The translations under genes and the position numbers were made by a program. DNA of 64,000 nt from Sporosarcina sp. ANT_H38 (GTDB lineage Bacteria > Bacillota > Bacilli > Bacillales_A > Planococcaceae). The stretch spans positions 1 to 64,000 of the forward strand of contig NZ_VOBC01000004.1 in the NCBI RefSeq assembly GCF_008369195.1, given 5' to 3'. Below, piece by piece: positions 1 to 64,000 of this stretch (its first letter is position 1; each line of letters starts with the position of its first letter). The notes beneath the pieces are model-generated. The model was not told the DNA's origin. It made no database searches and saw nothing but the letters and a program-made list of their open reading frames with translations.

Positions 1-50
1 TTAGGCATGCCGCCAGCGTTCGTCCTGAGCCAGGATCAAACTCTCCATAA
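1..50 (-). rRNA. 16S ribosomal RNA, 5' end only
   Basis: The reverse complement contains the near-universal bacterial 16S start: GAGTTTGATCCTGGCTCAG at about 24-42, followed by GACGAACGCTGGCGGC. The gene is read on the minus strand and leaves the window at base 1, so only about the first 50 bases are present. The mature 5' end is placed near base 50 by analogy with Bacillus 16S genes and may be off by a few bases. Confidence 0.95.
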
Positions 51-303
51 TAGAAGAAAATGAATAGCTCATTTCTTGCTGACTAAGGAGGAATCAAATT
101 CCTCCCCCGAATCCGAAGATTCTAGTGTGTGTTTTTTTCGTCCGACCGAAGCCGACTTACTAGAAACGTTTTGCTCAAGTGCGTTAGCGCTCTCGCTGTA
201 TTTCATTGATGTTTTGCTGTTCAGTTTTCAAGGTTCATGTAGGAAGAATCAACTTGTATTCTTCGTTTTTAGTAGTTGTCGTTTTTTCAGTGACAACTTT
301 TAT
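51..303 (-). promoter_or_regulatory. rrn operon leader, transcribed toward the 16S gene
   Basis: This stretch lies between the rrn promoters and the 16S gene and has no convincing coding frame. On the minus strand it carries CTTGAAAACTGAACAGC near 219-235, which resembles the boxA-like antitermination element of Bacillus rrn leaders. A GC-rich stretch with AGCGAGAGCGCTAACGC (about 180-196) follows, as in other Bacillales rrn leaders. The small plus-strand open frame across it is a shadow. Confidence 0.65.
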
Positions 304-332
304 ATCATAACATTTCGTTTACCTCGTGTCAA
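304..332 (-). promoter_or_regulatory. rrn promoter P2
   Basis: On the minus strand there is a consensus -35 box TTGACA (327-332), a 17-bp spacer and a -10 box TATGAT (304-309). It points at the 16S gene about 250 bp downstream. The near-consensus boxes and position match the proximal promoter of tandem rrn promoters. Confidence 0.85.
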
Positions 333-390
333 CAACTAATTTCAATTTCTTTTTTGTTGTTTTCACAAAAGCTGTAACGCAACGTCTTTT

Positions 391-419
391 AATATAACAT
401 CTCTTCCGGAACGAGTCAA
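391..419 (-). promoter_or_regulatory. rrn promoter P1
   Basis: On the minus strand: -35 TTGACT (414-419), 17-bp spacer, -10 TATATT (391-396). It lies 87 bp upstream of P2 in the same direction, giving the usual tandem rrn promoter pair. About 70 bp separate it from the end of the upstream transporter gene at 501, which reads in the same direction. Confidence 0.8.
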
Positions 420-500
420 CATTTATTTCAACTTCTTATTCATTGTTGTTTCTCGCTCCCTGAGGACATGTATTAATATACTACAGTACAATATGAAAAA

Positions 501-1403
501 TCAAGCCTTTTTCGAAAATAATTTATTCCGTAGCTTTTCTCCATCAATTACGAAGAGTACTATCCCCGCGATTACAATCATTCCACCCGCTATTTGAGAC
601 ATTGATAAGGTTTCATCGAAGACATAGAAAGCCAGGATTGCTGCTCCAACAGGCTCGAACAGTATGCCGATCGATATGACGTTAGTGCTTACCCACTTAA
701 TGGCCCAGTTAAAGAGTGTATGCCCTAACAGATTCGGAATGAGTGCGAGCATTATAAACCAAAACCAATCAGATCCTGGATAAGGGCCAAATGACTCTCC
801 TTTGATAAGAACATAAAAGAACAATGTGATTGTGCTTATCGAATAAACAACAAACGTGTATGTAATTAGTGAAAGACGTTTACGAACATCTTGCCCAAAT
901 AGAAGATACGTCGTTATAAGTGCACAAGCGATCAACGCAAGCATATCTCCGTAAAAAGCAGTGCCACTTAGTTTGAAGTCTCCCCAACTGATAATTACAC
1001 TTCCTATTACAGCAATAAGAGCTGATAAGATTGTTTTGAACGACAACTTCTCTTTAAAGAAGAAGTACGTTCCTACAAAAGCGAATATCGGCTGTAAGGT
1101 AACAAGTACCGTTGAGCTGGCAACCGAGGTGTAATTTAAAGATTCAAACCATAGAATGAAGTGAAAGGCTAAAAACACTCCTGCAATCGCTGAAAATATC
1201 CAATCTTTTTTACTGAGAGTCAATATTTCCTTTCTGTATTTCATAAGGAAGAGAGGCAACATAATCAGAACAGAGAAGAACATTCTATAAAACGCAATTA
1301 CTCCAGCGTCTGCTGTGGCGAGTTTCACAAAAATCGCTGAAAGTGCAACAGATATTACTCCTATGATAATTGGTATGTACGGGTGAATACGTGGCTTTTC
1401 CAT
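501..1403 (-). CDS. DMT-superfamily (EamA) transporter
   Basis: About 300 residues with ten hydrophobic segments in two EamA-type halves, the usual size for drug/metabolite transporters. The N-terminal half has the family-like GVISVALSAIFVK and FYRMFFSVLIMLP segments, and the second half has FEPVGAAILAFYVFDE. The substrate cannot be read from sequence. The ATG at 1403 is preferred over an upstream GTG at 1412, because the AAAGTGAT Shine-Dalgarno-like stretch is about 9 bases from the ATG and only 0-2 from the GTG. The gene runs toward the rrn promoters with no clear terminator. Confidence 0.85.
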   Translation of the reverse strand: MEKPRIHPYIPIIIGVISVALSAIFVKLATADAGVIAFYRMFFSVLIMLPLFLMKYRKEILTLSKKDWIFSAIAGVFLAFHFILWFESLNYTSVASSTVLVTLQPIFAFVGTYFFFKEKLSFKTILSALIAVIGSVIISWGDFKLSGTAFYGDMLALIACALITTYLLFGQDVRKRLSLITYTFVVYSISTITLFFYVLIKGESFGPYPGSDWFWFIMLALIPNLLGHTLFNWAIKWVSTNVISIGILFEPVGAAILAFYVFDETLSMSQIAGGMIVIAGIVLFVIDGEKLRNKLFSKKA

Positions 1404-1518
1404 TACTAACACATCACTTTCAAAAAGAATCAGGTTACATTTTTATTCATTAGGGTAATAGACAGTTGTAAGTATAACATGGTTTTAGAGAGAGGTCATT
1501 ACGAGGGGGAAAGCCATT

Positions 1519-2241
1519 TTGACTTGGATTGCAAATGAAGCAATGTATCCAGAAGTATTAATTAAAATTGCGCTTGCTTTAGTTTTAAGTTTAGTTATTG
1601 GTGTAGAGAGGGAAATAAAGAAGAAACCGATTGGATTGAAAACGAGTGCTGTTATTGCCACTTTTAGCTGCCTTCTAACTGTTGTCTCTATAGAAGCAGC
1701 GTATCTCGTTCCAGCACGTGATGATATTAACGTTACTATGGATCCACTTCGCCTAGCAGCTCAAATTGTCAGTGGCATCGGTTTCCTCGGAGCAGGGGCT
1801 ATTCTGCGGAGGGGTAATGATAGTATTACCGGGTTAACGACAGCGGCTATGATTTGGGGAGCGGCGAGTATCGGAATTGCTGTTGGGGCCGGTTTTTATA
1901 TTGAAGCCGCGTTTGCTGTACTGGCCGTAATGTTTGTCATCGAAGTCCTTGCACCCGCGCTTGACAAATTAGGTCCAAAAAGACTGCGTACAAAAGAAGC
2001 TTCTTTCATTGTAGTGCTATCGGATAAATCAAAGATTGAAGATCTCATTGTTTACCTAAAGAAAGAGAGCATGACAATCAAGAATTTGCGGATTCGGCAA
2101 ATTCTATCAAGGGATCTTCAAGTGCAACACGAACTTAATTTTCGACTCTTGGCACTTCCTGAGAGACATACGTCTAATTTGTATATTGAATTGTCGACAC
2201 TACCTTATATCGAATCAGTTGAAATCGAAATATTTCCATAA
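1519..2241 (+). CDS. MgtC/SapB family membrane protein
   Basis: 240 residues. The N-terminal part carries four membrane segments with MgtC/SapB hallmarks: GVEREIKKKPIGLKTSAVIA, GIGFLGAGAILRRG and LTTAAMIWGAASIGIAVG. The C-terminal 90 residues form a soluble tail like the ACT-type domain of larger members. The family is linked to magnesium homeostasis; the exact role here is unknown. The start is TTG at 1519, preceded by GAGGGGGAAAG at a suitable distance. The next gene begins 12 bp after the stop, so the two probably share a transcript. Confidence 0.85.
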   Translation: MTWIANEAMYPEVLIKIALALVLSLVIGVEREIKKKPIGLKTSAVIATFSCLLTVVSIEAAYLVPARDDINVTMDPLRLAAQIVSGIGFLGAGAILRRGNDSITGLTTAAMIWGAASIGIAVGAGFYIEAAFAVLAVMFVIEVLAPALDKLGPKRLRTKEASFIVVLSDKSKIEDLIVYLKKESMTIKNLRIRQILSRDLQVQHELNFRLLALPERHTSNLYIELSTLPYIESVEIEIFP

Positions 2242-2253
2242 TGGAGGAAAATC

Positions 2254-3264
2254 ATGAGAGACATACTAAAACTTCTAAAGGAAGGCAACAAGCCTTCACT
2301 ACTCGCATCAATCGTTAACACATTCATCGCTTGCCTAAAAGCCGTAGCATTCGTCCTCACAGGAAATGTTGCCCTGTTTGCGGAAATGATGCACTCATTC
2401 GGTGATGCAGCGAACCAGTTTTTTGTTTTCATTGGTTCTGCTCTTTCGAAAAAAGCACCTACCCCAAAATACCCTAACGGATTCGGCCGTGTCGTTAACT
2501 TAGTTTGTCTAGGCGCCGTCATTATTGTTGGGATCATGTCTTATGAGGCCATTATAGGCGGGTGGCATCATATCCTGAATCCATCTGAGTCAAGCGGAAC
2601 GAGAAATTTAATAATAAACCTCTCTGTTCTCGGCATTGGTATCATTCTTGAATGCATTGTACTTTATAAGGCGGGTAAAGAAATTCTTCATGAAACAGGG
2701 GTTGATAAAGGCGGGCTCGCACCCATTACGTTGGGTTTCAAAAATCTTAACCGTGCTAAACCTGCGACAAAACTTGTGTTCATGGAGGATTTTGTCGCAA
2801 CATTAGGCGGTCTCCTCGCATTTGCAGCCGTCCTGTTGGCTCACTTCCTAGGACTTCTTGTTGCAGAAGGCATTGCATCTATTATGATTGGGATGATGAT
2901 GTTCTATGTAGTCGGTAAAGTGTTTCTCGAAAATGCACGTGGTGCTATCGGCGAAACGGATGAGGAGATGCTCAATCATATTTCCCTTCTCGTCGCTGAA
3001 GATCCCGATGTAAAAGATATTCAACGTATCGAAGTTATCAAAGAAGGCGAATTCCTTCATGTTGAAATCGTCGCAGAAGTTGATCCAACTCAGACAGTCG
3101 CCTATGTCGACGATGTACGGGACCGACTTATGGTTACTATCCTCAACCAAAAAGGCGTACGGGACGTTTTAATTTCTTTTGATGAAGATGATGGTGTGTC
3201 GACATGGAAAATGTCCAATTCTACTGATGCAATTAAGCAAGTCAGCTCAAAATTCCCGGAATAA
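2254..3264 (+). CDS. Cation diffusion facilitator (CDF) transporter
   Basis: 336 residues; divalent cation/proton antiporter of the inner membrane. The metal site motif AEMMHSFGDAANQF (about residues 43-56) matches the HxxxD signature of transmembrane helix 2, and more helices follow. The soluble C-terminal domain (about 240-320) has the alpha-beta cytoplasmic fold pattern. The mid-protein insert with LGFKNLNRAK recalls the SLC30A9-like branch. The start follows ATGGAGGAAAATC 12 bp after the MgtC-like gene. Zn, Mn or Fe specificity is not decidable. Confidence 0.88.
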   Translation: MRDILKLLKEGNKPSLLASIVNTFIACLKAVAFVLTGNVALFAEMMHSFGDAANQFFVFIGSALSKKAPTPKYPNGFGRVVNLVCLGAVIIVGIMSYEAIIGGWHHILNPSESSGTRNLIINLSVLGIGIILECIVLYKAGKEILHETGVDKGGLAPITLGFKNLNRAKPATKLVFMEDFVATLGGLLAFAAVLLAHFLGLLVAEGIASIMIGMMMFYVVGKVFLENARGAIGETDEEMLNHISLLVAEDPDVKDIQRIEVIKEGEFLHVEIVAEVDPTQTVAYVDDVRDRLMVTILNQKGVRDVLISFDEDDGVSTWKMSNSTDAIKQVSSKFPE

Positions 3265-3270
3265 CAAAAA

Positions 3271-3306
3271 CGTCACACTGGAGATAACTCCGGTGTGACG
3301 TTTTTC
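3271..3306. terminator. Bidirectional Rho-independent terminator
   Basis: Arms CGTCACAC-TGGAG and CTCCG-GTGTGACG close on a short ATAA loop, with T5 on the plus side and A5 on the other. It sits between the convergent CDF transporter and alcohol dehydrogenase genes and can serve both. Confidence 0.88.
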
Positions 3307-3312
3307 ATTTTC

Positions 3313-4476
3313 TTATAATGAAGCTTTTAAAATCGACAGAACATCGTTTTTATCAAGATTACTGAAATTCCCGATCGATCCGTTAACAGTTGCTTTTTCT
3401 GCCATCAATTCAAGTTGCGAATCATCGATGTTATAGTCAGCAAGTGTTTCTGGAGCTCCAATGGACGTCCAGAATGCTCTTAGACGCGCGATTCCTTCAA
3501 ACGCAACTTCATCTTGCGTCTTACCTTCCGGCGCAACACCGAATACGTTCACAGCGAGCTTGGCAAACCTTGCAGGATCCACTTTAACGTTGTAAGTCAT
3601 CCAGTGCGGGAAAAGAATCGCAAGTCCGCCAGCATGTGGAATATCATACACTGCAGAAACTGCATGTTCGATACCATGTGACGCCCAGTCTCCTTGATAA
3701 CCCATTTGAAGGAAGCCGTTCAAACCCATTGTACCCGCGAATAAAATCGTCTCACGTAAATCATAACTCTCCAAGTCTTCGACGAGTTTCGGGGCATTGT
3801 CCATTATTGCACGTAGCACACCTTCACACATTTCATCTTGTACCGGGGTATTCTTTGCATTATTAAAATACTGTTCAAAGATATGGGACATCATATCGAC
3901 AATACCATATATTGTTTGATCTTTAGGTACTGATATCGTATAAGTTGGATCTAGAATCGAGAATTTTGGGAAACTAGCTAAACTGCCCCACCCGAACTTC
4001 TCTTGCGTCTCTTCATTAGTAATAACAGATCCTGCATTCATTTCTGAGCCTGTTGCCGCAATTGTTAAAACCGTACCAAATGGGACTGCCTCTTTCACGA
4101 ATGCTTTTTTCGTTACAATATCCCATGCATCTCCATCATATTTTGCAGCTGATGCAATAAGTTTCACACAGTCGATGACTGATCCGCCGCCAACTGCTAA
4201 AATAATGTCGATGCCCTTTTCTTTACAAATTTCAGCACCTTTTCTCGCAGTTGATACACGAGGATTCGGCTCAACACCTGAAAGCTCATGAACTTCCATA
4301 TTATTTTCTTTTAAAATCATCATTACTTCATCGTACAGGCCATTCCTCTTGATACTGCCGCCTCCATAAACGACAAGCACCTTTTTACCGTAATTTGCTA
4401 GTTCTTGTGATAGTTTCTGAAGTTGACCTTTACCAAAAATAAGCTTTACTGGATTATGAAATACAAATTCATTCAT
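3313..4476 (-). CDS. Iron-containing alcohol dehydrogenase (butanol dehydrogenase-like, YugJ/YugK type)
   Basis: 387 residues, typical for group III (Fe-ADH) NAD(P)H-dependent alcohol/aldehyde oxidoreductases. The nucleotide-binding motif is [15 protein letters not shown]. The metal site is visible in [11 protein letters not shown] (Asp and His) and in [25 protein letters not shown] (two His). The sequence resembles YugJ/YugK and E. coli YqhD in length and motif order. AGGAGGTAATAA precedes the ATG. In B. subtilis the homologues also neighbour yuzA and yugI, matching the next genes here. Confidence 0.88.
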
Positions 4477-4595
4477 TATTTATTACCTCCTTCTATCCCT
4501 TCCATTATCCGAAACAATAATATGTTTTGCAACGTTAAGAGCCCGCGTTTGAAAAAATGGGACCTGGGCATAATAAAATGAGGAGGTGTTACTAA

Positions 4596-4832
4596 ATGGG
4601 AAAAGTACATAAACTAGCCCTAGCAATCACAATTATCGGTGCTCTCAATTGGGGAGTGGCAGGAATATTCCGTTTCGATGTAGTGGCACAATTCGCAGGT
4701 GGCTTCGCAGAACCGCTCGCACGATTTATCTATATCATCATAGGGATTTCTGGTTTATTAAACCTAGGATTGTTATTCGACCAATCGCGAAATCGGCACG
4801 AGGAAATTGTACCGGTTCCTGAGAAAGCATAA
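4596..4832 (+). CDS. yuzA: DUF378 family small membrane protein (YuzA-like)
   Basis: 78 residues with two membrane segments: LALAITIIGALNWGVAGIF and ARFIYIIIGISGLLNLGLLF. The GALNWG and GISGL motifs are diagnostic of DUF378. Function unknown. GAGGAGGTG lies 7 bases before the ATG. It is divergent from the alcohol dehydrogenase and followed at once by a strong terminator, so it is probably monocistronic. Confidence 0.85.
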   Translation: MGKVHKLALAITIIGALNWGVAGIFRFDVVAQFAGGFAEPLARFIYIIIGISGLLNLGLLFDQSRNRHEEIVPVPEKA

Positions 4833-4875
4833 AAGGCATCTCCCGTTATACCCGGGAGATGCCTTTAAGTTTTCT
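4832..4875 (+). terminator. Terminator after yuzA
   Basis: A 14-bp perfect stem, AAAGGCATCTCCCG (4832-4845) with CGGGAGATGCCTTT (4853-4866), and a 7-base loop. The T-rich tail is weak (AAGTTTTCT). The stem starts inside the yuzA stop codon region. Confidence 0.75.
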
Positions 4876-4883
4876 ATTGTAAT

Positions 4884-5020
4884 AGTATCTTGGCTTCAGG
4901 TGCCAAACGCGCGGGTGATAAGTCAGCTGGGAGGAATTGAACTATATCCCTCCAGTGCGTGGTAAGAATATCACTTCACTGGACCGTCTTATACCTGTAG
5001 CATCTTTACGTCACCTTACC
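4884..5020. repeat. Diverged copy of an intergenic repeat (GCTTCAGGTGCCA family)
   Basis: GCTTCAGGTGCCA near 4893 also occurs at 42464-42476, inside a fuller copy of the same repeat. The rest is only loosely similar and contains a GGAGGAATT/CCCTCC-type foldback. It separates yuzA from the end of the glutamate dehydrogenase gene. Assignment is weak because only the first part matches well. Confidence 0.35.
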
Positions 5021-5029
5021 TTTTTCTTG

Positions 5030-6274
5030 TTATGCCCAACCACGGAAACGTGAAGCTTCCGCAGTTTTACGAACACCAATCATATAGGCTGCTAGACGCA
5101 TATCGATATTACGAGTTTCCGCAGTTGTATATACGTTCTCAAATGCTTCAACCATTTTTTTCGTCATTTTTTCGCGTACTTCTTCTTCAGTCCAGTAGTA
5201 GCCCATATTATTTTGGACCCACTCAAAGTAGGAGACTGTTACGCCGCCCGCACTTGCAAGAACATCAGGTACAAGAAGAATTCCACGATCTTTAAGAATT
5301 TTAGTTCCTTCAGCTGTTGTAGGTCCGTTTGCTGCTTCTACAACAATTGCCGCTTTGATATTATGTGCATTTTTTTCAGTAATCTGATTAGAGATTGCTG
5401 CAGGCACAAGAATATCGCAATCAAGTTCAAGTAATTCTTCGTTCGAGATCGTGTTATCGAAAAGTGTAGTTACCGTTCCGAAGCTATCACGACGGTCTAG
5501 TAAGTAATCGATATCAAGACCTTCAGGATCATGAAGCGCACCATAAGCGTCGGAAATTCCGATTACTTTCGCTCCTGCATCATGAAGGAATTTAGATAAG
5601 AAGCTACCCGCATTACCGAATCCTTGGATTACGATGCGTGCACCTTTCATATCAATTCCACGGCGTTTCGCTGCTTCTTCGATGATGATTGTTACACCTT
5701 CTGCAGTCGCACGGTCACGTCCTTGTGATCCACCAAGAACAATTGGTTTACCTGTAATGAAACCAGGTGAGTTAAATTCATCAATTCGGCTGTACTCATC
5801 CATCATCCATGCCATGATTTGAGCATTTGTGAAGACGTCTGGAGCTGGAATGTCTTTGTTAGGTCCCATAACTTGACTTAAGGCACGAACATATCCGCGG
5901 CTTAAACGCTCAAGTTCGCCCATAGACATTTCACGTGGATCACAGACGATTGCCCCTTTACCTCCGCCATATGGAAGATCGACAATACCAGCTTTTAATG
6001 TCATCCACATAGATAGTGCTTTCACTTCTTCTATCGTCACTTCTGGGTGATAACGTACTCCACCTTTTGTCGGTCCAACAGCATCATTATGTTGTCCACG
6101 GTAACCCGTGAAAACTTTAACTTTTCCATCGTCCATTTTTATTGGAATACGGACTTCTACCATACGAAGTGGTTCTTTTAGAAGTTCGTACATTCCTTCA
6201 TCGTAGCCTAGTTTATCAAGTGCATCTTTAAAAAGAGCTTGTGTAGACGTAAACAGATTCAGGTTTTCAGTCAT
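5030..6274 (-). CDS. NAD-dependent glutamate dehydrogenase (RocG/GudB type)
   Basis: 414 residues, full length for hexameric bacterial GDH. It converts glutamate to 2-oxoglutarate and ammonium. The substrate-site lysine motifs are GPTKGGVRYHP (about residues 87-97) and LPYGGGKGAIV (about 119-129). The Rossmann domain has IVIQGFGNAGSF, and NGPTTAEGTKIL is the conserved C-terminal segment. It lies 80 bp downstream of ornithine aminotransferase and in the same direction as P5C dehydrogenase. The three together convert ornithine and proline to 2-oxoglutarate. RocG and GudB cannot be separated by sequence alone; the neighbours favour a catabolic RocG-like role. Confidence 0.93.
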   Translation of the reverse strand: MTENLNLFTSTQALFKDALDKLGYDEGMYELLKEPLRMVEVRIPIKMDDGKVKVFTGYRGQHNDAVGPTKGGVRYHPEVTIEEVKALSMWMTLKAGIVDLPYGGGKGAIVCDPREMSMGELERLSRGYVRALSQVMGPNKDIPAPDVFTNAQIMAWMMDEYSRIDEFNSPGFITGKPIVLGGSQGRDRATAEGVTIIIEEAAKRRGIDMKGARIVIQGFGNAGSFLSKFLHDAGAKVIGISDAYGALHDPEGLDIDYLLDRRDSFGTVTTLFDNTISNEELLELDCDILVPAAISNQITEKNAHNIKAAIVVEAANGPTTAEGTKILKDRGILLVPDVLASAGGVTVSYFEWVQNNMGYYWTEEEVREKMTKKMVEAFENVYTTAETRNIDMRLAAYMIGVRKTAEASRFRGWA

Positions 6275-6353
6275 TTTAATGGTTCGCCTCTTTGATTCAT
6301 AATGGTTTTATGCATATATTGTAACATATCAAACACTTAGATTGTTAAAAAAT

Positions 6354-7547
6354 TTAATTTGCGAAAACTTTTTTGATATTTCCGATTGCCCAGTCCAACT
6401 CGTCTTTTGTAATAATAAGTGGTGGAGCAAAGCGAATCACTGTATCATGTGTTTCTTTACATAGCAATCCGAGCTCTTTCAACTCTTCACAATATGGACG
6501 AGCAGCTTCATTCAATTCAACACCAATGAACAATCCACGTCCACGTACTTCTTTAATCGACGGATGTTCAATTTTCTTTAACTCTTCCATAAAATAATTT
6601 CCGAGTTCAAGAGATTTTTTCGCCAATTCTTCTTCTTGCAGCACTTCTAAAGACGCGATTGATACTGCACACGCCATAGGATTTCCACCAAAAGTTGAAC
6701 CGTGCGATCCAGGATTGAATACACCAAGAACGGATTTGTCAGCAAGCACACAAGATATTGGGAATACGCCGCCACCTAGTGCTTTACCTAGGATATACAT
6801 GTCTGGATCAATGTCTTCCCATTCACATGCAAACATTTTCCCAGTACGACAAAGGCCTGCTTGAATTTCATCTGCAATAAATAGAACATTGTTCTTTTTA
6901 CAAAGTTCACGTGCGGCTTTCATATAACCAGCTGGCGGAATAACAATACCTGCTTCGCCTTGAATCGGTTCGATAATGAATGCAGCAGTATTCGGTGTAA
7001 TTACAGCTTCAAGCGCTTTAATATCACCGTATGGAATAAGATTGATGCCTGGAAGCATTGGCCCAAATCCACGTTTATATTCAGCATCCGAGGATAAAGA
7101 AACAGCTGTCATTGTACGACCATGGAAGTTTCCTTCACACCCAATGATTTCTGCTTGGTCTTCTGCAACCCCTTTAACATCATAAGCCCAGCGACGCGCT
7201 GCTTTAATAGCTGTTTCGACAGCTTCAGCTCCTGTGTTCATAGGAAGTGCCATTTCTTTGCCAGACAGTTCACAAATCATTTCATACCATGGACCAAGTT
7301 GGTCGTTATGGAAAGCACGAGAAGTAAGCGTTACTTTATCTGCTTGGTCTTTCAACGCCTGAATAATTTTCGGATGACGATGCCCCTGATTTACTGCTGA
7401 ATATGCAGAAAGCATATCCATGAATTTATTACCTTCTGGATCTTTTACCCAAACTCCTTGTGCCTCAGAAATAACAATTGGCAGTGGATGATAGTTATTT
7501 GCCCCAAATTTCTCTGTTTGTACAATTACTTTTTCTGATACCGTCAT
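6354..7547 (-). CDS. rocD: Ornithine aminotransferase
   Basis: 397 residues; class III PLP-dependent aminotransferase that converts ornithine plus 2-oxoglutarate to glutamate semialdehyde plus glutamate. Visible motifs are the opening [30 protein letters not shown], the PLP-contact [19 protein letters not shown], and the lysine of [22 protein letters not shown] lies 6 bases before the ATG. It is flanked by P5C dehydrogenase upstream (across a short repeat) and glutamate dehydrogenase downstream. That context supports ornithine use over other class III substrates. Confidence 0.93.
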
Positions 7548-7573
7548 ACATTTCCCTCCCCATTTATATGTAG

Positions 7574-7600
7574 AGACAGACCCACCCTATAGATGGGTCT
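7574..7600. other. Hairpin in the rocD leader
   Basis: Perfect 9-bp arms ACAGACCCA and TGGGTCTGT enclose a 9-base loop, about 30 bp upstream of the rocD start. There is no T-tract, so it is not a clear terminator. It may be an mRNA processing or stabilising structure between rocA and rocD. Confidence 0.45.
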
Positions 7601-7633
7601 GTTAATCAGTGTCTAGACTACAGCGCTTTTCTT

Positions 7634-7737
7634 TGTGTCCAGACTACGGGCGCCAGACGCTCGGGTCATAATTCAAACCAGCTGTCGCCACAAGAAGTGG
7701 CGCATCTAGGCTGCATTCATTTTTGAGCAGGCGCCCT
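7634..7737. repeat. Intergenic repeat, GTGTCTAG/GGCGCC family
   Basis: It contains GTGTCCAGACTACGGGCGCC, CGCTCGGGTCATAA and a terminal GCAGGCGCCC. This is the same architecture as the repeats at 42456-42638 and 46733-46841: a GTGTCTAG-like end, GCGCC, then GGGTCATAA followed by an internal foldback. An internal hairpin (GTCGCCAC-AAGAA-GTGGCGC) is present. Similar elements are common between genes in Bacillales; function unknown. It separates rocA from rocD. Confidence 0.6.
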
Positions 7738-7746
7738 CTGATTTCC

Positions 7747-9291
7747 TTAAAATGTTTCTGATGTTGTTTTACCTTGCATATGAAGTTGTAGGTAATCCGG
7801 TCCGCCAGCTTTTGAATCTGTACCTGACATGTTGAATCCACCAAATGGTTGGTAACCAACGATTGCACCTGTGCAATTACGGTTAAAGTACAAGTTACCA
7901 ACATGGAAATCTTCACGAGCTTGTTCGATGTGGTGACGGTTATTTGTAATTACCGCGCCTGTAAGACCGTAGTCCGTGTTATTTGCAAATTCGATAGCTT
8001 CAGTGAAGCTCTTCGCTTTCGACAAACCAACAACTGGGCCAAAGATTTCTTCTTGCATAACACGTGCTTTTGGATCAAGATCCGCAATAACTGTTGGTGC
8101 AACGAAGAATCCTTTCGAACTGTCGCCTGTTCCTCCTGCGATTAAACGACCTTCTGTTTTACCGATTTCGATGTAGCTCATAATTTTGTCGAATGACGCC
8201 TGATCGATTACTGGTCCAGTGAAGTTAGATAGTTCAGCCGGATCGCCGTATGTCAATTCTTTCGTCAATACGCCAACACGTTCTACAACTTCGTCATAAA
8301 CGTCTTCGTGGATAATAGCACGTGAACAAGCTGAACATTTCTGTCCGCTGAATCCGAATGCAGATTTAACGATTGATTGTGCAGCAAGCTCTAGATCTGC
8401 TTCGTTATCAACAACAATCGTATCTTTACCACCCATTTCAGCGATAACGCGTTTCAACCAGATTTGGCCTTCGTTCACTTTAGCAGCACGTTCGAAGATG
8501 CGTGTTCCGATTTCGCGTGAACCAGTGAATGATACAAAACGTGTTCTTGGGTGATCAACTAGATAGTCGCCCACTTCAGCTCCAGATCCTGGGATGTAGT
8601 TAACAACGCCTGCTGGCATTCCAGCTTCTTCAAGAACTTCGATGAATTTGTATGCAACAACTGGTGTTGTCGATGCCGGTTTAAGAAGTACTGTATTACC
8701 TGTTACAAGAGCAGCAACTGTCGTTCCCGCCATGATTGCGAATGCAAAGTTCCAAGGTGAGATGATAACGCCAACTCCAAGCGGAATGTAGTCAAAGCGG
8801 TTGAATTCGCCTGGACGGCTTTCAACAGGAATACCATTCTTCAGTTCAAGCATTTTGCGTGCATAGAATTCTAGGAAATCGATTGCTTCAGCAGTATCTG
8901 CATCCGCTTCATTCCAAGGCTTCCCTGCTTCTTTTGTTAAAAGTGCAGAGAATTCGTGTTTGCGACGACGAATAATTGCAGCAGCTTTGAATAGTACATC
9001 GGCACGGAATTCAGGCTTCACTTTTTTCCATGTGTTGAATGTTTCGTCTGCAATTGTCATTGCTTTTTCAGCAAGATCTTTGCTAGCTTTAGAAACGCTA
9101 CCGATTACTTCTTCTTTATTTGCAGGGTTTGTAGAAACCAATTTTTCTTCAGTCATAATACGTTCTCCACCGATGATAAGTGGATAATCTTTACCAAGAT
9201 AACCTTCGACTGTTTTCATAGCCTCAAGGAAAGCTTGTTTATTTTCTTCTAAAGTAAAATCTGTGAATGGTTCGTGTTTATATGGAATCAT
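7747..9291 (-). CDS. rocA: 1-pyrroline-5-carboxylate (glutamate semialdehyde) dehydrogenase
   Basis: 514 residues; oxidises glutamate gamma-semialdehyde to glutamate with NAD+. Recognised by [19 protein letters not shown], the NAD-site [17 protein letters not shown], the general-base glutamate in [13 protein letters not shown], and the catalytic cysteine in [13 protein letters not shown]. The C-terminus [21 protein letters not shown] is typical. The open frame extends 33 codons further upstream, but the ATG at 9291 has AGGAGG at ideal spacing and the family N-terminus [12 protein letters not shown]. It is first in a probable rocA-rocD-GDH unit and divergent from the regulator at 9434. Confidence 0.94.
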
Positions 9292-9318
9292 ATTATTCCT
9301 CCTCTTTAATCGTAAAAC

Positions 9319-9378
9319 GCAAATATAATTTGCACTTAGTAATTGATTACATATATAATAATGCAAAAGATTGTTGCA
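9319..9378. promoter_or_regulatory. Candidate operator region between rocA and its divergent regulator
   Basis: Two dyads share a GCAA/TTGC half-site. One is GCAAAT-ATA-ATTTGC (9319-9333); the other is TGCAA-N7-TTGCA (9362-9378). They lie 28 to 87 bp upstream of the rocA start and in the shared region with the regulator gene. No convincing -24/-12 sigma-54 promoter was found here. That they bind the regulator is inference. Confidence 0.4.
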
Positions 9379-9433
9379 GATATCAAGCATTATTCATTAG
9401 TTTTCCAAAAAAAATATTTGGAAGGTGATTATT

Positions 9434-10741
9434 TTGAAGAATATAGACGATTCACTCTTCCCTTTTTATGAGTTTGCAGTGCGTCGTGCCGCGGTTGGCA
9501 TACATGCCATTGAGAAAAATGGCCGAACTGTCATCTATAATGAAAAGATGAAAGAAATTGAAGGACTTGCTCTTGAAGACGTCGGTGACCGTTCAATATT
9601 GGAACTGTTTAATTTTGAGCAAGAAGAAAGTACACTGTTAAAAGTTTTGCAAAGCGGTAAGGAACAACTAAATGTAAAACAGACATACTGGAACAGGAAC
9701 GGTTCGGAAATCACTTCCATCAATGACACATACCCAATCTTTAATAATGAAGTGCTCATCGGAGCTGTTGAATTAGCCCGAGATGTAACAGCTCTTGAGA
9801 AATTCGTTCTTCAGCCCTTTCGGAAAAATAGTGATCCCGTTACATTCAATCAAATAATTGCATCCTCCCCGCCTATGAAAGTGGTTATTGCGACTGCAAA
9901 AAAAGCGGTGAAAGCAAAATTACCCGTATTACTAATTGGAGAAACAGGCACAGGTAAAGATCTTATCGCTGAAAGCATACATAATGAATCATCACCTTCC
10001 AGCACCTTATTCTATACCCTGTTCTGTCATAGTTCAGACCCAGTACTTATAGGTAGATTAGGTAAAGATTTGAATGTACCAGAGCCACTTACTTTATTTT
10101 GCGAAAGAATCGATTTACTATCCATTCCTTTACAACAAAAACTGCTATCTATACTTTTAAAAACACCTCACAGCAGGAAGCAATTCATCGCAAGCATCGG
10201 GGATGACCCTGTGGAATTGATCGCATCGGGGACGTTATTGAAAGATTTATATTATTTCTTTGCATCATTTACAATCCGAATTCCACCTCTGCGAAAACGG
10301 AAAGAAGATATATTGCCGTTCATTTCCGCTTATTTGGAACGACGGGGTGAACGTTACGGTTCACTTCTTAAAGGTATTACACCCGAAGTGGAGCATCTTT
10401 TCCTCGGTTATGAATGGCCAGGTAATACGCGCGAGCTCGAATTTCTTCTCGATGAAATCTCTTCTCTGGCGATGACTGAAACTACCATAACGTATGATCT
10501 GCTCCCTCTCCATTTTCGAATGAAAAGCGCAGATATCACCGATGAACCGACCCAGGCTGCAGATTTTATAGTCCAGCCCGGTAAAGAACTGTTGCCGCTT
10601 GACCAGTTTTTACATGAGGCAGAAGTGTATTATTTACAAAAAGCGATGAAACTCAATGATAAGAACGTCACGAAAACTGCGAATGCACTAGGTATGAGCA
10701 GGCAGAATTTGCAATACCGGTTGCGGAAATTAAAAAAATGA
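9434..10741 (+). CDS. RocR/PrdR-like regulator with a degenerate NtrC-type AAA+ domain (PAS + AAA + Fis HTH)
   Basis: About 435 residues: a PAS-like sensor (about 20-120), an NtrC-like AAA+ core (about 140-370) and a C-terminal Fis-type helix-turn-helix (NVTKTANALGMSRQNLQYRL). Walker A is intact (GETGTGKD), but the sigma-54-contacting GAFTGA loop is absent. The usual Walker B region reads TLFCERIDLL instead of TLFLDEI, and LYYRL is LYYFF. The region between Walker A and B is shortened. It may therefore regulate without sigma-54, as TyrR does. TTG at 9434 is favoured over GTG at 9425 because the latter is inside the GGAAGGTGA ribosome site. Divergent position suggests control of rocA/rocD/GDH. 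Confidence 0.8.
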   Translation: MKNIDDSLFPFYEFAVRRAAVGIHAIEKNGRTVIYNEKMKEIEGLALEDVGDRSILELFNFEQEESTLLKVLQSGKEQLNVKQTYWNRNGSEITSINDTYPIFNNEVLIGAVELARDVTALEKFVLQPFRKNSDPVTFNQIIASSPPMKVVIATAKKAVKAKLPVLLIGETGTGKDLIAESIHNESSPSSTLFYTLFCHSSDPVLIGRLGKDLNVPEPLTLFCERIDLLSIPLQQKLLSILLKTPHSRKQFIASIGDDPVELIASGTLLKDLYYFFASFTIRIPPLRKRKEDILPFISAYLERRGERYGSLLKGITPEVEHLFLGYEWPGNTRELEFLLDEISSLAMTETTITYDLLPLHFRMKSADITDEPTQAADFIVQPGKELLPLDQFLHEAEVYYLQKAMKLNDKNVTKTANALGMSRQNLQYRLRKLKK

Positions 10742-10776
10742 GGAAAAAGGCATAATTGCCTTTTTCCTCATTTTTT
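10739..10776. terminator. Bidirectional terminator
   Basis: Arms TGAGGAAAAAGGCA (10739-10752) and TGCCTTTTTCCTCA (10757-10770) enclose a 4-base loop, with T6 after and A-rich sequence before. It separates the convergent regulator and yugI genes and overlaps the regulator's stop codon. Confidence 0.88.
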
Positions 10777-11149
10777 ATTGGCCTGATTTCTCGATCCAGT
10801 CTTGCAGTTTGTCTTTCAATGAGTTAAATCCTTCTGCATCGCTTTCGTCAACACGTGCTTGTAATGACTTGCGTGGACGGTCGTCTTTTCGTGTTGCAGT
10901 AGGCGCTTCCTGAAGTGCACGGATTGATAGACTAATCTTGCCTGCCGCTTCATCTACTTCCAACACTTTTACTTGCACTTCTTGCCCCACAGTAAGATAT
11001 TCATTAATGTCTTTCACGAATCCGTACGTTATTTCAGAAATATGGACAAGTCCTTGTGTTTCACCATCGAGCGCAACAAATGCACCATATGGCTGGATAC
11101 CTGTCACTTTGCCGGAAAACTCTTCTCCCGTTTCATATTTTCGCGCCAT
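10775..11149 (-). CDS. yugI: S1 RNA-binding domain protein (YugI/GSP13-like, CvfD family)
   Basis: 124 residues. Residues 1-75 are one S1 domain: GEEFSGKVTGIQPYGAFVAL, GLVHISEI and VKVLEVDEAAGKISLSIRAL. A charged tail of about 45 residues follows. Homologues are the general stress protein YugI (GSP13) of B. subtilis and the post-transcriptional regulator CvfD of streptococci. Residence next to the YugJ/YuzA homologues agrees with B. subtilis order, apart from the inserted roc genes. GGGAGCT precedes the ATG. Confidence 0.88.
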   Translation of the reverse strand: MARKYETGEEFSGKVTGIQPYGAFVALDGETQGLVHISEITYGFVKDINEYLTVGQEVQVKVLEVDEAAGKISLSIRALQEAPTATRKDDRPRKSLQARVDESDAEGFNSLKDKLQDWIEKSGQ

Positions 11150-11262
11150 TTAAAACAGCTCCCAATCTATTTTGGTATCGATTCTGCCCTTAAGGCCACT
11201 TAAAATTATACCATGTTTGCAGAGGGCAAGCAAAAATTCGGCAGTCTGATAGTCATACACAT

Positions 11263-13425
11263 TCACTGCTCTACAATGGCTTTCGGAGCTGTTTCAATCA
11301 ACCATATCTCAACTCCTTCATCCCAGATTAACCAACCGTCATAGATAGGGTCTCCTCCCTTTGTATAACTAATCGGAACAATAGGAACATCATTCAATGT
11401 ATTGGTCCCCATCTCGTATAAAGTATCCGCCTGTCCAATGTCGTACTTCTGTTTCTTCCAATTAGTAATGAATTCTTCCTCCGTAAGCGAAATAGATTCA
11501 TAATTAGTCAGATGCCACATCGTCTTTGGATCCTCTTGTTCATTGGCATACAGATAGACGCCGAACACGACTAACGGTTCAACGCCTGCCAAAGTACTAA
11601 GCTGATGTCCGCTAGAGAATTTCAAATATGTCGTTTCAACTTCTTGAATGTACTCAGGATCATTGATGGCCACTTCGCTCCCGCTTTCTGGTATTACACT
11701 TTCAAAAGTGAATAAATGGAGATCCCCCCTTTTGGCAAGACCCACAGCTTCATAGAGATGATGGTACTCGAGTCGTTCTAAACTGTCTGACTTCTCCCAG
11801 TCACTCTCTTCCATTTCTTTTACGATTTGTTGCATAATGTGCGCCGATGGAGAGTTTACTCCTATGTTAGCAAGTTTTTCCCAAGCTGAACGGTACTCTT
11901 TTCTCAATTTCCCATCACTCCCCGTTAAACGACCATCTTCATTTCGAATAAATCCTTCATAAAATAGGTTGTTATAAAAACCGAGTACGTTTTGGTAAGA
12001 AATATCCTCTTGTTGATCAACAAGCAACGTATTTTCCAGCTCAATAATATAATTTAGCGTTTCTTCTAGAGAGAATTCTGACCCATCTACCCAGTAGTTC
12101 ATTGAATTCGATTCCAAAAACGTCATATACCCTCTAAAGTCTTCATGAATTGAATCTCGTATTGCCAAACTGACTTCATTATTAACATATATCGGAAAGA
12201 ATTTATTCCCGGAGTCATTGAAAAGCCCAATGTTTTGGTCTCCTATTGCTTCCAAAATTTCTCTAACTTCTTCTGGGTATGTATTTTTCTCCAGAAGAAG
12301 TTTTTCAATATCTATCGTTCCATATTCAAGTTTTTCAGTAATTACCTCTCTATGTTCGAATAATGCAAACCTATATAAGTCACTAACCCAATTGACTTTA
12401 TTTATATATGCTTTTATAAACGCCTCGCTAGCAGCCCTGTCATCCGTTAGTGGATTTTTCAGCAGCTTAGCAATCATTTCTGAAGGGTATTCCAAATTCC
12501 CCATAATTTCTTCGTATTGTTCCTGCACATTTTCTCTGTTTATTTTTTCATTGTTAGTTAGTTGCTTTTGAAGTTTCTTCGTTAACTGCTCAAACTGTTG
12601 ACGTTCATCCTGTCCGTACGTATCTCCGTAGGATACTTCCATTTCCCCCTTAGGTTCAACGAGCCCTAGTTCCATGTACTTTGTTGCCATCTCATTTTCA
12701 AAAGAAGTGTTCAAGTGTGCTAGGTACTTTTCATCGGAAGACTTCTTGTATTCTTCGCTTGTCACGACTGAAATAGTAAACAGGATTACCAGTAGAAGAA
12801 CACCACCTATCCATAAAAAAAGAGCTTTCTTTGTTATTGATTTCTTGTCAGATCGAACTTCTGTTGAACTTTTAACAAGGTCCTGAAAAACCATCTCTTT
12901 TCTGAATGAAGTCCTCATTCGCAAATATGATTTATCGAGAAATTCTAGCCTCTTTTCTAGTTGTGCATCTTCCAATTGATTGTGCGCCGCTGTAATAGCC
13001 TGTTGAACTCCCTCTGGAGACGTATCCATAATCGCGGCAATCTCCAATTCATCCAGCTTATGAAATTCCGATAGAATGAATGGCACTTTTATTCTCATTT
13101 CTAGTTTCACAATCTGGTCATGCAATTCTTGATCCTCTTTAAATGCTAAAATAGATTCATTTTCCTGAATCTCTCGTTGAGCAAACGCAAGACTATTTAA
13201 TACATTTTTATATAACGCGCAAACGAGTGACGCTTCATTGTCAAAGGATTCAAGCTGAATATGTAACTTTCTAAACGTTTTCTCTGCCACTTCGCCCGCC
13301 TGTTTTAACGAACAGCCAAATTGCACGGCAAAACGCTCAATGTCACCCGAATAGATGTCCATCCATTTTTCAAAAGCTTCTCTCTCTCCGGCTCTCACCT
13401 TTTGCATCAATTCAAATTCTTTCAT
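11263..13425 (-). CDS. Fusion protein: degenerate ECF-sigma-like domain + anti-sigma-like membrane protein
   Basis: 720 residues. Residues 1-150 follow the two-helical-domain layout of the adjacent ECF sigma (e.g. RAGEREAFEKWMDIYSGDIERFA against the sigma's QQGDKVAYGEL). The basic DNA-contact residues are largely lost: STVKTRLHRAK of the sigma is replaced by EGVQQAITAAH. Residues 155-185 (LEKRLEFLDKSYLRM) match the N-terminus of the neighbouring anti-sigma-like protein. One membrane helix (201-220) and a 500-residue outer domain follow, sharing YPSEMI...NPL and YANE-DP-TM with the neighbour. ATG at 13425 has AGAGAGGA at 6-7 bases; TTG at 13431 is too close. It looks like a duplicated sigma/anti-sigma pair fused into one gene. 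Confidence 0.75.
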   Translation of the reverse strand: MKEFELMQKVRAGEREAFEKWMDIYSGDIERFAVQFGCSLKQAGEVAEKTFRKLHIQLESFDNEASLVCALYKNVLNSLAFAQREIQENESILAFKEDQELHDQIVKLEMRIKVPFILSEFHKLDELEIAAIMDTSPEGVQQAITAAHNQLEDAQLEKRLEFLDKSYLRMRTSFRKEMVFQDLVKSSTEVRSDKKSITKKALFLWIGGVLLLVILFTISVVTSEEYKKSSDEKYLAHLNTSFENEMATKYMELGLVEPKGEMEVSYGDTYGQDERQQFEQLTKKLQKQLTNNEKINRENVQEQYEEIMGNLEYPSEMIAKLLKNPLTDDRAASEAFIKAYINKVNWVSDLYRFALFEHREVITEKLEYGTIDIEKLLLEKNTYPEEVREILEAIGDQNIGLFNDSGNKFFPIYVNNEVSLAIRDSIHEDFRGYMTFLESNSMNYWVDGSEFSLEETLNYIIELENTLLVDQQEDISYQNVLGFYNNLFYEGFIRNEDGRLTGSDGKLRKEYRSAWEKLANIGVNSPSAHIMQQIVKEMEESDWEKSDSLERLEYHHLYEAVGLAKRGDLHLFTFESVIPESGSEVAINDPEYIQEVETTYLKFSSGHQLSTLAGVEPLVVFGVYLYANEQEDPKTMWHLTNYESISLTEEEFITNWKKQKYDIGQADTLYEMGTNTLNDVPIVPISYTKGGDPIYDGWLIWDEGVEIWLIETAPKAIVEQ

Positions 13426-13554
13426 AGGCAATCCTCTCTTTCAATACAGCACACTAATTACTACAACTATACCAAAGATTACGCAGATTTCAGACTTTTC
13501 CTTGCAATTAAATAGACTGCCACAATGAAACATGACAGCCTTAGTTATTTTAAT

Positions 13555-15729
13555 TTACTGCATCGGCATGAATAACACGCGCCAACCCTTTTCCGTCCAT
13601 ACCAGATGAAAATCTTTCACAGGTTTTTCATCTGGAAACTTCTTCGTATCCACAGTCAGCTTCGCAATGCCACGCCAGTTCCCATTTTCATCTTGTTCTT
13701 GCCCTTTAAATGACATTTTTGTATACATCGCCTCAGAATACGATGGCGCTTCTTGTAAATACGTTTCCTTATCGACAATCGGATACCCTTCCCCTTGGAA
13801 AAACAGTGCATATTGCGTCTCGTAATCACCCAGTTCTCCAGCGTAGAAATAGAGGGCTGCAATGGTCAGTGCTTCTTGGCCAACTAAGTGTATCGGATCT
13901 TTTGTTTTTGAGAATGGCCTATAAATATAGCGCACATAATCCATTACCCCCTCGTCAATATCCATTTCAGGCTGTTCTTGATAGGAAGGAAGAGGTTCCA
14001 TCCTAACATCCGACACTTCCCATCTTTCGTTTTCATCATAAATCACATTGACACTTCTACGTATCTCCCCATCGACTACAATTCCAACTGAACCCGTAAA
14101 TGTTTGTTCAAAACGCTGAATGTATTCTGTGTTAAATTCAATCTGCGTCGCATCTCTGAATAAAGACAATCCTTTACCCCAGTTGTCAACATATCTTTCA
14201 GGAGTCCATTCTATCCCACTTTCAGAGTATTGGTTATTGTTCTCATGGAATAGATGATACATCGTTTCTGGATCATGCATTTCATTCGCATAATCAAAGA
14301 CGCCCACGACATAAATCGGTGATTTGCCTTTAAATATTGACTTGTCATACGACTTCTTGAATGCCTTGTATAGCATATGAATTTCATTTTCGAGCGTAGA
14401 GTTCGGCAAATACATTGTCTCATCTTGGAAATCCGGTCTCTTCCCATACATATAGAATTCCAATTGACCTTCTCGATAGAGAACCAATGCATCTTTTAAT
14501 GCATCATAGGAAAGTTTTTCCCAATTAGCAGATTTCCTCCAACCCGTAGCCTCCATCTCCTCGACAATAGGCTTAACGACATAGGCTAGCGGGGTCGCAT
14601 CACCGCTACTCGCAAAACTTTCCCATGCTTGTTGATAGTCGCTTTTTAAGACGCCTTTCTCATCGAAAATTTGTATATCTTTGGAGCCTTTCATTACTTC
14701 AGTGAAAATTGTGATGAAATACGATTCCAATACAGGATATAATGTCGAATCCCGTTCCACTTCCATTAACGTCTTTTCCATACTCTGCACCATCGACACA
14801 GTTCGATCCAATGGATATTGAAGAGTTGCACCATACATATACGGTTCTTCGACAAGCATATCAATATAGGCGAACATCATTGGGGCAAGGTTGGTTTTCA
14901 ATTCTTGTTGGAGGGATACTTCATAATAACGAGCTCCGATTTCTCCTGAATTACTGTTCGTCTGCAAGCGTATGGACTGTTCCCTCATCGTGCTAATGAT
15001 ATTTTGAAGCTGTTCTGGAAATTTATTGCGGCTAACAAGCATCATGATCTCTGCCTTATCAACAGATGCATCCACATCATAAGCGTCCACTGCCTCGCGA
15101 TTTTCTGCGAGGATTTCGTCGTAAACTGTAATAAGACTCAATACTTTAGAACGATATGAAGCGAGGAATACGATACTCTCCTGTTCATCTTCAACGAGTG
15201 GATTTTCTACAACTTCTTTTATCATTTCAGAAGGTAATTTCAGATATGCCAGGGCACGTTCGAAGTCTTTTTCTAGCACTTCTCGACTATTGTCGAACTT
15301 AGCGTAACGTTTACTGCTTGTAATCGACTTATCGGCATATGCGATAAACTCAAGTTTCGCAAACTTATCTTCTTCCAACTTTAAAGTTTCCCTACGTTTC
15401 TCACGTTCAACCCTATACTTTGCTTTCAATTCTTCTATATCCTCAACAGTAACTTCCTTTGATGTCATCTCTTCAGGGTTATTCTTTTGTTCGAACATTA
15501 AAGATGCCGTAATGAATCCGAACAGGAATACACTGGCGATACTGACTGCCCAAACGACCAAATTAGGCTTGAATCTATTTTTCACCCTGAAGGAAGTTTC
15601 ATCAGTCCCTGGCTTGGCAGTATCCTCTTCAATTTTCTGGAGCACTTCCTCACTGTCGAATGTTGAAGGGATGCGCTCATACGACTTTTTGAGAAATTCC
15701 ATTCGTTTTTCGAATTTATTATTTTCCAT
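13555..15729 (-). CDS. Membrane-anchored anti-sigma-like protein with large extracytoplasmic domain
   Basis: 724 residues: a cytoplasmic N-terminus of about 55 residues (FEKRMEFLKKSYERIPSTF), one membrane helix (about 57-78), then about 645 residues outside the membrane. Two copies of a motif are visible: FDYANEMHDPETMYHLF and LYFYAGELGDYETQYALF. This suggests repeated modules in the outer part. The start ATG at 15729 overlaps the end of the sigma gene by 11 bases and has GGAGGT 7 bases upstream, so translation is coupled. Position, topology and coupling are those of an ECF anti-sigma factor. No zinc-binding HxxxCxxC motif is present. Confidence 0.75.
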   Translation of the reverse strand: MENNKFEKRMEFLKKSYERIPSTFDSEEVLQKIEEDTAKPGTDETSFRVKNRFKPNLVVWAVSIASVFLFGFITASLMFEQKNNPEEMTSKEVTVEDIEELKAKYRVEREKRRETLKLEEDKFAKLEFIAYADKSITSSKRYAKFDNSREVLEKDFERALAYLKLPSEMIKEVVENPLVEDEQESIVFLASYRSKVLSLITVYDEILAENREAVDAYDVDASVDKAEIMMLVSRNKFPEQLQNIISTMREQSIRLQTNSNSGEIGARYYEVSLQQELKTNLAPMMFAYIDMLVEEPYMYGATLQYPLDRTVSMVQSMEKTLMEVERDSTLYPVLESYFITIFTEVMKGSKDIQIFDEKGVLKSDYQQAWESFASSGDATPLAYVVKPIVEEMEATGWRKSANWEKLSYDALKDALVLYREGQLEFYMYGKRPDFQDETMYLPNSTLENEIHMLYKAFKKSYDKSIFKGKSPIYVVGVFDYANEMHDPETMYHLFHENNNQYSESGIEWTPERYVDNWGKGLSLFRDATQIEFNTEYIQRFEQTFTGSVGIVVDGEIRRSVNVIYDENERWEVSDVRMEPLPSYQEQPEMDIDEGVMDYVRYIYRPFSKTKDPIHLVGQEALTIAALYFYAGELGDYETQYALFFQGEGYPIVDKETYLQEAPSYSEAMYTKMSFKGQEQDENGNWRGIAKLTVDTKKFPDEKPVKDFHLVWTEKGWRVLFMPMQ

Positions 15730-16273
15730 AACTCGCACCTCCATTCTTGTCGATTGCTTTTTTCAAGCCATCCTTAGCGCGATGTAATCGTGTTTTCACA
15801 GTGGATAGAGGGATATTTAGCACGTCGGCAATTTGTTGGTACGATAAGTCCTGAAAATAGAAAAGTATAAGTGGTATCCGGTATTTTTCATCAAGCTTCA
15901 AAATCGCATTATGCAGTTCGAGGTCTTCTTCGAATAGAAGTATCTGCGTTTCAGCTGAATTCTGAGCTGGATAGAGGTTAGTTCCGTTAGCCTTCGCTTT
16001 TTTTTCCCGTTCACGATGTTCTTTCCTGTAGTAATCACGGGCCGTATTTAACGTAACCTTATATAACCATGTCGTGAAACGGTCTTGTTTGAATTGATGC
16101 AGAAACCTGTAAAGCTTGATGAACACTTCTTGCGTAACATCCGGTATATCGTCAAGATGCACACCGCATTGGTAGGCAAATTTCTCTACCGTCCGATAAC
16201 GTAAATTCATTAGTTCTCCATAGGCAACCTTATCCCCTTGTTGGGCTTTTATTATCAATTCCATTTCGTCCAT
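15719..16273 (-). CDS. RNA polymerase ECF-type sigma factor
   Basis: 184 residues with intact region 2 (DVTQEVFIKLYRFL, FTTWLYKVTLNTARDYYRK) and region 4 (LDEKYRIPLILFYFQDLSYQQIADVL, PLSTVKTRLHRAKDGLKK). This is the size and layout of B. subtilis SigX/SigW/SigV-type factors. It is the first gene of a two-gene unit with the overlapping anti-sigma-like gene. An upstream TGAAAC-N17-CGTATC promoter implies self-activation. The stimulus is unknown. The paralogous fusion at 11263-13425 lies just downstream. Confidence 0.93.
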   Translation of the reverse strand: MDEMELIIKAQQGDKVAYGELMNLRYRTVEKFAYQCGVHLDDIPDVTQEVFIKLYRFLHQFKQDRFTTWLYKVTLNTARDYYRKEHREREKKAKANGTNLYPAQNSAETQILLFEEDLELHNAILKLDEKYRIPLILFYFQDLSYQQIADVLNIPLSTVKTRLHRAKDGLKKAIDKNGGASYGK

Positions 16274-16302
16274 GATTCCACCCCCCTCTTACTTCTATAG
16301 GT

Positions 16303-16331
16303 GATACGTTGCTTTGTTGGTAATTGTTTCA
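16303..16331 (-). promoter_or_regulatory. ECF-type autoregulatory promoter of the sigma gene
   Basis: On the minus strand, -35 TGAAAC (16326-16331), a 17-bp spacer and -10 CGTATC (16303-16308), 30 bp upstream of the sigma start codon. The TGAAAC/CGT pattern is the classic ECF promoter of Bacillus (SigW, SigX, SigM). Autoregulation by the adjacent sigma is inference from position. Confidence 0.75.
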
Positions 16332-16402
16332 AAGTGCTTTAGCATTCATCTTAAATCATGTACAATAAGTAAGCCTTAACTATAGAAAAGAGTGATATCT
16401 TT

Positions 16403-17725
16403 ATGAAGCAACGTGATCAATGGTCATCAAAAATCGGATTCGTTCTCGCAGCTGCCGGTAGTGCGATCGGACTCGGCGCAATATGGAAATTCCCATATAT
16501 GGTAGGGATGAACGGCGGAAGTGTCTTCCTTCTACTGTTCATTATTTGTACAATTGCAATCGGACTTCCGATTTTGCTTGCAGAGTTCGTCATCGGTCGT
16601 ATGGGACAGGCTGATGCAATTACATCACTAAAACGATTGGCGCCAGGTAAAAAGTGGCCTTTGATTGGCTGGATGGGACTTGCAGTTTCATTCATTCTCC
16701 TGTCATTTTACAGCGTGGTCGGCGGTTGGATTCTTTCCTACTTAACTCGAGCTATTTTCTTCAAACTCGATGCAACGAATCACGGAGATCTATTTAATAC
16801 AATTATCGCCAATCCAGTAGAAGTTCTATTTGCCCAGGCGGTATTTATGGGGATGACAATTTGGATCGTCCAAAGTGGTATTAAAGGAGGTATCGAGCGG
16901 GCGAGCAGGTGGATGATGCCAATGCTGTTCATATTCTTCATTATTCTTGCAATCCGTTCATTAACATTGGATGGTGCAATGGAAGGTGTTCGATTCCTGT
17001 TTGTACCTGATTGGTCGCACTTGACAGGTTCGACATTTTTACTTGCACTTGGTCAAGCTTTCTTCTCACTGAGTGTTGGAGTAACGGCAATGATGACGTA
17101 TGCTTCTTATTTACCGAAAGAAGAAAAATTAGGTCAATCAGCAATGAACGTTGCGCTTTTGAATATCACCATTTCAATTTTAGCGGGTCTTGTTATATTT
17201 CCTGCAGTGTTCGCACTCGGCCACTCACCTTCTGAAGGCCCTGGATTGATATTCGTCATTTTACCAGCAATTTTTAGCCAAATTCCGTTTGGTAATTTAT
17301 TTATGATCTTATTCTTCATCTTGATGCTTTTCGCTACACTTACTTCTTCAATTGCAATGCTTGAAATTGTCGTATCAAGTGGTATCAGAGAGAGAATCGA
17401 ACGTAGAAAACGTGCTTCAATTGTATTTGGAATTCTCATCTTTGTCGTTGGTATTCCAAGTGCACTGTCATTCGGAGTCTTGTCTGATGTGAAAATATTC
17501 GGCAGTTCTATCTTTGATTTTGCTGACACATTAACGAGCAAAATCGGTATGCCACTCGGTGCATTACTCGTTTCGATCTTTGCAGGCTATGTATTGACGA
17601 AGTCTCAAACTGACGACGAACTTCGCATGCATCCAGTGATGAATAGCCTTTGGAAATTTCTCGTCAGGTATGCAGCTCCTACTGCTATCGTCATCATTTT
17701 CATCGTATGGATTATCGAACTATAA
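16403..17725 (+). CDS. Sodium-dependent transporter (neurotransmitter:sodium symporter family)
   Basis: 440 residues, 11-12 membrane segments. The opening GFVLAAAGSAIGLGAIWKFP and MVGMNGGSVFLLLF form the sodium/substrate site of NSS (SNF) proteins, as in LeuT and the YocR/YhdH/MhsT group. Further family blocks are LGQAFFSLSVGVTAMMTYASYL and ILFFILMLFATLTSSIAMLE. It imports an amino acid with Na+; the exact amino acid is not predictable. Divergent from the ECF sigma operon. Confidence 0.92.
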   Translation: MKQRDQWSSKIGFVLAAAGSAIGLGAIWKFPYMVGMNGGSVFLLLFIICTIAIGLPILLAEFVIGRMGQADAITSLKRLAPGKKWPLIGWMGLAVSFILLSFYSVVGGWILSYLTRAIFFKLDATNHGDLFNTIIANPVEVLFAQAVFMGMTIWIVQSGIKGGIERASRWMMPMLFIFFIILAIRSLTLDGAMEGVRFLFVPDWSHLTGSTFLLALGQAFFSLSVGVTAMMTYASYLPKEEKLGQSAMNVALLNITISILAGLVIFPAVFALGHSPSEGPGLIFVILPAIFSQIPFGNLFMILFFILMLFATLTSSIAMLEIVVSSGIRERIERRKRASIVFGILIFVVGIPSALSFGVLSDVKIFGSSIFDFADTLTSKIGMPLGALLVSIFAGYVLTKSQTDDELRMHPVMNSLWKFLVRYAAPTAIVIIFIVWIIEL

Positions 17726-17760
17726 AATGTCGCTTTTGTTGTGAGCATCTACTGGCTCTG

Positions 17761-18412
17761 CTTGTATAGTTGCCTTTGGATCGACTTTGGATTGAATGAC
17801 TTCTATACGATTACCGAGATATCTGGATATGTAGGTAATCGTATTGTGATTCTTCATCCGTCGCGCTCCAAATGCATACGTATACGAAGTGCTGAAGTTT
17901 TTTGGGACGAAAGAATAGCTGGCTTTTTACCTGGAGAAAAGCCGCCAAAGATGCAATTTTGGCGGCTGATGCTTTATTTAGGGTTCTCTCTTTTTTACTA
18001 GTAAAGAAGTGTCACTTTCTATAAGGTATCACATGAATACATGCGTAATCTTCACTAAAAGTAAGCAAGGAACACTTTGTTCAAAGTACTAGAGTGCCCG
18101 AAATTGTATCTTCGGGCACTTACACTCTCCATAGTATGTTATCTATTCTTTTCTTCCAAAAAATAACTGCATTTTCCACTTGAATATTGTAGGAACGCGA
18201 CAGGCAACTATTCACAACAGGATTACCGAAAAAAGTGTGGCTAGAAGTGACGGAGTCACTTCTAGCCACACTTTCCCCCTGAGGGAGGAATGAATTTTAA
18301 TTCCTCCTTAAACCTGTCATGAATATTTCGCCGAGAGCGAGCCGAAAATAGTCCAGTGAAAACGGAGGTTATTAAGACCTTCTCACCAGTATTTTATGCG
18401 AATAAATGGTTA
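17761..18412. repeat. Long non-coding repeat, copy 1 (paired with 30746-31407)
   Basis: About 650 bp that match 30746-31407 nearly end to end in the same orientation, with no shared open frame. Conserved hairpins: outer stem ATACGATTACC/GGTAATCGTAT (about 17804-17845), GCCGCCAAA...TTTTGGCGGC (17941-17966), GTGCCCGAA...TTCGGGCAC (18094-18119), and a long stem GTGTGGCTAGAAGTGA/TCACTTCTAGCCACAC (18235-18271). Copy 1 alone has GGAGGAAT/ATTCCTCC (about 18284-18307). It fills the gap between the NSS transporter and yugE. A mobile non-coding element or large structured RNA is possible; class unknown. Confidence 0.8.
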
Positions 18413-18430
18413 CGCCCTAAAATATTTCAT

Positions 18431-18470
18431 AAATAGCCGGGAATCTAATGACTAGATTCCCGGCTATTTT
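18431..18470. terminator. Strong hairpin terminator
   Basis: A 17-bp perfect stem, AAATAGCCGGGAATCTA (18431-18447) with its complement (18453-18469), and a 5-base loop. It lies at the convergent point between the upstream repeat region and the minus-strand yugE gene. T-tracts on both sides are short. Confidence 0.7.
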
Positions 18471-18522
18471 GTTGCATAAAAAAACTGTACCCTCATTCAA
18501 AATGGATACAGCCGTGCCAAAA

Positions 18523-18783
18523 TCAGACGATACATTTCGCCTCGTATTTAATCGCTAACAACTTATAAGAGATTTGTACGCAGTCCTCGATTGGAATCCA
18601 TAGCCCATAGGAATGCTCGTAAATCTCCCGAATTCGCTTCGCAAGGTCGGTCGGATGATCTAGACGGTGTAGATCCGATACGACATCAGCAATTTCGAGC
18701 TCATACGCTTTTGGTCCTGCTTCAAATGGATCCCACTGTCCAAGAAGCGCAACAGCCTTTTTGTTCATTCCATTGGTTTGCAC
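18523..18783 (-). CDS. yugE: DUF1871 family protein (YugE-like)
   Basis: 86 residues, soluble, acidic-helical; the block DPFEAGPKAYELEIADVVSDLH is characteristic of DUF1871. Function unknown. GTG at 18783 is chosen because AAGGTGA lies 6 bases upstream; an ATG five codons later is an alternative. It is divergent from the PatB gene, as yugE and patB are neighbours in B. subtilis. Confidence 0.82.
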   Translation of the reverse strand: MQTNGMNKKAVALLGQWDPFEAGPKAYELEIADVVSDLHRLDHPTDLAKRIREIYEHSYGLWIPIEDCVQISYKLLAIKYEAKCIV

Positions 18784-18858
18784 GATGAGTCACCTTATTT
18801 TTCTCAATAGTCTAGATTATGATAACATAGTAGAGAAAAAAGGAAAGAGGGGATTTCT

Positions 18859-20034
18859 GTGTTTGACTTTGAAAAAGTGATTGAACGACGTAAATCGCGT
18901 TCTGTAAAATGGGATCGAATGGAAATGATATATGGAATCGAAGATGCATCCGATATTTTACCGATGTGGATTGCGGATATGGACTTTGCTGCTCCGGAAG
19001 TTGTTGTCAATGCGTTGAAAGAACGTCTGGATCATCCAGTTTTTGGCTATTCATATATTTGTGAAGGCTGTAAAGACGCAGTAAAGACATGGCTTGCTGA
19101 ACGCCATGCATGGGAAACCAATAACGAATGGATGTTATTCCACCACGGTGTTGTTCCGGCAATCGCTTCGGTCGTTGAAACGTTTACGAATCCGGGTGAC
19201 GGCATTCTTGTCACTTCTCCGGTCTATCCTCCCTTTTTCCAAATTCCTGAACGTCAGGGACGAAATATGGTCGAATGTATTATGAAAGAGCAAGACGGTG
19301 TGTACTCCATCGACTTTGAAGAATTCGAGAAATGCCTGCAGCAAAATGTAAAGTTATTCATTTTATGCAATCCGCATAATCCTGGTGGAATTGTCTGGAC
19401 AGAAAATGAATTGAAAGAAATGTTGCGCCTGTGTACAAAATATGATGTCTTGATTTTATCGGATGAAATCCACGCCGATCTAGTCTTTTCAGGGCATAAG
19501 CATATTCCGCTCGCAACGCTTGCTGGTGAAGAGGCAGGTCGTATCATTACATGTGTTGCACCTACAAAATCGTTTAACCTCGCAGGTATCCAAGCAGCAG
19601 TAATGATTGCGACAGATGAAGGTGTGAGAGAGAAACTAACGTTCAATGCAATGTCACATGGTCAAATGGATTTGAGCTCTTTTGCAGCCGCGGCTTTGAC
19701 TGCTGCCTATAAAGAGGGAGGCCCTTGGCTAGCTGAATTACTTGAAACAGTTTCTAACAATATGGACTATGCAATTCGTGAACTAACAGCTGCAATTCCT
19801 GGTTTAAAAATTGCTAAGCCGCATGGTACATACCTTCTTTGGATTGACTACCGTGGTACTGGATTTACCGAGATGGAAATCATGGACAAGCTTTTGACTA
19901 AAGGAAAACTTGCTCTTGACCCAGGCTCAAAATATGGCGAATCAGGACGCGGCTTCCTTCGCATGAACGTAGCAACACCGTTTTTAGTTGTTCAAGACGG
20001 CGTTAACCGATTTATCACTGCATTAAGTGAATGA
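18859..20034 (+). CDS. patB: PatB/MalY family aminotransferase (cystathionine beta-lyase)
   Basis: 391 residues, fold-type I PLP enzyme. MalY/PatB hallmarks are ILPMWIADMDFAAPEVVVNAL, HPVFGYSYI, LCNPHNPGGIVW, LSDEIHADLVFSGHKHIP and the PLP lysine in APTKSFNLAGIQAA. It is expected to cleave C-S bonds of cystathionine or cysteine. GTG at 18859 has AAAGAGGGG upstream. Synteny with B. subtilis patB next to yugE supports the symbol. Confidence 0.88.
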   Translation: MFDFEKVIERRKSRSVKWDRMEMIYGIEDASDILPMWIADMDFAAPEVVVNALKERLDHPVFGYSYICEGCKDAVKTWLAERHAWETNNEWMLFHHGVVPAIASVVETFTNPGDGILVTSPVYPPFFQIPERQGRNMVECIMKEQDGVYSIDFEEFEKCLQQNVKLFILCNPHNPGGIVWTENELKEMLRLCTKYDVLILSDEIHADLVFSGHKHIPLATLAGEEAGRIITCVAPTKSFNLAGIQAAVMIATDEGVREKLTFNAMSHGQMDLSSFAAAALTAAYKEGGPWLAELLETVSNNMDYAIRELTAAIPGLKIAKPHGTYLLWIDYRGTGFTEMEIMDKLLTKGKLALDPGSKYGESGRGFLRMNVATPFLVVQDGVNRFITALSE

Positions 20035-20501
20035 TTCAGCAAAATTATAAATCGATCACGAAGTTTACACTACTTCAATTTAATAAGAAAAAATGCTTCA
20101 AATAACACGATTTAAGTAACTAACAGCTGCATGAGAGGGCTAGACGTACTCTCTATGGTGAAAAGCATTACGAGGTAATTTTGCAATTGTAAGCCCATCA
20201 AAAAAAGAGAATAAATTATGTAAAAAAAACGGAACTGAGTCTTTGATGACTTGTTCCATTTTTTTTATATTCTAAACAGTAGTGGGCACTCATAATTTAC
20301 TTTCTACTAACTAATACCTGTTTTGCAGTTTTTTTCGCATTTCACCATAGTAAAATCGTTTAAACTATAGATTGGGAAGTTTAATTCATGATTACCGATT
20401 ATTATAGAACTAGTATTTAAAAAATTAGCTGAATTATTATTTACATGCATAAATCCATTTTGCGAGATTTAAAACATTTATAAAACTAGAGTTTAGTAAC
20501 C
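20035..20501. other. AT-rich intergenic region with a terminator-like hairpin
   Basis: No coding frame. Near 20222-20265, A8 - GGAAC...GTTCC - T8 forms a hairpin with T-tracts on both strands that could end patB transcripts and those from the gene at 20502. The rest shows no feature I can name. It marks the start of the accessory block. Confidence 0.5.
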
Positions 20502-21080
20502 CTAGATATCACTATTTTGGACATCTAACTCATAATTTTTCGGAAAATATTGTAATAGTCTTGAAGGAGTATTAATCAATTGATTCTTTGTGAAAATAGT
20601 CAAACCAACTTCATGAACTGCAATCATGCTATAGATTTTTTTTAGTTCTACATTGACAAAATCTATAGGTTCATTCCATTTATTCAGTGGTAATAATTCC
20701 GACTTAGAAAGATTTGTACCATTAATGACAAATGCATTTAGACCTAAATTTACTATATTAACAATAAAATCAACAACAATGTTTAACTGTTGCCTTGATT
20801 CTATTTTGCATATTACCCAGTTACTCCTAGTTTTCCCGGTACTGTAATCAATATTATTTTCTCTCATCAAATTTTCAGGATTTTCATCATATTTAATCAA
20901 CTCTTCTAGTACACAATATATTGGAAATTCTAAAGCTGTTTCCACGAAAGAAGTTAGGAAATCTTTGGTTGGATAATCAATAGTAATTCCAACATCTAAT
21001 GTGGTGAAATCTTTTTTCTCAAAACCAGTGCTTTTTATCACACTTTCATTACTATACTGAACAAAAAATTCCTTTTTCAA
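20502..21080 (-). CDS. Unknown soluble protein, possible immunity protein
   Basis: 192 residues, no signal peptide or membrane helix, AT-rich coding sequence. I do not recognise the family. TTG at 21080 is preceded by GAAAGGG at about 8 bases. It follows, by 30 bp and on the same strand, a fragment that looks like the C-terminus of a secreted toxin. The toxin-then-immunity order is why an immunity role is suggested. Confidence in the gene is good, in the role low. Confidence 0.6.
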   Translation of the reverse strand: MKKEFFVQYSNESVIKSTGFEKKDFTTLDVGITIDYPTKDFLTSFVETALEFPIYCVLEELIKYDENPENLMRENNIDYSTGKTRSNWVICKIESRQQLNIVVDFIVNIVNLGLNAFVINGTNLSKSELLPLNKWNEPIDFVNVELKKIYSMIAVHEVGLTIFTKNQLINTPSRLLQYFPKNYELDVQNSDI

Positions 21081-21109
21081 ATAAAAAACCCTTTCCCATT
21101 AAAATTGAA

Positions 21110-21289
21110 TTATTTTTGTATTCTATACCCTTTTGGTGCCATATGAGTAGGTTGATAATGAGCATTTCCTATATGATAATGCCAAAGATTTTTTTGTAAT
21201 TTATCATCCTTTTTATTTACATAAGTTGCCTTCCCCTTATCAATAGAGAATATTCTACCATTAAAAGTCCTTTTTTTTACTTTTATCAA
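21110..21289 (-). pseudogene. Possible remnant of a polymorphic-toxin C-terminus
   Basis: The frame ends in a segment with GKATYVNKKD, NLWHYHIGNAHYQPTHMAPK and a terminal GYRIQK. This layout, with repeated His in a W-HYH-GN-HY pattern at the extreme C-terminus, recalls nuclease tips of polymorphic toxins. No N-terminal delivery domain exists upstream: the frame runs into the control region of the divergent gene at 21395. The upstream boundary of the remnant is uncertain, since the open frame itself continues to about 21403. Confidence 0.4.
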
Positions 21290-21394
21290 TAACAACTTGT
21301 GACTTATTTTTGAAATATAATTAACGGAATGTTGGTTCAGAGCTAGTATGCGGTTTATAATTATTGCGTTGTGCATGTAGTGAGGAGGAAAAGC

Positions 21395-22168
21395 ATGGAG
21401 CAAGATATAGGAATCGTCATTATTAGAAAACTGTTAACCACATTTGTTGCCACCATTACTTTTTCAGGGTTGATGGTGTATGGTATGATTTTTAGTTATA
21501 GTGGGTTTGAATATAACAAAGGGAATTCTTTCATGGGGTGGTTGTTGGTTTATTGTATATATGTGGGAGTCGTTATTTTACTGTACGGGAACGTTGTGTC
21601 ACTAATTCTGGATGCCGTGCAACGGAAATGGTTTTTGAAAAAAGATTGGTTAACAATACTCATTTTAGGTGCTTTTGGATTGGTAAACGGATTGTTTTTT
21701 CAAGAAAGTACGTTAATGTGGTTCGGTATGGTTGTGGCTATCCTGTACGGGGTTATTGATAAATGGCTCTACAAAAGACAAAGCAAAGGGAAAAGTTTAA
21801 AAATGTTTGTATTAATGCCTATTGCTTTTATTTTTCTGTCGTGGTTATTTTTGCAATTGACATCGCCACCTCAACCGCCTTTCACAAAAGAAGATGCGAT
21901 ATCCACTGCAACTGCGGGAGTGGGAACTCTCATCGATTATTTTCCGAAAGAGGTCGGGTTACAAGAAGAAACAATTGATGGGTATAAAGTTGTGAGAGAA
22001 ACGAGTGTAAAAGAAATAGGGAAAGAAAAATATATCGTGACCTTCAAAGAAAATTGGCAAATAGGAAATTCGAAAAATTCTTGGCTAATGTCCTATACTG
22101 TTAAACGAGGAACATCAACGTTGTATGAATATGAAGGTGTTGAACCTTCGTACTATAAAAATAAATAA
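21395..22168 (+). CDS. Unknown multi-pass membrane protein with outer C-terminal domain
   Basis: 257 residues. Five hydrophobic segments are seen (about 10-32, 45-70, 78-100, 105-122, 135-155), then a soluble C-terminal domain of about 100 residues (FTKEDAISTATAGVGTLIDYF onward). I do not recognise the family. The ATG at 21395 has GAGGAGGAAAAGC directly upstream; eight extra codons in the open frame are ignored. Confidence 0.65.
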   Translation: MEQDIGIVIIRKLLTTFVATITFSGLMVYGMIFSYSGFEYNKGNSFMGWLLVYCIYVGVVILLYGNVVSLILDAVQRKWFLKKDWLTILILGAFGLVNGLFFQESTLMWFGMVVAILYGVIDKWLYKRQSKGKSLKMFVLMPIAFIFLSWLFLQLTSPPQPPFTKEDAISTATAGVGTLIDYFPKEVGLQEETIDGYKVVRETSVKEIGKEKYIVTFKENWQIGNSKNSWLMSYTVKRGTSTLYEYEGVEPSYYKNK

Positions 22169-22297
22169 AATGAATACCTGTGAGAAGTATTGTGCTACAT
22201 TCAAACCCATTCTCCATATTCATTAACGTTAATCAACCTTTTCCTTTAACTGAGCCAAATAAAAAAACGAATGTGAATAAATGTCACTTAGATAATC

Positions 22298-22810
22298 CTA
22301 TTTAATGGTTAGATCCTTAATCGTGATAAATAGTCGTCTCGCAGAATTCATTATTTGAGTCCTAATCGTTTGTATTTCATTTAAACTAGAAATCTTAATT
22401 TGAAGTTCTGCTACTCCTTTTAAATAACTGATATTTATATTCTCTTTTTCGATACCAAAATCTTGAATAAGCTTATTTGTAAACTTAGTTATTTTATCGT
22501 TGTTTTTTTTCCCAACATAAAATGAAACTTTAATCTTATAACTTCTAATGGAAATCAAATACTGATTCAAGGCCCAAATAAATTCATCTTTTTCAAAATG
22601 GCTTGGATCTCCAAATTGTTTGGCTTTGCCACAATGTTGACAAATTGCTATATAACGAACATGACGCACATCTACACCTGGTTGTTCAACATTCACAAAA
22701 ACCTCATAGGGTATATACACATCATGTGAACAAAAACTACAAATAACAGGCTCATCAAAAATCGTAATACGACTTTTTTGAGGGCGTAAAGATTCATCAA
22801 TACCGCTCAT
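22298..22810 (-). CDS. Unknown zinc-ribbon-like protein
   Basis: 170 residues with two CxxC pairs (CSFC about 24-27 and CQHC about 56-59), likely to bind one zinc. An alpha-beta C-terminal half of about 100 residues follows. The first half resembles the neighbouring small protein at 22807-23073 (CxFCxH, about 30 residues, C-x-x-CG, then QF/QMF). The two genes overlap by 4 bases and so are co-translated. Family and function not recognised. Confidence 0.55.
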   Translation of the reverse strand: MSGIDESLRPQKSRITIFDEPVICSFCSHDVYIPYEVFVNVEQPGVDVRHVRYIAICQHCGKAKQFGDPSHFEKDEFIWALNQYLISIRSYKIKVSFYVGKKNNDKITKFTNKLIQDFGIEKENINISYLKGVAELQIKISSLNEIQTIRTQIMNSARRLFITIKDLTIK

Positions 22811-23073
22811 TCTTTTATCACTTCTGTGTACTCAATAATAGATACATGTTTTTGTAACGTATGATCAAATCGATTCTTTTCTTGAAACATTTGGATATCA
22901 CCACATGACGGGCAGGAAAAAGATTGCAATGTTAGCTGATCCGTTACCGTTTCATCTAAAGGGTTTAAATCTATATAAACTTCACGATGCAGAAACTCTT
23001 CGTGCTGACAAAATAAACATACGAGCTGCTTGTCACGAATTTTTATTTGATACGTTCCTCTTCTTCTAACCAT
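22807..23073 (-). CDS. Small zinc-ribbon-like protein, paralogue of the next gene
   Basis: 88 residues if translation starts at the ATG at 23073, which has GAGGGG 7 bases upstream. The open frame extends 24 codons further without a better start. Two pairs, CLFC and CPSC, suggest a zinc ribbon. Its pattern parallels the 170-residue neighbour, with which it overlaps by ATGA-type coupling. Function unknown. Confidence 0.55.
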   Translation of the reverse strand: MVRRRGTYQIKIRDKQLVCLFCQHEEFLHREVYIDLNPLDETVTDQLTLQSFSCPSCGDIQMFQEKNRFDHTLQKHVSIIEYTEVIKE

Positions 23074-23307
23074 TCCTTCACCCCTCATCAAAAATACTGC
23101 CTTTACTCTAATACGTTCGAAACGAATGGTGGTTCCAAACACCAATTACTCAATCCCCCAGCAAAAATTTATAGTGACAATTTTCGTACTTCATCATCTG
23201 AATGGACAAAGTATTGGTATTGGAAATAGTTATCGTAATGATCTTTGTTCCAATGCTTTACAACTATCTTTTTCGACATTTAATTTTCCTCATTTCATAG
23301 TATTTCA

Positions 23308-23430
23308 TCTTCAACTATCCTAGCCTTTAGCTGAATAAGAAAAGGGTGCTTTACCCCTAATTGAAGTAAAACACCCGTTAGTAAAACTAGAAAAGTGAAG
23401 CTTATTCCACAATAGTGCCCGTTTGCTGAA
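23308..23430. repeat. Intergenic repeat family 2, copy X
   Basis: It begins TCTTCAACTATCCTAGCC, then TTTAGCTGAATAAGAAAA, and ends GTGCCCGTTTGCTGAA. The same start and end motifs frame 25087-25176, and the end recurs at 24354-24401. Similar repeats lie between genes in Bacillaceae; role unknown. Internal self-complementary GGGTG/CACCC arms suggest a folded transcript. Confidence 0.6.
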
Positions 23431-23527
23431 TAAAAAATTTGGTTTTCTTTCATTCTTTCATTCTTTCGTTTTCTAGAAATAGTGAAATTGTCAAAATTAA
23501 TAAGCAAATATTTAAAGAACCCCTTAT

Positions 23528-24244
23528 TTATTTTACACCGTGAAAAACAAAAGATTTGGTATCTAAAGTTGCTTGTTTAAACACCCAATCTCCATAAACA
23601 TGGGTTAGTGAAAAACCTACTTGTTGTAATGATTCATGGATTTCTTCTTGCGGTCGAAATTTTAATTGCATTTTTTCATGAATTACTACTTCACCTGTAC
23701 GTGCATTTTTCACAGTCTCATAAAACGTAAAAACATCTTCTACAAACCCCTCGTATTCAGTCCAAATTTCAAGTGACTCACCGCTCACCTGATTCATTGC
23801 AACATCAGGTGTCATATCTTTTTCCCACTGTTCCCACACTTTTGCTAATGGGTTACGTGTATCAAAAATAAAATGACCTCCAGGTTTTAATGCTCGATAT
23901 GCATCTGAAATGACGCATTGCCAACTTTCTTCTGTAAGAAATACTTGCGCAACATTCGCCGTCATTATGACAGCATCAAACGCATTTGTTTGTAAATTTG
24001 AACTATCACCAACAATCCAAGTCACTTCGCCTGGAAACTCTTTATTTTCCGCATATTCGATTGCTTCTTCATTTGGGTCAATAGCTGTAATATGATAGCC
24101 TGCTTTAGCAAAGTGAGTTGTCAATCTTCCTGTTCCACAACCTAAATCAGCTACTTTTTTAACATTTAACTTCTTTAATAGTGCTAAGAAGAATTCATCG
24201 TGTTTTCCCCAGCCATTAATTTGGTCATATACTAATGGAATCAT
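23528..24244 (-). CDS. Class I SAM-dependent methyltransferase
   Basis: 238 residues. Motif I is VADLGCGTGRLTTHFAKAG, the acidic end of strand 2 is ITAIDPN, and motif IV is FDAVIMTANVAQVFL, with YRALKPGGHFIFDTRNP after it. These fit a Methyltransf_25/11-type small-molecule or protein methyltransferase. Substrate unknown. It is flanked on both sides by family-2 repeats within the accessory block. Confidence 0.85.
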   Translation of the reverse strand: MIPLVYDQINGWGKHDEFFLALLKKLNVKKVADLGCGTGRLTTHFAKAGYHITAIDPNEEAIEYAENKEFPGEVTWIVGDSSNLQTNAFDAVIMTANVAQVFLTEESWQCVISDAYRALKPGGHFIFDTRNPLAKVWEQWEKDMTPDVAMNQVSGESLEIWTEYEGFVEDVFTFYETVKNARTGEVVIHEKMQLKFRPQEEIHESLQQVGFSLTHVYGDWVFKQATLDTKSFVFHGVK

Positions 24245-24353
24245 TTATTTACCTACCTTCTAATTCATTACTTTTTCCGTTTATATTTTGGTGAAATATT
24301 TTTTGGCAATACCTGAACCACTAATAAATCACCTCTATTGGAATATAATTTCC

Positions 24354-24401
24354 TCTTCAACAATCTGACACGATTGTTAAACATTTGTGCCTGTTTGTTG
24401 A
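24354..24401. repeat. Intergenic repeat family 2, short copy Z
   Basis: CTTCAACAATC...ATTGTTAAACA...GTGCCTGTTTGTTGA matches the distal part of copies X and Y. Complementary ACAATC and GATTGT stretches can pair. Confidence 0.5.
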
Positions 24402-24410
24402 TTTATTCAT

Positions 24411-24602
24411 TTAGTTGTTGATAAATAGTTTGTCTACCGTGGTTTCTAATACACTCGCTATGTTAAATGCTAATTGTAAAGTAGGGTCGTATTTATCATT
24501 CTCAATTGCATTTATTGTTTGTCTGGATACCTTACAGAGTTTAGCCAGTTCTTCCTGAGATAATTTAGCTGATTTCCTTAATTTCTTAATTTGATTTTTC
24601 AT
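24411..24602 (-). CDS. XRE-family transcriptional regulator (small)
   Basis: 63 residues, almost wholly one Cro/C1-type helix-turn-helix (LRKSAKLSQEELAKLCKVSRQTINAIEN, continuing to TTVDKLF). This is the short type commonly paired with a membrane protein. The ATG directly follows the stop codon of that membrane protein gene (TAAATG), so translation is coupled. It probably represses its own operon through the inverted repeats at 24928-24993. Confidence 0.88.
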   Translation of the reverse strand: MKNQIKKLRKSAKLSQEELAKLCKVSRQTINAIENDKYDPTLQLAFNIASVLETTVDKLFINN

Positions 24603-24905
24603 TTAATCACCATACTTTTTCCTGTACATCACTAATGTTCCAAGATATATAATTAATATCACCGTCAGAATCACTATCGGCGAATTTCCATTACCATTAT
24701 GAGAAGCATCCCCTTGAATACTTAGATAAATCGACTGTGCAACTTCTAAAATCAGCATACCTATAACTACCATAAACGCATATGATTGAGCTTTCGTATT
24801 GATAAACTTCCTTCTTTCATCACCCTTTAAAGAAAATGGTGCAACAAAAATCAAAATTCCGCAAACTAACAATACAGCTGAATACACAATTTTAACCCAA
24901 TCCAT
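24603..24905 (-). CDS. Small membrane protein paired with an XRE regulator
   Basis: 100 residues with three membrane segments: about 5-24, 43-62 and 75-93. GGAGGAGGGG precedes the ATG. The gene heads a two-gene operon with the XRE regulator. Such pairs are widespread in Bacillota, but I cannot name the family with certainty; DUF2178-like is one possibility. Confidence 0.65.
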   Translation of the reverse strand: MDWVKIVYSAVLLVCGILIFVAPFSLKGDERRKFINTKAQSYAFMVVIGMLILEVAQSIYLSIQGDASHNGNGNSPIVILTVILIIYLGTLVMYRKKYGD

Positions 24906-24927
24906 TTTTTGTCCCCTCCTCCGAATT

Positions 24928-24993
24928 AATGTAAAAAGTATTTTACATTAATTGTAATCACAAACAAACGATATGTCAAATACTTTTTACATT
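24928..24993 (-). promoter_or_regulatory. Promoter with flanking inverted operators for the XRE/membrane-protein operon
   Basis: On the minus strand: -35 TTGACA (24974-24979), exactly 17 bp, -10 TACAAT (24951-24956). A 16-bp sequence, AATGTAAAAAGTATTT (24928-24943), recurs as a perfect inverted copy, AAATACTTTTTACATT (24978-24993). One copy abuts the -35 and the other lies between the -10 and the ribosome site. This is the arrangement expected for autorepression by the XRE protein. Confidence 0.8.
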
Positions 24994-25086
24994 ATCTCCA
25001 AAAAAAAGAACCCCTTTATAATTAGGATTCTCTTCTCGTATAATTTAATAATCTTGCCCGATTGTTGAACACAAGTTATACAACGC

Positions 25087-25176
25087 TTCTTCAACTAACC
25101 TGTCCCTTTAGTTAAACAAGAAAAAGAGCCGTCTAAGCAGCTCAACAATCTTCAAGTAAGCACCCGTTTGTTGAAG
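25087..25176. repeat. Intergenic repeat family 2, copy Y
   Basis: It begins CTTCTTCAACTAACCTG, then CTTTAGTTAAACAAGAAAAA, and ends CACCCGTTTGTTGAA. Its start matches copy X (23308) and its end matches X and Z (24354). It lies downstream of the second XRE gene. Confidence 0.6.
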
Positions 25177-25196
25177 AAATTTGTGTTCTAATCTTA

Positions 25197-25427
25197 TTAT
25201 TCAAAAGCGTCTTCGTCACTTTTGTATTCTAAAATATCTCCAGGCTGACATTCTAAAGCCTTACAAACCGCATCTAAAGTTGATAATCGTATTGCTTTTG
25301 CCTTACCATTTTTCAATATAGAAAGATTAGCCATCGTTATTCCTACCCTCTCAGAAAGTTCTGTAACACTCATTTTTCTTTTAGCCAACATCACATCAAT
25401 ATTGATTATAATTGCCATTTTATTCAC
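25197..25427 (-). CDS. XRE-family transcriptional regulator (YozG-like)
   Basis: 76 residues; helix-turn-helix with MLAKRKMSVTELSERVGI and TMANLSILKNGKAKAIRLST, then LDAVCKALECQPGDILEY. This is the YozG-type short Cro/C1 regulator usually found with DUF2975 proteins, and such a gene is directly upstream (1-bp gap). Distinct in sequence from the XRE protein at 24411. Confidence 0.88.
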   Translation of the reverse strand: MNKMAIIINIDVMLAKRKMSVTELSERVGITMANLSILKNGKAKAIRLSTLDAVCKALECQPGDILEYKSDEDAFE

Positions 25428-25428
25428 C

Positions 25429-25911
25429 TCAGACCATTAAGTCATTTTCCGATTTTATATCGATGGCTTCTTGTAAAAGCCTTTGAAGAACAGCAGCGAA
25501 GACTGCAATTAGTATAGAAGCAAAAATAATGACTAATCCGAGTGCTACGACACCTGGAGAGTCGTCTTTATGCCCCATGAGTATAAAGAATGGCATGCCA
25601 ACTACATAACAGATACTGATTGTGATTGCACAGTATTTGATGGTCTTTAAAACCTTTACAGATAAATCCGAGAAAGCTTTATTCTTGTCAATGTAGCTTA
25701 AGAGTTTAAAAGCCTGATACAAAGCAACGAAAAACGGTATTGCCGACAAATACATAATTATAAAAATACCATATAATACATAAGCGAACTCCGAATTACT
25801 TTCCGCTGTTTCTTTAGCTAACATAGGCAACCCAAATATACATAAAGCAAGAACTGGAGTTCCAATAATGAAAACGACTATCTTTAAAAAGAGTGTTGAA
25901 CCTTGTTTCAT
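25429..25911 (-). CDS. DUF2975 family membrane protein
   Basis: 160 residues, four membrane segments, with the family-like LLSYIDKNKAFSDLSVKVLKTIKYCA between the second and third. The ATG at 25911 has GAGGTG 6 bases upstream and is preferred over the start three codons earlier. DUF2975 genes are typically followed by a YozG-type regulator, as here. Role unknown. Confidence 0.82.
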   Translation of the reverse strand: MKQGSTLFLKIVVFIIGTPVLALCIFGLPMLAKETAESNSEFAYVLYGIFIIMYLSAIPFFVALYQAFKLLSYIDKNKAFSDLSVKVLKTIKYCAITISICYVVGMPFFILMGHKDDSPGVVALGLVIIFASILIAVFAAVLQRLLQEAIDIKSENDLMV

Positions 25912-26356
25912 AAAAAACACCTCACTTATTTAATGTCAATTTCATTCTAACACACATTTTATTGAATTACGATAAAATAATGTTGCAACTTAATAAAAAA
26001 ATATTGCTATATCAATACACTTTTCATTTTCGACAAAGATGAAAAATATCTCTCAATTAGATTAATCGTTTCTGATGTAGGAAAGGAGACGGCTAAAGAT
26101 TTCTCGAACTTGGGGCTTTAAGCGGAGGGAATAAATCATAACCAATATGTACGAATCGCACATATTGGTTATGATATTGGGAAGGAAATCTAACTGAAGA
26201 ACAGGATTAGGAAACTCCTCTGGGACAAACTCTACATCTTTTGAAAAACCAATGGTGAAATTCTGTTTTTGTGTTGTGTTACTATTTGCAGATCAAACTC
26301 TATTTTTAAAAATGCCTTGGGTAGTAGCAACAATCTTTGAGAAAACAGCCTAAAAG
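25912..26356. other. Non-coding gap with a perfect 16-bp hairpin
   Basis: No coding frame. At 26135-26175 ATCATAACCAATATGT and its exact complement flank a 9-base loop. There is no T-tract. No similar sequence was noticed elsewhere in the window. The remainder shows nothing I can name. Confidence 0.5.
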
Positions 26357-26396
26357 AAAAACAGCATCCTCAATTTTGAGGATGCTGTTTTTCTTT
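26357..26396 (-). terminator. Terminator overlapping the end of the 75-residue gene
   Basis: Stem ACAGCATCCTCAA / TTGAGGATGCTGT with A5/T5 on the outer sides. The stop codon of the gene at 26370 lies within the hairpin, so the last codons form half of the stem. Confidence 0.8.
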
Positions 26397-26597
26397 TTGT
26401 TCGCGGCGTTCACGTAAAATGCGTTCTTCAAGTTCTTTCGTTTCTAATTCCTGTTTCTTCGAATTGCGTCGAATCCACATGAATGTGAGTACCATTAGAA
26501 TCCCAAAGAACAACATTGAAATCGAAGCTGATATATATTCTGTTTTGTCTTCAGGAAAGTAAAGGAACGGCATTAAAAGTGCGTTCACTTCGTCCAC
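26370..26597 (-). CDS. Small single-pass membrane protein, unknown
   Basis: 75 residues. An N-terminal region, one membrane helix (about 23-42) and a highly charged, Glu/Arg/Lys-rich tail likely to be helical in the cytoplasm. Not recognised. Its 3' end forms the terminator. It lies 33 bp downstream of the cyclophilin lipoprotein gene and may be co-transcribed with it. Confidence 0.6.
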   Translation of the reverse strand: MDEVNALLMPFLYFPEDKTEYISASISMLFFGILMVLTFMWIRRNSKKQELETKELEERILRERREQKEKQHPQN

Positions 26598-26630
26598 TTC
26601 CTCACATTGTAAATTTCAATATGGTTAGAA

Positions 26631-27380
26631 TTACTTTTGAATGATTTCGATTGATTCAATAGAAATATCTTCAACAGGCTTATCTTGACGGCCTTTTTTC
26701 ACTTTTGCAATTTTGTCGACAACATCCATGCCTTCAATAACTTGACCGAATACTGTATGTTTTTGGTCTAAGTGAGGAGTTCCGCCCATTTCGCCATAAG
26801 CTTCAGCGATTTCAGCTGGATATCCACCTTTTTTCAGTTGATCAACTGAAGCAGGAACTTCTGAAGCATGAACGATGAAGAACTGGCTGCCATTTGTTCC
26901 TGGGCCTGCGTTCGCCATTGAAAGAGCTCCTTTTAAGTTAAATAGATCCATAGTGAATTCATCTTCAAATGAAGCACCGTAAATGCTTGTTCCGCCCATA
27001 CCAGTTCCTGTTGGGTCGCCACCTTGAATCATGAAGTCTTCAATAACACGGTGGAAGATAATACCGTCATAATAACCGTTTTCTGCATGTGTTAAGAAGT
27101 TTTCAACTGTTTTTGGTGCTTGTTCAGGGAAAAGCTTAATTTTGATTGGCCCCATTGTTGTGTTCATAACAACTAGTGCTTCGTTTGCAGCTACTTCTTT
27201 TGATAATTGTGGATACATTGTTGTTGCCTCCTCTGAGTTCTTCGTGCTATTTTCTTCTACTGGATCTTGTCCAACAGTCACTACTTCTTCTTGTTTTTCG
27301 TTCTCAGACGCACTATTACCGCATGCGGTAAGTAAGACGAGACCAAAGATCGTAAGAAGGGAGAAAAATATTTTCTGCAT
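26631..27380 (-). CDS. Lipoprotein peptidyl-prolyl cis-trans isomerase (cyclophilin)
   Basis: 249 residues. A signal peptide with lipobox LTAC (about residues 17-20) predicts membrane anchoring outside the cell, followed by a linker rich in Glu/Asn. The cyclophilin domain (about 60-248) has [29 protein letters not shown] and [20 protein letters not shown] at 27380 is preferred because the AGGGTGA ribosome site abuts the alternative ATG at 27386. Likely an extracytoplasmic folding factor. Confidence 0.9.
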
Positions 27381-27508
27381 TAACATTCACCCTGAATTAG
27401 TTTAGCATATTAAAACATCTATTTCGACGAATAAGCATGAAACTTCCTTCGGTTATCGAACTGTTTTATAATGAATGAAAGGTACTACGGTGAAAGAAGG
27501 TTTTCTAA

Positions 27509-28741
27509 ATGGACGTGCAAAAAAAGAATTTCATCATCATTTGGTTGACGAACTTCCTTGTTGCTGGAACACTTACGATGATCATGCCCTTCCTATCTCT
27601 TTACATCGAAACGTTTGGCGATCATTCGGATGCGTACGTCCAAAAATGGTCAGGACTCATTTTCGGTGCAGTATTCATCACTGCGTTTATCATGTCACCA
27701 ATTTGGGGACGAATTGCTGATAAATATGGTTTCAAGCCCATTCTCATTATTAACGGCTTCGGGATTGCTATATCTATTTTCCTCATGAGTTTTGTTCAGT
27801 CCGTTGAAGCATTTTTCATTTTGAGACTCTTCATGGGTGTTGTTACAGGGTTCATTCCTACTTCGCTTGCATTCATTTCTGCTAATACTGCAAAGGAAGA
27901 AGCAGGAAAAATGTTGGGCACTTTGCAAATGGGCAGCGTTACGGGGACTCTATTTGGTCCTATATTGGGCGGATTACTTGCAGACGCATTCGGCTTCCAA
28001 TATACGTTCATCATCACTTCCGTATCGGTTGCGATTGCTGCCATCATCATTCTGTTCGGAATTAAGGAACAAAAACGGGTGAAAAACCCAAAAGCCATTC
28101 ATTATTCACGCAAGGCTATTTTGGGTGGTATGTTGCGTCATCGTCTTATGCTAAACGTCATGGTTGTCACAGCACTCATTCAGATAGGTAATTTCAGTAT
28201 TCAGCCTTTGCTATCGTTATATGTTGCAGAACTAACCGATGCGAAAGATGTTGCACTCCTTGCCGGTATCACCTTTAGTGCCGCAGGAGTAGGAAACCTT
28301 CTGTTTGCACGTAGATGGGGGAAACTTGGCGATGATATTGGCTACGAAAAGGTGCTGTCCATCCTTCTGATTCTGTCATTCGTGTTTATTATTCCGCAAG
28401 CGTTTGTTACGGAGTTATGGCAACTGATGGCTTGTCGCCTTCTATTTGGGATTGCAGTTGGTGGTATGATTCCGATTACAACTGCACTTGTCAGACGGGA
28501 AGCGCCCGTTGATATTCAAGGCGAAGTAATGGGTTACAATACAAGTTTTCGTTTTCTCGGCAACATTATCGGTCCGATATTCGGTGGGATTGTTAGCGGT
28601 TTTATCGGCATCGGATCTGTCTTTATAGTAACGGGAAGCCTATTCCTTGTTGGTTTCGCTTTCCTCTATTATGCGAAACGAAAGCCCGTTCAGGATTTTG
28701 AAGATTTCCTTGCTGAAGAAGATCACCAATCGAAGCGTTAA
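27509..28741 (+). CDS. yuxJ: MFS transporter (YuxJ-like, multidrug efflux type)
   Basis: 410 residues with 12 membrane segments. The loop 2-3 motif GRIADKYGFKPIL and motif C-like TGTLFGPILGGLLADAFG mark drug:H+ antiporters of the DHA1 group. Substrate unknown. It is directly upstream of a pbpD-like gene, as yuxJ is in B. subtilis. A hairpin terminator follows. Confidence 0.85.
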   Translation: MDVQKKNFIIIWLTNFLVAGTLTMIMPFLSLYIETFGDHSDAYVQKWSGLIFGAVFITAFIMSPIWGRIADKYGFKPILIINGFGIAISIFLMSFVQSVEAFFILRLFMGVVTGFIPTSLAFISANTAKEEAGKMLGTLQMGSVTGTLFGPILGGLLADAFGFQYTFIITSVSVAIAAIIILFGIKEQKRVKNPKAIHYSRKAILGGMLRHRLMLNVMVVTALIQIGNFSIQPLLSLYVAELTDAKDVALLAGITFSAAGVGNLLFARRWGKLGDDIGYEKVLSILLILSFVFIIPQAFVTELWQLMACRLLFGIAVGGMIPITTALVRREAPVDIQGEVMGYNTSFRFLGNIIGPIFGGIVSGFIGIGSVFIVTGSLFLVGFAFLYYAKRKPVQDFEDFLAEEDHQSKR

Positions 28742-28746
28742 AAAAC

Positions 28747-28780
28747 AGCACACTTCCCTATGCGGAGTGTGCTATATTTT
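28747..28780 (+). terminator. Terminator after the MFS gene
   Basis: AGCACACT and AGTGTGCT arms (28747-28754, 28766-28773) enclose an 11-base loop, then ATATTTTT. Confidence 0.75.
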
Positions 28781-28817
28781 TGTTAATGAATGATTTCTTG
28801 AACGGAGTGCAAATGCA

Positions 28818-30671
28818 TTGAAACAATTTATTGGTTTCATCTTTATTCTGTTATCCATTCCACTCCTCTTTGTTGTCCAAGATGCGATTGCTGTCGAGTT
28901 GAAGAACGCCGGATCCTTCAAAGACCAGATTGGAGACTCCATTGAACTTTCATCCCCAGTGATCAATGTGCCTGTAACGATGAAAGATCGTAATGGCCTC
29001 ATTTTTGCAGAAGAGTATATAGAATGGCGCGATCCGCTACCGCTATCGTCCATCCCGCTATTCGCGCGCCAACTGTTTCTTGAGAGTGAAGATACAGGGT
29101 TCTTCGAGCATAAAGGCTATGATATAGCCGCAATTGCGCGTGCATTTGCTGTCAATGCTGCGACAGACGATGTCAGTCAAGGGGCCTCTACGATTACACA
29201 GCAAGTCGTACGAATGAGATTTTTATCGACCGAAAAGACGTATGAACGTAAGGTGACTGAACTTTTTTATGCAGCTGAACTTGAAAAACAATCGACAAAA
29301 GATGAAATTTTGGAAATGTATTTGAACGAAATGTATTTTGGCCATCAAGTGTACGGTATTGGTGCTGCGGCGACCTTTTACTTCAGCAAACCCTTAGATA
29401 CGCTCAATGAAGCCGAAATGGCCTTCCTAGCGGCAATTCCAAACAACCCCACTTTATATGATCCTTTGAAACATTTCGATCGTACAAAAGTGAGACAGGA
29501 ACGACTTTTATCGGTACTTACAAAAAATAGAGTTCTGACTACCGAGGAAGCCGAAGCGCATAAAAATACTACTATCAAATTAAGGCTGAAAGAAAAAGTG
29601 AATGGCTTTCCTGCCTACAGTACATATGCACTTGCTGAACTTACTGATCTCATAGCAGAGTCCGAAGGCTTATCTAAAAAAATCACAAATGCGAAAGATG
29701 CCGCTGAAAAGATTGCCCTTGAAACGCTTGTGAAACAGCGGACAGCTGAAGTATTGTCCAAAGGAGTGATTATCGAAACTGCACTTAACCCTGAAAAGCA
29801 AAGGCGAGATGAACAAACGATCTCCTCCCTTTTGAATCCTGAAGGCGTGCAGGCGGGTGCCGCCGTTATCGACAATGAAACCCGTGAAATTGTCAGTGTC
29901 TTCGCTGGGAAAGACTATAAGAAAGCAGATTTCCACCGTGCATTCCAGGCTGTCAGACAACCAGGTTCTGTTCTTAAACCACTGCTTGTATATGCTCCAT
30001 TGTTTGAAAGTAGCTCCTATACAGAGAACACACCTATTAACAGCAGCAATATTTGCATCGGCTCGTACTGCCCGACAAATATCGGCGGTTCCGTTTATGG
30101 CAATGTCACCGTTAAAGAAGCTTTTCGACAAAGTCATAATACAGCAGCAGTCAGATTGCTTCAGATTGTTGGAATAGATGAGGCATTTAGTTTTATCGAA
30201 CCGTTCGGATTTAAATCAATTACGGAGAAAGATAGGAACTACGCGGCTGCACTTGGCGGATTCTCAAAAGGAATGACTCCCATTGAACTTGCAGGGGCTT
30301 ATTCCAGTTTCATCGATGGGAAGTATATCCCTGCCCATGCAATTCATGCTGTGAAGGATAGAGCGGGGAATGTGTTATATAAATGGCCAGATGAACAAGA
30401 GGAAGTTTGGTCCCCTGCAACAGTTACGAAGATTCGTAGCATGATGTCGGATGTCGTATTAAATGGAACTGGCCGCGGTATTCCGTATACAACTTCGTAT
30501 ACAGGAGCGAAAACCGGCACAACAAACCATTATAAAGATTTATGGGTTGGCGGATTGAACGACAACTATACAACCTCCGTCTGGGTTGGCTATGATAAGC
30601 CGCAATCTATTAAGAATTTAAGTGACCAGAAACTTCATTTACGCATATTTTCTGCACTGCTTAAAGACTAG
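28818..30671 (+). CDS. pbpD: Class A penicillin-binding protein (PBP4/PbpD-like)
   Basis: 617 residues. N-terminal membrane anchor (about 3-22); glycosyltransferase family 51 domain (about 60-230) with ESEDTGFFEHKGYDI and GASTITQQVVR; transpeptidase domain (about 340-600) with the active-site serine in PGSVLKP, SHNTA as the SxN motif and KTGTT. It polymerises and cross-links peptidoglycan outside the membrane. The TTG start at 28818 has GGAGTG about 8 bases upstream. Order yuxJ-pbpD matches B. subtilis. Confidence 0.92.
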   Translation: MKQFIGFIFILLSIPLLFVVQDAIAVELKNAGSFKDQIGDSIELSSPVINVPVTMKDRNGLIFAEEYIEWRDPLPLSSIPLFARQLFLESEDTGFFEHKGYDIAAIARAFAVNAATDDVSQGASTITQQVVRMRFLSTEKTYERKVTELFYAAELEKQSTKDEILEMYLNEMYFGHQVYGIGAAATFYFSKPLDTLNEAEMAFLAAIPNNPTLYDPLKHFDRTKVRQERLLSVLTKNRVLTTEEAEAHKNTTIKLRLKEKVNGFPAYSTYALAELTDLIAESEGLSKKITNAKDAAEKIALETLVKQRTAEVLSKGVIIETALNPEKQRRDEQTISSLLNPEGVQAGAAVIDNETREIVSVFAGKDYKKADFHRAFQAVRQPGSVLKPLLVYAPLFESSSYTENTPINSSNICIGSYCPTNIGGSVYGNVTVKEAFRQSHNTAAVRLLQIVGIDEAFSFIEPFGFKSITEKDRNYAAALGGFSKGMTPIELAGAYSSFIDGKYIPAHAIHAVKDRAGNVLYKWPDEQEEVWSPATVTKIRSMMSDVVLNGTGRGIPYTTSYTGAKTGTTNHYKDLWVGGLNDNYTTSVWVGYDKPQSIKNLSDQKLHLRIFSALLKD

Positions 30672-30688
30672 CCATTTCTGTAATGGCT
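30670..30688. other. Short hairpin immediately after pbpD
   Basis: AGCCATT-TCTGT-AATGGCT starts inside the stop codon region. There is no T-tract, so termination is uncertain. Confidence 0.45.
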
Positions 30689-31420
30689 CACGTCTGTTGA
30701 TTAACCAAAAATAACCAGTAAGTAACTTAATCCCCCCCGGCCGCACTTGTATAGTTGCACTTTGGGATCTCTTTGGATTGAATGACTTCTAGTACGATTA
30801 CCGAGGTGTCAGGATGTGTAGGAATGCGACTTCGTCGCATCCCTACACATTTTTTTGGGTAATCGTATGGTTATCATTCATCCGTCGCGCTCCAAATGCA
30901 TGAGTACACAGAGTGCTGAAGGTTTTCGGGACGAATGAATAGTTGGCTTTTCACCTAGAGAAAAGCCGCCAAAGATGCAATTTTGGCGGCTGATGCTTTC
31001 TCTATGGCTTTTCCTTATTTAATTTAAAGAAGTGTCACTTTCTAATAGGCAACACAAGCTTAGATGCATATTCTTTACTAAAAGTAAGCAAGGAACGCAT
31101 TATACAAAGTACAAGAGTGCCCGAAATTGCATCTTCAGGCACTTAGACTCTCCATAGAATGTCACTATTCTTTTCTTCCAAAACAACTGCATTTTTCACT
31201 TGAATATTGTAGAAACGCAACAGGCAACGATTCTCAACAGGATTACTGAAAAAAGTGTGGCTAGAAGTGACGGAGTCACTTCTAGCCACACTAGGACTCA
31301 CAGTAAATCTGTCATGAATAGTTAGCCAAAAGCGGTCCGAAAATAGTCCAGTGAAAATGGAGGTTATCAAGCTCTCCTCACCAGTACTTTATGCAAATAT
31401 ATGGTTAATCAACAGACGTG
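30689..31420. repeat. 18-bp inverted repeat flanking long-repeat copy 2
   Basis: CACGTCTGTTGATTAACC (30689-30706) recurs as an exact inverted copy at 31403-31420, enclosing about 700 bp of non-coding DNA that includes copy 2. A 9-bp outer pair, GACTAGCCA (30666-30674) and its complement (31425-31433), extends the symmetry. Copy 1 lacks these ends. The layout resembles a non-autonomous element with terminal inverted repeats, but it could also be one very long-range RNA stem. Confidence 0.65.
30746..31407. repeat. Long non-coding repeat, copy 2 (paired with 17761-18412)
   Basis: Matches copy 1 over its whole length with scattered differences. The hairpins at 30965-30990, 31116-31141 and 31256-31292 are kept. 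Inside the outer TACGATTACC/GGTAATCGTA stem, copy 2 has an added apical hairpin, GTGTAGGAATGCGA/TCGCATCCCTACAC (about 30827-30859), followed by T7. Copy 1 has only a short loop there. Non-coding on both strands. Confidence 0.8.
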
Positions 31421-31469
31421 GTAGTGGCTAGTCTTTATTTAAGATAAGAAAGTATAAATTTTTTCACTT

Positions 31470-31502
31470 ATAATAGTGTCTAAACGGCGCCTTGCACTTT
31501 TC
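31470..31502. repeat. Fragment of the GTGTCTAG/GGCGCC intergenic repeat
   Basis: AGTGTCTAAACGGCGCCTTGCACTTTTCTC resembles the end of the repeat at 42456-42638 (GGGGCTAAACGGCACCTTACGC, then TTTTCTT). Only this short end is present. Confidence 0.45.
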
Positions 31503-32078
31503 TCAATTTCCAGGAAACGGTAAACTAGCGACCACTCCTGTATAAAGCTTCAGCAATATGTAGATGATCGTGGAGACAAGTACACTCCAAAACGTAATTT
31601 CAAATGCGATAAGCCCAATTGTACTGACGATTGTCATAAATTTACTCAACTTATAAACGACATAGACAAAGTAGATGAACGTTGTCAGCAAAAATAGAAC
31701 TGCTAATATTTTGATTGAATTAATGCCCCCTGCAGATGCAAGTGCACCGAAAAAGTAGATGACATTACCTCCCCGTGCCTCGTTATAAGATTCGCCCTCC
31801 ACATCCTTTGAAAAGAACAACATCGCAGTTTCGTGTATCGTCTCCGCAATTAACTTCAACGCCGAAAAGACCATAAAGAAAAGCAGTGCATAGATAACTA
31901 GCAGGAAAACTCGTAATTGTATATCCGTCAGAAACTCTCGCATGCCTGCATACAAACCAATTCCCTTAAATAGCTCCACTGACATGCCTACTGTATAAAC
32001 TCCGAACGTTAAACTAAATAAAACAATTGTGACAAACGGCAAATAACCGAATATGTATGGGTTTTTCAATTTCAGCAC
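31503..32078 (-). CDS. yufK: DUF5366 (YufK-like) membrane protein
   Basis: 191 residues with about five membrane segments (about 10-32, 55-78, 100-117, 122-142, 152-178). Function unknown. Assignment rests mainly on size, topology and position between pbpD and the Mrp operon, where B. subtilis has yufK. The next genes there (yufL onward) are absent. Divergent from mrpA. Confidence 0.65.
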   Translation of the reverse strand: MLKLKNPYIFGYLPFVTIVLFSLTFGVYTVGMSVELFKGIGLYAGMREFLTDIQLRVFLLVIYALLFFMVFSALKLIAETIHETAMLFFSKDVEGESYNEARGGNVIYFFGALASAGGINSIKILAVLFLLTTFIYFVYVVYKLSKFMTIVSTIGLIAFEITFWSVLVSTIIYILLKLYTGVVASLPFPGN

Positions 32079-32236
32079 CTCAAAAGCAGTTTATTTCCCC
32101 GTTACTATAATATAAGAAGAGAGACTGAATAAGCAACAAAATCCAGAATCGTCTCACACTTACTATTGTTCAATTAGACAATAATTGAATGTTATGATAT
32201 AGTTACTTCAATCAAATAAATGAACGTACTTGGAGG

Positions 32237-32346
32237 AGTCTGTCACCAAGGGGTATCTATGCCCTTTTGTGATGGACTTTTTGCATCTTTTGATTACATA
32301 AAGAAAGGAAGGAGGAAGGAAAGACCAGGTGCTATTAGCACTTTTT
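32237..32346 (+). promoter_or_regulatory. mrp operon leader with two terminator-like hairpins
   Basis: Hairpin 1 (32237-32278) pairs AGTC..TCAC-CAAGGGG with CCCTTTTG-TGA..GACT and is followed by T5. Hairpin 2 (32329-32341), GTGC-TATTA-GCAC, is followed by T5. Both lie in a leader of about 200 bp before mrpA, where transcripts must read through them. This could be an attenuator or riboswitch expression platform. No known aptamer is recognised. Confidence 0.5.
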
Positions 32347-32472
32347 AAGCTTCACCGTCCCAGCGTTGAAAAATGATGTGCGAATTCAGATCAGCCATTG
32401 GCTATTAGATCCTTTTAGCTTAGTATCGCGTTTTCACATAAAATGTTTCATTCAATAGGAAGGAGGATTTTC

Positions 32473-34884
32473 TTGAATTTCGTATTATTGATTTTCCTGC
32501 CGATAGTGGCAGCCTTATTTATTCCCCTGCTATTTAAGAAAGTGAAAGACATACATACTGGGTGGTTCGTATTACTCGTCCCTGTCTCTCTCTTCATTTA
32601 CTACATAGGATTCCTCAAAACAACAATGGATGGTGGACATGCCATCTCAGAATTGCAATGGATTCCTTCACTCGGCATTTCGTTCGTGTCGTATATTGAT
32701 GGTCTCAGCCTACTGTTTACCTTGCTGATAACAGGCATCGGTGCACTTGTTGTTCTCTACTCTATCTTTTATCTCGATAAGCGTAAAGAAAAGCTGAACC
32801 ACTTTTACGTCTATCTATTGATTTTCATGAGCGCAATGTTAGGAGTTGTGCAATCTGATAATGTTATTTCTCTTTATTTATTCTGGGAGCTAACATCCAT
32901 TTCATCCTTCCTGCTTATTGGCTATTGGAATACACGTAATGCTTCACGATTTGGTGCATTGAAATCGATGATGATCACTGTATTTGGCGGATTGATGATG
33001 CTTGGGGGATTCGTTCTATTAGGAATTATGGGAGATACGTTTTCCATCCGTGAACTTATTACCAACGCACCAACTTTTGTAAGTCATGAATTCTTTACGC
33101 TGGCGCTCGTTCTCGTGTTACTTGGTGCATTTACGAAGTCTGCGCAGTTCCCGTTCCACATTTGGCTACCAGATGCTATGGAAGCGCCTACACCAGTTAG
33201 TGCCTATCTGCACTCTGCAACGATGGTGAAAGCAGGTCTATACCTTGTTGCTCGTTTCACACCGATTTTTGCAGTTTCTGAAGTATGGATCTGGCTTGTA
33301 GCTGGTATCGGACTTCTAACCTTATTCTGGGGATCTTTCTTTGCAGTGAAACAGACCGATTTGAAAGCGATTCTTGCTTTCTCTACAGTCAGTCAGCTTG
33401 GACTTATCATGTCCCTACTCGGAGTAGGTGCGCTTGCCTATCACTCCGATGATCCGATTTTCAAATTCGCAACATTTGCAGCAATCTTCCATTTGATCAA
33501 CCACGCGACCTTTAAAGGTAGTTTGTTCATGATTGCAGGTATTGTCGATCACGAAACCGGTACGCGGGATATTAGGAAACTCGGTGGATTGATGAGCATT
33601 ATGCCTGTCAGTTTCACGGTTGCGTTCATCGGTTCAATGTCAATGGCAGGTTTGCCGCCATTTAACGGCTTCCTGAGTAAGGAAATGTTCCTCCAATCAA
33701 TGTTGGCAATTCGTCATTTTGAACTGTTCAACTTTGCGACATGGGGAATTATCTTCCCTGTTATCGCTTGGATTGCCAGTGTCTTCACATTTGTCTATAG
33801 CTTTTACTTTGTATTCAAGACGTTTGCTGGGCAACAAAAGAGTGAACCTCTTCCTGTTAAACCGCATGAAGCGCCTGTCGGGATGCTTGTATCTCCCGTC
33901 ATTCTTGCTACGCTCGTCGTCGCAATCTTCTTCATCCCGAATTTGATTGGTAAATGGTTGGTAAAACCAGCTGTCATGGCTGTCCAGCCTGATTTATACA
34001 GCCATCCTTCTGAAGTTGCCGTTCACGTTGCAGCTTGGCACGGAATTGCTGCTCCTGAATTATGGATGACAGTTTCGCTTGTTGGTGTTGGATTTATCCT
34101 GTTTCTAACATTGGCAAGATGGCAAAAAATGTACGATATCCAGCCACAGTACTTGTCGTTAAATGCATTGTATGATTCAGCCATGTTAGTTGGTGAAGGT
34201 GGAATGAACAAACTTTCACGCTTCTATATGACTGGGTTAATCCGCACATATCTAATTTATATGTTTGCCTTTATCGCTTCAATTACGGCTGCAACGCTAT
34301 TCATCAAAGAAGCTTTCGTTGTTGATATGGATAGTTTTTCTCCCGTCAACATGTATGGGGTCCTAACTGCTATTGTTCTGGTCGTCTCAGTATGTATGGT
34401 TCTTATCGCGAAGACTAGGCTATCAGCAATTATTGCTTTAGGTGCCGTCGGGTATTCGGTTGCTTTATTCTTCGTCATTTTCAAAGCACCTGACCTGGCA
34501 CTTACACAGCTCGTCATTGAAACGATATCGGTCGCCCTGTTCTTGTTAGCCTTTAAACATTTGCCGTCACTTAATAATCACGGTCAAACAAAACGCAACA
34601 AGCTTGGTAATCTGATTATTGCTGCTGGTGTGGGAATCACGGTGACCTTAGTTGCTTTGTCAGCCCATTCACAAAAACTGATTCCATCTATCTCACAATA
34701 TTATAAAGATACAGTTGCTACAGAAGGTGGGGGCGGTAATATCGTCAACGTCATTCTTGTAGATTATCGTGGGTTTGATACATTATTTGAAATCGCTGTT
34801 CTGTCTATCGCCGGAATCGCTGTCATCGCAATGATTCGTCTGAAGTTGTCAAGAAAGGAGGAGAGTACGGATGAAAACAAATGA
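32473..34884 (+). CDS. mrpA: Mrp Na+/H+ antiporter subunit A
   Basis: 803 residues, the normal MrpA size. It is homologous to complex I NuoL and extended by an MrpA C-terminal part. Proton-path blocks include LLFTLLITGIGALVVLYS, LYLFWELTSISSFLLIGYW, the FPFHIWLPDAMEAPTPVSAYLH segment and GLPPFNGFLSKE. Start: TTG at 32473 after GGAAGGAGGATTTTC; the open frame has 10 spurious codons before it. First gene of mrpABCDEFG, a hetero-oligomeric membrane antiporter for Na+ and alkali resistance. Confidence 0.94.
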   Translation: MNFVLLIFLPIVAALFIPLLFKKVKDIHTGWFVLLVPVSLFIYYIGFLKTTMDGGHAISELQWIPSLGISFVSYIDGLSLLFTLLITGIGALVVLYSIFYLDKRKEKLNHFYVYLLIFMSAMLGVVQSDNVISLYLFWELTSISSFLLIGYWNTRNASRFGALKSMMITVFGGLMMLGGFVLLGIMGDTFSIRELITNAPTFVSHEFFTLALVLVLLGAFTKSAQFPFHIWLPDAMEAPTPVSAYLHSATMVKAGLYLVARFTPIFAVSEVWIWLVAGIGLLTLFWGSFFAVKQTDLKAILAFSTVSQLGLIMSLLGVGALAYHSDDPIFKFATFAAIFHLINHATFKGSLFMIAGIVDHETGTRDIRKLGGLMSIMPVSFTVAFIGSMSMAGLPPFNGFLSKEMFLQSMLAIRHFELFNFATWGIIFPVIAWIASVFTFVYSFYFVFKTFAGQQKSEPLPVKPHEAPVGMLVSPVILATLVVAIFFIPNLIGKWLVKPAVMAVQPDLYSHPSEVAVHVAAWHGIAAPELWMTVSLVGVGFILFLTLARWQKMYDIQPQYLSLNALYDSAMLVGEGGMNKLSRFYMTGLIRTYLIYMFAFIASITAATLFIKEAFVVDMDSFSPVNMYGVLTAIVLVVSVCMVLIAKTRLSAIIALGAVGYSVALFFVIFKAPDLALTQLVIETISVALFLLAFKHLPSLNNHGQTKRNKLGNLIIAAGVGITVTLVALSAHSQKLIPSISQYYKDTVATEGGGGNIVNVILVDYRGFDTLFEIAVLSIAGIAVIAMIRLKLSRKEESTDENK

Positions 34885-35293
34885 TGTCATTTTACAAACG
34901 ACAACAAAATTCGTATTCTTTATCATTTTCCTTTTTTCAATCCATATTTTCTTTGCGGGACACTATACACCAGGTGGGGGATTTGTCGGAGGACTGCTAA
35001 CATCAGGGGCAATTGTGTTGCTGTTACTAGCCTTTGATTTACAAACTGTCCAAAAAGCTTTGCCTTTTAATTTTACAATCGTAACAGCTATCGGCTTACT
35101 GCTTTCACTTGGAACAGCCGCGGGTTCAATCTTGTTCAACGTTCCGTTCTTCACACATGCTTTCGATTATTTCACCTTGCCTTTGTTCGGAAAAACTTCC
35201 TTACATACTGCGATGATTTTCGATGCCGGTGTTTATCTCGTTGTTGTAGGTGCCGCCGTTACAATGATTCAGACGATTGGAGGAGATGAATAA
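34871..35293 (+). CDS. mrpB: Mrp antiporter subunit B
   Basis: 140 residues, four membrane segments, with the MrpB blocks HIFFAGHYTPGGGFVGGLLTSGAI and FDAGVYLVVVGAAVTMI. Overlaps the mrpA end by 14 bases with AAAGGAGG upstream, and overlaps mrpC by 1 base. Part of the obligate seven-subunit complex. Confidence 0.94.
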   Translation: MKTNDVILQTTTKFVFFIIFLFSIHIFFAGHYTPGGGFVGGLLTSGAIVLLLLAFDLQTVQKALPFNFTIVTAIGLLLSLGTAAGSILFNVPFFTHAFDYFTLPLFGKTSLHTAMIFDAGVYLVVVGAAVTMIQTIGGDE

Positions 35294-35634
35294 TGGAATT
35301 TATAATGGCTATTGTCATCGGAATCCTCTTCATGGCAGCTGTCTATCTGATTCTTTCAAGAAGCATACTCAAAATCATAGTAGGGACAGGTCTGTTGAGT
35401 CACGGTGCACATCTACTAATCCTTACAATGGGCGGTCTTGGCGGTACTTCACCGCCAGTTTTAGCCAATGGTGTAACCGATTACGCAGATCCTTTACCAC
35501 AGGCACTTATTTTAACGGCGATAGTAATCAGTTTCGGTGTGACAGCGTTCATCCTCGTTCTTGCTTACAGATCGTACGCCGAAAATAAGACAGACAATAT
35601 GGATCTCATGAGAGGAAATGACGAACATGATTAA
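35293..35634 (+). CDS. mrpC: Mrp antiporter subunit C
   Basis: 113 residues, three membrane helices, NuoK-like. Visible blocks: GTGLLSHGAHLLILTMG and DPLPQALILTAIVISFGVTAF. The ATG overlaps the mrpB stop (TAATG); the end overlaps mrpD. Confidence 0.94.
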   Translation: MEFIMAIVIGILFMAAVYLILSRSILKIIVGTGLLSHGAHLLILTMGGLGGTSPPVLANGVTDYADPLPQALILTAIVISFGVTAFILVLAYRSYAENKTDNMDLMRGNDEHD

Positions 35635-37114
35635 TCTACTTTTATTCCCAATCATATTGCCATTCCTTTTCGCAATTATTCTTCTGTTTTTCAAGGAGAA
35701 TATCAAGGTACAGCGATTGTTGACCTGTTTGGGGCTGATAGTCAGCCTGGTAGCCGCACTTTTCCTTGTTGCTAAGGTCAAAGCTGACGGCGTTCAAGCC
35801 ATTACACTCGGAAGCTGGCCGGCACCATTCGGAATTTCAATGGTTTCTGATATGTTGTCTGCATTACTAGTAACAACAACAATCTTAATCACACTTTTTG
35901 TTGTGCTATACAGTTTCACTGCGATTGGTGAAGAGCGGGAGCGCTACTTTTATTATCCCGCTATCCTGTTCATGATTACAGGCATCAATGGCGCATTTAC
36001 TACAGGTGATATTTTCAATATGTTCGTATTCTTCGAAGTGCTGCTCATCGCCTCTTATCTGTTAATCGTTCTAGGCGGCGAGAAAAAACAGCTTCGAGAA
36101 TCACTGAAGTACATACTCGTCAATGTCATTTCATCTGCATTATTCGTTATCACAGTTGCTTACCTCTACTCTGTTGTTGGTACATTAAATATGGCCGATA
36201 TTTCAGTGAAGATTGCAGAGATTGGACAACCAGGTATCATAACGGTGATTGCAGTTCTCTTTTTAATCGTATTCGGAGTAAAAGGGTCTCTGTTCCCTCT
36301 TTATTTCTGGCTGCCAGGATCTTATGCAGCACCACCGATACCAGTGCTTGCCCTATTCGGAGCATTGCTGACTAAAGTCGGTATCTATGCAATCATCCGA
36401 ACGTATACGCTATTCTTCGTTCACGACATCGGATTTACACATGGATTATTATCTGCTCTTGCACTGCTCACAATCGTTGCTGGTTGTATTGGTGCACTCG
36501 CCTATTTCGATGTAAAACAAATAATCATTTACAATATCGTCATTGCAGTGGGTGTCATCTTATTCGGTGCTTCACAAATGAACGAGGCTGGTTTAATGGG
36601 AGCGGTTTTCTATCTAATCCATGACATGCTCATTAAAGGGGCTTTGTTCCTTCTAATTGGCATCATTGTTTACGTAACCGGAACCTCTAACTTACGGAAA
36701 ATGGGTGGGCTAATTAAAACCCATGCGCCACTTGGCTGGATGTATCTAATTGCTGCATTTGGACTAGCTGGTATTCCGCCATTAAGTGGTTTCGTCGGCA
36801 AACTTCTCATTGTAAAAGGTGCATTCGAGGCGGGTAATGTCTTGGGGAGTATGATCATCCTGGCATCGAGCCTTGTGGTTCTATTGTCTGTCATCCGGAT
36901 TTTCATCTATGCATTCTGGGGAGACCCTACAACTGTCGAATTGCCGAAAACAAACCGTCGAACATACCGGAAGATGATGATGCCAGCTGTTGCATTGGTC
37001 ATTCTTTCCGTACTATACGGTGTTGGGTCTGAATGGCTCATTCCCTATATGACGGACGCGACAGACGTATTACTACAACCATCCATCTATATTGATGCGG
37101 TGTTAAAGGAGTAG
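35627..37114 (+). CDS. mrpD: Mrp antiporter subunit D
   Basis: About 495 residues, NuoN/NuoM-like with about 14 helices. Blocks include FNMFVFFEVLLIASYLLI, PLYFWLPGSYAAPPIPVLAL with its essential proton-path residues, and GIPPLSGFVGK. ATG at 35627 is favoured because AGAGGA lies only one base from the ATG at 35618. Directly abuts mrpE. Confidence 0.93.
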   Translation: MINLLLFPIILPFLFAIILLFFKENIKVQRLLTCLGLIVSLVAALFLVAKVKADGVQAITLGSWPAPFGISMVSDMLSALLVTTTILITLFVVLYSFTAIGEERERYFYYPAILFMITGINGAFTTGDIFNMFVFFEVLLIASYLLIVLGGEKKQLRESLKYILVNVISSALFVITVAYLYSVVGTLNMADISVKIAEIGQPGIITVIAVLFLIVFGVKGSLFPLYFWLPGSYAAPPIPVLALFGALLTKVGIYAIIRTYTLFFVHDIGFTHGLLSALALLTIVAGCIGALAYFDVKQIIIYNIVIAVGVILFGASQMNEAGLMGAVFYLIHDMLIKGALFLLIGIIVYVTGTSNLRKMGGLIKTHAPLGWMYLIAAFGLAGIPPLSGFVGKLLIVKGAFEAGNVLGSMIILASSLVVLLSVIRIFIYAFWGDPTTVELPKTNRRTYRKMMMPAVALVILSVLYGVGSEWLIPYMTDATDVLLQPSIYIDAVLKE

Positions 37115-37120
37115 ATGACG

Positions 37121-37600
37121 ATGGCATTTCAACTATTATTAAACTTTTTCATCGCACTCGTCTGGATGTTCATGAGCACCTCATTCACCGCTTCAACATT
37201 CATCATCGGGTTCTTGATTGGTATGCTTTTAATCATTATGACGAGACGCTTTTTCCCGGGTAGACTGTATATCTGGCGACTTTGGGCAACTTTTAAATTA
37301 GCACTACTCTTCTTCAAGGAACTGATTTTGTCTAATATTTCAGTGGTGAAGGTCGTCTTGCGGCCGAAGATGACGATTCAGCCCATGATTTTCGCTTTGC
37401 CCACTGATCTTGAGCATGACTGGGAAATTACATTGCTTTCGAGCCTTATCACGTTGACACCGGGAACGATTGTGTTGAACGTTTCCGATGATCAACGGAC
37501 GCTTTATATCCATGCCATTGACGTCGATGATGTGGATGATGCCATTGATTCGATCAAAAATTCATTCGAAAAAGCCATTAAGGAGGTAAGCCGACCATGA
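37121..37600 (+). CDS. mrpE: Mrp antiporter subunit E
   Basis: About 159 residues: N-terminal helices (LLLNFFIALVWMF, FIIGFLIGMLLIIMTRRFF), then a soluble part with TLTPGTIVLNVSDDQRTLYIHAIDV. Start ATG at 37121 gives the typical MAFQLLLN opening, with AAAGGAG nine bases upstream; 37115 is an alternative. Overlaps mrpF by 4 bases. Confidence 0.92.
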   Translation: MAFQLLLNFFIALVWMFMSTSFTASTFIIGFLIGMLLIIMTRRFFPGRLYIWRLWATFKLALLFFKELILSNISVVKVVLRPKMTIQPMIFALPTDLEHDWEITLLSSLITLTPGTIVLNVSDDQRTLYIHAIDVDDVDDAIDSIKNSFEKAIKEVSRP

Positions 37601-37878
37601 CGACATTTATATGGGTTTGCCTAATCCTTGTTCTGCTATCGATTTTCGGTCTGCTGTACCGTGTATTCCGCGGTCCTTCTATCCCGGATCGACTCGTCGC
37701 ACTTGATGCGATTGGTGTCTTGCTTATTTCAGCAATCGCTCTGCTATCAGTCGTCTTCGACACCGGATTCTACTTAGAAGTCATCTTGCTTATTGCGATT
37801 ATGTCATTCATTGGAACCGTGTCATTCTCTAAATTCATTGAGAAAGGAGAGATAATCGAGCGTGATCGTACTAGCTAA
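37597..37878 (+). CDS. mrpF: Mrp antiporter subunit F
   Basis: 93 residues, three membrane helices, with the family motif FRGPSIPDRLVALDAIGVL (Asp and Arg conserved). ATGA overlap with mrpE; the end overlaps mrpG by 17 bases. Confidence 0.93.
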   Translation: MTTFIWVCLILVLLSIFGLLYRVFRGPSIPDRLVALDAIGVLLISAIALLSVVFDTGFYLEVILLIAIMSFIGTVSFSKFIEKGEIIERDRTS

Positions 37879-38260
37879 TATCCTCATTGTCCTTACAATC
37901 GTCGTCGGTGTCTTCTTCACCATCGTGACAGTCATTGGTGTTATACGTTTACCGGACGTCTATACGAGGGCGCATGCTGCTTCTAAGAGTGCCACATTGG
38001 GTGTGCTCAGTATTCTGTTAGGCGTGTTTTTTCACTTTTGGTTGAAGGAAGGACATTTTAGTATTCAACTGCTACTTGCAATTGCATTTTTGTTCATTAC
38101 CTCTCCAATTGGCGGACATCTGATGAGCCGTGCGGCATATATATCAGGTGTAAAACCCACAAAACTAACTGTTGGTGATGATCTGGCAGAAGTTATCAAA
38201 CAAGCTAAACTAAAGAATCCCCCTACTCATCAGAAAGAGGATGACTCTTTGAACGAGTGA
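37862..38260 (+). CDS. mrpG: Mrp antiporter subunit G
   Basis: 132 residues, three helices, with the family blocks GVIRLPDVYTRAHAASKSATLG and ITSPIGGHLMSRAAY. The start is GTG at 37862 with AAAGGAGA upstream inside mrpF. Last gene of the operon; a strong terminator follows after 5 bp. Confidence 0.93.
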   Translation: MIVLANILIVLTIVVGVFFTIVTVIGVIRLPDVYTRAHAASKSATLGVLSILLGVFFHFWLKEGHFSIQLLLAIAFLFITSPIGGHLMSRAAYISGVKPTKLTVGDDLAEVIKQAKLKNPPTHQKEDDSLNE

Positions 38261-38265
38261 GTAAT

Positions 38266-38300
38266 GCCCCCCTTATTTTAGATAAGAGGGGCTTTTTTTT
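38266..38300 (+). terminator. Terminator of the mrp operon
   Basis: GCCCCCCTTAT and ATAAGAGGGGC arms with a short loop, followed by T8. Confidence 0.9.
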
Positions 38301-38333
38301 GCGTAATAATGGTTTTGTTTGGTATGGGGTGGG

Positions 38334-38554
38334 TTGTGCTCGGGATGCGTTGGGTTATGATCGGCATGCGCTGGGTTATGACCGCCATGCGCTGGGTTAT
38401 GCTCGGCATGCGGTGCGTTATGCTCGCCATGCGCTGCGTTATGCTCGCCATGCGCTGCGTTATGCTCGCCATGCGCTGCTTTATGCTCGCCATGCGCTGC
38501 GTTATGCTCGCCATGCGCTGCTTTATGATCGCCACGCACTAGTTTATGACCGCC
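38334..38554. repeat. 21-bp tandem repeat array 1 (10 full units plus a partial unit)
   Basis: Consensus unit TTATGCTCGCCATGCGCTGC plus G. Units 5 and 6 are identical; outer units are more diverged. As 21 is a multiple of three, all six frames stay open. One strand reads a seven-residue YARHALR repeat, the other AAHGEHN. No ribosome site or codon bias favours any frame, so I treat it as non-coding. A second array of the same unit lies at 39673-39790, across the NERD gene. Confidence 0.88.
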
Positions 38555-38569
38555 TTAAGGTATTTCAAC

Positions 38570-39526
38570 CTATTCAATAAACATTGAGTAGGTTCGGTTT
38601 CGATTAGCACCTTCTAGTCGTAAATTCATGCCCTGCAAGACACGAGTTGCGCTTTGGCGCTCAATATGCAAAAATGCACGGCAATCTTTATTTCTCATTT
38701 TTCCACCATATAAAAGAAACCAATCTCGGATTGCCTGTTTATGTGCGTCGGGGCTTGTCCTACCGCATGCCGTACAACGCCATCCTTTCATGTACTTCTG
38801 CATACCAAAAAAGTTGCAGGACGGACATGCGACACCAGTCAGGATCTTGCTCTTTATCTCAGGATAGGTTAGACAGATAGGCGACGGAATGTATTCTCGG
38901 TGGCTTTTGACAAGGTCATTTATCAGCATCGAGAACGCTTCATCATTCAATAGTGGGGGAGCTATCGGTAAATTCCGGATGAAGTTCGGTACCGCATTAG
39001 GGAAAAGAAATGGGGTTTTCGTATCAAACAGTTCAACACGCTGTTTGGAATACGCTAAAACAATTGCAGTATAAACAGGTAATGAAATATTTCGTGTGTG
39101 AAACCAATCTTGTAGCAAGGTACGAATGTTCTCGACTTGCGTAATGGGGCTATTGAATCCTTTCACTTCTCCATTATCGAGGACGCGGATTAATTGCGGT
39201 GGATTGCTAACTATTTTAAGCTCACCTGAAATATTCTTCACTTCAAATATGACCGCATATGCTGGGGTGACGAATAGCGTGTCGATTTGAAAAGGAGTAC
39301 TTGATGTTAGCGATACATCATGCAACACACGATATTTCATTGGAAAAGAGTAATTTTCAAAAACCTTGTCCAATTGTTGCTCTCCACCAAAACCTGCTTT
39401 TCTCGAAGCATATGCAGTTTCCAAAATCGGCAATGTTCCATGCCCCTGTGGCAAACGTCTAATTGCAGCATAGAGCCCTTCTAATTTCAATGGCGCTTTT
39501 CTTGATTTTCTAATGAAATTTCCCAT
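38570..39526 (-). CDS. NERD domain protein with C-terminal zinc ribbon
   Basis: 318 residues. The nuclease-related domain (about 45-150) has FQIDTLFVTPAYAVIFEVKN, holding the Asp and E-x-K of the PD-(D/E)xK-like active site. GGEQQLDKVF is the usual preceding helix. Residues about 235-260 have CPSC...CTAC, a zinc ribbon, followed by a helical tail. A role in DNA or RNA processing is inferred from the family. It is bracketed by two arrays of the same 21-bp repeat. Confidence 0.85.
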   Translation of the reverse strand: MGNFIRKSRKAPLKLEGLYAAIRRLPQGHGTLPILETAYASRKAGFGGEQQLDKVFENYSFPMKYRVLHDVSLTSSTPFQIDTLFVTPAYAVIFEVKNISGELKIVSNPPQLIRVLDNGEVKGFNSPITQVENIRTLLQDWFHTRNISLPVYTAIVLAYSKQRVELFDTKTPFLFPNAVPNFIRNLPIAPPLLNDEAFSMLINDLVKSHREYIPSPICLTYPEIKSKILTGVACPSCNFFGMQKYMKGWRCTACGRTSPDAHKQAIRDWFLLYGGKMRNKDCRAFLHIERQSATRVLQGMNLRLEGANRNRTYSMFIE

Positions 39527-39672
39527 CCCCCTTTCATGTAAAACTGGAACGATCTACGAAAGTGTAACATATTTACACGAATAACTCTATGTTAATAACA
39601 GAATATTCCACACTAAGAGATTTGAATTTATTCCATGAACATATTACTAGGGTTAACCGTTGTGAAATAGGT

Positions 39673-39790
39673 TTATGATCGCCATGAGGTGCGTTATGAT
39701 CGTCACGCGTACGGTTATGCTCGCTATGAGGTGTGTTATGACCGCCACGCGCAAGGTTATGATCGCCATGAATGACTTTATGACCGCCAC
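39673..39790. repeat. 21-bp tandem repeat array 2 (5 full units plus a partial unit)
   Basis: Units begin TTATGATCGCCATGAGGTGC or TTATGACCGCCACGCGCAAG. The two variants alternate, in the same orientation and period as array 1 but more diverged. It lies 147 bp upstream of the NERD gene start and just before the terminator of the glycine-rich gene. Confidence 0.82.
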
Positions 39791-39807
39791 ACCCATTTTC
39801 CCCACTA

Positions 39808-39847
39808 AAAAATGCCTACCACCGAAAAATCGGGTGGCAGGCATTTT
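39808..39847 (-). terminator. Terminator of the Gly/Tyr-rich protein gene
   Basis: AAAATGCCT-CCACC and GGTGG-AGGCATTTT arms around an A-rich loop; on the minus strand a T-run follows. Confidence 0.82.
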
Positions 39848-39854
39848 CTTCATT

Positions 39855-40130
39855 CTAGTATGGTCCGTAAAACCCGTATGGTTGATATTGGTATGGTTGG
39901 TATGGATACGGTGGGTATTGATAAACTGGGTATCCACCGTATCCGCCGCCATAACCTCCGCCGTATCCCGGGAACAATGCACTGCCTAATAAACTACCAG
40001 CAAATCCGCCAATAAAAGGTCCGCCAAAATCACCAAAACCGAAACCTCGACCGAAGCCGCCGCGTCCAAAACCGCCACCGTGACCTCGACCTCGACCAAA
40101 TCCGCCACCGCCGTGAAAACCTCTAGTCAT
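39855..40130 (-). CDS. Gly/Phe/Arg- and Tyr/Pro-rich low-complexity protein
   Basis: About 91 residues. Residues 1-35 are Gly/Phe/Arg repeats (FGRGRGHGGGFGRGG), the middle is a short Gly/Ala-rich hydrophobic stretch (FIGGFAGSLLGSALF), and the end is Gly-Tyr and Tyr-Gln-Pro repeats. ATG at 40130 has GGGG 7 bases upstream. The composition is like surface or spore-coat proteins, but function is unknown. Confidence 0.65.
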   Translation of the reverse strand: MTRGFHGGGGFGRGRGHGGGFGRGGFGRGFGFGDFGGPFIGGFAGSLLGSALFPGYGGGYGGGYGGYPVYQYPPYPYQPYQYQPYGFYGPY

Positions 40131-40190
40131 AATCATTCCCCTTTCCCACTTATCCTATTCAAATAAGGCTAAAGGGAAAGGGGCTATCGC

Positions 40191-41705
40191 CTATTGCGCT
40201 TCTATATCAGTATCGGCTAACCGTTCAACAAGAGTTGCCAGCGTTCGCACCATGACACCCGTTGCACCTTTCGGACCTAAATCATGTGCGGCAATTGAAT
40301 CAGATGTCCCCGCGATATCCAGATGGATCCAAGGTGTGTCACCAACAAACTCTCCTACAAATCCACCGCCGAAGATCATATGTCCATCTCTACCTGGTGA
40401 ATTATTCAAATCTGCTACTTCACTTTTACGGAGTCTTTTCTTATCATTTTCAGTCAATGGAAGTCTCCAAACGAATTCATCCGTTTCAATGGATGCCTGC
40501 ATGAACTCTTCGAAGAATTCTTCATCATTCGTAAGTGCCCCTGTTTTATCCATACCAAGTGCGACGATGACGCCGCCTGTCAGTGTCGCGACGTCAATCA
40601 GACAGTCTGCACCAGCCTGCTTAGCGTATGTAACCGCATCTGCTAGAACAAGACGCCCTTCTGCATCTGTATTGAGCACCTCAATCGTTTTGCCACTCAG
40701 TGATGTGATAACATCATCTGGTTTGAAAGCATCTCCAGAAACCATATTGTCCGTTGATGCAATAACTGCGATGACATTTTTTGCTGGACGCAGCTCTCCT
40801 ATAATTGTCATAGCTCCAAGAACAGCAGCTGCACCACCCATATCACCTTTCATACCAACCATTCCATCTTTTGGTTTCAATGAATAGCCGCCGGTATCAT
40901 ATGTAATTCCTTTGCCGACAAGGCCGATGACATTTTCCCATTTTTCAGTTGCAGCATATTTCATGACGATTAATTTAGGCTCTTCTACTGAACCTTTATT
41001 GACCGCAAGAATTGCACCCATACCGAGTTCTTCCATTTCTTTTTTACCAAGTATCTCGATTTCAAAATCATATTTCCCAGCAACTTCACGGGCATATTCA
41101 GCCATTTTAGTCGCTGTTAATATATTGGGTGGCATATTAACAAGATTTCGTGCTTCATTAACCGCGTATGCATGTACCTTCCCTACCTCAAAGGCCGCTT
41201 TCAACTCGTCTTCATCAAATGAAGATAAGAATGACAGTGTTTCAAGTACAACATCGCGTTCGTTTGAATCCGTACGGTATCCTTCAAACTTGTACATGCC
41301 GAGCCCAATACCTTCCGTTGCCGCAAAAACAACATCTTCACACGTCAACTTGTCATTCGTGAATGGAGCCGTCCAAATGGCAGCAGAAGCTACTTTCACA
41401 TTTGCAAGCTCTTTTCCGACCGCTGCAAATACCTGACGCAAACGATCCTCCGTCAATTCTTTATGCAAGCCAAGTCCGATGAAGATTACACGTTTGTAAC
41501 CTCCAACTTCTACTGAAGGCATTTTGACTATTTTTTTGAATTGTGTTTTAATATCACCAGATTTAACCCATTCTGGTATACGGGAGCTAAAAGAACTGAC
41601 GAAACCGTCCCAACCTGTTATATTTTCCGGATGTTCGGGTACACCAATTATAAGTACATCTGTTTCTACAGTTTCAAAATCCGGTTTCATAATTTTCGTT
41701 TTCAT
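40191..41705 (-). CDS. yuiE: Leucyl aminopeptidase (M17, PepA/YuiE)
   Basis: 504 residues; cytosolic two-metal aminopeptidase. The catalytic domain shows GKGITYDTGGYSLKPKDGM (metal and catalytic Lys/Asp), MKGDMGGAAAVLG and the M17 signature NTDAEGRLVLADA. GGAGGT lies 6 bases before the ATG. In B. subtilis the order yuiE-yuiD-yuiB-yumB is the same. Confidence 0.93.
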   Translation of the reverse strand: MKTKIMKPDFETVETDVLIIGVPEHPENITGWDGFVSSFSSRIPEWVKSGDIKTQFKKIVKMPSVEVGGYKRVIFIGLGLHKELTEDRLRQVFAAVGKELANVKVASAAIWTAPFTNDKLTCEDVVFAATEGIGLGMYKFEGYRTDSNERDVVLETLSFLSSFDEDELKAAFEVGKVHAYAVNEARNLVNMPPNILTATKMAEYAREVAGKYDFEIEILGKKEMEELGMGAILAVNKGSVEEPKLIVMKYAATEKWENVIGLVGKGITYDTGGYSLKPKDGMVGMKGDMGGAAAVLGAMTIIGELRPAKNVIAVIASTDNMVSGDAFKPDDVITSLSGKTIEVLNTDAEGRLVLADAVTYAKQAGADCLIDVATLTGGVIVALGMDKTGALTNDEEFFEEFMQASIETDEFVWRLPLTENDKKRLRKSEVADLNNSPGRDGHMIFGGGFVGEFVGDTPWIHLDIAGTSDSIAAHDLGPKGATGVMVRTLATLVERLADTDIEAQ

Positions 41706-41863
41706 TTGACAACCTCCAATTTTCTCTACATTATCTAGTATAGCCTAAATTTTCAGCCGTTTGTAGCAATTCATTCGGTATCCGTACTACCTTGTTTTTT
41801 TGTAGCACATCGTTATGGTATACTGAATATAAATTTTCGTACTTTATAGAGGAGTCGAACTAA

Positions 41864-42340
41864 ATGGCCTTATTACAAAATACCCCGCTCGTTGCGGCAT
41901 TATTCGGTATATTATTTGCACAATTCGTCAAAATTCCGATTCATTATTTCTTGGTAGGTAAACTTGACTGGAAACTAATGACTTCAACAGGTGGAATGCC
42001 CAGCTCACATTCAGCTGCAGTTACATCTTTGACGACTGCAATTGCTTACGAAGAAGGATTAGGATCACCTATGTTTGCAGTTTCTGCCATCTTTGCCGTC
42101 ATTGTCATGTTTGATGCAACGGGAATTCGTTATCAGGCAGGGCAACAAGCACTGATTATCAATCAAATGCGAGTAGACTTCCAGACGTTCGTTCAAGAAG
42201 CAAAAGGTTGGCAGCAGAAAGATGGTCAGCAAAAAATTCTAGAGTTAAAAACGTTGCTAGGTCACAAACCAAGCGAAGTGTTTGCAGGTGCTGTAACTGG
42301 TATCCTTATCTCTGTTATTATCTACACATTCATCATCTAA
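41864..42340 (+). CDS. yuiD: Divergent PAP2 family protein (YuiD, DUF212)
   Basis: 158 residues, membrane protein with GGMPSSHSAAVTSL, the PAP2-like core with Ser and His, and IFAVIVMFDATGIRYQAGQQA. Possibly an acid-phosphatase-like lipid or polyprenyl phosphatase, by family only. Divergent from yuiE; a terminator follows. Confidence 0.88.
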   Translation: MALLQNTPLVAALFGILFAQFVKIPIHYFLVGKLDWKLMTSTGGMPSSHSAAVTSLTTAIAYEEGLGSPMFAVSAIFAVIVMFDATGIRYQAGQQALIINQMRVDFQTFVQEAKGWQQKDGQQKILELKTLLGHKPSEVFAGAVTGILISVIIYTFII

Positions 42341-42409
42341 CTATAAGAAAACGGTTGCGCCTGGACACTTTTCCTGGTTGAAAAAACGTATAATTTCTTA
42401 ATCTATTGA

Positions 42410-42454
42410 AAAAAGGGCGTGCTCAAGCAAATTGCTTGAACATACCCTTTTTTT
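42410..42454 (+). terminator. Terminator after yuiD
   Basis: AAAAGGG, GT and TCAAGCAA arms pair with TTGCTTGA, AC and CCCTTTT, and T-rich sequence follows. Confidence 0.8.
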
Positions 42455-42455
42455 C

Positions 42456-42638
42456 GTTGTCTAGGCTTCAGGTGCCAGCCCCTGGGCCCACACGAAGTGG
42501 GTCATGCAGTCGGCGCGACAGGACGTCGCGAACTTAGACTGCCTTCCTTTAGCTTCAATCTTGCTGAAAAGGCAAAGGTCGCCTTTATCTTCAAGCCTTT
42601 CAGCGCTTGTCGGGGCTAAACGGCACCTTACGCTTTTC
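42456..42638. repeat. Intergenic repeat, GTGTCTAG/GGCGCC family, longest copy
   Basis: It starts GTTGTCTAGGCTTCAGGTGC, holds the CCTGGGCCCACACGAAGTGG fold and a GGCGCGACAGGACGTCGCG hairpin, and ends CTTGTCGGGGCTAAACGGC just before TTTTCTT. It ends exactly at the yuiB stop region. Related copies at 7634-7737, 31470-31502 and 46733-46841. Confidence 0.65.
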
Positions 42639-42965
42639 TTAAAACATTTGATAACCTTGTTTTCTGAGTAACTTAATAACAAAACCTGAAATTATCGCTC
42701 CGATAAGTCCGCTTGCTAAAATAAGTACGTCTGCCGTATGGAGTGCCATGATCTTGTCACCAAGAAGTTGGAACGCGTGTGCCGGTTTCGTGACGTATTC
42801 ATATACACTTACTTCATCAATAATTAGTATGACGACAATTGGATAAATGATAGCCATCAACCATGTCATACGGAGAAGCATATTTAATAGGAATCCTATA
42901 CCAAAAAACATAACTATGAAAATCATTACAGATAAAACGACGTGCGTTATTGAAATGGTCCCCAA
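42639..42965 (-). CDS. yuiB: YuiB family membrane protein
   Basis: 108 residues, three membrane helices, with FFGIGFLLNMLLRMTWLMAIIYP typical of YuiB. The TTG at 42965 is chosen because GGAGG sits 8 bases upstream; an ATG at 42980 overlaps that site. Function unknown; position between yuiD and yumB supports the name. The partner yuiA was not found. Confidence 0.8.
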   Translation of the reverse strand: MGTISITHVVLSVMIFIVMFFGIGFLLNMLLRMTWLMAIIYPIVVILIIDEVSVYEYVTKPAHAFQLLGDKIMALHTADVLILASGLIGAIISGFVIKLLRKQGYQMF

Positions 42966-43072
42966 TGTAACTACCTCCATTTTCCACTCATTATTTTACA
43001 TGAACCTATGAACGCTTTCAACATTACACGACTCGTTCAATAATTTGTCGAATTTAAATTTATCGTTAAAGG

Positions 43073-43237
43073 TCACTTTTTGAAAAAGAGTTTAGAAGAA
43101 GTATAGCCAAATTGATCTCCCAGGTTGATATTTTCAATTTCGTCAAACCCTGACTCGATGACCTTTTCAGCAATTTCATGGATTATCACGGGGACATCAT
43201 TATCTTTTTTTAACTCGAATGGACTCCTCAAAATCAC
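43073..43237 (-). CDS. Small hypothetical protein
   Basis: 54 residues from a GTG at 43237, with GGGGG about 9 bases upstream. The composition (Glu/Asp/Ile/Lys-rich, ending SSKLFFKK) looks like a real soluble peptide, but no homologue is recognised. It occupies the gap between yuiB and yumB and follows a perfect hairpin at 43277-43299. It may also be a decayed gene end. Confidence 0.35.
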   Translation of the reverse strand: MILRSPFELKKDNDVPVIIHEIAEKVIESGFDEIENINLGDQFGYTSSKLFFKK

Positions 43238-43276
43238 CTCTGAAATCCCCCTTAATGCTGGAGTTAATAGCTGTCC

Positions 43277-43299
43277 TTCAGTTGTAGGCTACAACTGAA
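43277..43299. other. Perfect 10-bp hairpin
   Basis: TTCAGTTGTA-GGC-TACAACTGAA, about 40 bp upstream of the small gene. No T-tract; function unknown. Confidence 0.5.
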
Positions 43300-43322
43300 A
43301 TATAGCCATATAATTCCCCCTA

Positions 43323-43362
43323 AAAAAAGCACCCACCGTCATTGACAGATGAGTGCTTCAGA
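43323..43362 (-). terminator. Terminator after yumB
   Basis: On the minus strand, GAAGCAC.CA.CTGTCA folds on TGACGG.GGGTGCTT and is followed by T7. Confidence 0.75.
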
Positions 43363-43368
43363 AATGTA

Positions 43369-44586
43369 TTATTTAAGTATGTTGAATTTACCTTTTTTCA
43401 ATGTTAGTCCTAGACCGCCAATCAAGAATAGAGCACGGTTATCAATCATTTTCTTCATGAATGAAGCTTTAGTACCCATAACTTTTTTACCAAATACTAC
43501 ACCAATTGCATCGCTGTCCCCAAGTGAACAAACGCTACCTTTCAAATCTGGTTTAAAGTCGGAAGTCGGTTCACCCTTCATGAGTGCAATGATATTATTC
43601 GCACACATATCACCTTGCTGCATAGCAATTTGTGCAGTTGGTGGGAATGGACGGTTAATTTCTTCATTGATCATAAGTGCGCAGTCTCCTACGATGAATA
43701 CATCAGAATAACCTGGTGCACGAAGATCCTTGTCAACTTTGACACGAGCACGCATGTTTTCGATACCTGTTTCTTCGATTAGACGGTTACCGCGGACACC
43801 TGCAGCCCAAACGATCGTGCCAGCTTTGACGAATTCAAATACATCTTCGCCTTTTTTAATATTGACGCCTTCAGGAGTAGCTTCTACAACCGGCGTACCA
43901 ATCGAGAATTCAATTCCTTTAGAGTTCAATTGTTTAACAGCATAATCTACAAGTTCAGGATCAAATCCTGGAAGAACCATCGGAGCTGCTTCGACGCAGA
44001 GTACACGTACTTTTTCTTGTGGTACGTCGAACTCTTTACAAAGTTCAGGTACACGATTACCAAGTTCACCAAGGAACTCGATGCCAGTGAAGCCCGCTCC
44101 TCCAACGATAATTGTCAGACGGCTATCGTCTTTAACTTCTTCAGTAGACCACGTTGCGAATTGATATTCGATATGTTCGCGAATTTGACGTGCAGCTTTA
44201 ACATTTGCAATGGAAAGCGCATATTTATCAAGACCCGGAATACCGAATGTTTCACCTTCGAACCCAAGAGAGATAACAAGGTAATCATAAGTATGTGTAC
44301 CGACGTTTGTCGTTACGACTTTCCCCTTAACATCGATTGCTTGTACTTCAGCTTGGATGAATTTCACTTTATTACTGTTAATAACATTTTTTATATCATA
44401 ACGTACTGATTCAGGAGACATTGTTCCTGCAGCAGCTTCATGAAGCCATGTCGATTCATAGTGATACTCATTTTTGTTTATAAGAACGATATCTGCATCG
44501 TCTGCCCCAAGAGACTTTTGCAAGTTAACAACTGTTGTTAAACCGCCATAACCCGCGCCTAATACTAAAATTGTCGGTCTTTTCAC
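43369..44586 (-). CDS. yumB: NAD(P)/FAD-dependent oxidoreductase (YumB, type II NADH dehydrogenase-like)
   Basis: 405 residues. FAD-binding [18 protein letters not shown] at the N-terminus, NAD-binding [17 protein letters not shown] near residue 155, and the second FAD motif [10 protein letters not shown]. This is the layout of type II NADH dehydrogenases, which pass electrons to quinone at the membrane face. GTG at 44586 gives the expected N-terminus; the 47 extra codons upstream in the open frame have no family match. AGGTGG lies about 11 bases before. Confidence 0.88.
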
Positions 44587-44790
44587 GAAGATCGAAACCA
44601 CCTTTGATTTTTTTATGTGCCCAGCCACGTGAAATCGGTTACACCCATGATTTACACAGTCCCGGCTTTTGTCTTCTTTCGACAAACTTCTATCTCTTAT
44701 AGTAGACCTTTTGATACAGCATTTCAATAGTATATTTGAAATAGGAAATATTTAAAAATACAGACTAAATAAACCCAGTTGTCATACATA

Positions 44791-44821
44791 AAAAAACTCT
44801 CCTAAGTATGATTTAGGAGAG
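44791..44821 (-). terminator. Terminator after yutM
   Basis: CTCTCCTAA (44797-44805) pairs with TTAGGAGAG, with a run of A6 before it on the plus strand, i.e. T6 after it on the minus strand. Confidence 0.88.
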
Positions 44822-44833
44822 CTTGAAATAGGA

Positions 44834-45196
44834 TCAGCAGTCTTCTGGAGTTCCTTGTTTTTTGGCTGTTCTAAACGATGTCCCACAACCGCAAGAAGCA
44901 ATTGCGTTCGGGTTATTTATTGTAAATCCGCCCCCCATGAGGGACTCTTTATAGTCGACTTGTGTGCCTTCAAGAACACCCGCATCTTCCTTAGAAACGA
45001 GTATTTGTAAACCGTGTTGTTCAAGTAACATGTCTTCCGGAGACTTTTCAGTTTCAAAACCCATTCCGTATGTCAATCCGCTGCATCCTCCGCCGTTCAC
45101 AGCGACACGCAGGAATGATCCTTCTTCCTCATTATGACGCATCATTTCTTTCACATGAATTGCTGCTGCTTTTGTAACTTCAACAACTTGTGTCAT
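44834..45196 (-). CDS. yutM: HesB/IscA-type iron-sulfur cluster assembly protein (YutM)
   Basis: 120 residues. The three conserved cysteines of A-type carriers are visible in NGGGCSGLTYGMGF and SCGCGTSFR. It is expected to carry or insert Fe-S clusters in the cytosol. GGAAGGTGA precedes the ATG. A NifU-like gene lies 0.85 kb away, as in B. subtilis. Confidence 0.92.
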   Translation of the reverse strand: MTQVVEVTKAAAIHVKEMMRHNEEEGSFLRVAVNGGGCSGLTYGMGFETEKSPEDMLLEQHGLQILVSKEDAGVLEGTQVDYKESLMGGGFTINNPNAIASCGCGTSFRTAKKQGTPEDC

Positions 45197-45326
45197 CCGT
45201 GTTCACCTTCCCTTTGTTTTCTTCCTTCTATCATAGCAATTAAGCCAAGCAGAGCGCAATTATATTAACTCCAGTATTGAAGGATATACGCTATAATGAA
45301 ATGAATAGTACGAAAGGAAGGTTTAT

Positions 45327-46004
45327 ATGGAAATCACCCCGTTTTATGATAAAAAAGTTGCATGTCTATACTGTAAGCAAAATTTCACAACCACAAAAAT
45401 ACTCTCAAGATTCGTTCGGGTTTCATCCCACGAAAACGACTTCAAACCTATCTATACAAATCCAGAAGTAAATCCAATCTTTTATAACGTTGCTGTTTGC
45501 CCTCATTGTGGCTTCTCTTTTACTGATGATTTTTCCGCTTACTTTGCTCCCGGCACGGAAGCAGATATCGCAGAACGGATAACTTCTCAATGGAATGGCC
45601 GATCATTCAGTGCAAAGCGCGGTATCGACGAGGCAATTGAAACATATAAACTTGCCTATTTAAGCGCCATGTTCAAAAAGGAGAAAGTTCTTACACTGGC
45701 AGGACTCACTTTACGAATTGCTTGGCTATATCGTGATAAAGGCGCGGAGGTAGAAGAACAACGTTTTCTAACCATCGCAAGAAACTTCTATAATGCTTCG
45801 TTCTCAGAAGGTGATTTCGCTGGAACACAAATGTCAGAAACGAGGGTTTTGTACCTGATTGCAGAACTATCATGGCAAATCAATGATAAAGATGAGGCAA
45901 TAAAAAGCTTTTCACGCGTTCTAGAAGGCCAGCGCAAGTCCACTGAACCAAAGATTATCAAAATGGCAAAAGAACGATGGCAAGAAATTCGGGCAACAAA
46001 ATAG
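45327..46004 (+). CDS. DUF2225 family protein
   Basis: 225 residues. N-terminal zinc-ribbon-like pairs CLYC and CPHCGFSF (about 14-60), then a helical, TPR-like region (IETYKLAYLSAMF, LRIAWLYRDKGAEVEEQRFL). This is the DUF2225 pattern; function unknown. GAAAGGAAGG precedes the ATG. Divergent from yutM. Confidence 0.85.
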   Translation: MEITPFYDKKVACLYCKQNFTTTKILSRFVRVSSHENDFKPIYTNPEVNPIFYNVAVCPHCGFSFTDDFSAYFAPGTEADIAERITSQWNGRSFSAKRGIDEAIETYKLAYLSAMFKKEKVLTLAGLTLRIAWLYRDKGAEVEEQRFLTIARNFYNASFSEGDFAGTQMSETRVLYLIAELSWQINDKDEAIKSFSRVLEGQRKSTEPKIIKMAKERWQEIRATK

Positions 46005-46042
46005 AAAAAGCGGACCGAACTTCGGCCCGCCCAATTTTTAAC

Positions 46043-46279
46043 TTAAAATACTTGTTCTACTTCAACCACGCCTGGAACTTCTTCCAGAAGGGCGCGTTCA
46101 ATACCTGCTTTTAGTGTAATTGTCGAGCTTGGGCATGTACCGCAAGCACCGAGTAGGCGAAGTTTCACAATGCCGTCCTCGATATCCACAAGTTCACAGT
46201 CTCCTCCATCACGCAGTAGGAATGGACGTAATTTATCTAATACTTCTTGTACTGGTTCAGTTAACATTGCATCTGTCAT
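46043..46279 (-). CDS. yutI: NifU C-terminal domain protein (YutI)
   Basis: 78 residues, with [22 protein letters not shown] holding the CxxC of NfuA/NifU scaffold domains and [15 protein letters not shown]. Probable Fe-S cluster scaffold or carrier. Divergent from the YuzD-like gene. Confidence 0.92.
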
Positions 46280-46364
46280 TGTTTTTTAACTCCCCTTTCC
46301 TTATACTTATTATAAACTGGAAAGAAGAAAAAATCCAACATTCAATCGAGAGGGGACAATTAAA

Positions 46365-46694
46365 ATGAGTACTACTAAAACAAGTATTGAAATCTATGGT
46401 GCAGATATCATCTGTGCAAGCTGTGTCAATGCACCTTCATCCAAAGATACATACGAATGGCTTCAAGCCGCTATCGACAGAAAGTATCCAAATCAGCCCT
46501 ATGATATCACATACATTAATATCGAATCAGATATTTCCGATGATAAGCACCAAAAAATTGCTCAACAAATACAGGACGATGAGTTTTTCTACCCACTAGT
46601 CATGATCAACGACGAGATGATTGGTGAAGGATATATTCAATTAAAACCGGTGTTTGCTGCACTTGAAAAGAATGGCTATATCGCAGAATCGTGA
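46365..46694 (+). CDS. yuzD: YuzD family protein (DUF1462)
   Basis: 109 residues, thioredoxin-like fold expected, with a CASC motif in GADIICASCVNAPSSKDTYEWL. Function unknown; consistently adjacent to yutI in Bacillales. GAGAGGGGACAATTAAA precedes the ATG. Last recognised chromosomal gene before the prophage. Confidence 0.88.
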   Translation: MSTTKTSIEIYGADIICASCVNAPSSKDTYEWLQAAIDRKYPNQPYDITYINIESDISDDKHQKIAQQIQDDEFFYPLVMINDEMIGEGYIQLKPVFAALEKNGYIAES

Positions 46695-46732
46695 AATGAT
46701 AAAGATTTACGATAATTGAGAAGAACAAAAGT

Positions 46733-46841
46733 GTAAGCGCCTGGTTAGAGGCGGTAATCATAAGGTGGGCTGCGGAGCGGCGTGCTTTGCCGCACAGTTG
46801 GACTGACTTATGACCCGAGCCTCTAGGCGCTGGTGTCTAGA
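46733..46841. repeat. Intergenic repeat, GTGTCTAG/GGCGCC family, inverted copy
   Basis: Reads GTAAGCGCCTGGTTAGAGGC...GGTGGGCTGCGGAGCGG...CTTATGACCCGAGCCTCTAG...GGTGTCTAG. This is the reverse-complement orientation of the copies at 7634 and 42456. The ends AGCGCCT/AGGCGCT and GAGGC/GCCTC pair, so the whole unit folds as one long hairpin. Confidence 0.65.
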
Positions 46842-46906
46842 CGTGGGATAGCTTCTTTTGGAGGTTATCCATAGCACTAGATTTTATAATTTCCTATACA
46901 ACAATA

Positions 46907-46946
46907 AAATCCCTTATTCGCTACTACGCGAATAAGGGATTTTTTG
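46907..46946 (+). terminator. Terminator-like hairpin at the chromosome/prophage side
   Basis: AAATCCCTTATTCG and CGAATAAGGGATTT arms with T-run. About 210 bp after yuzD; probably ends its transcript. Confidence 0.75.
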
Positions 46947-47148
46947 TCAACCGTTATGCCACTTATAAGAGAGGCCATTTATGTTGAGCAGAGATTGTTC
47001 ATGATTCTTAACTGAAACAGTGTTCATCGCAAACAAACATTCATTCCGTATGTGATAATTCGAGTTGAATCGATAAGTGAATGTGATATTTCTTGTGACA
47101 TTTTTCGTTTCAACAGATTTTTATTATGCGGGCTTTATTTGAACATAA
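46947..47148. other. Presumed left junction between chromosome and prophage
   Basis: No coding frame or RNA is seen. The chromosomal gene order ends before this stretch and phage-type genes begin after it. An attachment site cannot be located because the right end of the prophage is outside the window. Confidence 0.3.
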
Positions 47149-47186
47149 AACAGCCACTTACTCAAATGAGTTAGTGGCTGTTTTTT
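47149..47186 (-). terminator. Terminator-like hairpin after the ParR-like gene
   Basis: AACAGCCACT and AGTGGCTGTT arms (47149-47158, 47173-47182), followed by T-run on the plus strand and with A-rich sequence on the other side. It lies 60 bp beyond the stop of the minus-strand gene at 47248. Confidence 0.7.
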
Positions 47187-47247
47187 CACTTTCCTATGAT
47201 TTGGTATGTGTATACACCGTCATTTATAAAGCAATGCCACGTTTAGT

Positions 47248-47487
47248 TTATAAAAATCCACCCATCGTGTCATCCTCATCTTCTTCCTGTTCCTCCATAA
47301 CTGGAATTTCCGGCATTACTGGCATCGAGGACGTCCGTATACTACCATCACGATCTTGTGCAATCAATCGTTTAATGTAGCGACTGAACTTCCCCTTGTC
47401 TTCTTTACTCTCTGCAAATTCCAGCAACCCTTTTTCATATTCGTCGGTTAAATCAAAACTAATCGATTTTGTTTTTCGACCGATCAT
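47248..47487 (-). CDS. ParR-like partner of the actin-like protein
   Basis: 79 residues. Residues 1-45 look like a ribbon-helix-helix DNA-binding domain (TKSISFDLTDEYEKGLLEFA, KFSRYIKRLIAQ). The C-terminal third is acidic (MEEQEEDEDD), as in ParR-type adaptors that contact the filament end. The start overlaps the stop of the actin-like gene by 4 bases. Family assignment rests on pairing, size and layout. Confidence 0.65.
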   Translation of the reverse strand: MIGRKTKSISFDLTDEYEKGLLEFAESKEDKGKFSRYIKRLIAQDRDGSIRTSSMPVMPEIPVMEEQEEDEDDTMGGFL

Positions 47488-48344
47488 TTAAAAGCCTTCT
47501 TGGCCAATTTGTAAAATCCTATTGCATTTGCAAAAACGGGGTCCGCAATCGTTACACGTCCATCATCATTTAGCATCGGCTGCATTAACCGTGCATTTGG
47601 ATAGTGCGCAACGATATGCGGCAACATCTCTTTCGCAATCCCTCCACAAACATAAACCGCATCAGTCTTGCTCCATTTAAACTTTGTGGTTGACCGGACA
47701 ATACCCATAGCCACACTTGCTAAGTCATCCTTATTTGTGACCGTTTCCATCCCGAAATTAAAAGTATCGGACGCATTGTTGATATGCCGTCGGTCTATGA
47801 TAGTCGCACAGTTTATAGTACCGCTTCCAATATCAATGATTCGTACTGTTCCGGATTGCGGACTACTCCAAAACGCTCCACTGCCTTCAGCTGCCACTCT
47901 GACATCTTGAATGTGGATGGATTGCTGTTTGCCATTAACCGAGAAAATATGGTGACCAATCAGCATTTCCTGTATCTTCTTTTTTTCCGAATCCTTGTGA
48001 CTAACAATCGGTTGCCCTGTTACTAAGCGGACGTTTTCTGTCCCTGGACAATACTTTTTAATATAGCGGTAGACTGCCAGCAACACACGGATCAATGTAT
48101 CATCATGCGCCTTGCTATCTCCGTACATGGATGCTCCACCATAGATATCCTCGTACACGGCGATAGTCCCCGCAAATCCTTTTCTTCCGTTAATCTCAAA
48201 CTCCATATCATCGTCAGCAAACGACTCAACTATGTCACGCTCAAACCAGTCACAGATAGCTGTACGATACGAATCAATACCGAATGGTCCGACAACCTTG
48301 CCACGATGATTCCCTGCATCGATTCCCAATATTAAATTACTCAA
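47484..48344 (-). CDS. Actin-like DNA segregation protein (ParM/StbA family)
   Basis: 286 residues. Phosphate-1 motif LILGIDAGNHRGKVVG at the N-terminus, phosphate-2 RIIDIGSGTINCATI near 180, and adenosine motif VYVCGGIAKEM near 240. Together these are the actin/ParM ATPase signature. It would polymerise to push DNA apart, with the downstream RHH protein as adaptor. The start is TTG at 48344 with GGAGGG upstream; the 58 codons before it in the open frame are spurious and overlap the centromere-like repeats. Confidence 0.82.
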   Translation of the reverse strand: MSNLILGIDAGNHRGKVVGPFGIDSYRTAICDWFERDIVESFADDDMEFEINGRKGFAGTIAVYEDIYGGASMYGDSKAHDDTLIRVLLAVYRYIKKYCPGTENVRLVTGQPIVSHKDSEKKKIQEMLIGHHIFSVNGKQQSIHIQDVRVAAEGSGAFWSSPQSGTVRIIDIGSGTINCATIIDRRHINNASDTFNFGMETVTNKDDLASVAMGIVRSTTKFKWSKTDAVYVCGGIAKEMLPHIVAHYPNARLMQPMLNDDGRVTIADPVFANAIGFYKLAKKAFK

Positions 48345-48363
48345 ATGATTCCCTCCACAAGTT

Positions 48364-48424
48364 TTATTACGCATGTAGTAAATTCGGGAGGATTCCCGAG
48401 TGCAGTTATTACGCTTGTAATAAA
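48364..48424. promoter_or_regulatory. Centromere/operator-like site upstream of the ParM/ParR pair
   Basis: Two 19-bp near-palindromes, TTATTACGCATGTAGTAAA (48364-48382) and TTATTACGCTTGTAATAAA (48406-48424), spaced by 42 bp start to start, about four helical turns. Between them is an inverted repeat TCGGGA-GGAT-TCCCGA (48384-48399). Position just before the actin-like gene is that of a parC site bound by ParR. Confidence 0.65.
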
Positions 48425-48471
48425 GGATATGTATGTGGACGAAAAAAAGAACCAGACAATTTACGCCCAGT

Positions 48472-48573
48472 TCATTTCTTAGGTTTCTTTTTAGCAGGAA
48501 TCCCGTATTTACGGCCATTCTCTGTTATCTTACGAGCCAATTCCGTTGCTTCCTCTTTTGTCATTTTACCCAT
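48472..48573 (-). CDS. Very small basic phage protein
   Basis: 33 residues: MGKMTKEEATELARKITENG and then a Lys-rich end PAKKKPKK. GGGAGTGAG lies upstream of the ATG at a usable distance. It is upstream of the centromere-like site on the same strand as parM. No family recognised; the coding pattern is convincing for its size. Confidence 0.5.
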   Translation of the reverse strand: MGKMTKEEATELARKITENGRKYGIPAKKKPKK

Positions 48574-48718
48574 TAAAACTCACTCCCTTTATATAGTAGG
48601 AGTCTGCCTATAAAACAATAATTCTATACATACCCTCTCTCCCCCACCGCATATGATGATTTAAAGCCGCTAGACTACGAGACTCTCGCGGGGATAAAAC
48701 TTGATTAGGAGAGATGAT
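48574..48718. other. Divergent intergenic control region
   Basis: It separates the minus-strand small gene from the plus-strand gene at 48719. A GCTAGACTACGAGACTCTCG stretch (near 48668) has partial dyad symmetry. No promoter with good consensus was fixed. Confidence 0.3.
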
Positions 48719-49348
48719 GTGGGAGTGGGGAAGGGTAGAAAAGTGAGGGCAGACAAGAAACAAGAAGTTCAGCCATGGCTATCTATTGAATTACGCAATT
48801 GTATTCATCGCTTGTCTTTCATAACCGGCGAGGCTGTCAAAAATGTCGGGGAAGCTATCTGCGTTAGTGGGATATGTAATAAGAAAGTCATCAGCTATCT
48901 GTCGCAAAACTTTAAGCGAGACATTCGCATTGATAATACTTTGTATTTTGGTGATTTGAATAGGATATCAGTCAAAAAGAGAGCCGCTGCAGGTCTAAAT
49001 AAACCTATTTCGATTAGATTTAATTCACAAACTTACGAGTTAATCAGTGTCCTTGCATTCGCTTTAGATTGCACTCCTTCACTAGCCTGTGCTTTGTTGT
49101 TAGATGCCAGCGTAAGGGATGTGGATTTCGTAAATGATTTTGTTGAGTCACATTTAAAAAAGAATATTGATGAAAAACAAATGAGCGAGTTAAAGAAAGT
49201 TTTGAAATACGTCAACGCAAATAACCCTTACGAAGAGACGATATCATGGGCGCGATTATTATCCTACATGGTCAGCGAAGCAAAAGTAGGCGTTGATAAG
49301 GTCCAGGACACAGTGACGGATTTCATCGTTAATAATTGGAAAAAATAA
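48719..49348 (+). CDS. Phage protein of unknown function
   Basis: 209 residues, no membrane segment, basic N-terminus, otherwise helical. It is the only plus-strand gene in this end of the prophage apart from the cassette at 50952. GTG at 48719 follows AGGAGAGATGAT at suitable spacing. I do not recognise it. Proximity to the ParM/ParR pair and divergent orientation would suit a replication or copy-control role, but no motif proves this. Confidence 0.6.
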   Translation: MGVGKGRKVRADKKQEVQPWLSIELRNCIHRLSFITGEAVKNVGEAICVSGICNKKVISYLSQNFKRDIRIDNTLYFGDLNRISVKKRAAAGLNKPISIRFNSQTYELISVLAFALDCTPSLACALLLDASVRDVDFVNDFVESHLKKNIDEKQMSELKKVLKYVNANNPYEETISWARLLSYMVSEAKVGVDKVQDTVTDFIVNNWKK

Positions 49349-49354
49349 AAAAAA

Positions 49355-49379
49355 CGACCAATCCTGTACGGATTGGTCG
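49355..49379. terminator. Terminator between convergent phage genes
   Basis: CGACCAATCC-TGTAC-GGATTGGTCG with A8 before it, i.e. a T-run for the minus-strand operon ending at 49387; it also faces the gene ending at 49348. Confidence 0.85.
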
Positions 49380-49386
49380 CTATTGT

Positions 49387-49725
49387 CTATTCTTCACAAC
49401 GTACTCCTATAATATCCGACACCGGAATCCTATCAAGTCCAAATGGGTTATCAAGCATCACGATCATAGTCCTTAAATCAATTCCTTCTATTATACCGCC
49501 ACGAGTCATGATCTTTCCATTCTTCCATGTTTTGATAAGCGTCTGGCATTTCCATTTATACGACACTTCAAGTTCATCTTGAATCGATTGCAGGTCCCAC
49601 TCACTGAGTTCTGGACGATCTTCGTAATGGTCTTTATCCATCCATTTATTCAGCTCCACAATATGCTCCGGCAACATCATAGCAGTCCACTTTTTCGTTC
49701 CGCGATCACGAATGTTTTCTAACAT
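49387..49725 (-). CDS. YolD-like family protein
   Basis: 112 residues. RDRGTKKWTAMMLPEHIVEL is the diagnostic YolD N-terminal block, followed by an acidic helix and a small beta domain. YolD-like proteins usually precede a UvrX/UmuC-type polymerase in SOS-induced operons; no polymerase gene is present here. Last gene of the operon driven from the LexA-box promoter at 50709-50737. Confidence 0.85.
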   Translation of the reverse strand: MLENIRDRGTKKWTAMMLPEHIVELNKWMDKDHYEDRPELSEWDLQSIQDELEVSYKWKCQTLIKTWKNGKIMTRGGIIEGIDLRTMIVMLDNPFGLDRIPVSDIIGVRCEE

Positions 49726-49726
49726 C

Positions 49727-49990
49727 TCATTTCACACTCACGATATTATTCATGTTGATTTTTATGCTTTCGTAACCTACTTGCATTGTCAATTTACCTT
49801 GTTGGCCATCAACATCTTTAACGACTCCTGTAACTGACTCGTAACGCTTATGAGCATATATCGTGATTTCAACCTCTACACCAAATTCTTTTGATTCGCC
49901 GATTCTTTCACCAATTTCTAGAAAATCAGTCTCCGTCAGTTTCGGTCCTGCTACTACCTTTGATTTCGGTGGCTTTGGAATTGCTGTCAT
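49727..49990 (-). CDS. Small phage protein, YolD C-terminal-like
   Basis: 87 residues from the ATG at 49990 (AAAGG at 9 bases; the ATG at 49999 is too close). A beta-rich part with VEITIYAHKRYESVTGVVKDVDGQQGKLTM resembles the small domain that ends YolD-like proteins. It is 1 bp from the YolD-like gene. Function unknown. Confidence 0.6.
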   Translation of the reverse strand: MTAIPKPPKSKVVAGPKLTETDFLEIGERIGESKEFGVEVEITIYAHKRYESVTGVVKDVDGQQGKLTMQVGYESIKINMNNIVSVK

Positions 49991-50084
49991 TTTTATCATC
50001 CTTTCTGTACCAATCTCTTAATTCCGCTAAGTGTTCCCTGAACAAAAGGGATATGGCCAACTTTTCAGCACTCTGATCAATCAC
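49926..50084 (-). CDS. Small overlapping phage gene
   Basis: 52 residues from a GTG that overlaps the stop of the upstream gene (ACGTGATT), so translation would be coupled. The N-terminal helix MIDQSAEKLAISLLF and HLAELRDWYRKDDK look protein-like. Its last third overlaps the next gene in another frame, which weakens the case. Confidence 0.4.
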   Translation of the reverse strand: MIDQSAEKLAISLLFREHLAELRDWYRKDDKNDSNSKATEIKGSSRTETDGD

Positions 50085-50467
50085 GTTGTAGTAGCTCCTT
50101 TAGTGCTATGATTTCCTGCCGATGCAAAGTAAACATTTATCAATTCTTCTGTTCGGTTGCGCAGCCGCACATTTAAGTAACGCCTTATGTCTTCATAGCC
50201 ATTATGGATAAGTACATACTCAGTGAAGGTATCGCCTTTCCCCTTTTTAATTAACTTCATGTTATGGCTTCGTGCGTATTTATTTGTTTCTTTTAAATCG
50301 GCCTGGACGGTCTTTAGTGCTCTTTCAACGATATTGATATAAGGCCCTTTCAGCTTAAACGGGCTGATCTCAATCGTCTCTCTGTCTCTCTCCAGAATCT
50401 GAATGATCATCGGTAAATAAATCATATTCTCGAAATACGGTAATGCTTCTCCTGGTATTAATGGCAT
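50081..50467 (-). CDS. Phage protein of unknown function in the SOS operon
   Basis: 128 residues, soluble, mixed alpha/beta (FKLKGPYINIVERALKTVQA, YVLIHNGYEDIRRYLNVRLRN). Its ATG overlaps the stop of the preceding gene (TAATG). Not recognised; it commonly keeps such company in Bacillus-type prophages next to YolD-like genes. Confidence 0.6.
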   Translation of the reverse strand: MPLIPGEALPYFENMIYLPMIIQILERDRETIEISPFKLKGPYINIVERALKTVQADLKETNKYARSHNMKLIKKGKGDTFTEYVLIHNGYEDIRRYLNVRLRNRTEELINVYFASAGNHSTKGATTT

Positions 50468-50688
50468 TAGATTACCCTACTTTCTTTCATAACGATGGGA
50501 ACAAGTGCAAGCACGTTATCAATTGTAAAAGTCCGCTTGGATTTACGTAAGAAACAGAATGCACGGAACGATGCTTCGCCTACCTGTAGTACATAGATTC
50601 TTCTTTTGCTGATTGAACCATCTTTCGCGATGTACATCATATCCAAGACTTGATTGTATTCTGCAGACTTAACTAATTGATCACGCAC
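50467..50688 (-). CDS. Small WYL-like domain protein, first gene of the SOS operon
   Basis: 73 residues. Core VLDMMYIAKDGSISKRRIYVLQVG and FRAFCFLRKSKRTFTIDNVLAL follow the WYL (SH3-like barrel) pattern without a helix-turn-helix. GTG at 50688 has GGGGGAACGAG upstream. It begins 21 bp after the LexA-box promoter's -10 region. A ligand or nucleic-acid sensing role is inference. Confidence 0.6.
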   Translation of the reverse strand: MRDQLVKSAEYNQVLDMMYIAKDGSISKRRIYVLQVGEASFRAFCFLRKSKRTFTIDNVLALVPIVMKESRVI

Positions 50689-50708
50689 ACTCGTTCCCCC
50701 TTTTCATT

Positions 50709-50737
50709 AGTATATCGAACAATTGTTCTTATTACAA
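50709..50737 (-). promoter_or_regulatory. SOS-type promoter with a LexA/DinR box in its spacer
   Basis: On the minus strand: -35 TTGTAA (50732-50737), exactly 17 bp, -10 TATACT (50709-50714). The spacer holds a perfect GAAC-AATT-GTTC box (50717-50728), matching the Gram-positive LexA/DinR consensus. It drives the operon 50688 to 49387. The -35 segment GCTTGTAATAA also matches half of the ParR-type repeats at 48413-48423. Confidence 0.8.
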
Positions 50738-50951
50738 GCAAATATTAAGTGGTAAACATTTTAATCTGCCTCCTGTTTATTTTTGTAGGAATAAGCAAAT
50801 TATATGAATACCAAGAAAAGATGACTGCGCCTTGGGCAAATAAAAACCATGTGATAAAACCGGATTAAACTTAATATGTAATTTATAGCGAATTTTTTCA
50901 TTAATTGTAGTATGATTCTCCTATATCTATTTACTTAGAGAGGAGCAAGCT

Positions 50952-51809
50952 ATGTTTGGCGCGAAAAATAAAAAACCTACCAATGTAAAGGGTGTAGATT
51001 CTAACCATAAAGCAAAAAAGACAACAGGATTTATACTTATATTAGCTGCATTCATTACCCTTGTTGTTATAATAATCACCATGGCTGTCATGAATGCTTT
51101 CGGCAACAAATGGTGGGGGGTGTCATTCGATATTCTGAAATCTATATTTGAAATGTTGTATTTCTTAAGTGGGCTTGTTTTAATAATCGGTTTATACATA
51201 GGTTATAAACAGTTGCGAGTCGCAAGCGAAGATATAAAAATACGAAATGAAAGATTAGCCATGTCGAAAAGCTTGGATTATTTAGAGGTCTTCGCATCTG
51301 AACTATTACCAAAGATGACCGAATACGTACAAAAATCTTCCTCTTCAAATGACGACGAAATAACTGTATTTTCAATTGAAGATGTAAAAAAATTAATCGA
51401 CGAAAATTACTATATCAATATAGAAAATATGGATCCTGAAATAGGAGCTTACGCATTCAGGTTACTGATTGAAAAACAAAGTCACGGAATTGAAAATATT
51501 TTTAATCAAATAGAATCATTTAGTGCGGGAATAGTGCATAGATTAGCAGATGAGACAATCGTATATGGCCCTATTTCATCTGTTTACTGCTCTTTCGTAG
51601 AAAGTGAGTTAGTCTTTTTAAGTATCCAAAGAGGGATTGGTGCACCTTTCGACAACACCATTGCGTTATACAAAAAATGGACTAAGAAGCGCGAAAGTGA
51701 TGTGAACGTCTTGAAATTAAAAGAGCTTGAGGATACAATGGAAGAGACTAGAAGGCAAATTGCAGCTTCAGCAGAACTAATTAAACCACAAAAACCCATG
51801 GGAAGCTGA
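50952..51809 (+). CDS. Two-helix membrane protein of a prophage cassette, unknown
   Basis: 285 residues. Basic N-terminus, membrane segments at about 24-50 and 66-88, then a cytoplasmic part of about 195 residues beginning QLRVASEDIKIRNERLAMSKSL and ending in a helix (LKELEDTMEETRRQIAASAEL). This topology is common among membrane-anchored phage-exclusion proteins, but no family is recognised. It is AT-rich and opposite in strand to the phage genes on both sides, as moron genes are. Confidence 0.6.
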   Translation: MFGAKNKKPTNVKGVDSNHKAKKTTGFILILAAFITLVVIIITMAVMNAFGNKWWGVSFDILKSIFEMLYFLSGLVLIIGLYIGYKQLRVASEDIKIRNERLAMSKSLDYLEVFASELLPKMTEYVQKSSSSNDDEITVFSIEDVKKLIDENYYINIENMDPEIGAYAFRLLIEKQSHGIENIFNQIESFSAGIVHRLADETIVYGPISSVYCSFVESELVFLSIQRGIGAPFDNTIALYKKWTKKRESDVNVLKLKELEDTMEETRRQIAASAELIKPQKPMGS

Positions 51810-51842
51810 CTTTGGGTATACAAACATTAAGGAGTGGTTTCT

Positions 51843-52025
51843 ATGAGTAAAGAAGAAACTCTATTAGTATTTATCGAATTACAAAAAAAGTTTATCGAGA
51901 ATAGCCAAAACCAAGCCTTGATCTCTGCGGGGGTAAGGCGAAAGAAGCCGGACAACACTTCGAACTTTAGTAATATATTCAGTAAGTTGCACGAAGGAAT
52001 AAAAGAATACGAAACTGTTCGATAA
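51843..52025 (+). CDS. Small cassette protein, unknown
   Basis: 60 residues, soluble and helical (SKEETLLVFIELQKKFIENS). AAGGAG lies 8 bases before the ATG at 51843, 33 bp after the membrane protein gene, so the two form one plus-strand cassette. A bidirectional terminator follows. Confidence 0.6.
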   Translation: MSKEETLLVFIELQKKFIENSQNQALISAGVRRKKPDNTSNFSNIFSKLHEGIKEYETVR

Positions 52026-52038
52026 GTAATTCGAAAAC

Positions 52039-52075
52039 AAAAGGCGACCACTCCGAATTGGAATGGCCGCCTTTT
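52039..52075. terminator. Bidirectional terminator between cassette and lysis genes
   Basis: AAAAGGCG-CCA-TCC arms with GGA-TGG-CGCCTTTT; serves the plus-strand cassette and the minus-strand amidase gene. Confidence 0.8.
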
Positions 52076-52083
52076 ATCTGCTC

Positions 52084-52854
52084 TTATTTATTTACCGCAA
52101 CAGTATACTTAACCGCTAACCCCAATACATCCGCATCAGTGAGCGTGCCATTTGCTAATTTTTCTGCCCACGATACATGCGCCCCTGCCTTAACGGCTGC
52201 AGCTACGATGATTTGACGATGCGCTTTACTCGCTAACGACGTTTCTGTCTCTGATTTTAAAGCTGGGCTTGAAAACTTCAATTCCTCATCCTCCTTCGGT
52301 GGCTCCACTTTTGCTTTAAGATTAAATGCTTTAGCTATCCCATTAGCATGACCACGCGCAACTTGATTAAGAAACTTATCATTCTTTAACAGCACGGCGT
52401 CATTCGGATTATCGATAAAACCGCTCTCTGTTAGTATTGCGGCCATTTTTGAATCACGTAATACTTGCAAGTTTTTACGTTTCTTACCGCGATTATGCCA
52501 GTTGGTCGCTTTAATAACCTCGGCGTTAATTTCGTTTTGAGTAGCGATTGATGTCGCATTTACTGTTCCGGTGTATATAAAATCCTCGTATCCATAACCG
52601 CTTGGAGTCGCATTGATGTGGATGGATAGCAATAGATCCGCTCCCCATACATTCGCAATCTTGGCGCGTTCAGCAAGAGGTAGATAAACGTCGCTAGTAC
52701 GGGTCATTTTAACAATTGCTCCGATGTAATCTCTAATTAAAATATCTTGTACCTTAAGAGCAATTGTGAGCGTTAAATCTTTCTCTCTCATGCCGAAACC
52801 AACTGCTCCTGGGTCATGGCCGCCGTGACCTGCATCTATTACGATTTTAACCAT
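52084..52854 (-). CDS. Phage endolysin, N-acetylmuramoyl-L-alanine amidase (Amidase_3)
   Basis: 256 residues. Zinc ligands in VIDAGHGGHDPGAVG (His), GMREKDLTL (Glu) and LLLSIHINATPSG (His); catalytic glutamate in ILTESGFIDNPND. This is the AmiC/CwlC-type fold (residues 1-175). After a linker the C-terminal 70 residues include SLASKAHRQIIVAAAVKAGA and LTDADVLGLAVKY, a likely wall-binding or regulatory part. Last gene of the lysis cassette. Confidence 0.92.
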   Translation of the reverse strand: MVKIVIDAGHGGHDPGAVGFGMREKDLTLTIALKVQDILIRDYIGAIVKMTRTSDVYLPLAERAKIANVWGADLLLSIHINATPSGYGYEDFIYTGTVNATSIATQNEINAEVIKATNWHNRGKKRKNLQVLRDSKMAAILTESGFIDNPNDAVLLKNDKFLNQVARGHANGIAKAFNLKAKVEPPKEDEELKFSSPALKSETETSLASKAHRQIIVAAAVKAGAHVSWAEKLANGTLTDADVLGLAVKYTVAVNK

Positions 52855-52855
52855 A

Positions 52856-53104
52856 TTATTTCAGCCCCCTTTGTTTAAGAGCTCTTTCCTGTTTCTTCGC
52901 TTTTTCAGTTAGCAAATAAGTATTTTTATAAACACCGTAAATCAGCAATGCAAATGGAATTGCCGCAATGAGTACGGCTGTAAAAGCATTTATACTTCCC
53001 GTGTTAAACCATTCAAACTCGATGTTAAGTGTGCCCAAAAATAAAAGGATTGCTGATAGCAACCCCCCGAATAATCCGATATGTTGTTTTAGTTTATCAT
53101 TCAC
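52856..53104 (-). CDS. Phage holin
   Basis: 82 residues, two membrane helices (about 8-26 and 40-60), basic C-terminus (KAKKQERALKQRGLK). Size, topology and place between XhlA and the amidase identify a holin, phi-LC3/SPP1-like. One base separates it from the amidase. Confidence 0.85.
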   Translation of the reverse strand: MNDKLKQHIGLFGGLLSAILLFLGTLNIEFEWFNTGSINAFTAVLIAAIPFALLIYGVYKNTYLLTEKAKKQERALKQRGLK

Positions 53105-53121
53105 CTTATATCATCCTCCTT

Positions 53122-53412
53122 TTATTTAAAAAACTGTGTAGCTGCGTAAATGATGACACCGATAAGACCGGAAGCACCCGATAAATTAAACACCACTTTC
53201 CAAAACTGCGATAATTTTATTTTGTTGGTATCAAGATGATGATCGATTAACCTATTGAGTAATGCTTTTTGTTCGGCTCCCTCTGTTTCCACCGCAGTTT
53301 TTACACTGTCCATTTTGTGAGATAGTCCGGAAACTGTTGTTTCTAGAATAGTGATACGCTGTTCATGGTTTTGCAAAATAGGCATGCCTTCTTGTTCCCT
53401 TCCGATATTCAT
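53122..53412 (-). CDS. xhlA: XhlA-type hemolysin-like lysis protein
   Basis: 96 residues: an N-terminal coiled coil (QRITILETTVSGLSHKMDSV) and one C-terminal membrane helix (VVFNLSGASGLIGVIIYAATQFF). This is the XhlA layout seen in PBSX, where it works with the holin and amidase in cell lysis. AAGGAG precedes the ATG. Confidence 0.88.
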   Translation of the reverse strand: MNIGREQEGMPILQNHEQRITILETTVSGLSHKMDSVKTAVETEGAEQKALLNRLIDHHLDTNKIKLSQFWKVVFNLSGASGLIGVIIYAATQFFK

Positions 53413-53438
53413 TCAATCACTCCTTATTTTTGAGTATA

Positions 53439-53465
53439 TAAAAAGAGCACCAGACGTGGATGCTC
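53439..53465 (-). terminator. Terminator upstream of xhlA
   Basis: GAGCA-CCAGACGTGG-TGCTC fold, A6 before it on the plus strand (T6 on the minus). It would end or attenuate the tail operon before the lysis genes. Confidence 0.6.
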
Positions 53466-53501
53466 CGATTTTAGACATAAAAAATACACCTCAATGGGTG
53501 T

Positions 53502-53660
53502 TCAATCTTTCGAAGGTAAAAGCGCACCGTAGCCGTAATCCGTAGCCAAAACATGCTTAACAGCCTCCTTGTCGCTTTCCGGAACTGTTTCCACTGAGTA
53601 TTTCTCTGGTTTTTCATGAATCATTTTTGCAAAAATTTTATGAATTGCTCTGATTTCCAT
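53502..53660 (-). CDS. Small XkdX/CD1375-like phage protein
   Basis: 52 residues: MEIRAIHKIFAKMIHEKPEK then VPESDKEAVKHVLATDYGYG. The pattern of a short amphipathic helix, a VP turn and a KEAVKxVL helix is that of XkdX/CD1375-like tail-end proteins, which sit between fibre and lysis genes. GGGGGAATGTG precedes the ATG. One base from the next gene upstream. Confidence 0.6.
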   Translation of the reverse strand: MEIRAIHKIFAKMIHEKPEKYSVETVPESDKEAVKHVLATDYGYGALLPSKD

Positions 53661-53661
53661 A

Positions 53662-53892
53662 TCACATTCCCCCAATCATCATATAGAGTTCAAGAATTGC
53701 TTCTTTATTGGTCAAATCCTCTGACCTGATGGCTAAATTCTCCATGTAAAGTTCTAGGTTAGCCTCCATAAGGAGAATACTTTCGTTTTCCAGCCGCTCA
53801 ACCATCTCTTCCGACGATTCCCCATCAAATACCTTCTCAAAATCACCGAAAGTACCGTCTTGCAGACGTTTACGCCTTACTAATCCGCCCAT
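53662..53892 (-). CDS. Small phage protein (XkdW-position)
   Basis: 76 residues; Glu-rich helical C-terminal part (EEMVERLENESILLMEANLELYMENLA). It overlaps the stop of the large fibre gene by one base. Occupies the XkdW position of PBSX-type phages; family not certain. Confidence 0.6.
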   Translation of the reverse strand: MGGLVRRKRLQDGTFGDFEKVFDGESSEEMVERLENESILLMEANLELYMENLAIRSEDLTNKEAILELYMMIGGM

Positions 53893-56243
53893 CAGCTCAA
53901 CACCCCCGAAATTAATGTTATACCTTTGTCGCTCGTCGTACTCGTTCGTGTCATCGTCAATTTTAGTATGATGTTTTCCTTTGGTGTTCCTGCATCGAAT
54001 ATAAATTCATCTTCCTCAATACCCTCTGAAACGAACGCCGTTGCGGATTTAGTCATTGCCACGAAATTCTCTGCTGAGCCACTTGCGCCCATTGAAATTT
54101 CCGCACTAACTACTAAGTCGCCTACTTCGCGCTCAACCCATACTAACGCTCCTTTCGCCGTACCGTTAGGAGGTGTTAACTTATACCGCACAACTGCCGT
54201 TTTTAACGGTTGCACATTGTCTTCCTTCTTAATTTGCAACGTTTTACTCGTTACTGCTCCATATGCGTCCGTGGCCTGTATCGTAATTGTATTAGCGCCC
54301 GGTGCTAGTGCCGATAACGACAATTGGAACGTGAATGGCCCGCCTGTGCCTGTGTAAACGTTTGTATATGATCCGTTTGCTATTTTGTACTTAACCGTAA
54401 TCTCTCCGTTATCCGGATCTGCTACACTACCGCCAATCGTGATAATGTCGGTATTGATTAAATCGGTAGCGGACGGGAATGTATTGATCGTCAACGATGC
54501 CGGACGATTCGGAACAACGTAGAATACACGGGTTTGCTCTGCCGGTGCTCCGCCCTGGTTATCCTCCGCCCAAACTCTTAACGTGTGCTGTCCGCCCTCG
54601 ACAAGTACCGGCGTTACGGCCTCGGCTCCGTTGTACAGCATCCCACCTTTAAATATGAGCGTTAGGTTGAACGGTATTGCCGCACCTGTTGAAATGTGCG
54701 TTAAAATCGCCCGCTTTTCGCCTCCATCTATTTGATACATGACAGTAACGACATTACCACTATCCGTGTCTGTGGCTGTGCCGATAATGCCATAAGTATC
54801 ATTTTCGTACAATGTACGGCTATCTGTGGTGCTTAACGTCATTGTCGGCGCCGCATTGTGCTGTATCGTGAACGCCTCGGAATAAACATAATCGGAATAC
54901 ACATTGCTTGTATTTTTTGCTCTGACTCTGAATTCAACGTTTTGCAAAGCTTTATCTATCGTTACTGTGAATGGCCTTGTAAGTGCGTTTGAGTGCGTAC
55001 CTACAATTGCCCATGCGCCTCCATTGTATCGGTGCTCAACTTCGTAAACGCTTATACTAGGCGCTGTGGATGCTACAAAAGCAAGGGTTAACGCTTGTTT
55101 AGGTAACAATGTTGTGTTAGGTGCGGGCGTTGTGAATCCTCCTGGCGGTGCGATACTTTGTGATACTCGACTGCCTCGGACGTACCAAAAACCGTCTGTG
55201 TGCTTGCCGTTGGTCGGGTACGCGCCCTCTGTCGCTGTAATGTTGGATTGGACTAATGTTCCTTGTGCGTCGGGACCGATGACACCCGTTAAGGTCGTCA
55301 TCTTTCGCATGCCATTGGCATCCATCGCCACTAACTTGTCCGCGCTCACATTGTTAACTCCACCAGACGGAACGTAAACCACCGTCGTCCACGGATGTGA
55401 ACCGTATCCACTTACTGTAAAGAACCCTGTAGTAGTATCGAAAAACATACCTGAATAACCTATGGTATTACTCCCAAACCACGCATCGGATTTTGGTGTT
55501 TCCGAAATGATATAGGGTTTCTTTACGTTGTATTTACTCCAATAATACATAGGTTTCGCAACGGTCAATAATGCGCTATCTCTATAAGCTGATTCCAAAC
55601 CGTTAGAATCAACGGCCTTAACTCGGAACTTTACGGACGTTGCTGTTGGTACGGCATAAGTGAACGTTGGTGACGTTGGTTGTGCGATAACGGTCCACCC
55701 GCCGCCGTTTATCGATGCCTCCAAAACATACTTTGATAGGTTGCTTTCTGCATCGCCCGATGATCCCCAGGTAACGGCCTTGCTATCACCAATTTCTAAC
55801 GTGCCTGTTGGTTGTGTGAATGCGCCAGGCATTGTTGGGGCTGTGTTAACAATATTTCTTCGGATATACCAATATCCATCACTATGCCTATCATTCGCCG
55901 GATAAGCGTTGGCTTCGGCTATAACATTTGATTGAACTAATGAACCGATTTTATAACCGGTAAAAGCCATAGTATATATATATAACTCGAATCGTACTTG
56001 GTCTGGTACTCCGTTTGTGTATTTGTATAGTTTGTTGGAATAAGTATTATAAACGGTTTCCCCGCTATAACCAGGGTAAATTGTTTTATATATCCCGTTA
56101 CCTACCGGATTACCATACTCGTTTATAGAATACCCGGTGTGGCCGTTAATTTTCCCGCCACTTGGTTGTTCGTATTGAGAACTTTCTAAGGTTAATCCAT
56201 AAGTTTCTACCGCCATATACTTGTCGAAATAATAATTAGCCAC
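53892..56243 (-). CDS. Large tail fibre/adhesin-like protein with Fn3/Ig-type modules
   Basis: 783 residues. Two copies of a segment of about 35 residues: LVQSNVIAEANAYPANDRHS-DGYWYIR near 103 and LVQSNITATEGAYPTNGKHT-DGFWYVR near 325. Each is followed by a fibronectin-III-like module (SKYVLEASINGGGWTVI; VYEVEHRYNGGAWAIVG). C-terminal bacterial Ig-like modules (ATDTDSGNVVTVMYQIDGG; VADPDNGEITVKYKI) precede a distinct end domain. Likely at the host-contacting tip of the tail. Confidence 0.75.
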   Translation of the reverse strand: MANYYFDKYMAVETYGLTLESSQYEQPSGGKINGHTGYSINEYGNPVGNGIYKTIYPGYSGETVYNTYSNKLYKYTNGVPDQVRFELYIYTMAFTGYKIGSLVQSNVIAEANAYPANDRHSDGYWYIRRNIVNTAPTMPGAFTQPTGTLEIGDSKAVTWGSSGDAESNLSKYVLEASINGGGWTVIAQPTSPTFTYAVPTATSVKFRVKAVDSNGLESAYRDSALLTVAKPMYYWSKYNVKKPYIISETPKSDAWFGSNTIGYSGMFFDTTTGFFTVSGYGSHPWTTVVYVPSGGVNNVSADKLVAMDANGMRKMTTLTGVIGPDAQGTLVQSNITATEGAYPTNGKHTDGFWYVRGSRVSQSIAPPGGFTTPAPNTTLLPKQALTLAFVASTAPSISVYEVEHRYNGGAWAIVGTHSNALTRPFTVTIDKALQNVEFRVRAKNTSNVYSDYVYSEAFTIQHNAAPTMTLSTTDSRTLYENDTYGIIGTATDTDSGNVVTVMYQIDGGEKRAILTHISTGAAIPFNLTLIFKGGMLYNGAEAVTPVLVEGGQHTLRVWAEDNQGGAPAEQTRVFYVVPNRPASLTINTFPSATDLINTDIITIGGSVADPDNGEITVKYKIANGSYTNVYTGTGGPFTFQLSLSALAPGANTITIQATDAYGAVTSKTLQIKKEDNVQPLKTAVVRYKLTPPNGTAKGALVWVEREVGDLVVSAEISMGASGSAENFVAMTKSATAFVSEGIEEDEFIFDAGTPKENIILKLTMTRTSTTSDKGITLISGVLS

Positions 56244-56244
56244 C

Positions 56245-56808
56245 TTACACCACCTCCATTACAGACACTTTGAGCGTTCCCCAATGTCCGTAAATAATTT
56301 GTTGTCTTATCGCGTCAAATGCCGCGTTCGTCCGTGCTACCCTGGCGCCTTTTTTATACACTTTTGTAAGTGCCGGGACTGTTATTCCTGTGGCTGTAAC
56401 TGTCGCAATTTTGACCGTTTCCTGCTGCTCATCATCGTATATCGTGACGTATTCACCCGCTTTAAAAGGTATAGCATCCAATTTGACTGTCGTTGCACCT
56501 ACCACCAGGGCAACCTGTGACACTGCCGCACTCATTAATCGAGTTAATTGTTTCGGCGGTTGTCCGTCTAACGTGTCAAAAAATGTCCCGTTATTTTCTT
56601 TAACTCGGCCCAACATTTCGATTTCAATTTGCATCCGTTGTCTTTCCGCATAGGCTTTCATCAATAGTTCGTAGGCGTCAAACACGCCATTTTCGATGTT
56701 GTTTATCCTGGATGCGGTAAAGCGTGTTCCTTCCTGGATAACAACTCCGCTCTCTGTATCCACAATATGATCGTGCCATAAGAGTTTTAAATATGGATTC
56801 TGTTGCAC
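56245..56808 (-). CDS. Phage tail/fibre-associated protein
   Basis: 187 residues. The N-terminus (GVVIQEGTRFTASRINNIENGVFDAYELL) resembles the docking segment of fibre proteins. Residues 95-165 form a beta module, DAIPFKAGEYVTIYDDEQQE-TVKIATV, with a related module in the neighbour 56824-58137. One base upstream of the large fibre gene. Function inferred from position. Confidence 0.65.
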   Translation of the reverse strand: MQQNPYLKLLWHDHIVDTESGVVIQEGTRFTASRINNIENGVFDAYELLMKAYAERQRMQIEIEMLGRVKENNGTFFDTLDGQPPKQLTRLMSAAVSQVALVVGATTVKLDAIPFKAGEYVTIYDDEQQETVKIATVTATGITVPALTKVYKKGARVARTNAAFDAIRQQIIYGHWGTLKVSVMEVV

Positions 56809-56823
56809 TCTCTCACTCCCTTT

Positions 56824-58137
56824 TTATAGTAAGTCTTCCGGCGCCGGTGTCCACGGGGTTGCTGCGGTTCCTAGTTCTAGTTTTAATTTACGCAATTCAA
56901 AACTAGTCCCATTATTGTTTGCTCCTATCATTACAGCCGCGTTCGTCCTGGCTTTGGCTCTGAACACCATTTGGTAAAAATTCCATTGATTATCGGTTTT
57001 TATAGAAATGCTGTTAATAGAATAGTTACCCTCGTTTTTATCCATGACATAGTTGTAATTAAGGGAATACATATCTGCTGTTTTCATTTCAAACGATAGC
57101 GTATAAATTTGTCCCTCTTCTAAAAACGTTAAATAGTCGGTTACAACACCATAATTGACGTTAACCCTATCAACTTTGACGCTTTTTGGATTGCCATTAA
57201 TAATAGTCGCTACACACCAGTTCCACTCTTCCGGTTTATGATGGTAATTGGTATTAACCAACAAGTTACGCCCCTCATAAACTGTCAATCTTGACAGACT
57301 ACTGAATCCTAACTCCCCGGCTTTTACCTCCGATGTCGTCCGCGCTACAAGTGCGTTTATCTTGTACGGAAGGGCTGTGGGCGTGATTGTCAACGATCCT
57401 ACTCCCACGGCTGTTATTTTTACATTTTCATTGCTTACACCGTCCGTTATCGTCACTTCCTGCCCGACATAAAAGCCGGTTGACGTGCTGACGGGTATAA
57501 CAATATCACTATAATTAGTTAGTTTTACGGAATCAATTTCCATATTCACACCCGCGGTTGTTGCCCAATCAAAACGGAAACCTCGAATGTCGCCGTTTGT
57601 TTTCCACGCGCTATGCGTCCAGGCGTCTAAAAGTGCGGTGTGCCATTGACCATCCGCAATAAGTGACGCCCCGCGCATCTGGTGCGCCACATGTGCGCTA
57701 GTGTGTAAATCGTTTGTAAAGTATATTTCCCACGCCGTTGATATCCCGTTCAATATTCGATACCGAAACTCTATAAAGCGCGCAACATTAGGATCGAATG
57801 AACCTATTTTCTCCATAATTATCATTGGATCGGTATTAATAGATGTGACGTTAATAACACCATTGGCAACGCTGTTAACGGTTGTACTTGACACGTTATA
57901 TGGCAAGGTGTCAAATTCATCTGCATATAAAACCTTTTTCGCCACGGTTGCGGCCGCATTATAACGGCTCATGCCCGTCATGGTTGCAAGGTCATCCTTG
58001 AATGACAGACCTGGCCGGATGAAATCGGTCCATCTATCCTTGTTAAATATGCGGCCCGTCTTAGTCGCCCATTGCAACCCGTCCCAAATCTTTAACTCTT
58101 TCACCGCTTGCCCGTTTGCTAGTTTAATATGAGCCAT
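56824..58137 (-). CDS. Tail fibre protein with carbohydrate-binding-like modules
   Basis: 437 residues. N-terminal 45 residues (MAHIKLANGQAVKELKIWDG) look like a tail-attachment piece. Residues about 70-205 and 300-430 have jelly-roll, carbohydrate-binding-like patterns (FIEFRYRILNGISTAWEIYF; TYEFT-like beta strands ending FELRKLKLELGTAATPW). The middle holds the VGQEVTITDGVSNENVKITAV module shared with 56245-56808. Host surface recognition is inferred. Confidence 0.65.
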   Translation of the reverse strand: MAHIKLANGQAVKELKIWDGLQWATKTGRIFNKDRWTDFIRPGLSFKDDLATMTGMSRYNAAATVAKKVLYADEFDTLPYNVSSTTVNSVANGVINVTSINTDPMIIMEKIGSFDPNVARFIEFRYRILNGISTAWEIYFTNDLHTSAHVAHQMRGASLIADGQWHTALLDAWTHSAWKTNGDIRGFRFDWATTAGVNMEIDSVKLTNYSDIVIPVSTSTGFYVGQEVTITDGVSNENVKITAVGVGSLTITPTALPYKINALVARTTSEVKAGELGFSSLSRLTVYEGRNLLVNTNYHHKPEEWNWCVATIINGNPKSVKVDRVNVNYGVVTDYLTFLEEGQIYTLSFEMKTADMYSLNYNYVMDKNEGNYSINSISIKTDNQWNFYQMVFRAKARTNAAVMIGANNNGTSFELRKLKLELGTAATPWTPAPEDLL

Positions 58138-59691
58138 TTAAATCACAATCCAAATATCATTGGGCTGCGGATTTACGGGCGCGGTTGCTGATACGGTTAT
58201 TCGTGCCGCGTTGGATGCCGGGAATTGGCTGTTATTGGTCAATTGACTTGTTTGGGTCGGTATGATCGGTTTGTTGAGTAAAGAGGCGTATTCATGTGTA
58301 TGGATGGCCAACTCTTCCAATAGGATTAAGTCAATGGCCGGTTTGGCCCCGGAATAAGTAATTTTGTCCAGTAACGCCTTATTTGTATGGGTGTGAATCT
58401 GATTCAATAGCGCTTGTGTAATACTGGCCAATACTGTCGCATTGCTATGTGTATGGGTATTCGTGAGGTGTGCCTGTGTCAATGCGTCCAATACTGTCTT
58501 GTTCGCATGGTTATGGCTGTTATCAATGATAGCTTGGGTAATTAAATCTAGGATTAATTTGTTTGCATGGGCGTGTTTAGCATCGTGCGCCTCTGTTATT
58601 TTTGTACGCTCATCGGGTGAAATGTGTTTTACATTGTCGTTTGCATGGGCGGTAACTTTCGCCTGGGAACCCACGGTTGTCTCTAGTTCGTCCCATTCGC
58701 TCCAAATGTTAGTTAACTGATTCCCATAACGCGTCCACATTTTTGTGGAATAACCATCATAGGCAAGCTGTCTTACATAACCGCCCGATTGGTCATTCCA
58801 TGCCCGTTCAGTGAAAACATGTACAAAAGTACCCGCTTTGCCCGCAAGTCCTACTGCGGTTGAATTTTTGAACTCTTGGGTTGTTCGGTAACTCGCGTAA
58901 TCAACGGGACTAGGAACAACTGCGCGGTTATCGAGAATTCTAAGGCCTGTCATCGCTAATGCATACGCCTGGGCGCTGACCTTAGCCGCCTCCGCTTTAG
59001 CGGTAGCACCGGCGGGCGTTTCCTTCGCATCTAGCGCCGCCTGTAACCCTGTTATCTGCGTTATTGGATGTTCATGGGCTGCCGGCGGGAATAGTGTAGG
59101 TTTTCCGGTCAATGCCGCCCAGGATAATAGCACGTCGATGCTCTCGTTCTCTGCAATCTTTATCCATGCTGCGGATTGGTAAATATATTGCGCCCACCCA
59201 CTAATAACAGTGGTGTCTGCGGTAGCATTTACAACGTGTACGATAATGGAATCCTTGTTTACAAGGGCGTTTCTTTCGGCAATCGTCTGAACGACTTTTA
59301 TCTTTAAATTCGTAACGCTCTCAACAATGTTGACTAACCTTCGTTCGTGGTCCGTCAAGGTTACACCGTGGGCCGCTATGTCGTCCAAATGCTTTTGGGT
59401 TACCTTGTCCAATACCGTCTTGTTCGCATGCTTGTGCGTGTCATCTATGACAGTCTGCGTTATATGCTTTAGCACCGGCATGTTTTGGTGTTCGTGGATG
59501 TCGTCTAACAGTTCTTGTGTGACAGTGTTCAATACTTTCTTGTTCGGGTGATCGTGCATAACAGTATCCAAAGTTAAAAGTTCCTGCTCTATTTTGTTCA
59601 TGTTTTCAGCGGAATAAGGCGTTCCCTTTTGTAATTCGTTCCCTTCGTCATCGTATACAGTGTTTTTCCAGGTGGTCACTTCATACGTCAT
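58138..59691 (-). CDS. Tail fibre (XkdV-like) with histidine-rich 20-residue repeats
   Basis: 517 residues. N-terminal and C-terminal thirds carry repeats of about 20 residues of the form H-x-NKTVLD-x-ITQ-x-LLD-x-x-H (e.g. HANKTVLDALTQAHLTNTHT, HSNATVLASITQALLNQIHT). The centre (about 275-345) has a pyocin-knob-like module (AGTFVHVFTERAWNDQSGGYVRQ). The end is VSATAPVNPQPNDIWIVI. Several repeats begin with H-x-H pairs, which in T4 fibres bind metal. Stop overlaps the next gene's start by none (0-bp gap). Confidence 0.78.
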   Translation of the reverse strand: MTYEVTTWKNTVYDDEGNELQKGTPYSAENMNKIEQELLTLDTVMHDHPNKKVLNTVTQELLDDIHEHQNMPVLKHITQTVIDDTHKHANKTVLDKVTQKHLDDIAAHGVTLTDHERRLVNIVESVTNLKIKVVQTIAERNALVNKDSIIVHVVNATADTTVISGWAQYIYQSAAWIKIAENESIDVLLSWAALTGKPTLFPPAAHEHPITQITGLQAALDAKETPAGATAKAEAAKVSAQAYALAMTGLRILDNRAVVPSPVDYASYRTTQEFKNSTAVGLAGKAGTFVHVFTERAWNDQSGGYVRQLAYDGYSTKMWTRYGNQLTNIWSEWDELETTVGSQAKVTAHANDNVKHISPDERTKITEAHDAKHAHANKLILDLITQAIIDNSHNHANKTVLDALTQAHLTNTHTHSNATVLASITQALLNQIHTHTNKALLDKITYSGAKPAIDLILLEELAIHTHEYASLLNKPIIPTQTSQLTNNSQFPASNAARITVSATAPVNPQPNDIWIVI

Positions 59692-59693
59692 AT

Positions 59694-59993
59694 TTAACCC
59701 TCCTGTACCGTGATAGTGAATTCAAATGCGAGGACTAAGCCATCATCTTTCTTCTCGATACTAAACGGCTTGATTGCCAATATTTCATTTGCCGAAGATA
59801 ATAGCTGCGCTTCTTCAACGTAACCTGTTTCCGTTTCGAGGTAGATGTATTTCCGTAATACTTTACCTTCTTTGACGGTTTTGAAAATATCGTAATTGAC
59901 ATATTGGCCGTTAAACTTAACTTTTCCACGATGGACCAATTCGTCTAAATAATTGATTAAGCGGTCAACTAAAACCTGCTGTACAACGCTCAT
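59694..59993 (-). CDS. Small phage tail protein, unknown
   Basis: 99 residues, beta-rich (GKVKFNGQYVNYDIFKTVKE; YIYLETETGYVEEAQLLSS). Sits between the DUF2313 gene (1-base overlap) and the fibre gene. Homologues in this position are common in Bacillales prophages; function unknown. Confidence 0.65.
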   Translation of the reverse strand: MSVVQQVLVDRLINYLDELVHRGKVKFNGQYVNYDIFKTVKEGKVLRKYIYLETETGYVEEAQLLSSANEILAIKPFSIEKKDDGLVLAFEFTITVQEG

Positions 59994-60742
59994 CAGATAT
60001 CCCCCTCTCCTGCATAAATCGTTCCTGCACGTTTATATAAAATGTCATTGTTGCGATATTCGCTAGCTAGTGTGACGTTGATTTCTTCATTTTCAACCGC
60101 AATTGCTGCAGTGACAAATGTGTTGCAGATTGGATAAAGGACATCAAAGGCATAGGTTTTATCCTGTATTGTTATTGGTATACGCGCAATGCCGCCTTCG
60201 ATTTCTGCTGTGTGGAATGTATTGCAGATTTTGTATGGGACATCAAAATGATACACTCGCGAATAAAAGACTAAATATTCACTCGCCAACAAAATCGCGG
60301 TCGATATATCAATATTTAATGGAATAATTCGTTCCAACATTTTTTTGACCTCATTATAAAACAAACTACTTTCCACGTTAACCAGTACTTCGAGTTCGAG
60401 CAACAATACATCCAAATCCAAGATGTGTCTTTTTTCTCCAATCAAACTATCTAAAAGTTGTTTTAAATATTCGAATGTATACGGAGAGTTTTCTTGCTTT
60501 CGAGCAAGTAACCGGCGCTTTCGGAAATCAAGCGTTTCTGTCTTTCTGTCAGGCAAGATATTAAACTCATTTTCTCTTCGATAAATTGCAGGTTCGCTGG
60601 ACGTCAGGATGTACTGATCGTCCTCAAATTGCTGTATCGCTTCATCGATAAGGTTCAATTGCCTTGACTGGACTTTAGTCAGTTCTTGAAATTCCATTAT
60701 GTCTCGGTAGTAAGCAGGAAGTTCCTCCATCACCCTATTCAT
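59993..60742 (-). CDS. DUF2313 (YmfQ/XkdU-like) tail protein
   Basis: 249 residues. The N-terminal block ELPAYYRDIMEFQELTKVQS, then YRRENEFNILPDRKTETLDFRKRR, is the DUF2313/XkdU signature. Two near-repeats, YHFDVPYKICNTFHTAEI and YAFDVLYPICNTFVTAAI, occur in the C-terminal half. Links baseplate and fibre genes; follows the baseplate J gene with an 8-base overlap. Confidence 0.85.
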   Translation of the reverse strand: MNRVMEELPAYYRDIMEFQELTKVQSRQLNLIDEAIQQFEDDQYILTSSEPAIYRRENEFNILPDRKTETLDFRKRRLLARKQENSPYTFEYLKQLLDSLIGEKRHILDLDVLLLELEVLVNVESSLFYNEVKKMLERIIPLNIDISTAILLASEYLVFYSRVYHFDVPYKICNTFHTAEIEGGIARIPITIQDKTYAFDVLYPICNTFVTAAIAVENEEINVTLASEYRNNDILYKRAGTIYAGEGDI

Positions 60743-61808
60743 TCAATACCACACTCCCCTTGGTAGGGATTTCATGCGGTAGCGTAATATTCGTAGCCAA
60801 CCCGTTAAAAGTTGTTCCTAAGATGTCCTGTACACCCTCTAGTGACAAGATTCGAGATTCTAAATGACTAATTCGCAAAATGAGTGGAAAACCTTTATTC
60901 CATTCACTTCGAACTTCCGCGAGGTATTCGTCTATGATTTCAATGACTAACGGTTCAATTTGCCCCAACGTGACACCAACTAACGAAAGAGTGGCAACTA
61001 TATCAACCACTAATTTTTCAACCGCCTCAATCGTCACGATATGACCTATGGGTGCTGTACCGAGTCCGTCGCCTTGACCTTCAAGAGGATCTATTTTATT
61101 TTGCACGAATGCAACTGTTTCGGGGCTCGGTACGTTGAATGTAGAATCGATAATGACAGCTCGGACACTTCCACCCCCAAAAGGTGCACGGAATAATTGA
61201 ACGCCTCCAACACCTTGGATATCCATGATTTTTCTTTTGTAATCAGCACGATTCCCGCCGAAAGCAGGTTCGTTGATGTGGTCTAGGTATTTCGCATAAA
61301 GCGACTCATCCGTTTCCTCAATTTCACCAGGCACGAGTACATCAGTTAATGCTGCACTGCCTAAGTCATTAAGAGGTTCAGTCGGTAATAGTTCTCCGTA
61401 ATCTTGATTCCCGATAACACCAAAGTCTTCAGAACGTAACCGATACTCGCCGTCTACGATTTTTTCAATCACAACATAAGTAAGATTATTCAAACCGAAA
61501 CGTGAACCGATAGGTACGTTAAACGGACGTTCATCCGTTCCTATAAAAACACCTTTCCGCACGGCTCTTGACGCTTGTTTCTTATAAACTCCGTGCTCTG
61601 CGATACGTCTCTCAAGGTATTCGCCATCAGATGAATCAGCAAAAGTTAGCTGCATTACCAGGTCAATGTTCGAATACATTTCAGACATTGGAACGGCGAC
61701 AGCTGCTGTCGAATCAAAGATGATGGCACCTTCACGTTTATCAACGTCGTTTGCAACTTCATCAAGTGCTTGGTCACGAATATGAGCAACTGTTTTATGT
61801 TCGAACAT
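60735..61808 (-). CDS. Baseplate J family protein (XkdT-like)
   Basis: About 357 residues: VDKREGAIIFDSTAAVAVPMSEMY, FADSSDGEYLERRIAEHGVYKKQA and DESLYAKYLDHINEPAFGGNRADYK are hallmark blocks of the baseplate wedge protein of contractile tails (P2 gpJ/PBSX XkdT). ATG at 61808 is favoured, as GGAGGTGA lies 6 bases upstream. Overlaps the DUF2634 gene. Confidence 0.92.
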   Translation of the reverse strand: MFEHKTVAHIRDQALDEVANDVDKREGAIIFDSTAAVAVPMSEMYSNIDLVMQLTFADSSDGEYLERRIAEHGVYKKQASRAVRKGVFIGTDERPFNVPIGSRFGLNNLTYVVIEKIVDGEYRLRSEDFGVIGNQDYGELLPTEPLNDLGSAALTDVLVPGEIEETDESLYAKYLDHINEPAFGGNRADYKRKIMDIQGVGGVQLFRAPFGGGSVRAVIIDSTFNVPSPETVAFVQNKIDPLEGQGDGLGTAPIGHIVTIEAVEKLVVDIVATLSLVGVTLGQIEPLVIEIIDEYLAEVRSEWNKGFPLILRISHLESRILSLEGVQDILGTTFNGLATNITLPHEIPTKGSVVLNE

Positions 61809-62214
61809 AATCAATCACCTCCCTCAAAACAACCACGTCACCGTATAGCGTAGGGCATGAAAACGATACATAGGTATTGTCTTTTTCGAATTCTAAACGA
61901 AAATTATTAACGGCTGTAAAGCGTTCATCTTGCAACAATGCCTCTTTTATCCGTCTCGGGAGCTCCCCACGGACGAAAATTTGATCATGGCCAATCATAT
62001 TCTCGAATCCGTACCCCTCCGAATAGATCATGTGACTAAAGCGGACCGTGTCCAACACTTTGTAAGCAGCTTGCTCCATCGCTTTCAGCCCATCAATCAT
62101 CCCTGTGCATCGTCCGCGTTTAAAGTCTAATTGATACGTGCGGGTAGGTAGTTGAGCGGTATCAATGACCTCCATATCTTCCGAAACAGTTATTTCCCCA
62201 ATTGGTAGAACCAT
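61795..62214 (-). CDS. DUF2634 (XkdS-like) baseplate protein
   Basis: 139 residues, gp25-like wedge/lysozyme-fold family: TYQLDFKRGRCTGMIDGLKAMEQ and YGFENMIGHDQIFVRGELPRRIKEAL. Part of the baseplate of contractile-tail phages. Overlaps neighbours by one base (62214) and 14 bases (61795-61808). Confidence 0.9.
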   Translation of the reverse strand: MVLPIGEITVSEDMEVIDTAQLPTRTYQLDFKRGRCTGMIDGLKAMEQAAYKVLDTVRFSHMIYSEGYGFENMIGHDQIFVRGELPRRIKEALLQDERFTAVNNFRLEFEKDNTYVSFSCPTLYGDVVVLREVIDYVRT

Positions 62215-62642
62215 TAAGCTTCCACCACCCTATCCATAACAAAGAATTTATGGCCGCCCTGCATTCGAACAAGTGACACCTTATCTCCCTTTTTTAACAC
62301 ATTTTCAAACGTCATTTTCGTATTCGACAATTCATATTTTCCGTACGGAATGGCAGGCGGTGATCCGATGTAATTTCTAGATGATGCCGCACTTTTAACC
62401 TCATCCCCGATGTCAGCATCCTTGTCCCAAGTTTTAGGGAACTCATATCGAATGGTTACGATTCGATCATGACGAGTAAGATGTTCAGCTATCAAAAGAA
62501 ACTCTCTAGTTAAAGTAAGTTTCGAATGAATTTCTATTTCAAGCGGTTCAGCCTTTGTAACGACCCCAAAAATCAAGTTAACTGGATTCGTGGAATTGAA
62601 GGCTTCAATTGCTGTTCTTTTTATCAAGTCTAATAGGCTCAC
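62214..62642 (-). CDS. DUF2577 (XkdR-like) tail protein
   Basis: 142 residues. Beta-rich with NPVNLIFGVVTKAEPLEIEI and LKKGDKVSLVRMQGGHKFFVMDRV, the DUF2577 pattern. GTG start at 62642 with AAGGTGA upstream. Order Q-R-S-T-U is as in PBSX. Confidence 0.88.
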   Translation of the reverse strand: MSLLDLIKRTAIEAFNSTNPVNLIFGVVTKAEPLEIEIHSKLTLTREFLLIAEHLTRHDRIVTIRYEFPKTWDKDADIGDEVKSAASSRNYIGSPPAIPYGKYELSNTKMTFENVLKKGDKVSLVRMQGGHKFFVMDRVVEA

Positions 62643-63602
62643 TTAAATCACCTTCACTTTCAGCGACATTACGTGAATACCACCTACCCATTTATGGGAG
62701 CAATCGTCCACAAGGAAGTATTCTGCAACGCCAATCTTTTCAATATAGACATACACGAAACTCCCAGCACGTACTCGCCAATCACCTAAACAGTCTAGAT
62801 CAAGTGTTTTCGTTTCTCGATTGCGAAGTTTAAGCAACCTTTCGGCGAGTTCTTTAATTTGAGCAGGCTTCATGTTCTCGTCAACTTTACGGAATTCCTG
62901 CAAACGGCCAAACTTAGCAATGCTTACACTGTCCTGGAAAATATACACTTCGCGTTTGCTCTTTTTCTCATCATCATGGACCAATTTAATTCGGTTATAA
63001 GTTTCTTTATCTATTGATTTATTGTAATCAAAATCAAAAAGCAGACTGTCTTCTCCAATGTAGAAGTCATCTGCTTTAATCATCATATTCTTAATATTTT
63101 TTAGCGTTATCGAACCAAAATCATCAAACAAAACAAAGTTTCGATTCGTCGCAATCAATGTGGAATCGAGAAACTTCAAAGCTACGTCAAGCGCTTTCTT
63201 GTCATCCTCAACGATACCAGGTACCGTATAACCTGTATCCTCAAATGTGCCGACCTTCAACCCTAAATCAGTCACAATCTTCTTGATGGCAGCAGTTGCA
63301 GTCGTTGTCTTGAAAACGAAGGTATCATTTGACATCATGTACCGCAATTGGTCAAAGGCTTTGACGGACACTTCACCATTACGTGTATATCCGCTATCAA
63401 AAACATATCCGTAGAAAACCTTATGCTTTCCGTCCATCACACGGATAATAGAACCGTTATTAATTGGATACTTTAGCGGATCCTCGATGACAAGTTTCGC
63501 ATCGAGAGTACCCGCTTTTCCAATACGCTCCGTTTTCCACCCAATTGATGAAACAGGCATATCCCAAACGTTTCCGTCTTTATTATCAATTAATACTTCC
63601 AT
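62643..63602 (-). CDS. XkdQ/YqbQ family tail protein
   Basis: 319 residues, related to the gpD/gp27-like hub of contractile tails. Visible: SIGWKTERIGKAGTLDAKLV, HKVFYGYVFDSGYTRNGEVSV, AFDQLRYMMSNDTFVF and a C-terminal CLGDWRVRAGSFVYVYIE. Directly abuts the DUF2577 gene and is 10 bp from the LysM gene. Confidence 0.9.
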   Translation of the reverse strand: MEVLIDNKDGNVWDMPVSSIGWKTERIGKAGTLDAKLVIEDPLKYPINNGSIIRVMDGKHKVFYGYVFDSGYTRNGEVSVKAFDQLRYMMSNDTFVFKTTTATAAIKKIVTDLGLKVGTFEDTGYTVPGIVEDDKKALDVALKFLDSTLIATNRNFVLFDDFGSITLKNIKNMMIKADDFYIGEDSLLFDFDYNKSIDKETYNRIKLVHDDEKKSKREVYIFQDSVSIAKFGRLQEFRKVDENMKPAQIKELAERLLKLRNRETKTLDLDCLGDWRVRAGSFVYVYIEKIGVAEYFLVDDCSHKWVGGIHVMSLKVKVI

Positions 63603-63612
63603 GCAACACTCC

Positions 63613-64000
63613 TCATTTCGGTGGGAGCTTTACTTTTAAACCGATTGGTAGCTTTTTATAATCACTTGCTTTTATTCCGTTCAACTTCGCTATTTCGCCG
63701 TATCGGTTACCGTTACCAAGATACTTCTGCGCCACTTTCCATAGGCTGTCACCTTTGATGAGTGAATAAGTTTGAGGAGTCTGTTTTGCATTCTGCCGTG
63801 GTGGTGTCGCCTTCTTTAGGACTGTAGATTTCGCTTTTGCTAACGGTTTCGTCTCGGCTTTAGCGACAGGTTTTGGCTTTGGCTTTTTCACGACGATCAT
63901 TTTCTTAGGTCCAAACGGCACGTACTTTTTCAGTGACAAAGAGAAGTTAACGTCCGAGGTTCCAAATGATTCGTCGAAAGTGAAGTTTTCAATTGTAACG
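63613..64000 (-). CDS. XkdP-like LysM tail protein, partial
   Basis: The frame stays open to the window edge, and the residues before 63939 (VTIENFTFDESFGTSDVNFS) match the N-terminal domain of XkdP/YgaU-like proteins. The gene therefore starts outside the window, and the TTG at 63939 is not the true start. A Lys/Pro-rich linker is followed by a C-terminal LysM domain (TYSLIKGDSLWKVAQKYLGN; GLKVKLPPK). Role in tail-tube/baseplate assembly inferred from PBSX. Confidence 0.88.
   Translation of the reverse strand, partial: VTIENFTFDESFGTSDVNFSLSLKKYVPFGPKKMIVVKKPKPKPVAKAETKPLAKAKSTVLKKATPPRQNAKQTPQTYSLIKGDSLWKVAQKYLGNGNRYGEIAKLNGIKASDYKKLPIGLKVKLPPK

Follow-up and report, generated by a model that had tools for sequence, protein, structure and literature searches.

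The window is the whole 64,000-nucleotide stretch of Sporosarcina DNA analysed here. On its minus strand lie three genes, encoding an ECF sigma factor of 184 residues, an overlapping membrane protein of 724 residues (MEM) and a protein of 720 residues, termed here the fusion, in which a degenerate sigma-like part (the pseudo-sigma) appears to be joined to a MEM-like receptor part. All three frames, as described in the first-pass annotation, are present and open.

16305..16331 (-): ECF-type promoter-like element TGAAAC-N17-CGTA of the sigma operon (motif class, promoter survey)
15719..16273 (-): intact ECF sigma factor gene, 184 aa (Pfam Sigma70_r4_2, 8e-18; Sigma70_r2, 1.5e-12)
13555..15729 (-): gene for MEM, an anti-sigma-like single-pass membrane protein, 724 aa (open reading frame, likely start 15729)
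15619..15720 (-): MEM residues 4-37, putative anti-sigma segment of two helices (AlphaFold model, conserved residues)
15499..15555 (-): MEM transmembrane helix, residues 59-77 (low-confidence model helix, hydrophobic sequence)
13514..13541 (-): terminator-like hairpin between the MEM and fusion genes, G-U pairs included (sequence)
13466..13474 (-): sigma-A-like extended -10 element TGGTATAGT of the fusion gene (TGnTATAnT motif survey)
11263..13425 (-): fusion gene, 720 aa: pseudo-sigma, anti-sigma-like segment, transmembrane helix and extracytoplasmic domain (open reading frame, homology, model)
12970..13425 (-): pseudo-sigma domain, fusion residues 1-152, region 2.4 absent (NCBIfam, alignment, model, PDB matches)
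12877..12966 (-): juxtamembrane anti-sigma-like segment, fusion residues 154-183 (EKRLEFLDKSYLRM...), counterpart of MEM 4-37
12775..12831 (-): fusion transmembrane helix, residues 199-217 (low-confidence model, hydrophobic sequence)
11266..12774 (-): fusion extracytoplasmic domain, residues 218-720 (predicted model)

The MEM frame is open from 13555 to 15744 (-), and its likely start at 15729 gives an 11-base overlap with the sigma gene, which stops at 15719. The fusion frame is open from 11263 to 13431 (-); its likeliest start is the ATG at 13425, with AGAGAGG ahead of it. A better-paired copy of the intergenic hairpin is found in another genome, G027.

The sigma factor aligned with fusion residues 3-151 (E 9e-9, 32%) and MEM with residues 152-660 (E 1e-45, 26%), placing the two-part resemblance reported in the first-pass annotation far beyond chance. 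In profile searches of the kind that it had proposed for residues 1-150, the NCBIfam models SigY (residues 2-152, 8e-8) and SigW (residues 7-77, 4e-7) both matched, but far under their curated cut-offs, and region 4 was the only sigma part recovered by Pfam (0.0037, under its cut-off). The predicted model and its PDB matches indicate that the pseudo-sigma keeps the sigma2 and sigma4 fold. Its top matches were SigW and CnrH, both from anti-sigma complexes; sigmaE:RseA, SigE:ChrR, AlgU:MucA, SigK and BldN:RsbN matched over one domain (77-89 residues), and SigG1 and SigJ, structures without a separate anti-sigma, matched the pseudo-sigma whole.

Sequence and model give MEM a cytoplasmic N-terminus, one transmembrane helix and an extracytoplasmic domain. 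Its gene lies directly behind, and overlaps, the ECF sigma gene, and MEM appears to be the anti-sigma that restrains the neighbouring sigma factor. MEM matched no Pfam family above cut-off and no NCBIfam model. Residues 1-56 contain no cysteine and no histidine and hence no zinc motif, ruling out a zinc-binding class I anti-sigma (ZAS) identity; the segment, in which L13, K14, S16, Y17, R19 and P21 are conserved, may plausibly consist of two helices arranged as in CnrY. AlphaFold, modelling MEM without a sigma partner, gave residues 4-37 a pLDDT of 49-55. The corresponding helix of the fusion (residues 156-168) was predicted at 86-92, a higher confidence that may be due to its continuity with the sigma domain, and the second anti-sigma helix is poorly conserved in fusions. 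From the operon context and the homology to MEM, we infer that the fusion's own segment has an anti-sigma function. A known family for the extracytoplasmic domain was sought and not found: Foldseek on the MEM model gave no PDB match at E <= 0.001, with weak NTF2-like rows only, and when 42 aligned relatives (5 of them fused) were compared with Pfam at E <= 0.05, no family other than sigma region 4 (5 members) recurred in a second member.

We aligned the sigma parts of 20 intact Sporosarcina sigmas, 42 Sporosarcina fusions, 4 proteins that join a pseudo-sigma to a MEM-type receptor (MFU; from G003, G005 and G013, and P0033), 13 rows from other genera, 2 fusions from G170 and G178 (young fusions, see below) and 16 control ECFs. 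The controls are other ECFs of the window's genome: of its 26 other region-2 matches 20 were taken, and 4 of these (L112, L116, L117 and L121) were left out as long or low-scoring. The 13 other-genus rows represent 12 proteins, with one Bhargavaea protein present twice (L099 and G102), and include G107, a frame in which little of sigma region 2 is left. G269 has two copies and is represented by one, the N-terminally short G023 sigma was omitted, and so were split or contig-edge fusion fragments (G014, 188 aa; the first copy of G023; G027 C89; G041, 505 aa). Regions follow the usual ECF numbering; D45, Q48 and E49 of the local sigma form the region 2.2 RNA polymerase (RNAP)-contact motif, with a role in core binding.

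Four features were lost from the fusions. The region 2.2 residue Q48 was found in none of the 42 Sporosarcina fusions versus 14 of 16 control ECFs, although it was retained in 2/13 other-genus rows and in both young fusions, and the region 2.3 residue W69 in 0/42 versus 15/16. Region 2.4 was missing from all 42 Sporosarcina fusions, 4/4 MFU and 12/13 other-genus rows, and from 0/16 controls; in the window's fusion the gap spans 20 residues after about residue 82. Finally, no Sporosarcina fusion (0/42) carried all three region 4.2 basic residues, versus 7/16 controls, a loose criterion given that each single basic residue occurs in 11-14 of the 16. The loss in region 4, noted in the first-pass annotation, is thus one of four. 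Conversely, residues typical of this sigma family were kept: Q35 (39/42 Sporosarcina fusions versus 0/16 control ECFs), G37 (42/42 versus 1/16), F114 (42/42 versus 2/16), E116 together with D117 (41/42 versus 1/16) and H121 (37/42 versus 1/16), so that the family-specific motif FxEDxxLH is retained. This is a double dissociation, with generic ECF features lost and sigma-family-specific residues kept. The median net charge of the sigma stretch was +1 in Sporosarcina sigmas, +4 in 7 other-genus sigmas and 0 in control ECFs, compared with -10 in fusions and -8 in young fusions.

On sequence and predicted structure, we are highly confident that the fusion is a receptor that crosses the membrane once and carries, as its cytoplasmic N-terminus, a degenerate ECF sigma of the same family as the neighbouring operon. 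As first proposed, the sigma part probably no longer recognizes promoters, and a functional sigma in the fusion is disfavoured by the loss of both RNAP- and promoter-contact parts.

One-chain fusions with a working sigma do exist. In published work (PMC5411451, PMC8999054), IutY (ECF243) is a sigma/anti-sigma fusion from which Prc/RseP proteolysis frees a working sigma, and ECF48, ECF52 and ECF53 are proposed from domain layout to be fusions of this kind. Like our protein, these combine an ECF sigma domain, a transmembrane helix and an extracytoplasmic regulatory part in one chain, and several members of the present family are named sigma factors in databases. A working fusion of the IutY kind, with active sigma freed by proteolysis, is nevertheless very improbable here: the region 2.2 Q, the region 2.3 W, region 2.4 and the region 4.2 basic residues are gone, and the charge has shifted from about +1 to -10. 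In the same papers, the sigma of IutY, ECF48, ECF52 and ECF53 is functional, whereas the sigma part of our fusion does not look transcriptionally competent, and the anti-sigma domain of IutY is periplasmic, whereas the putative segment of the fusion is cytoplasmic, between sigma part and transmembrane helix.

PhyR, the anti-anti-sigma of the alphaproteobacterial general stress response, offers a second parallel (PMC8103513): its ECF-like domain retains the fold with degenerate promoter and RNAP contacts. PhyR, however, targets NepR in trans and has a receiver domain of its own, whereas the fusion has a transmembrane helix and a putative segment in cis, and no receiver-domain family was found in it (Pfam, E <= 10, where HMMER filters drop most matches above 0.1). 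SigW/RsiW and CnrH/CnrY, the closest structural matches of the pseudo-sigma, are separate proteins with a functional sigma, and MEM differs in having no zinc motif and no above-cut-off anti-sigma family match in Pfam or NCBIfam. Our search of open-licence PMC text found no paper on the fusion's family and none describing a sigma/anti-sigma fusion whose sigma part is degenerate. The earlier statement that no family with this layout is described has to be narrowed, as IutY, ECF48, ECF52 and ECF53 provide precedents for the layout and PhyR for the mimicry; a degenerate sigma part within a sigma/anti-sigma fusion appears to be a new combination of known elements.

We examined the distribution of the system in 61 Sporosarcina genomes (the window's own and 60 others). 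Members of the sigma/MEM/fusion system were found at strong E-values in 34 of these, and the fusion in 32, with G029 and G036 carrying the sigma and MEM pair only; 27 of the 61 gave no match to the fusion. A sigma orthologue (E <= 1e-25) was present in 21 of the 61 genomes, that is, in 21 of the 34 carriers, and 19 genomes have fusion and free sigma together. The other 13 carriers (G002, G003, G005, G009, G013, G014, G015, G021, G027, G033, G041, G059 and G060) have kept the fusion with no free sigma orthologue at this threshold and no free MEM gene. Relatives in so many genomes, including the Planococcus group and 33 database proteins (the window's own among them), rule out a sequencing or assembly artefact.

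All 36 loci mapped from the 34 Sporosarcina carriers occupy one chromosomal slot, flanked on one side by an aminotransferase and often a sodium-symporter-like gene, and on the other by an S1-domain gene, a sigma-54-activator-like gene and an aldehyde dehydrogenase (names are our reading of the sequences). Within it we found sigma, MEM and one fusion (the window, G031, G032, G053 and others), sigma, MEM and two fusions (G035, G038, G051), sigma, a shortened MEM and a fusion (G026, G039, G050, G058), one or more fusions alone, and the pair alone. Split or cut fusion copies occur in G014, G023, G041 and G195.

Across the family, 163 of 261 genomes gave a match at E <= 1e-20 when the fusion alignment served as query. 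In the Planococcus/Planomicrobium group (g47), the match falls within an open frame of 846-900 aa in at least 40 of 46 genomes; it starts in the sigma-like part in 33 and the assignment is by frame length alone in 7, one of which (G193) was mapped and has the pseudo-sigma. Of the rest, G195 is split, G197, G198, G207 and G219 have matches outside those listed, and G201 has none. No free sigma of the same family was seen for g47 among the matches listed, down to 8e-36. Twenty family loci, 18 of them from other or newly sampled lineages, were mapped, and all lie in the slot used in Sporosarcina. Fusions were present in g47, g39 and g36 (Bhargavaea, likewise in the system slot), in G269 and G272 (Sporosarcina) and in G170 and G178 (g46), and separate sigma and MEM genes in G171 and G176 (g46), G233 (g48) and G299 (Viridibacillus, g53). 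The survey of Planococcaceae suggested in the first-pass annotation thus revealed one conserved slot with fusions in several lineages. No mapped locus, in Sporosarcina or the wider family, has a receptor gene without a sigma or pseudo-sigma.

These distributions bear on the decoy role first put forward for the fusion. As a decoy or anti-anti-sigma, the pseudo-sigma would compete with the true sigma for the MEM segment, as a membrane-held analogue of PhyR that, being expressed constitutively, would determine how easily the sigma response is triggered. Such a role needs MEM and is possible in the 19 Sporosarcina genomes with both, but 13 of the 34 Sporosarcina carriers have a fusion with neither free cognate sigma nor free MEM. 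In the Planococcus group, too, at least 40 of 46 genomes have a fused-length frame with no free sigma among the matches listed. The role therefore cannot be general, and we consider it unlikely.

Promoter motifs were surveyed from 140 bases upstream to 60 bases into the frame of 20 sigma genes and 31 first fusions (one per genome, MFU included, G023 excluded). TGAAAC-N14-18-CGT was found upstream of 17/20 sigma genes, where shuffles expect 0.02/20, and the other three have a TGAAAC variant differing by one base. TGnTATAnT was found at 27/31 first fusions versus 0/20 sigma genes (0.6/31 expected from shuffles); the expectation per set was 0.02-0.10 for the ECF motif and 0.4-0.6 for TGnTATAnT. 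The three genomic MFU copies have the fusion-type promoter. By these motifs, the two genes appear to differ in promoter type, sigma-A-like for fusions and ECF for the sigma operon. The ECF motif occurred at one first fusion only (1/31), in G014, where sigma and MEM have been lost and what is left of the sigma gene (its promoter, ribosome site and first codons) leads directly into the fusion promoter; this junction illustrates a route by which the fusion-only state can arise. In G189 and G195, of the Planococcus group, TGAAAC precedes CGTATAAT, an arrangement that resembles an ECF promoter in transition to a sigma-A one.

In the sigma-part tree, fusions and MFU share one branch (SH-aLRT 100) among the same-family sigmas and away from other ECFs, consistent with the earlier proposal that a sigma/anti-sigma module was duplicated and fused into one gene joined to the membrane protein. 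In a wider tree, the G170/G178 fusions fall beside the intact sigma of G176 (support 96/91), far from the old fusions. Still preceded by a TGAAAC...CGTA promoter, they keep region 2.4, Q48 and W69 and have lost D45, K160 and R165, with region 4.2 eroding. Their position suggests a second, younger and independent origin; a single origin of all fusions is ruled out by this placement among intact sigmas, leaving at least two. The Sporosarcina and Planococcus/Bhargavaea fusions join at 97/99 on long branches and may be of one origin. In the receptor-part tree, the fusions fall to one side and MFU within MEM, with Bhargavaea placed uncertainly on a long branch. The MFU sigma part groups with fusions: a tree forcing MFU together with the 24 intact sigmas gave a borderline p = 0.041 in an AU test with Bhargavaea left out. 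As the receptor part groups with MEM, we read MFU as probable chimaeras, although they may represent a third independent fusion.

The pseudo-sigma is under purifying selection. Its dN/dS (Nei-Gojobori) was 0.16-0.40 across 22 pairs (26 asked, of which 2 were without a domain border and 2 without a finite value), compared with 0.05-0.11 across 8 intact sigma pairs (8/9 finite), a constraint about three times weaker. The median was somewhat higher where the cognate sigma is absent from both genomes of a pair (0.29; 9 pairs, range 0.24-0.40) than where it is present in both (0.23; 11 pairs, range 0.16-0.33), two sets that also differ in lineage. Persistence of selection in the sigma-less Sporosarcina pairs is a further point against the decoy. 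Between G000 and G009, 69% is shared in the sigma-like part and 36% in the extracytoplasmic part.

The weaker constraint, the split or cut copies (G014, G023, G041, G195) and the 27/61 Sporosarcina genomes without a match would also fit decaying relics, the fusions being neutral by-products of a failed duplication. That account is improbable, given the long open frames at most loci, a dN/dS of 0.16-0.40, an own promoter motif in 27/31, a second origin in another genus and fused-length frames in at least 40/46 Planococcus-group genomes.

Our preferred explanation, to which we give about an even chance, is that the pseudo-sigma docks in cis on the adjoining anti-sigma segment. It would act as a built-in partner, or plug, for the covalently adjacent residues 154-183, so that the receptor would need no sigma and release none, and its link to transcription would be cut. 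A sigma domain freed from transcription and retained for its own anti-sigma segment would explain the persistence without the cognate pair, the promoter change, the repeated origin and the fact that every receptor gene in the mapped loci is accompanied by a sigma or pseudo-sigma. We count the pTM of the predicted fusion model (0.52) against cis docking, along with the one-domain matches to several anti-sigma complexes, the whole-length matches to SigG1 and SigJ, the poorly conserved second anti-sigma helix, the weaker constraint and the 27/61 Sporosarcina genomes without a match. According to PMC7406223, class I anti-sigma helices, and likewise CnrY, contact sigma4 where it binds DNA and sigma2 where it binds RNAP. 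These are the surfaces on which the fusion has lost residues, and the losses could thus weaken docking rather than free it; the retained family residues could serve the fold alone or another partner.

Such a partner might act in trans, the pseudo-sigma binding another anti-sigma or a non-sigma cytoplasmic protein and being released or exposed by regulated proteolysis. Conservation of the pseudo-sigma without its cognate pair fits this, as does the activation by proteolysis of the membrane fusion IutY (PMC5411451), but the constant neighbourhood of the mapped loci holds no obvious partner gene, and we regard a trans partner as quite doubtful. A bolder reading is that a sigma factor was turned at least twice into a non-transcribing membrane-receptor domain which, on stimulus, is released from or swapped between anti-sigma segments, a one-chain, membrane-anchored partner switch. 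We put this forward tentatively, as an unlikely possibility; no description of this kind of signalling was found in open PMC text.

In these bacteria, a transcription factor has apparently been repurposed more than once as a fixed part of a membrane receptor. Sporosarcina and Planococcus/Planomicrobium database entries named sigma factor, such as P0065, P0066, P0070, P0097 and P0098, are probably not sigma factors. The intermediates are extant, from the intact operon through young fusions with region 4.2 eroded and region 2.4 present, and chimaeras, to old fusions without the promoter-contact parts and the RNAP motif. Together they allow sigma residues that serve RNAP and the promoter to be told apart, as in a natural experiment, from those that may serve the anti-sigma partner.

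The two parts of the fusion have diverged unequally: between the fusions of G000 (locus L054, 4264-6432) and G009 (L057, 6204-8369), identity is 69% in the sigma-like part versus 36% in the extracytoplasmic part. The receptor part has thus either changed faster or been exchanged. Separately, the C-terminal part of MEM, the anti-sigma-like membrane protein (window 13558-13935, residues about 600-725), also resembles separate proteins of 372-405 aa in other genomes of the same genus (for example, G007, G010, G020, G029 and G038).

Further joined genes were located as follows:

MFU genes, encoding a MEM-type receptor with a pseudo-sigma attached:
L061 1778-4345
L062 8506-11088
L063 8250-10865

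Young fusions of sigma with MEM, one in each of two g46 genomes (g46 being a genus-level group):
L160 4605-7310
L161 2647-5334

Split or frameshifted fusion-type genes:
L059 10647-12769
L082 8506-10246
L071 6548-8729
L156 3440-6048

MFU proteins, which include the database protein P0033, are 844-871 aa long. All three genome copies are preceded by the fusion-type promoter, and no free sigma orthologue was found in the genomes bearing them.

The g46 fusions are independent and young. Two genomes of this group, G171 and G176, retain the two-gene sigma/MEM operon; the fusions keep the ECF promoter, and two basic residues of region 4.2 are already altered.

Upstream of the fused gene in the Planococcus-group loci L154 and L156 lies TGAAAC...CGTATAAT, which, judged by its sequence, looks like an ECF promoter in transition to a sigma-A promoter. 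G014 has lost its sigma gene, but the start of that gene survives immediately upstream of the fusion promoter (L071, about 6470-6600): its promoter, its ribosome site and its first codons are still there, a trace left by the deletion that removed both sigma and MEM.

A Sporosarcina-type locus of the system also sits in L094, a record titled Arthrobacter beigongshangensis REN13, a label that looks wrong.

The split and frameshifted genes reflect the birth and death of copies at a shared chromosomal slot.
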